Program-made: the position numbers and the translations under genes
In this document: piece after piece, positions 1 through 6,032 of the stretch
Layout: every line of letters starts with the position of its first letter
Position numbering within the stretch: position 1 is the first letter of the stretch
Source: a bacterium
GTDB taxonomy: Bacteria > Blakebacterota > Blakebacteria > Blakebacterales > Blakebacteraceae
DNA length: 6,032 bases
Assembly: GCA_025774615.1 (NCBI GenBank)
Contig: JALGVQ010000170.1
Coordinates: forward strand, 1-6,032
Reading direction: 5' to 3'
Notes under the pieces: model-generated
What the model was told of the DNA's origin: nothing
What the model saw: only the letters and a program-made list of their open reading frames with translations
Databases searched by the model: none

Positions 1-1
1 C

Positions 2-937
2 GTGACAGTCCTCATCACCGGCGGGATGGTCGCGGTCGTCCTGGATTACATGGGGATATCACTGGCTCGAACGGCGGCGATTGTCTTCATCATCGCCGGC
101 CTGAGTGCGGCGGCTCCCCCCGTGAGCCTCTGGGCCATGATGACCGCCGCGGGTGTGAACATGCCCTACATAGGGTTCTTCCTCCCTCTGCTGATCCCGT
201 GTGTTGTGGCCGCATTGCTTACGATCTTCATCCTGGGTTGGAAGGGTGGGGAGATCGATCTCGACAGGGCTCTCGCTGAACTTCCCGTTCCCCCGGAGAA
301 GATGAACCTGTGGCGGGTCGTCCTTCCGTTCATTCTCTTCGGGTTCCTGATCTTCATCGGCCGGAAGTGGCCCCACTCGACGCCGATCATCGGATTACCG
401 CTGATGTTCCTCTGCGCGGCTGTGGTCTCATACTTCCTGTCGCCGGTGAAACTCGATCTGATCAGGATCGCTCGTGAAACCATGGAGCAGCTCCTGCCGC
501 TGATTGCAACGCTGACCTGCGTCGGGATCCTGGTACAGATCATGACCCTGACCGGAGTACGGGGATTGCTGGCGGTCACGACTGTCACTCTGCCGATCGC
601 GATCGTTTTTGCCACCCTCTTCCTGATTCTGCCGGTCTCCGAGGCGGTGCTGATGTGGGGAGCGGCGCCGGTCATCGGAGTACCGCTCATACTCCTTTTC
701 AACACCATGGGACTGAATCCGATCATCGCCCTGGCAGGGATGAGCATCATCTGGCCCCTGGGTGACGCGCTTCCACCGACAGCCATCATCGGACGGCTCA
801 CGGTGGATGTTGTCGGGTATCGTGAATCGTATATCAAGTTCCTGAAGAGTTGTATCGTGCCGGCGGTCATCATCATGATCATCGGTACGCTGATGGTGGT
901 CTACTCGAGCAAACTCTCCTTCCTGACGGGAGTCTGA
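2..937 (+). CDS. TRAP-type large permease (DctM-like), C-terminal part, 5' end outside window
   Basis: This is an integral membrane permease, probably the large subunit of a TRAP-type transporter or a near relative in the ion transporter superfamily, importing an organic anion across the inner membrane. The 311 visible residues are mostly hydrophobic helices. Two matching halves can be seen: a Pro-Pro hairpin at residues 39-40 (SAAAPPVSLW) followed by a helix ending near residue 80, and a second at 258-259 (GDALPPTAIIGRL) followed by a helix ending near 301. This two-fold repeat is typical of the superfamily. DctM proteins usually have about 425 residues, so roughly 100 or more N-terminal residues should lie upstream. 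The GTG at base 2 is therefore probably internal. No substrate-binding protein or ordinary DctQ small subunit is visible. The substrate cannot be read from the sequence; a different family of the same superfamily is possible. Confidence 0.72.
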   Translation: MTVLITGGMVAVVLDYMGISLARTAAIVFIIAGLSAAAPPVSLWAMMTAAGVNMPYIGFFLPLLIPCVVAALLTIFILGWKGGEIDLDRALAELPVPPEKMNLWRVVLPFILFGFLIFIGRKWPHSTPIIGLPLMFLCAAVVSYFLSPVKLDLIRIARETMEQLLPLIATLTCVGILVQIMTLTGVRGLLAVTTVTLPIAIVFATLFLILPVSEAVLMWGAAPVIGVPLILLFNTMGLNPIIALAGMSIIWPLGDALPPTAIIGRLTVDVVGYRESYIKFLKSCIVPAVIIMIIGTLMVVYSSKLSFLTGV

Positions 938-940
938 GCG

Positions 941-1105
941 ATGGGTATCCTTATGACGATCATCACGGTCATCTACTATCTGCTGATAGCGGCGGTATGC
1001 CTCATTCTGATCACCAACCTGATCAGGGAACGGAAGTGGGAGAAGGAGATCCTCTACATCGTGGTTCTGATGCCCTTCCTCCTGCGTCTTCTGAGACTCA
1101 AGTGA
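941..1105 (+). CDS. 54-residue membrane miniprotein next to the permease
   Basis: This short gene starts with ATG only 3 bases after the permease stop codon. It has a GGGAG ribosome binding site at 928-932, 8 bases before the start. The product begins MGILMTIITVIYYLLIAA and has one clear membrane helix at about residues 5-27. A charged stretch follows (RERKWEKE, about 29-36), then a second hydrophobic stretch at about 38-51 that could be a short helix or an amphipathic segment. The tight coupling suggests translation with the permease and a role as its accessory subunit. A normal TRAP small subunit is about 160 residues with four helices, so this is not an ordinary DctQ. I do not recognise the family. 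The gene is supported by spacing, ribosome binding site and membrane-protein composition. Confidence 0.7.
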   Translation: MGILMTIITVIYYLLIAAVCLILITNLIRERKWEKEILYIVVLMPFLLRLLRLK

Positions 1106-1116
1106 AGGAACGGATC

Positions 1117-2307
1117 ATGAACGATCAGCAAGGTGCGGCCGCGACCGGATCGAACGCGATGATCCGCAAACTGGTGTTCTCCTCGCTCGGTCTCGCGCTC
1201 CTCATATCCTCAGGTATCAGTTTCCACAGGAGCAGACACAGGGCCGAGGCGGTAGTGCTGAGTGAAGGTGTCACGGAGGTCCGGAGGCTGAGTGATTATC
1301 ACGATTGTGTCGCCGGTTCGGTCAACGACTGCAACGTCTACATCATCGACAGTGGAAAACCAGGCGCGACCATGTTCATCATGGGAGGGTCGCATCCGGA
1401 GGAACCGGCCGGCCGGCTGGCTGCCTGGCTCCTGGCCGAGAACGCGGTCATGGAAGAGGGCCGACTGATCCTCGTGCTGAGCGCCAACCGGAGCGCATCG
1501 ACGGTGACCCGCGTCGGTGGTGCCTATCCGCCCGATTTCACCATCCCGACGTCGTGGGGCGGACAGCTCTTCCGGCTGGGTGACCGGTGGAGCAATCCAC
1601 TCGACCAGTGGCCCGATCCCGAGGTCTACATCCACTATCCGAGCAGACAGAACCTGGCCTATGTCGATATCCGCAACCTGAACCGGACGTGGCCGGGCAG
1701 AGCGAACGGTACCCTGACCGAACGCACCTGCTATGCCTTCATGGAACTGATCCGACAGGAGAAGGTGGATATCTTCATCGACCTGCACGAAGCGGAACTG
1801 CAGTATCCGGTGATCAATACCATCGTCATGCACGAACGGGGAGAGGAACTGGCCACGTTCACGTCGATGATGCTGAGCGACATGGAGTTCAACATCGGCA
1901 CCGAAAACTCTCCGAAGAACCTGCATGGTCTCTCCCACCGGGAAGTAGGGGATAATTCCGATGCGATCTCGCTCCTCTTCGAGGCCCCGGAACCGTTCCT
2001 CGATGCCACCAGGGGGAGAACCACCCGGGAACAACTTCTTACCGGTATCGATGAATTCGTGGTGAAAGCGGGAGAGCACGGCCTGCTTTTCGAGAGGATC
2101 GATGAGAACGGCTGGCCGATCGATGTCCGGGTCGGACGGCACACCTCGACCATCCTCATGACAATGGAGATGTGGACAGAACTCAATCCCGACCGACCTC
2201 TGGCCTGTCGCAGTGTGCCGCGGTACGCCGACGTGATCCGGAACGGAACCGGTCACTACCTGCGCGATCCAGCCGGGGCAGATCCGGGGCGCGTGGTTTA
2301 CGAATAG
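1117..2307 (+). CDS. Membrane-anchored M14-type zinc hydrolase (succinylglutamate desuccinylase/aspartoacylase-like)
   Basis: This 396-residue protein is a zinc-dependent amidohydrolase or carboxypeptidase of the M14 fold, closest in motif pattern to the AstE/AspA group, which removes acyl groups from amino acids. Visible motifs are GGSHPEE (zinc ligands H93 and E96), NLNRTWPG (N190 and R191, a substrate-binding pair in this fold), DLHE (third zinc ligand H224) and LLFEAPEP (E289, likely general base). Residues 17-35 form a hydrophobic helix preceded by Arg-Lys, which fits a membrane anchor or uncleaved signal, placing the enzyme in the periplasm. The ATG at 1117 was chosen because AAGGA at 1105-1109 sits 7 bases upstream. 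A longer reading frame exists back to 850 but would overlap two genes. The segment after about residue 325 has no recognised motif. The true substrate, an N-acyl amino acid or a short peptide, is open. Confidence 0.8.
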   Translation: MNDQQGAAATGSNAMIRKLVFSSLGLALLISSGISFHRSRHRAEAVVLSEGVTEVRRLSDYHDCVAGSVNDCNVYIIDSGKPGATMFIMGGSHPEEPAGRLAAWLLAENAVMEEGRLILVLSANRSASTVTRVGGAYPPDFTIPTSWGGQLFRLGDRWSNPLDQWPDPEVYIHYPSRQNLAYVDIRNLNRTWPGRANGTLTERTCYAFMELIRQEKVDIFIDLHEAELQYPVINTIVMHERGEELATFTSMMLSDMEFNIGTENSPKNLHGLSHREVGDNSDAISLLFEAPEPFLDATRGRTTREQLLTGIDEFVVKAGEHGLLFERIDENGWPIDVRVGRHTSTILMTMEMWTELNPDRPLACRSVPRYADVIRNGTGHYLRDPAGADPGRVVYE

Positions 2308-2327
2308 AAGGAGCCAACAACCGCTGA

Positions 2328-2333
2328 TATACT
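2328..2333 (+). promoter_or_regulatory. Possible -10 box for an internal promoter
   Basis: The 82-base gap before the C69 peptidase is the longest in the gene run and contains TATACT, one mismatch from the sigma-70 consensus -10 box. No good -35 box lies 16-18 bases upstream; the closest hexamer is TAGAAG at 2305-2310. It may be a weak or activator-dependent promoter, or chance. Confidence 0.25.
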
Positions 2334-2376
2334 GACCCGTCGGGCCACCAGGCTCGCGCATGCAGAGATCCCGAAG

Positions 2377-2382
2377 AAGGAG
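2377..2382 (+). promoter_or_regulatory. Ribosome binding site that decides a GTG start
   Basis: AAGGAG sits 7 bases before the GTG at 2390, an ideal distance. The in-frame ATG at 2360 lies upstream of this site and has no comparable site of its own. It would also add ten residues (MQRSRRRSCP) ahead of a normal signal peptide. The GTG is therefore the better start. Confidence 0.75.
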
Positions 2383-2389
2383 TTGTCCG

Positions 2390-4084
2390 GTGAAACAACG
2401 ATTCCCTGGTAACGTCACGAAGTGGTTCTGTCTTGTGGTCACCCTCGCGGTGATTGCGGGACCGCAACCTGCGAACGCCCAGCTCAATCCCGACCTCTAC
2501 CAGCTCGATCAGATTCTCACGCCCGAGTTCCTGGAGACTGGTTGCACGAGCATCATGGTGGGCAGGCTGGCCACGGTCGACGGATCAGTCATCACCTGTC
2601 ACAGCTGTGATGGCAATTACCGGACCTGGCTCAACATCAATCCCGCCAGGGAGAATCCGGTGGGCGCGTACCGGTCGGTGTACTGGGGATTGTTGCACAC
2701 CGAGACCCCCTGGGACATGTACCGCGTCAGGCTCAAGGGTGAGATCCCCGAAGTCGAACAGACCTTTGCCTACATGAATGTCGCCTACCCCTGCATGAAC
2801 GAGAGGGGACTGGCGATCGGAGAGACCACCTTTGGTGGGAATGCGGAATTGCGCAACGACGAGGGATTGTTCCTCATCGAGAACCTCCAGGCGATCGCCC
2901 TGGAACGATGCTCGACTGCCCGTGAAGCCATCAAGCTCATCGGGGAACTGGTCAAGGAGTTCGGCTATGGAGATCGCGGAGAATGCCTCACCTTCGCCGA
3001 CGCGAAGGAGGTCTGGCATTTCGAGATCATGGGAGCCGGCCCGATGGAGGTCGGAGCGGTCTGGGCCGCGGCACGGATCCCCGACGACCATGTGGGAGTC
3101 TCGGCGAACATCCCCCGGATCAGTGAACTCGACCTGAACGATCCCGACAACTACATGGCTTCTGATAACGTCCACTCACTCGCCGAGGAGATGGGGTGGT
3201 GGGATCCTTCGAGCGGCGAACCCTTCAAGTTCTGGAAGGCGTATACCAGCCGGAACAGCCAGGGTGTTCCCCGCAAGCCTTTCTCCACCCGGGAGTTCTT
3301 CATCCTGAGTACCATGGCTCCCTCACTCAACCTCTCGATGGACATGGACGAGCTTCCCTTCTCGGTGAAGCCCGACCAGAAAGTGTCGGTCCAGGATGTG
3401 TTCGCCTACTACCGGCAGACGTATGAAGGCACCGACCTCGATGCGTCGAAGAACCTGAAGGTTGCGGGCCGCGGCCGGGGACGCCCGGGCCAGACGACCA
3501 CCGCTCCCCAGCCTGCGGCGGTTACCAGCCCGTCGGTCAATAACTGGAACCTCGGTGGGGATATGGGCAGACTTCTGAACACCTTGCAGCCGGGTGCCGT
3601 CCAGTCACAGCGGACAATCGCCATCTCGAGCTGTTCCTATTCACAGGTGATCCAGTGCCGTGACTGGCTTCCGCCCGAGATCGGTACCGTGGCCTACTTC
3701 TCCTTCGATAACCCGGGACAGAGCCCGCGGATCCCGATCTATGCCGGGGTTCTGGAACTGCCTGACAGCTTCGAGTACTGCGGTCAGAAGAAATTCCGCA
3801 CCGATTCGGCCACCTGGTGGTTCCGGCGGGCAAACCGCCTCTCGATGATCAAGTGGGGCGCGACTCGCCAGTACATCGAGGGCGCGGTGATGAAGTTCGA
3901 AGAGCGAGCTTTCGAGGAGCAGCCGTTCATCGAAGCCAGGGCGGTAGATCTCGCTAAGAGTGACGGCCGGGAGGCGATGAGGGAGTATCTCACCGACTAC
4001 ACCAACCGCTTCGCCAGATCGGCGATGCAGGAGTGGTGGGAGCTCGGCGACTTCTTCTTCTCCATGTTCGCTCGCGGCTGGTAG
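2390..4084 (+). CDS. Exported family C69 (PepD-like) dipeptidase
   Basis: This 564-residue protein is a cysteine N-terminal nucleophile hydrolase of peptidase family C69, whose members cleave dipeptides. From the GTG start it has a signal peptide: a basic start (KQRF), a hydrophobic core at about residues 12-24, and a likely signal peptidase I site after Ala-Asn-Ala (28-30). Family hallmarks follow: GCTSIMVGRLATVDGS with the presumed nucleophile C52, then a CHSCDG segment, NERGLAIGETTFGG, and near residues 423-435 the CRDWLPPEIG block followed by FDNPGQSPRIPIYAG. C52 lies about 21 residues past the predicted signal cleavage, so a second processing step would be needed to expose it. At about residues 356-385 a low-complexity linker rich in Gly-Arg and then Thr/Pro/Ala/Ser interrupts the domain. 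It lies 82 bases after the M14 hydrolase, and the pair suggests extracytoplasmic peptide breakdown. The family call is firm; the substrate is not. Confidence 0.85.
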   Translation: MKQRFPGNVTKWFCLVVTLAVIAGPQPANAQLNPDLYQLDQILTPEFLETGCTSIMVGRLATVDGSVITCHSCDGNYRTWLNINPARENPVGAYRSVYWGLLHTETPWDMYRVRLKGEIPEVEQTFAYMNVAYPCMNERGLAIGETTFGGNAELRNDEGLFLIENLQAIALERCSTAREAIKLIGELVKEFGYGDRGECLTFADAKEVWHFEIMGAGPMEVGAVWAAARIPDDHVGVSANIPRISELDLNDPDNYMASDNVHSLAEEMGWWDPSSGEPFKFWKAYTSRNSQGVPRKPFSTREFFILSTMAPSLNLSMDMDELPFSVKPDQKVSVQDVFAYYRQTYEGTDLDASKNLKVAGRGRGRPGQTTTAPQPAAVTSPSVNNWNLGGDMGRLLNTLQPGAVQSQRTIAISSCSYSQVIQCRDWLPPEIGTVAYFSFDNPGQSPRIPIYAGVLELPDSFEYCGQKKFRTDSATWWFRRANRLSMIKWGATRQYIEGAVMKFEERAFEEQPFIEARAVDLAKSDGREAMREYLTDYTNRFARSAMQEWWELGDFFFSMFARGW

Positions 4085-4097
4085 TCGAGGGTTCAGT

Positions 4098-4808
4098 ATG
4101 AACGGATCTGAGAAGCCTCAGAAGGATCCGGGGTTGGAGAAACCGCCCCGGATCCTGATCGTGGACGATGTTCCGGTGAACATCGCCATGGTGCAGGCGC
4201 TGCTCAAGAGCGAGGGGTATGAACTGGTCTCCGCAGAATCGGGGGATGAAGCCCTCAGATCGGTGGAGGAACAGGTCCCCGACCTGATCCTGCTCGATAT
4301 CCAGATGCCCGATATGGATGGGTATGAAGTCTGCGAGCGTCTTCGTAAGAATCCCGAGACCGAAGGCGTTCCGGTGATCATGTTCACCGCGACCGAATCT
4401 GCATCGGAGGCGAAGGCGAAGGGGCTGCGGATCGGAGCGAACGACTATGTGACAAAGCCGGTCGCGAAGGATGAACTGCTTGCCCGCATCGAGACACAGT
4501 TGCGGCTCAAAGTGCTGGAGAACCAGCGCCTCCTTACCGAACAGCTCACCCTCATCAATCAGATGGTGACCACTCTCCACCACGAGATAAACAATCCCCT
4601 GACAGGGATCCTCGGATATACCGATATGCTGCTGGATAAAATGAGCCGGAAGGTCGTTCCGCTGGACGAGATAGAGAAGGCTTTGGTCACAATCCGTGAT
4701 GGCAGTCGGCGTATCCGGGATGTGATGGTCAAACTGAAGGAAGTCACCATACCAGTCGTGGAGGACTATTCAGCCGGTACCAGCATGATCGATATAGAGG
4801 AGAGCTGA
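4098..4808 (+). CDS. Receiver-HisKA signalling protein lacking a kinase ATPase domain
   Basis: This 236-residue cytoplasmic protein has a CheY-like receiver at about residues 17-135. The acidic pair is D23-D24, the phosphoacceptor is D67 in LLDIQMPDMDGYE, and the conserved Thr and Lys are T97 and K120. A linker helix follows, then a histidine kinase dimerisation domain (HisKA) at about 150-215. Its H-box is HHEINNPLTGILGYTDMLL, with H162 the likely phosphoacceptor. The protein ends about 20 residues later in an acidic tail (VEDYSAGTSMIDIEES), so the HATPase_c domain is absent. The sequence after the stop is tRNA-like and does not resume the frame. It could be a phosphorelay intermediate, a partner for a separate kinase, or a phosphatase. 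It starts 13 bases after the C69 gene, with GAGG at 4087-4090 as ribosome binding site, so it is probably cotranscribed. Confidence 0.85.
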   Translation: MNGSEKPQKDPGLEKPPRILIVDDVPVNIAMVQALLKSEGYELVSAESGDEALRSVEEQVPDLILLDIQMPDMDGYEVCERLRKNPETEGVPVIMFTATESASEAKAKGLRIGANDYVTKPVAKDELLARIETQLRLKVLENQRLLTEQLTLINQMVTTLHHEINNPLTGILGYTDMLLDKMSRKVVPLDEIEKALVTIRDGSRRIRDVMVKLKEVTIPVVEDYSAGTSMIDIEES

Positions 4809-4844
4809 CGGTAGATACTTCTGATCTGGGTGCCTGTCTCAGAA

Positions 4845-4884
4845 ACCTGCAGGTCGCAGGTTCGAATCCTGTCCCCGCTACAAA
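4845..4884 (+). pseudogene. tRNA 3'-end fragment (T-arm and acceptor strand)
   Basis: A T-arm can be folded: GCAGG (4856-4860), loop TTCGAAT (4861-4867), CCTGT (4868-4872, one G-U pair). A 7-base acceptor-like strand CCCCGCT and discriminator A (4880) follow, then CAAA in place of CCA. AGGTC just before matches a standard five-base variable loop. No matching AGCGGGG 5' acceptor strand and no D-arm occur upstream, where the receiver gene ends at 4808. The wording resembles the 3' half of initiator-type tRNA-Met (a degenerate CTCAGAAACCTG where CTCATAACC.. is usual), but that identity is only a guess. It is best read as a remnant or attachment-site copy rather than a working tRNA. Confidence 0.6.
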
Positions 4885-4897
4885 CTTAACCTGCGAC
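4853..4897 (+). repeat. tRNA-like repeat, copy 1
   Basis: The 15-base core GTCGCAGGTTCGAAT (4853-4867) occurs again at 5094-5108. It is followed by CCTGCGAC at 4890-4897, the exact reverse complement of the first 8 bases of the core, with 29 bases between. It overlaps the tRNA 3' fragment and touches the terminator stem. Confidence 0.75.
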
Positions 4898-4933
4898 GCC
4901 GGCCAGATTCGTTCTGAGCCGGCGTTGTTGTTT
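4896..4933 (+). terminator. Intrinsic (Rho-independent) terminator
   Basis: ACGCCGGC (4896-4903) pairs perfectly with GCCGGCGT (4918-4925). The stem continues as CAGA (4904-4907) with TCTG (4913-4916) after one bulged A, closing a TTCGT loop. A T-rich run, TGTTGTTT, follows directly. It would end transcripts of the upstream operon, or may originally have served the tRNA whose 3' end lies 12 bases before it. Confidence 0.85.
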
Positions 4934-5093
4934 ATAAGACTTTATGAGCGATATGTGTCACCTGTGAGTAGAGCTTCTCAAGCACTCTCGGACTACTCTA
5001 TTACGATTCTGTCACTCTTAGAAATCTGCTCCGAAATCCCTCTCGATATAGATGGGATAATGGCTGAAGGGGTATGCGGCTAACCAGGAGCGC

Positions 5094-5134
5094 GTCGCAG
5101 GTTCGAATATACCTCAGGCACCCTGACCTGCGAC
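5094..5134 (+). repeat. tRNA-like repeat, copy 2
   Basis: The second copy of GTCGCAGGTTCGAAT (5094-5108) lies 241 bases after the first. Identity stops exactly at the end of the T-loop: the next bases are ATACCTCAGG, so the T-stem cannot close. CCTGCGAC again follows, at 5127-5134, after 25 bases. The upstream flank (GGCTAACCAGGAG) only loosely resembles an anticodon arm. This is consistent with a second, more decayed attachment site. Confidence 0.65.
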
Positions 5135-5325
5135 GGGATTAGTGAGATTCAGGCTGATTGCACAGGGCACAGTACATATATACACACCCCCTCCCACCAC
5201 GGCAGCACAGCTGGTAGGTCTGGGTCTTCTGATGGGCTATCGGGAATCCAGTGGATATCTCGATAGGGAATGGGAATATGTCTCCGAGCGCAGAGAAGGT
5301 ATTACGGAGGCCCTTAAGCGGCCCG

Positions 5326-5345
5326 AGGGGTATCTGAATACCCCT
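5326..5345. repeat. Perfect 8-bp hairpin with tetraloop
   Basis: AGGGGTAT (5326-5333) and ATACCCCT (5338-5345) are exact inverse complements around a CTGA loop. No T-run follows on either strand, so it is not a standard terminator. It lies about 90 bases beyond the transposase stop codon and could belong to the end of that element. Confidence 0.5.
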
Positions 5346-5435
5346 AGAACGCTCGCGTGTCTCCCGTGACTTTCCCTAATCACCGATTTTCGCAGAGGTT
5401 TAACCGTCATAGCAATATAAGAATCCTGAGTGGGG

Positions 5436-6032
5436 TCACTTGAATCTCAGCTGGAGTTTGGCGTCAAATCCAGGCACTACCATCGGCAGGTTTTGCCAGT
5501 CTACACGGCGCAATATGGGATTATGGGCCCGGCGGGGATAGGTCACGATGACCGTGTTATCCTTGACCGACACAGTCCCTTTTCCTTGAACGAAGTGGCG
5601 GTAGAGCTTCGGGGCATCACAATGTTCAAACCCGCGCAGTTTCTGCGCGAGCATGGTGTAGAGCGTATCGGCAATCATGGTCATGGCCACATCGAAGTGG
5701 ATCTTCACCAGAATCGGGGAGGAGAGCGCGTTGAGGTGGAAGAACTTCACCGCCTCCGCGATACCGGATTCCACTCTCCATCTGCGGGAATAATTGCCCA
5801 CCACCAGTTCCACCGGCATGTCAAAGTCATTGGTGATGAGGAAGGTCGGCTTCTCGCGACCGTGTCCGCGCACAACGACCTGACGCAGGTCACCCTCGTA
5901 GCCGCGCAACTCGATCAGGGAATCGTGTATCACCGGGTTCCGGTATTTGCGCTTCGGGTGAGGGATCTCGATGCGCTTCCACGGACTCAGCTTCTCCACT
6001 GCCCCGATCAGGTTCTTACCACGACGCCGCAG
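5436..6032 (-). CDS. DDE transposase, IS4 superfamily, C-terminal part
   Basis: The minus-strand frame is open to the window edge, giving 198 residues of the C-terminal part. A GTG at 5999 is available but the frame continues upstream of it (LRRRGKNLIGA), so it is probably internal. The hallmark is TNDFDMPVELVVGNYSRRWR followed by VE, which matches the TND...Y-x-x-RW-x-x-E block of IS4-type enzymes. E88 is the third catalytic acid, with Y81 and K96 completing a YREK-like signature; the E-to-K gap is one residue longer than the classic form. The first two catalytic Asp residues may lie wholly or partly outside. The protein would cut and join the ends of its own insertion sequence. The frame has no internal stop, so the copy may be intact. 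The subfamily cannot be assigned. Confidence 0.8.
   Translation of the reverse strand: MRRRGKNLIGAVEKLSPWKRIEIPHPKRKYRNPVIHDSLIELRGYEGDLRQVVVRGHGREKPTFLITNDFDMPVELVVGNYSRRWRVESGIAEAVKFFHLNALSSPILVKIHFDVAMTMIADTLYTMLAQKLRGFEHCDAPKLYRHFVQGKGTVSVKDNTVIVTYPRRAHNPILRRVDWQNLPMVVPGFDAKLQLRFK
5436..6032 (-). mobile_element. Insertion sequence, partial, borders not defined
   Basis: The transposase gene implies an insertion sequence running off the right edge. Its left end should lie within a few dozen to about 150 bases left of 5436, but no terminal inverted repeat or target duplication can be confirmed because the other end is not in the window. The coordinates given cover only the coding part. Confidence 0.6.

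Follow-up and report, generated by a model that had tools for sequence, protein, structure and literature searches.

Why does the core of a tRNA T arm occur twice in a small non-coding patch of bacterial DNA? The window considered here (the whole stretch of DNA analyzed, 6032 bp) constitutes one entire contig, C241, of a fragmented MAG (G000; 3.3 Mb, 324 contigs, 82%-complete). The closest named genomes for its C69 peptidase gene are Gemmatimonadota MAGs, and the permease-like protein encoded farther upstream exhibits up to 80% protein identity to Gemmatimonadota MAGs. As judged by ORFs and Pfam matches, the window carries, in order, genes for a permease-like protein, a small ORF, an AstE-like protein, the C69 peptidase and a response regulator with a HisKA domain (4098-4808, plus strand; PF00072 and PF00512), followed by the non-coding patch and a DDE transposase fragment. 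This fragment (IS4/IS701-like; 5436-6032, minus strand) is truncated at the contig end and was identified by its ORF and by a weak Pfam match slightly under the cut-off.

A truncated initiator tRNA in a non-coding patch

An earlier note on this locus, made from the letters alone, had described two copies of a 15-base T-arm core, the first in a foldable T arm with an acceptor 3′ strand but no 5′ tRNA half, and the second losing identity at the end of the T-loop, with an insertion sequence beside the patch. Each of these observations holds. The 15-mer GTCGCAGGTTCGAAT is found exactly at 4853-4867 and 5094-5108; a search of all 3.3 Mb of the genome gives a single further match (C281:4823-4837) and none to its reversed control. 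Shuffles of the window yield an expectation of 0.2 matches to the 15-mer with up to 3 mismatches permitted. Rather than being scattered without a link to tRNA, the 15-mer is tRNA-linked and restricted to three genomic occurrences.

By its sequence, copy 1 is genuinely the 3′ end of a tRNA. It corresponds to the last ~30 nucleotides of initiator tRNA-fMet (4851-4880, plus strand), as evident by its identity to an intact gene and by the fold of its T arm. The copy includes the end of the variable loop, the T arm and the 3′ strand of the acceptor, and the 5′ half is absent. The T arm reads GCAGG-TTCGAAT-CCTGT, with the stem formed by 4856-4860 and 4868-4872 and the loop spanning 4861-4867, and is followed by CCCCGCTA; the acceptor 3′ strand CCCCGCT occupies 4873-4879 and the discriminator A is nucleotide 4880. 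The full tRNA that carries this 3′ end, for which the earlier note had proposed a search, is the intact initiator tRNA-fMet of the same genome (C174:8924-9000; TGCGGGGTGGAGCAG...CCCGCTACCA), to which copy 1 is 97% identical over 31 nucleotides (4851-4881). A functional tRNA gene in the window is ruled out because a complete cloverleaf is absent: no complete tRNA fold covers the patch, ARAGORN reports zero tRNAs or tmRNAs in the window, and Rfam yields zero tRNA-family matches there up to E = 1.

Two features were added to this picture, namely 10-bp inverted partners at both copies of the core and a strong hairpin at about 4893-4929. The inverted partner of the copy 1 core, AACCTGCGAC (4888-4897, plus strand), is 100% complementary to 4853-4862 over 10 bp. 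Copy 2 (5094-5108, plus strand) is an exact match without an acceptor strand, in which divergence begins immediately past the T-loop, such that only the 15 bp of the core are present. It sits in the 10-bp dyad CGTCGCAGGT/ACCTGCGACG (5093-5135, plus strand, with the inverted partner at 5126-5135), which was recognized by dyad search, shuffles and folding. Two 10-bp dyads are observed at the 15-mer core, whereas shuffles give 0.007 on average. The 15-bp second copy and the two dyads are statistically real.

The hairpin 3′ of the tRNA tail (plus strand) is rich in G+C and terminator-like. Folding of nucleotides 4885-4935 gives −28.1 kcal/mol (z −7.3), and homologous hairpins are present behind the tails on C226, C215 and C102 described below. 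A simple terminator scan makes no call on this hairpin because its T tract is interrupted.

Related tails at other loci

With the patch or the intact gene as query, searches reveal truncated tRNA-fMet tails elsewhere in the same genome (C281:4820 and C255:8823), along with an acceptor-only remnant at C226:3976. Two more truncated tails reside on C215 and C102 of G001, the genome of a sister species in the same genus. The C281 tail follows a membrane-protein gene downstream of clpC and has the same type of terminator as the intact tRNA-fMet gene. C102 represents the orthologous place, as evident by the identical protein end DYSAEGML ahead of both tails; therefore, the collection amounts to about three independent loci, or four with C255.

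The tails share a left breakpoint at tRNA position ~45 despite having different left neighbors, save for C281 and C102. To the left of GGTC, all four copies measured match the intact tRNA at only 11-17 of 45 nucleotides. At C281 and C102, the left neighbors are chromosomal genes and not the end of an island. On the 3′ side, a G+C-rich hairpin is found behind the tails of the window, C226, C281, C215 and C102; those of the window and C281 were folded, and both are strong. Initiator-tRNA tails are thus dispersed in this uncultured lineage, mostly with a hairpin behind them, and go unreported by ARAGORN and by the Rfam tRNA model.

Sequence similarity extends beyond the hairpin. A leader is common to C255, C226 and C215, and the leader in the window is common to C215 and C255. 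On C215 the start of a Ser/Thr kinase gene comes after the tail, and on C255 a broken kinase start comes after an inserted KamA-like gene. Nucleotides 5255-5375 of the window (plus strand) are homologous to the kinase gene leader behind the C215 tail, and partly to that of C255; the local alignment scores 61 against a shuffle mean of 25 (z 11.8), and 0 of 500 shuffles reach 61. Because the window copy shares both its hairpin and its downstream leader with other copies, it looks less like a bare displaced tRNA tail than like the start of a module that was duplicated or moved. From these alignments, the window resembles a decayed C215 module into which about 250-320 bases have been added, copy 2 being located among them.

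A clean 241-bp element bounded by the two cores was also considered, wherein arms TCTGGGTGCCTG/CAGGCACCCTGA would lie 37 nucleotides apart and form a 12-bp dyad in the circle. Such arms are only weakly improbable, and this model is conceivable at most, given that the additional segment should be ~250-320 bp long according to the leader homology.

Additional remnants are evident at two of the other loci. On C226 (region 3948-4030), an inverted remnant of the sequence downstream of tRNA-fMet (TTTTGACGGTATAGA) lies to the left of the acceptor remnant, and two more CCCGCTAC-like ends are present behind the tail on C215 (300-450).

Proposed attachment-site relics and competing explanations

Crossovers in tRNA genes take place at one of three positions: anticodon loop, T-loop and T/acceptor junction. 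The integrating element brings along a tRNA fragment that restores the gene (PMC4383910). T-loop and T/acceptor-junction sites form a standard class (PMC4383910), and the tRNA fragments to which integrations of this type give rise are predicted to be widespread (PMC9897764). The fragment in the window starts reproducibly at the T-loop crossover class, in that the left boundary at position ~45 is common to independent contexts. It resembles the displaced attR fragments of tRNA-targeting islands in the T-loop/T-acceptor junction class (Islander, PMC4383910; PMC9897764), which likewise are tRNA 3′ ends that span the variable loop through the acceptor strand while the full gene is elsewhere. Unlike those cases, no integrase was found to connect gene and fragment, which are on different contigs here, several fragments are dispersed, and a hairpin and leader accompany the tail.

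A similar arrangement is seen in the Mycobacterium prophage prophi91-4 (M. abscessus, MW584206), which carries CCCAGAGGTCGCAGGTTCAAATCCTGTCCCCGCTACTAGGT, an fMet 3′ end, at both of its ends (7-38 and 58464-58495), the left one being immediately followed by a terminator-like hairpin; its tyrosine integrase is encoded at 123-1412. Its att core matches the tail in the window in comprising an fMet 3′ end from the variable loop, with almost the same tRNA start, and then a terminator-like hairpin. However, prophi91-4 belongs to another phylum and is an intact prophage with a tyrosine integrase and a core at each end. Because the fMet tails start near the tRNA position at which the prophi91-4 core starts, and are mostly followed by a hairpin, relics of att cores provide the best reading of these sequences. 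It therefore seems somewhat probable that copy 1 is the relic of an attachment-site core of the T-loop class, derived from the 3′ end of initiator tRNA-fMet.

According to this proposal, elements that integrate at the fMet T-loop would carry the tail (about position 45 to CCA) and then a terminator, so that the tRNA gene would work again after their integration. Tails and terminators could be left behind between genes at several loci where an element inserted off target, accreted or was lost incompletely. Within the window, the tail would head a decayed module composed of tail, hairpin and kinase-gene leader, with the extra bases that hold copy 2 and an adjoining IS element, and copy 2 would probably be a second core half-site from such an event. 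The tRNA identity, the intact parent gene, the recurrence of the tails, their common left breakpoint and the shared hairpin and leader are observed directly, whereas we infer the recombinase-mediated origin, the insertion at secondary sites and the role of copy 2 from the architecture of the loci. Taken alone, the feature in the window is a relic, and tails of this kind look like the leftover docking sites of site-specific mobile elements, which are a known kind of scar.

The earlier note had suggested that the patch is a likely scar of a tyrosine-recombinase type of element. The tRNA 3′ end and the intact parent gene agree with this assignment, but no integrase or element gene was recognized by ORFs and Pfam in the window or beside any tail examined, and no empty-site relative was found with this fragmented and incomplete MAG. 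Its further suggestion of repeated insertions is plausible given that truncated copies with a common left breakpoint recur. The chromosomal left neighbors of C281 and C102 count against the attachment-site reading. PF00589 matches in the genome are XerC, XerD and one recombinase that adjoins an IS91-like transposase. Because the window fragment and the intact tRNA-fMet gene reside on different contigs, they cannot be matched up as opposite ends of a single island. The response regulator of the window does not come after the C69 gene in Gemmatimonadota relatives, and the response-regulator relative in G003 has no tail downstream and flanks that are not alignable.

Other recombination systems were examined as well. 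Identity of the window feature as an integron attC site or cassette array was rejected, as the genome has no integron integrase above the cut-off. G001 has an integron integrase (TIGR02249, 490 bits) at the end of contig C400 (4178-5164), whose neighbors look chromosomal, and there are no tails on that contig. A large serine recombinase (CcrB/XisF-like) with flanking 24-bp inverted repeats is encoded on C293 of G000 (about 314-2539); it was dismissed as the cause because both the core and the arm motif are absent from its contig. The Dehalococcoides ssrA island arrays have a known serine recombinase module, and none of their repeats is farther than 100 kb downstream of ssrA (PMC3146451). These arrays are similar in that there are many copies of an RNA-gene 3′ end per genome and that some islands are without an integration module, but the fMet copies described here are dispersed and no dedicated recombinase has been identified.

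Segmental duplication is a less probable explanation that nonetheless merits some weight. A kinase gene might once have been situated directly behind tRNA-fMet, and the upstream region, cut within the tRNA gene, might then have been copied with kinase paralogues by ordinary recombination, with no site-specific recombinase involved. This would account for the downstream sequence that the window, C215, C255 and C226 share besides the tRNA tail, and for the kinase gene start after C215 and its broken counterpart after C255. However, the left breakpoint coincides across loci with different left neighbors, and C281 and C102 have no leader behind their tail and terminator. A common breakpoint could still arise if one truncated ancestor was copied repeatedly and its left flank was replaced each time.

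It is quite unlikely that the tails are retained as functional 3′ elements, wherein selection would preserve the T arm, the CCA-like end and the hairpin because they signal where transcripts of the upstream gene terminate or are processed. The tails of C281 and C102, in orthologous places, are 93% identical over 43 nucleotides between species, versus about 80% for adjoining coding DNA. This difference is odd for a dead scar and, as a sequence comparison, leaves room for selection or gene conversion; the strong hairpins behind the window and C281 tails also fit a functional role. However, gene conversion from the intact tRNA would likewise keep tails alike, the C226 and C255 tails are decayed, and the tails on C215 and C255 are located on the 5′ side of divergent genes, where no terminator for an upstream gene is needed. 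A chance double encounter with a T-arm-like 15-mer is very improbable, for even though GGTTCGAAT is part of many tRNA T arms, the 15-mer is confined to three places in 3.3 Mb, copy 1 matches the fMet end across 31 nucleotides, and each copy lies within a 10-bp dyad that shuffles almost never give.

Arrays with tRNA-Val 3′ halves

Contigs C200 and C283 of G000 carry about 11 co-oriented repeats of 70-200 bp that alternate with one or two genes. Most of these sites contain an exact or near-exact 3′ half of tRNA-Val(TAC), and the motif GTGTGCCAGATATGTGCCA is located upstream in most of them; a few consist of the motif without the tRNA-Val half. The Val-type sites are near 802-999, 2700-2814, 5056, 7084-7179 and 7730-7810 on C200, and at 607-625, 692-891, 3348-3453, 6857-7054, 9961-10100, 13509-13631 and 14718-14796 on C283 (minus strand). 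Genes between the sites encode Fic, a PAS kinase, beta-propeller proteins, a patatin and a thioesterase. An integron attC nature of the Val sites was rejected upon inspection by eye, in which no RYYYAAC/GTTRRRY ends were seen.

This organization resembles an integron-like or tandem-island array without a recognized recombinase. It is also reminiscent of the ssrA island arrays in Dehalococcoides (PMC3146451), except that no recombinase is known for it. Literature searches confined to one library yielded no paper recognized as a description of tRNA-derived integron-like arrays. We consider it unlikely, albeit worth stating, that tRNA tails in this Gemmatimonadota-like lineage (fMet in the window, Val on C200 and C283) are used repeatedly for recombination by a cassette system resembling integrons, in which single genes or gene pairs alternate with ~11 co-oriented sites, most of them composed of the arm motif and a tRNA-Val 3′ half, and a putative recombinase acts in trans. 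If a recombinase were found, the lineage would be a test case for tRNA tails becoming reusable cassette sites.

On contig C52 of G000 (642-1 and 871-948, minus strand), an intact tRNA-Val(TAC) is followed by an arm-like motif and then by a Ser/Thr kinase gene; the arrangement is like that of the C215 fMet tail in that a kinase gene follows in each. By sequence comparison, this arm-like motif shares the 11-mer GATATGTGTCA with the window (4950-4960, plus strand), and the wider similarity is not significant. The 11-mer was rejected as proof of a recombinase shared between the window and the Val sites, given that the similarity surrounding it has a z of 0.3. In two genera, one and the same patatin gene is immediately preceded by a tRNA-Val tail (C283, 14690-14830, and C100 of G002, about 790-850), and therefore at least one Val site is old.
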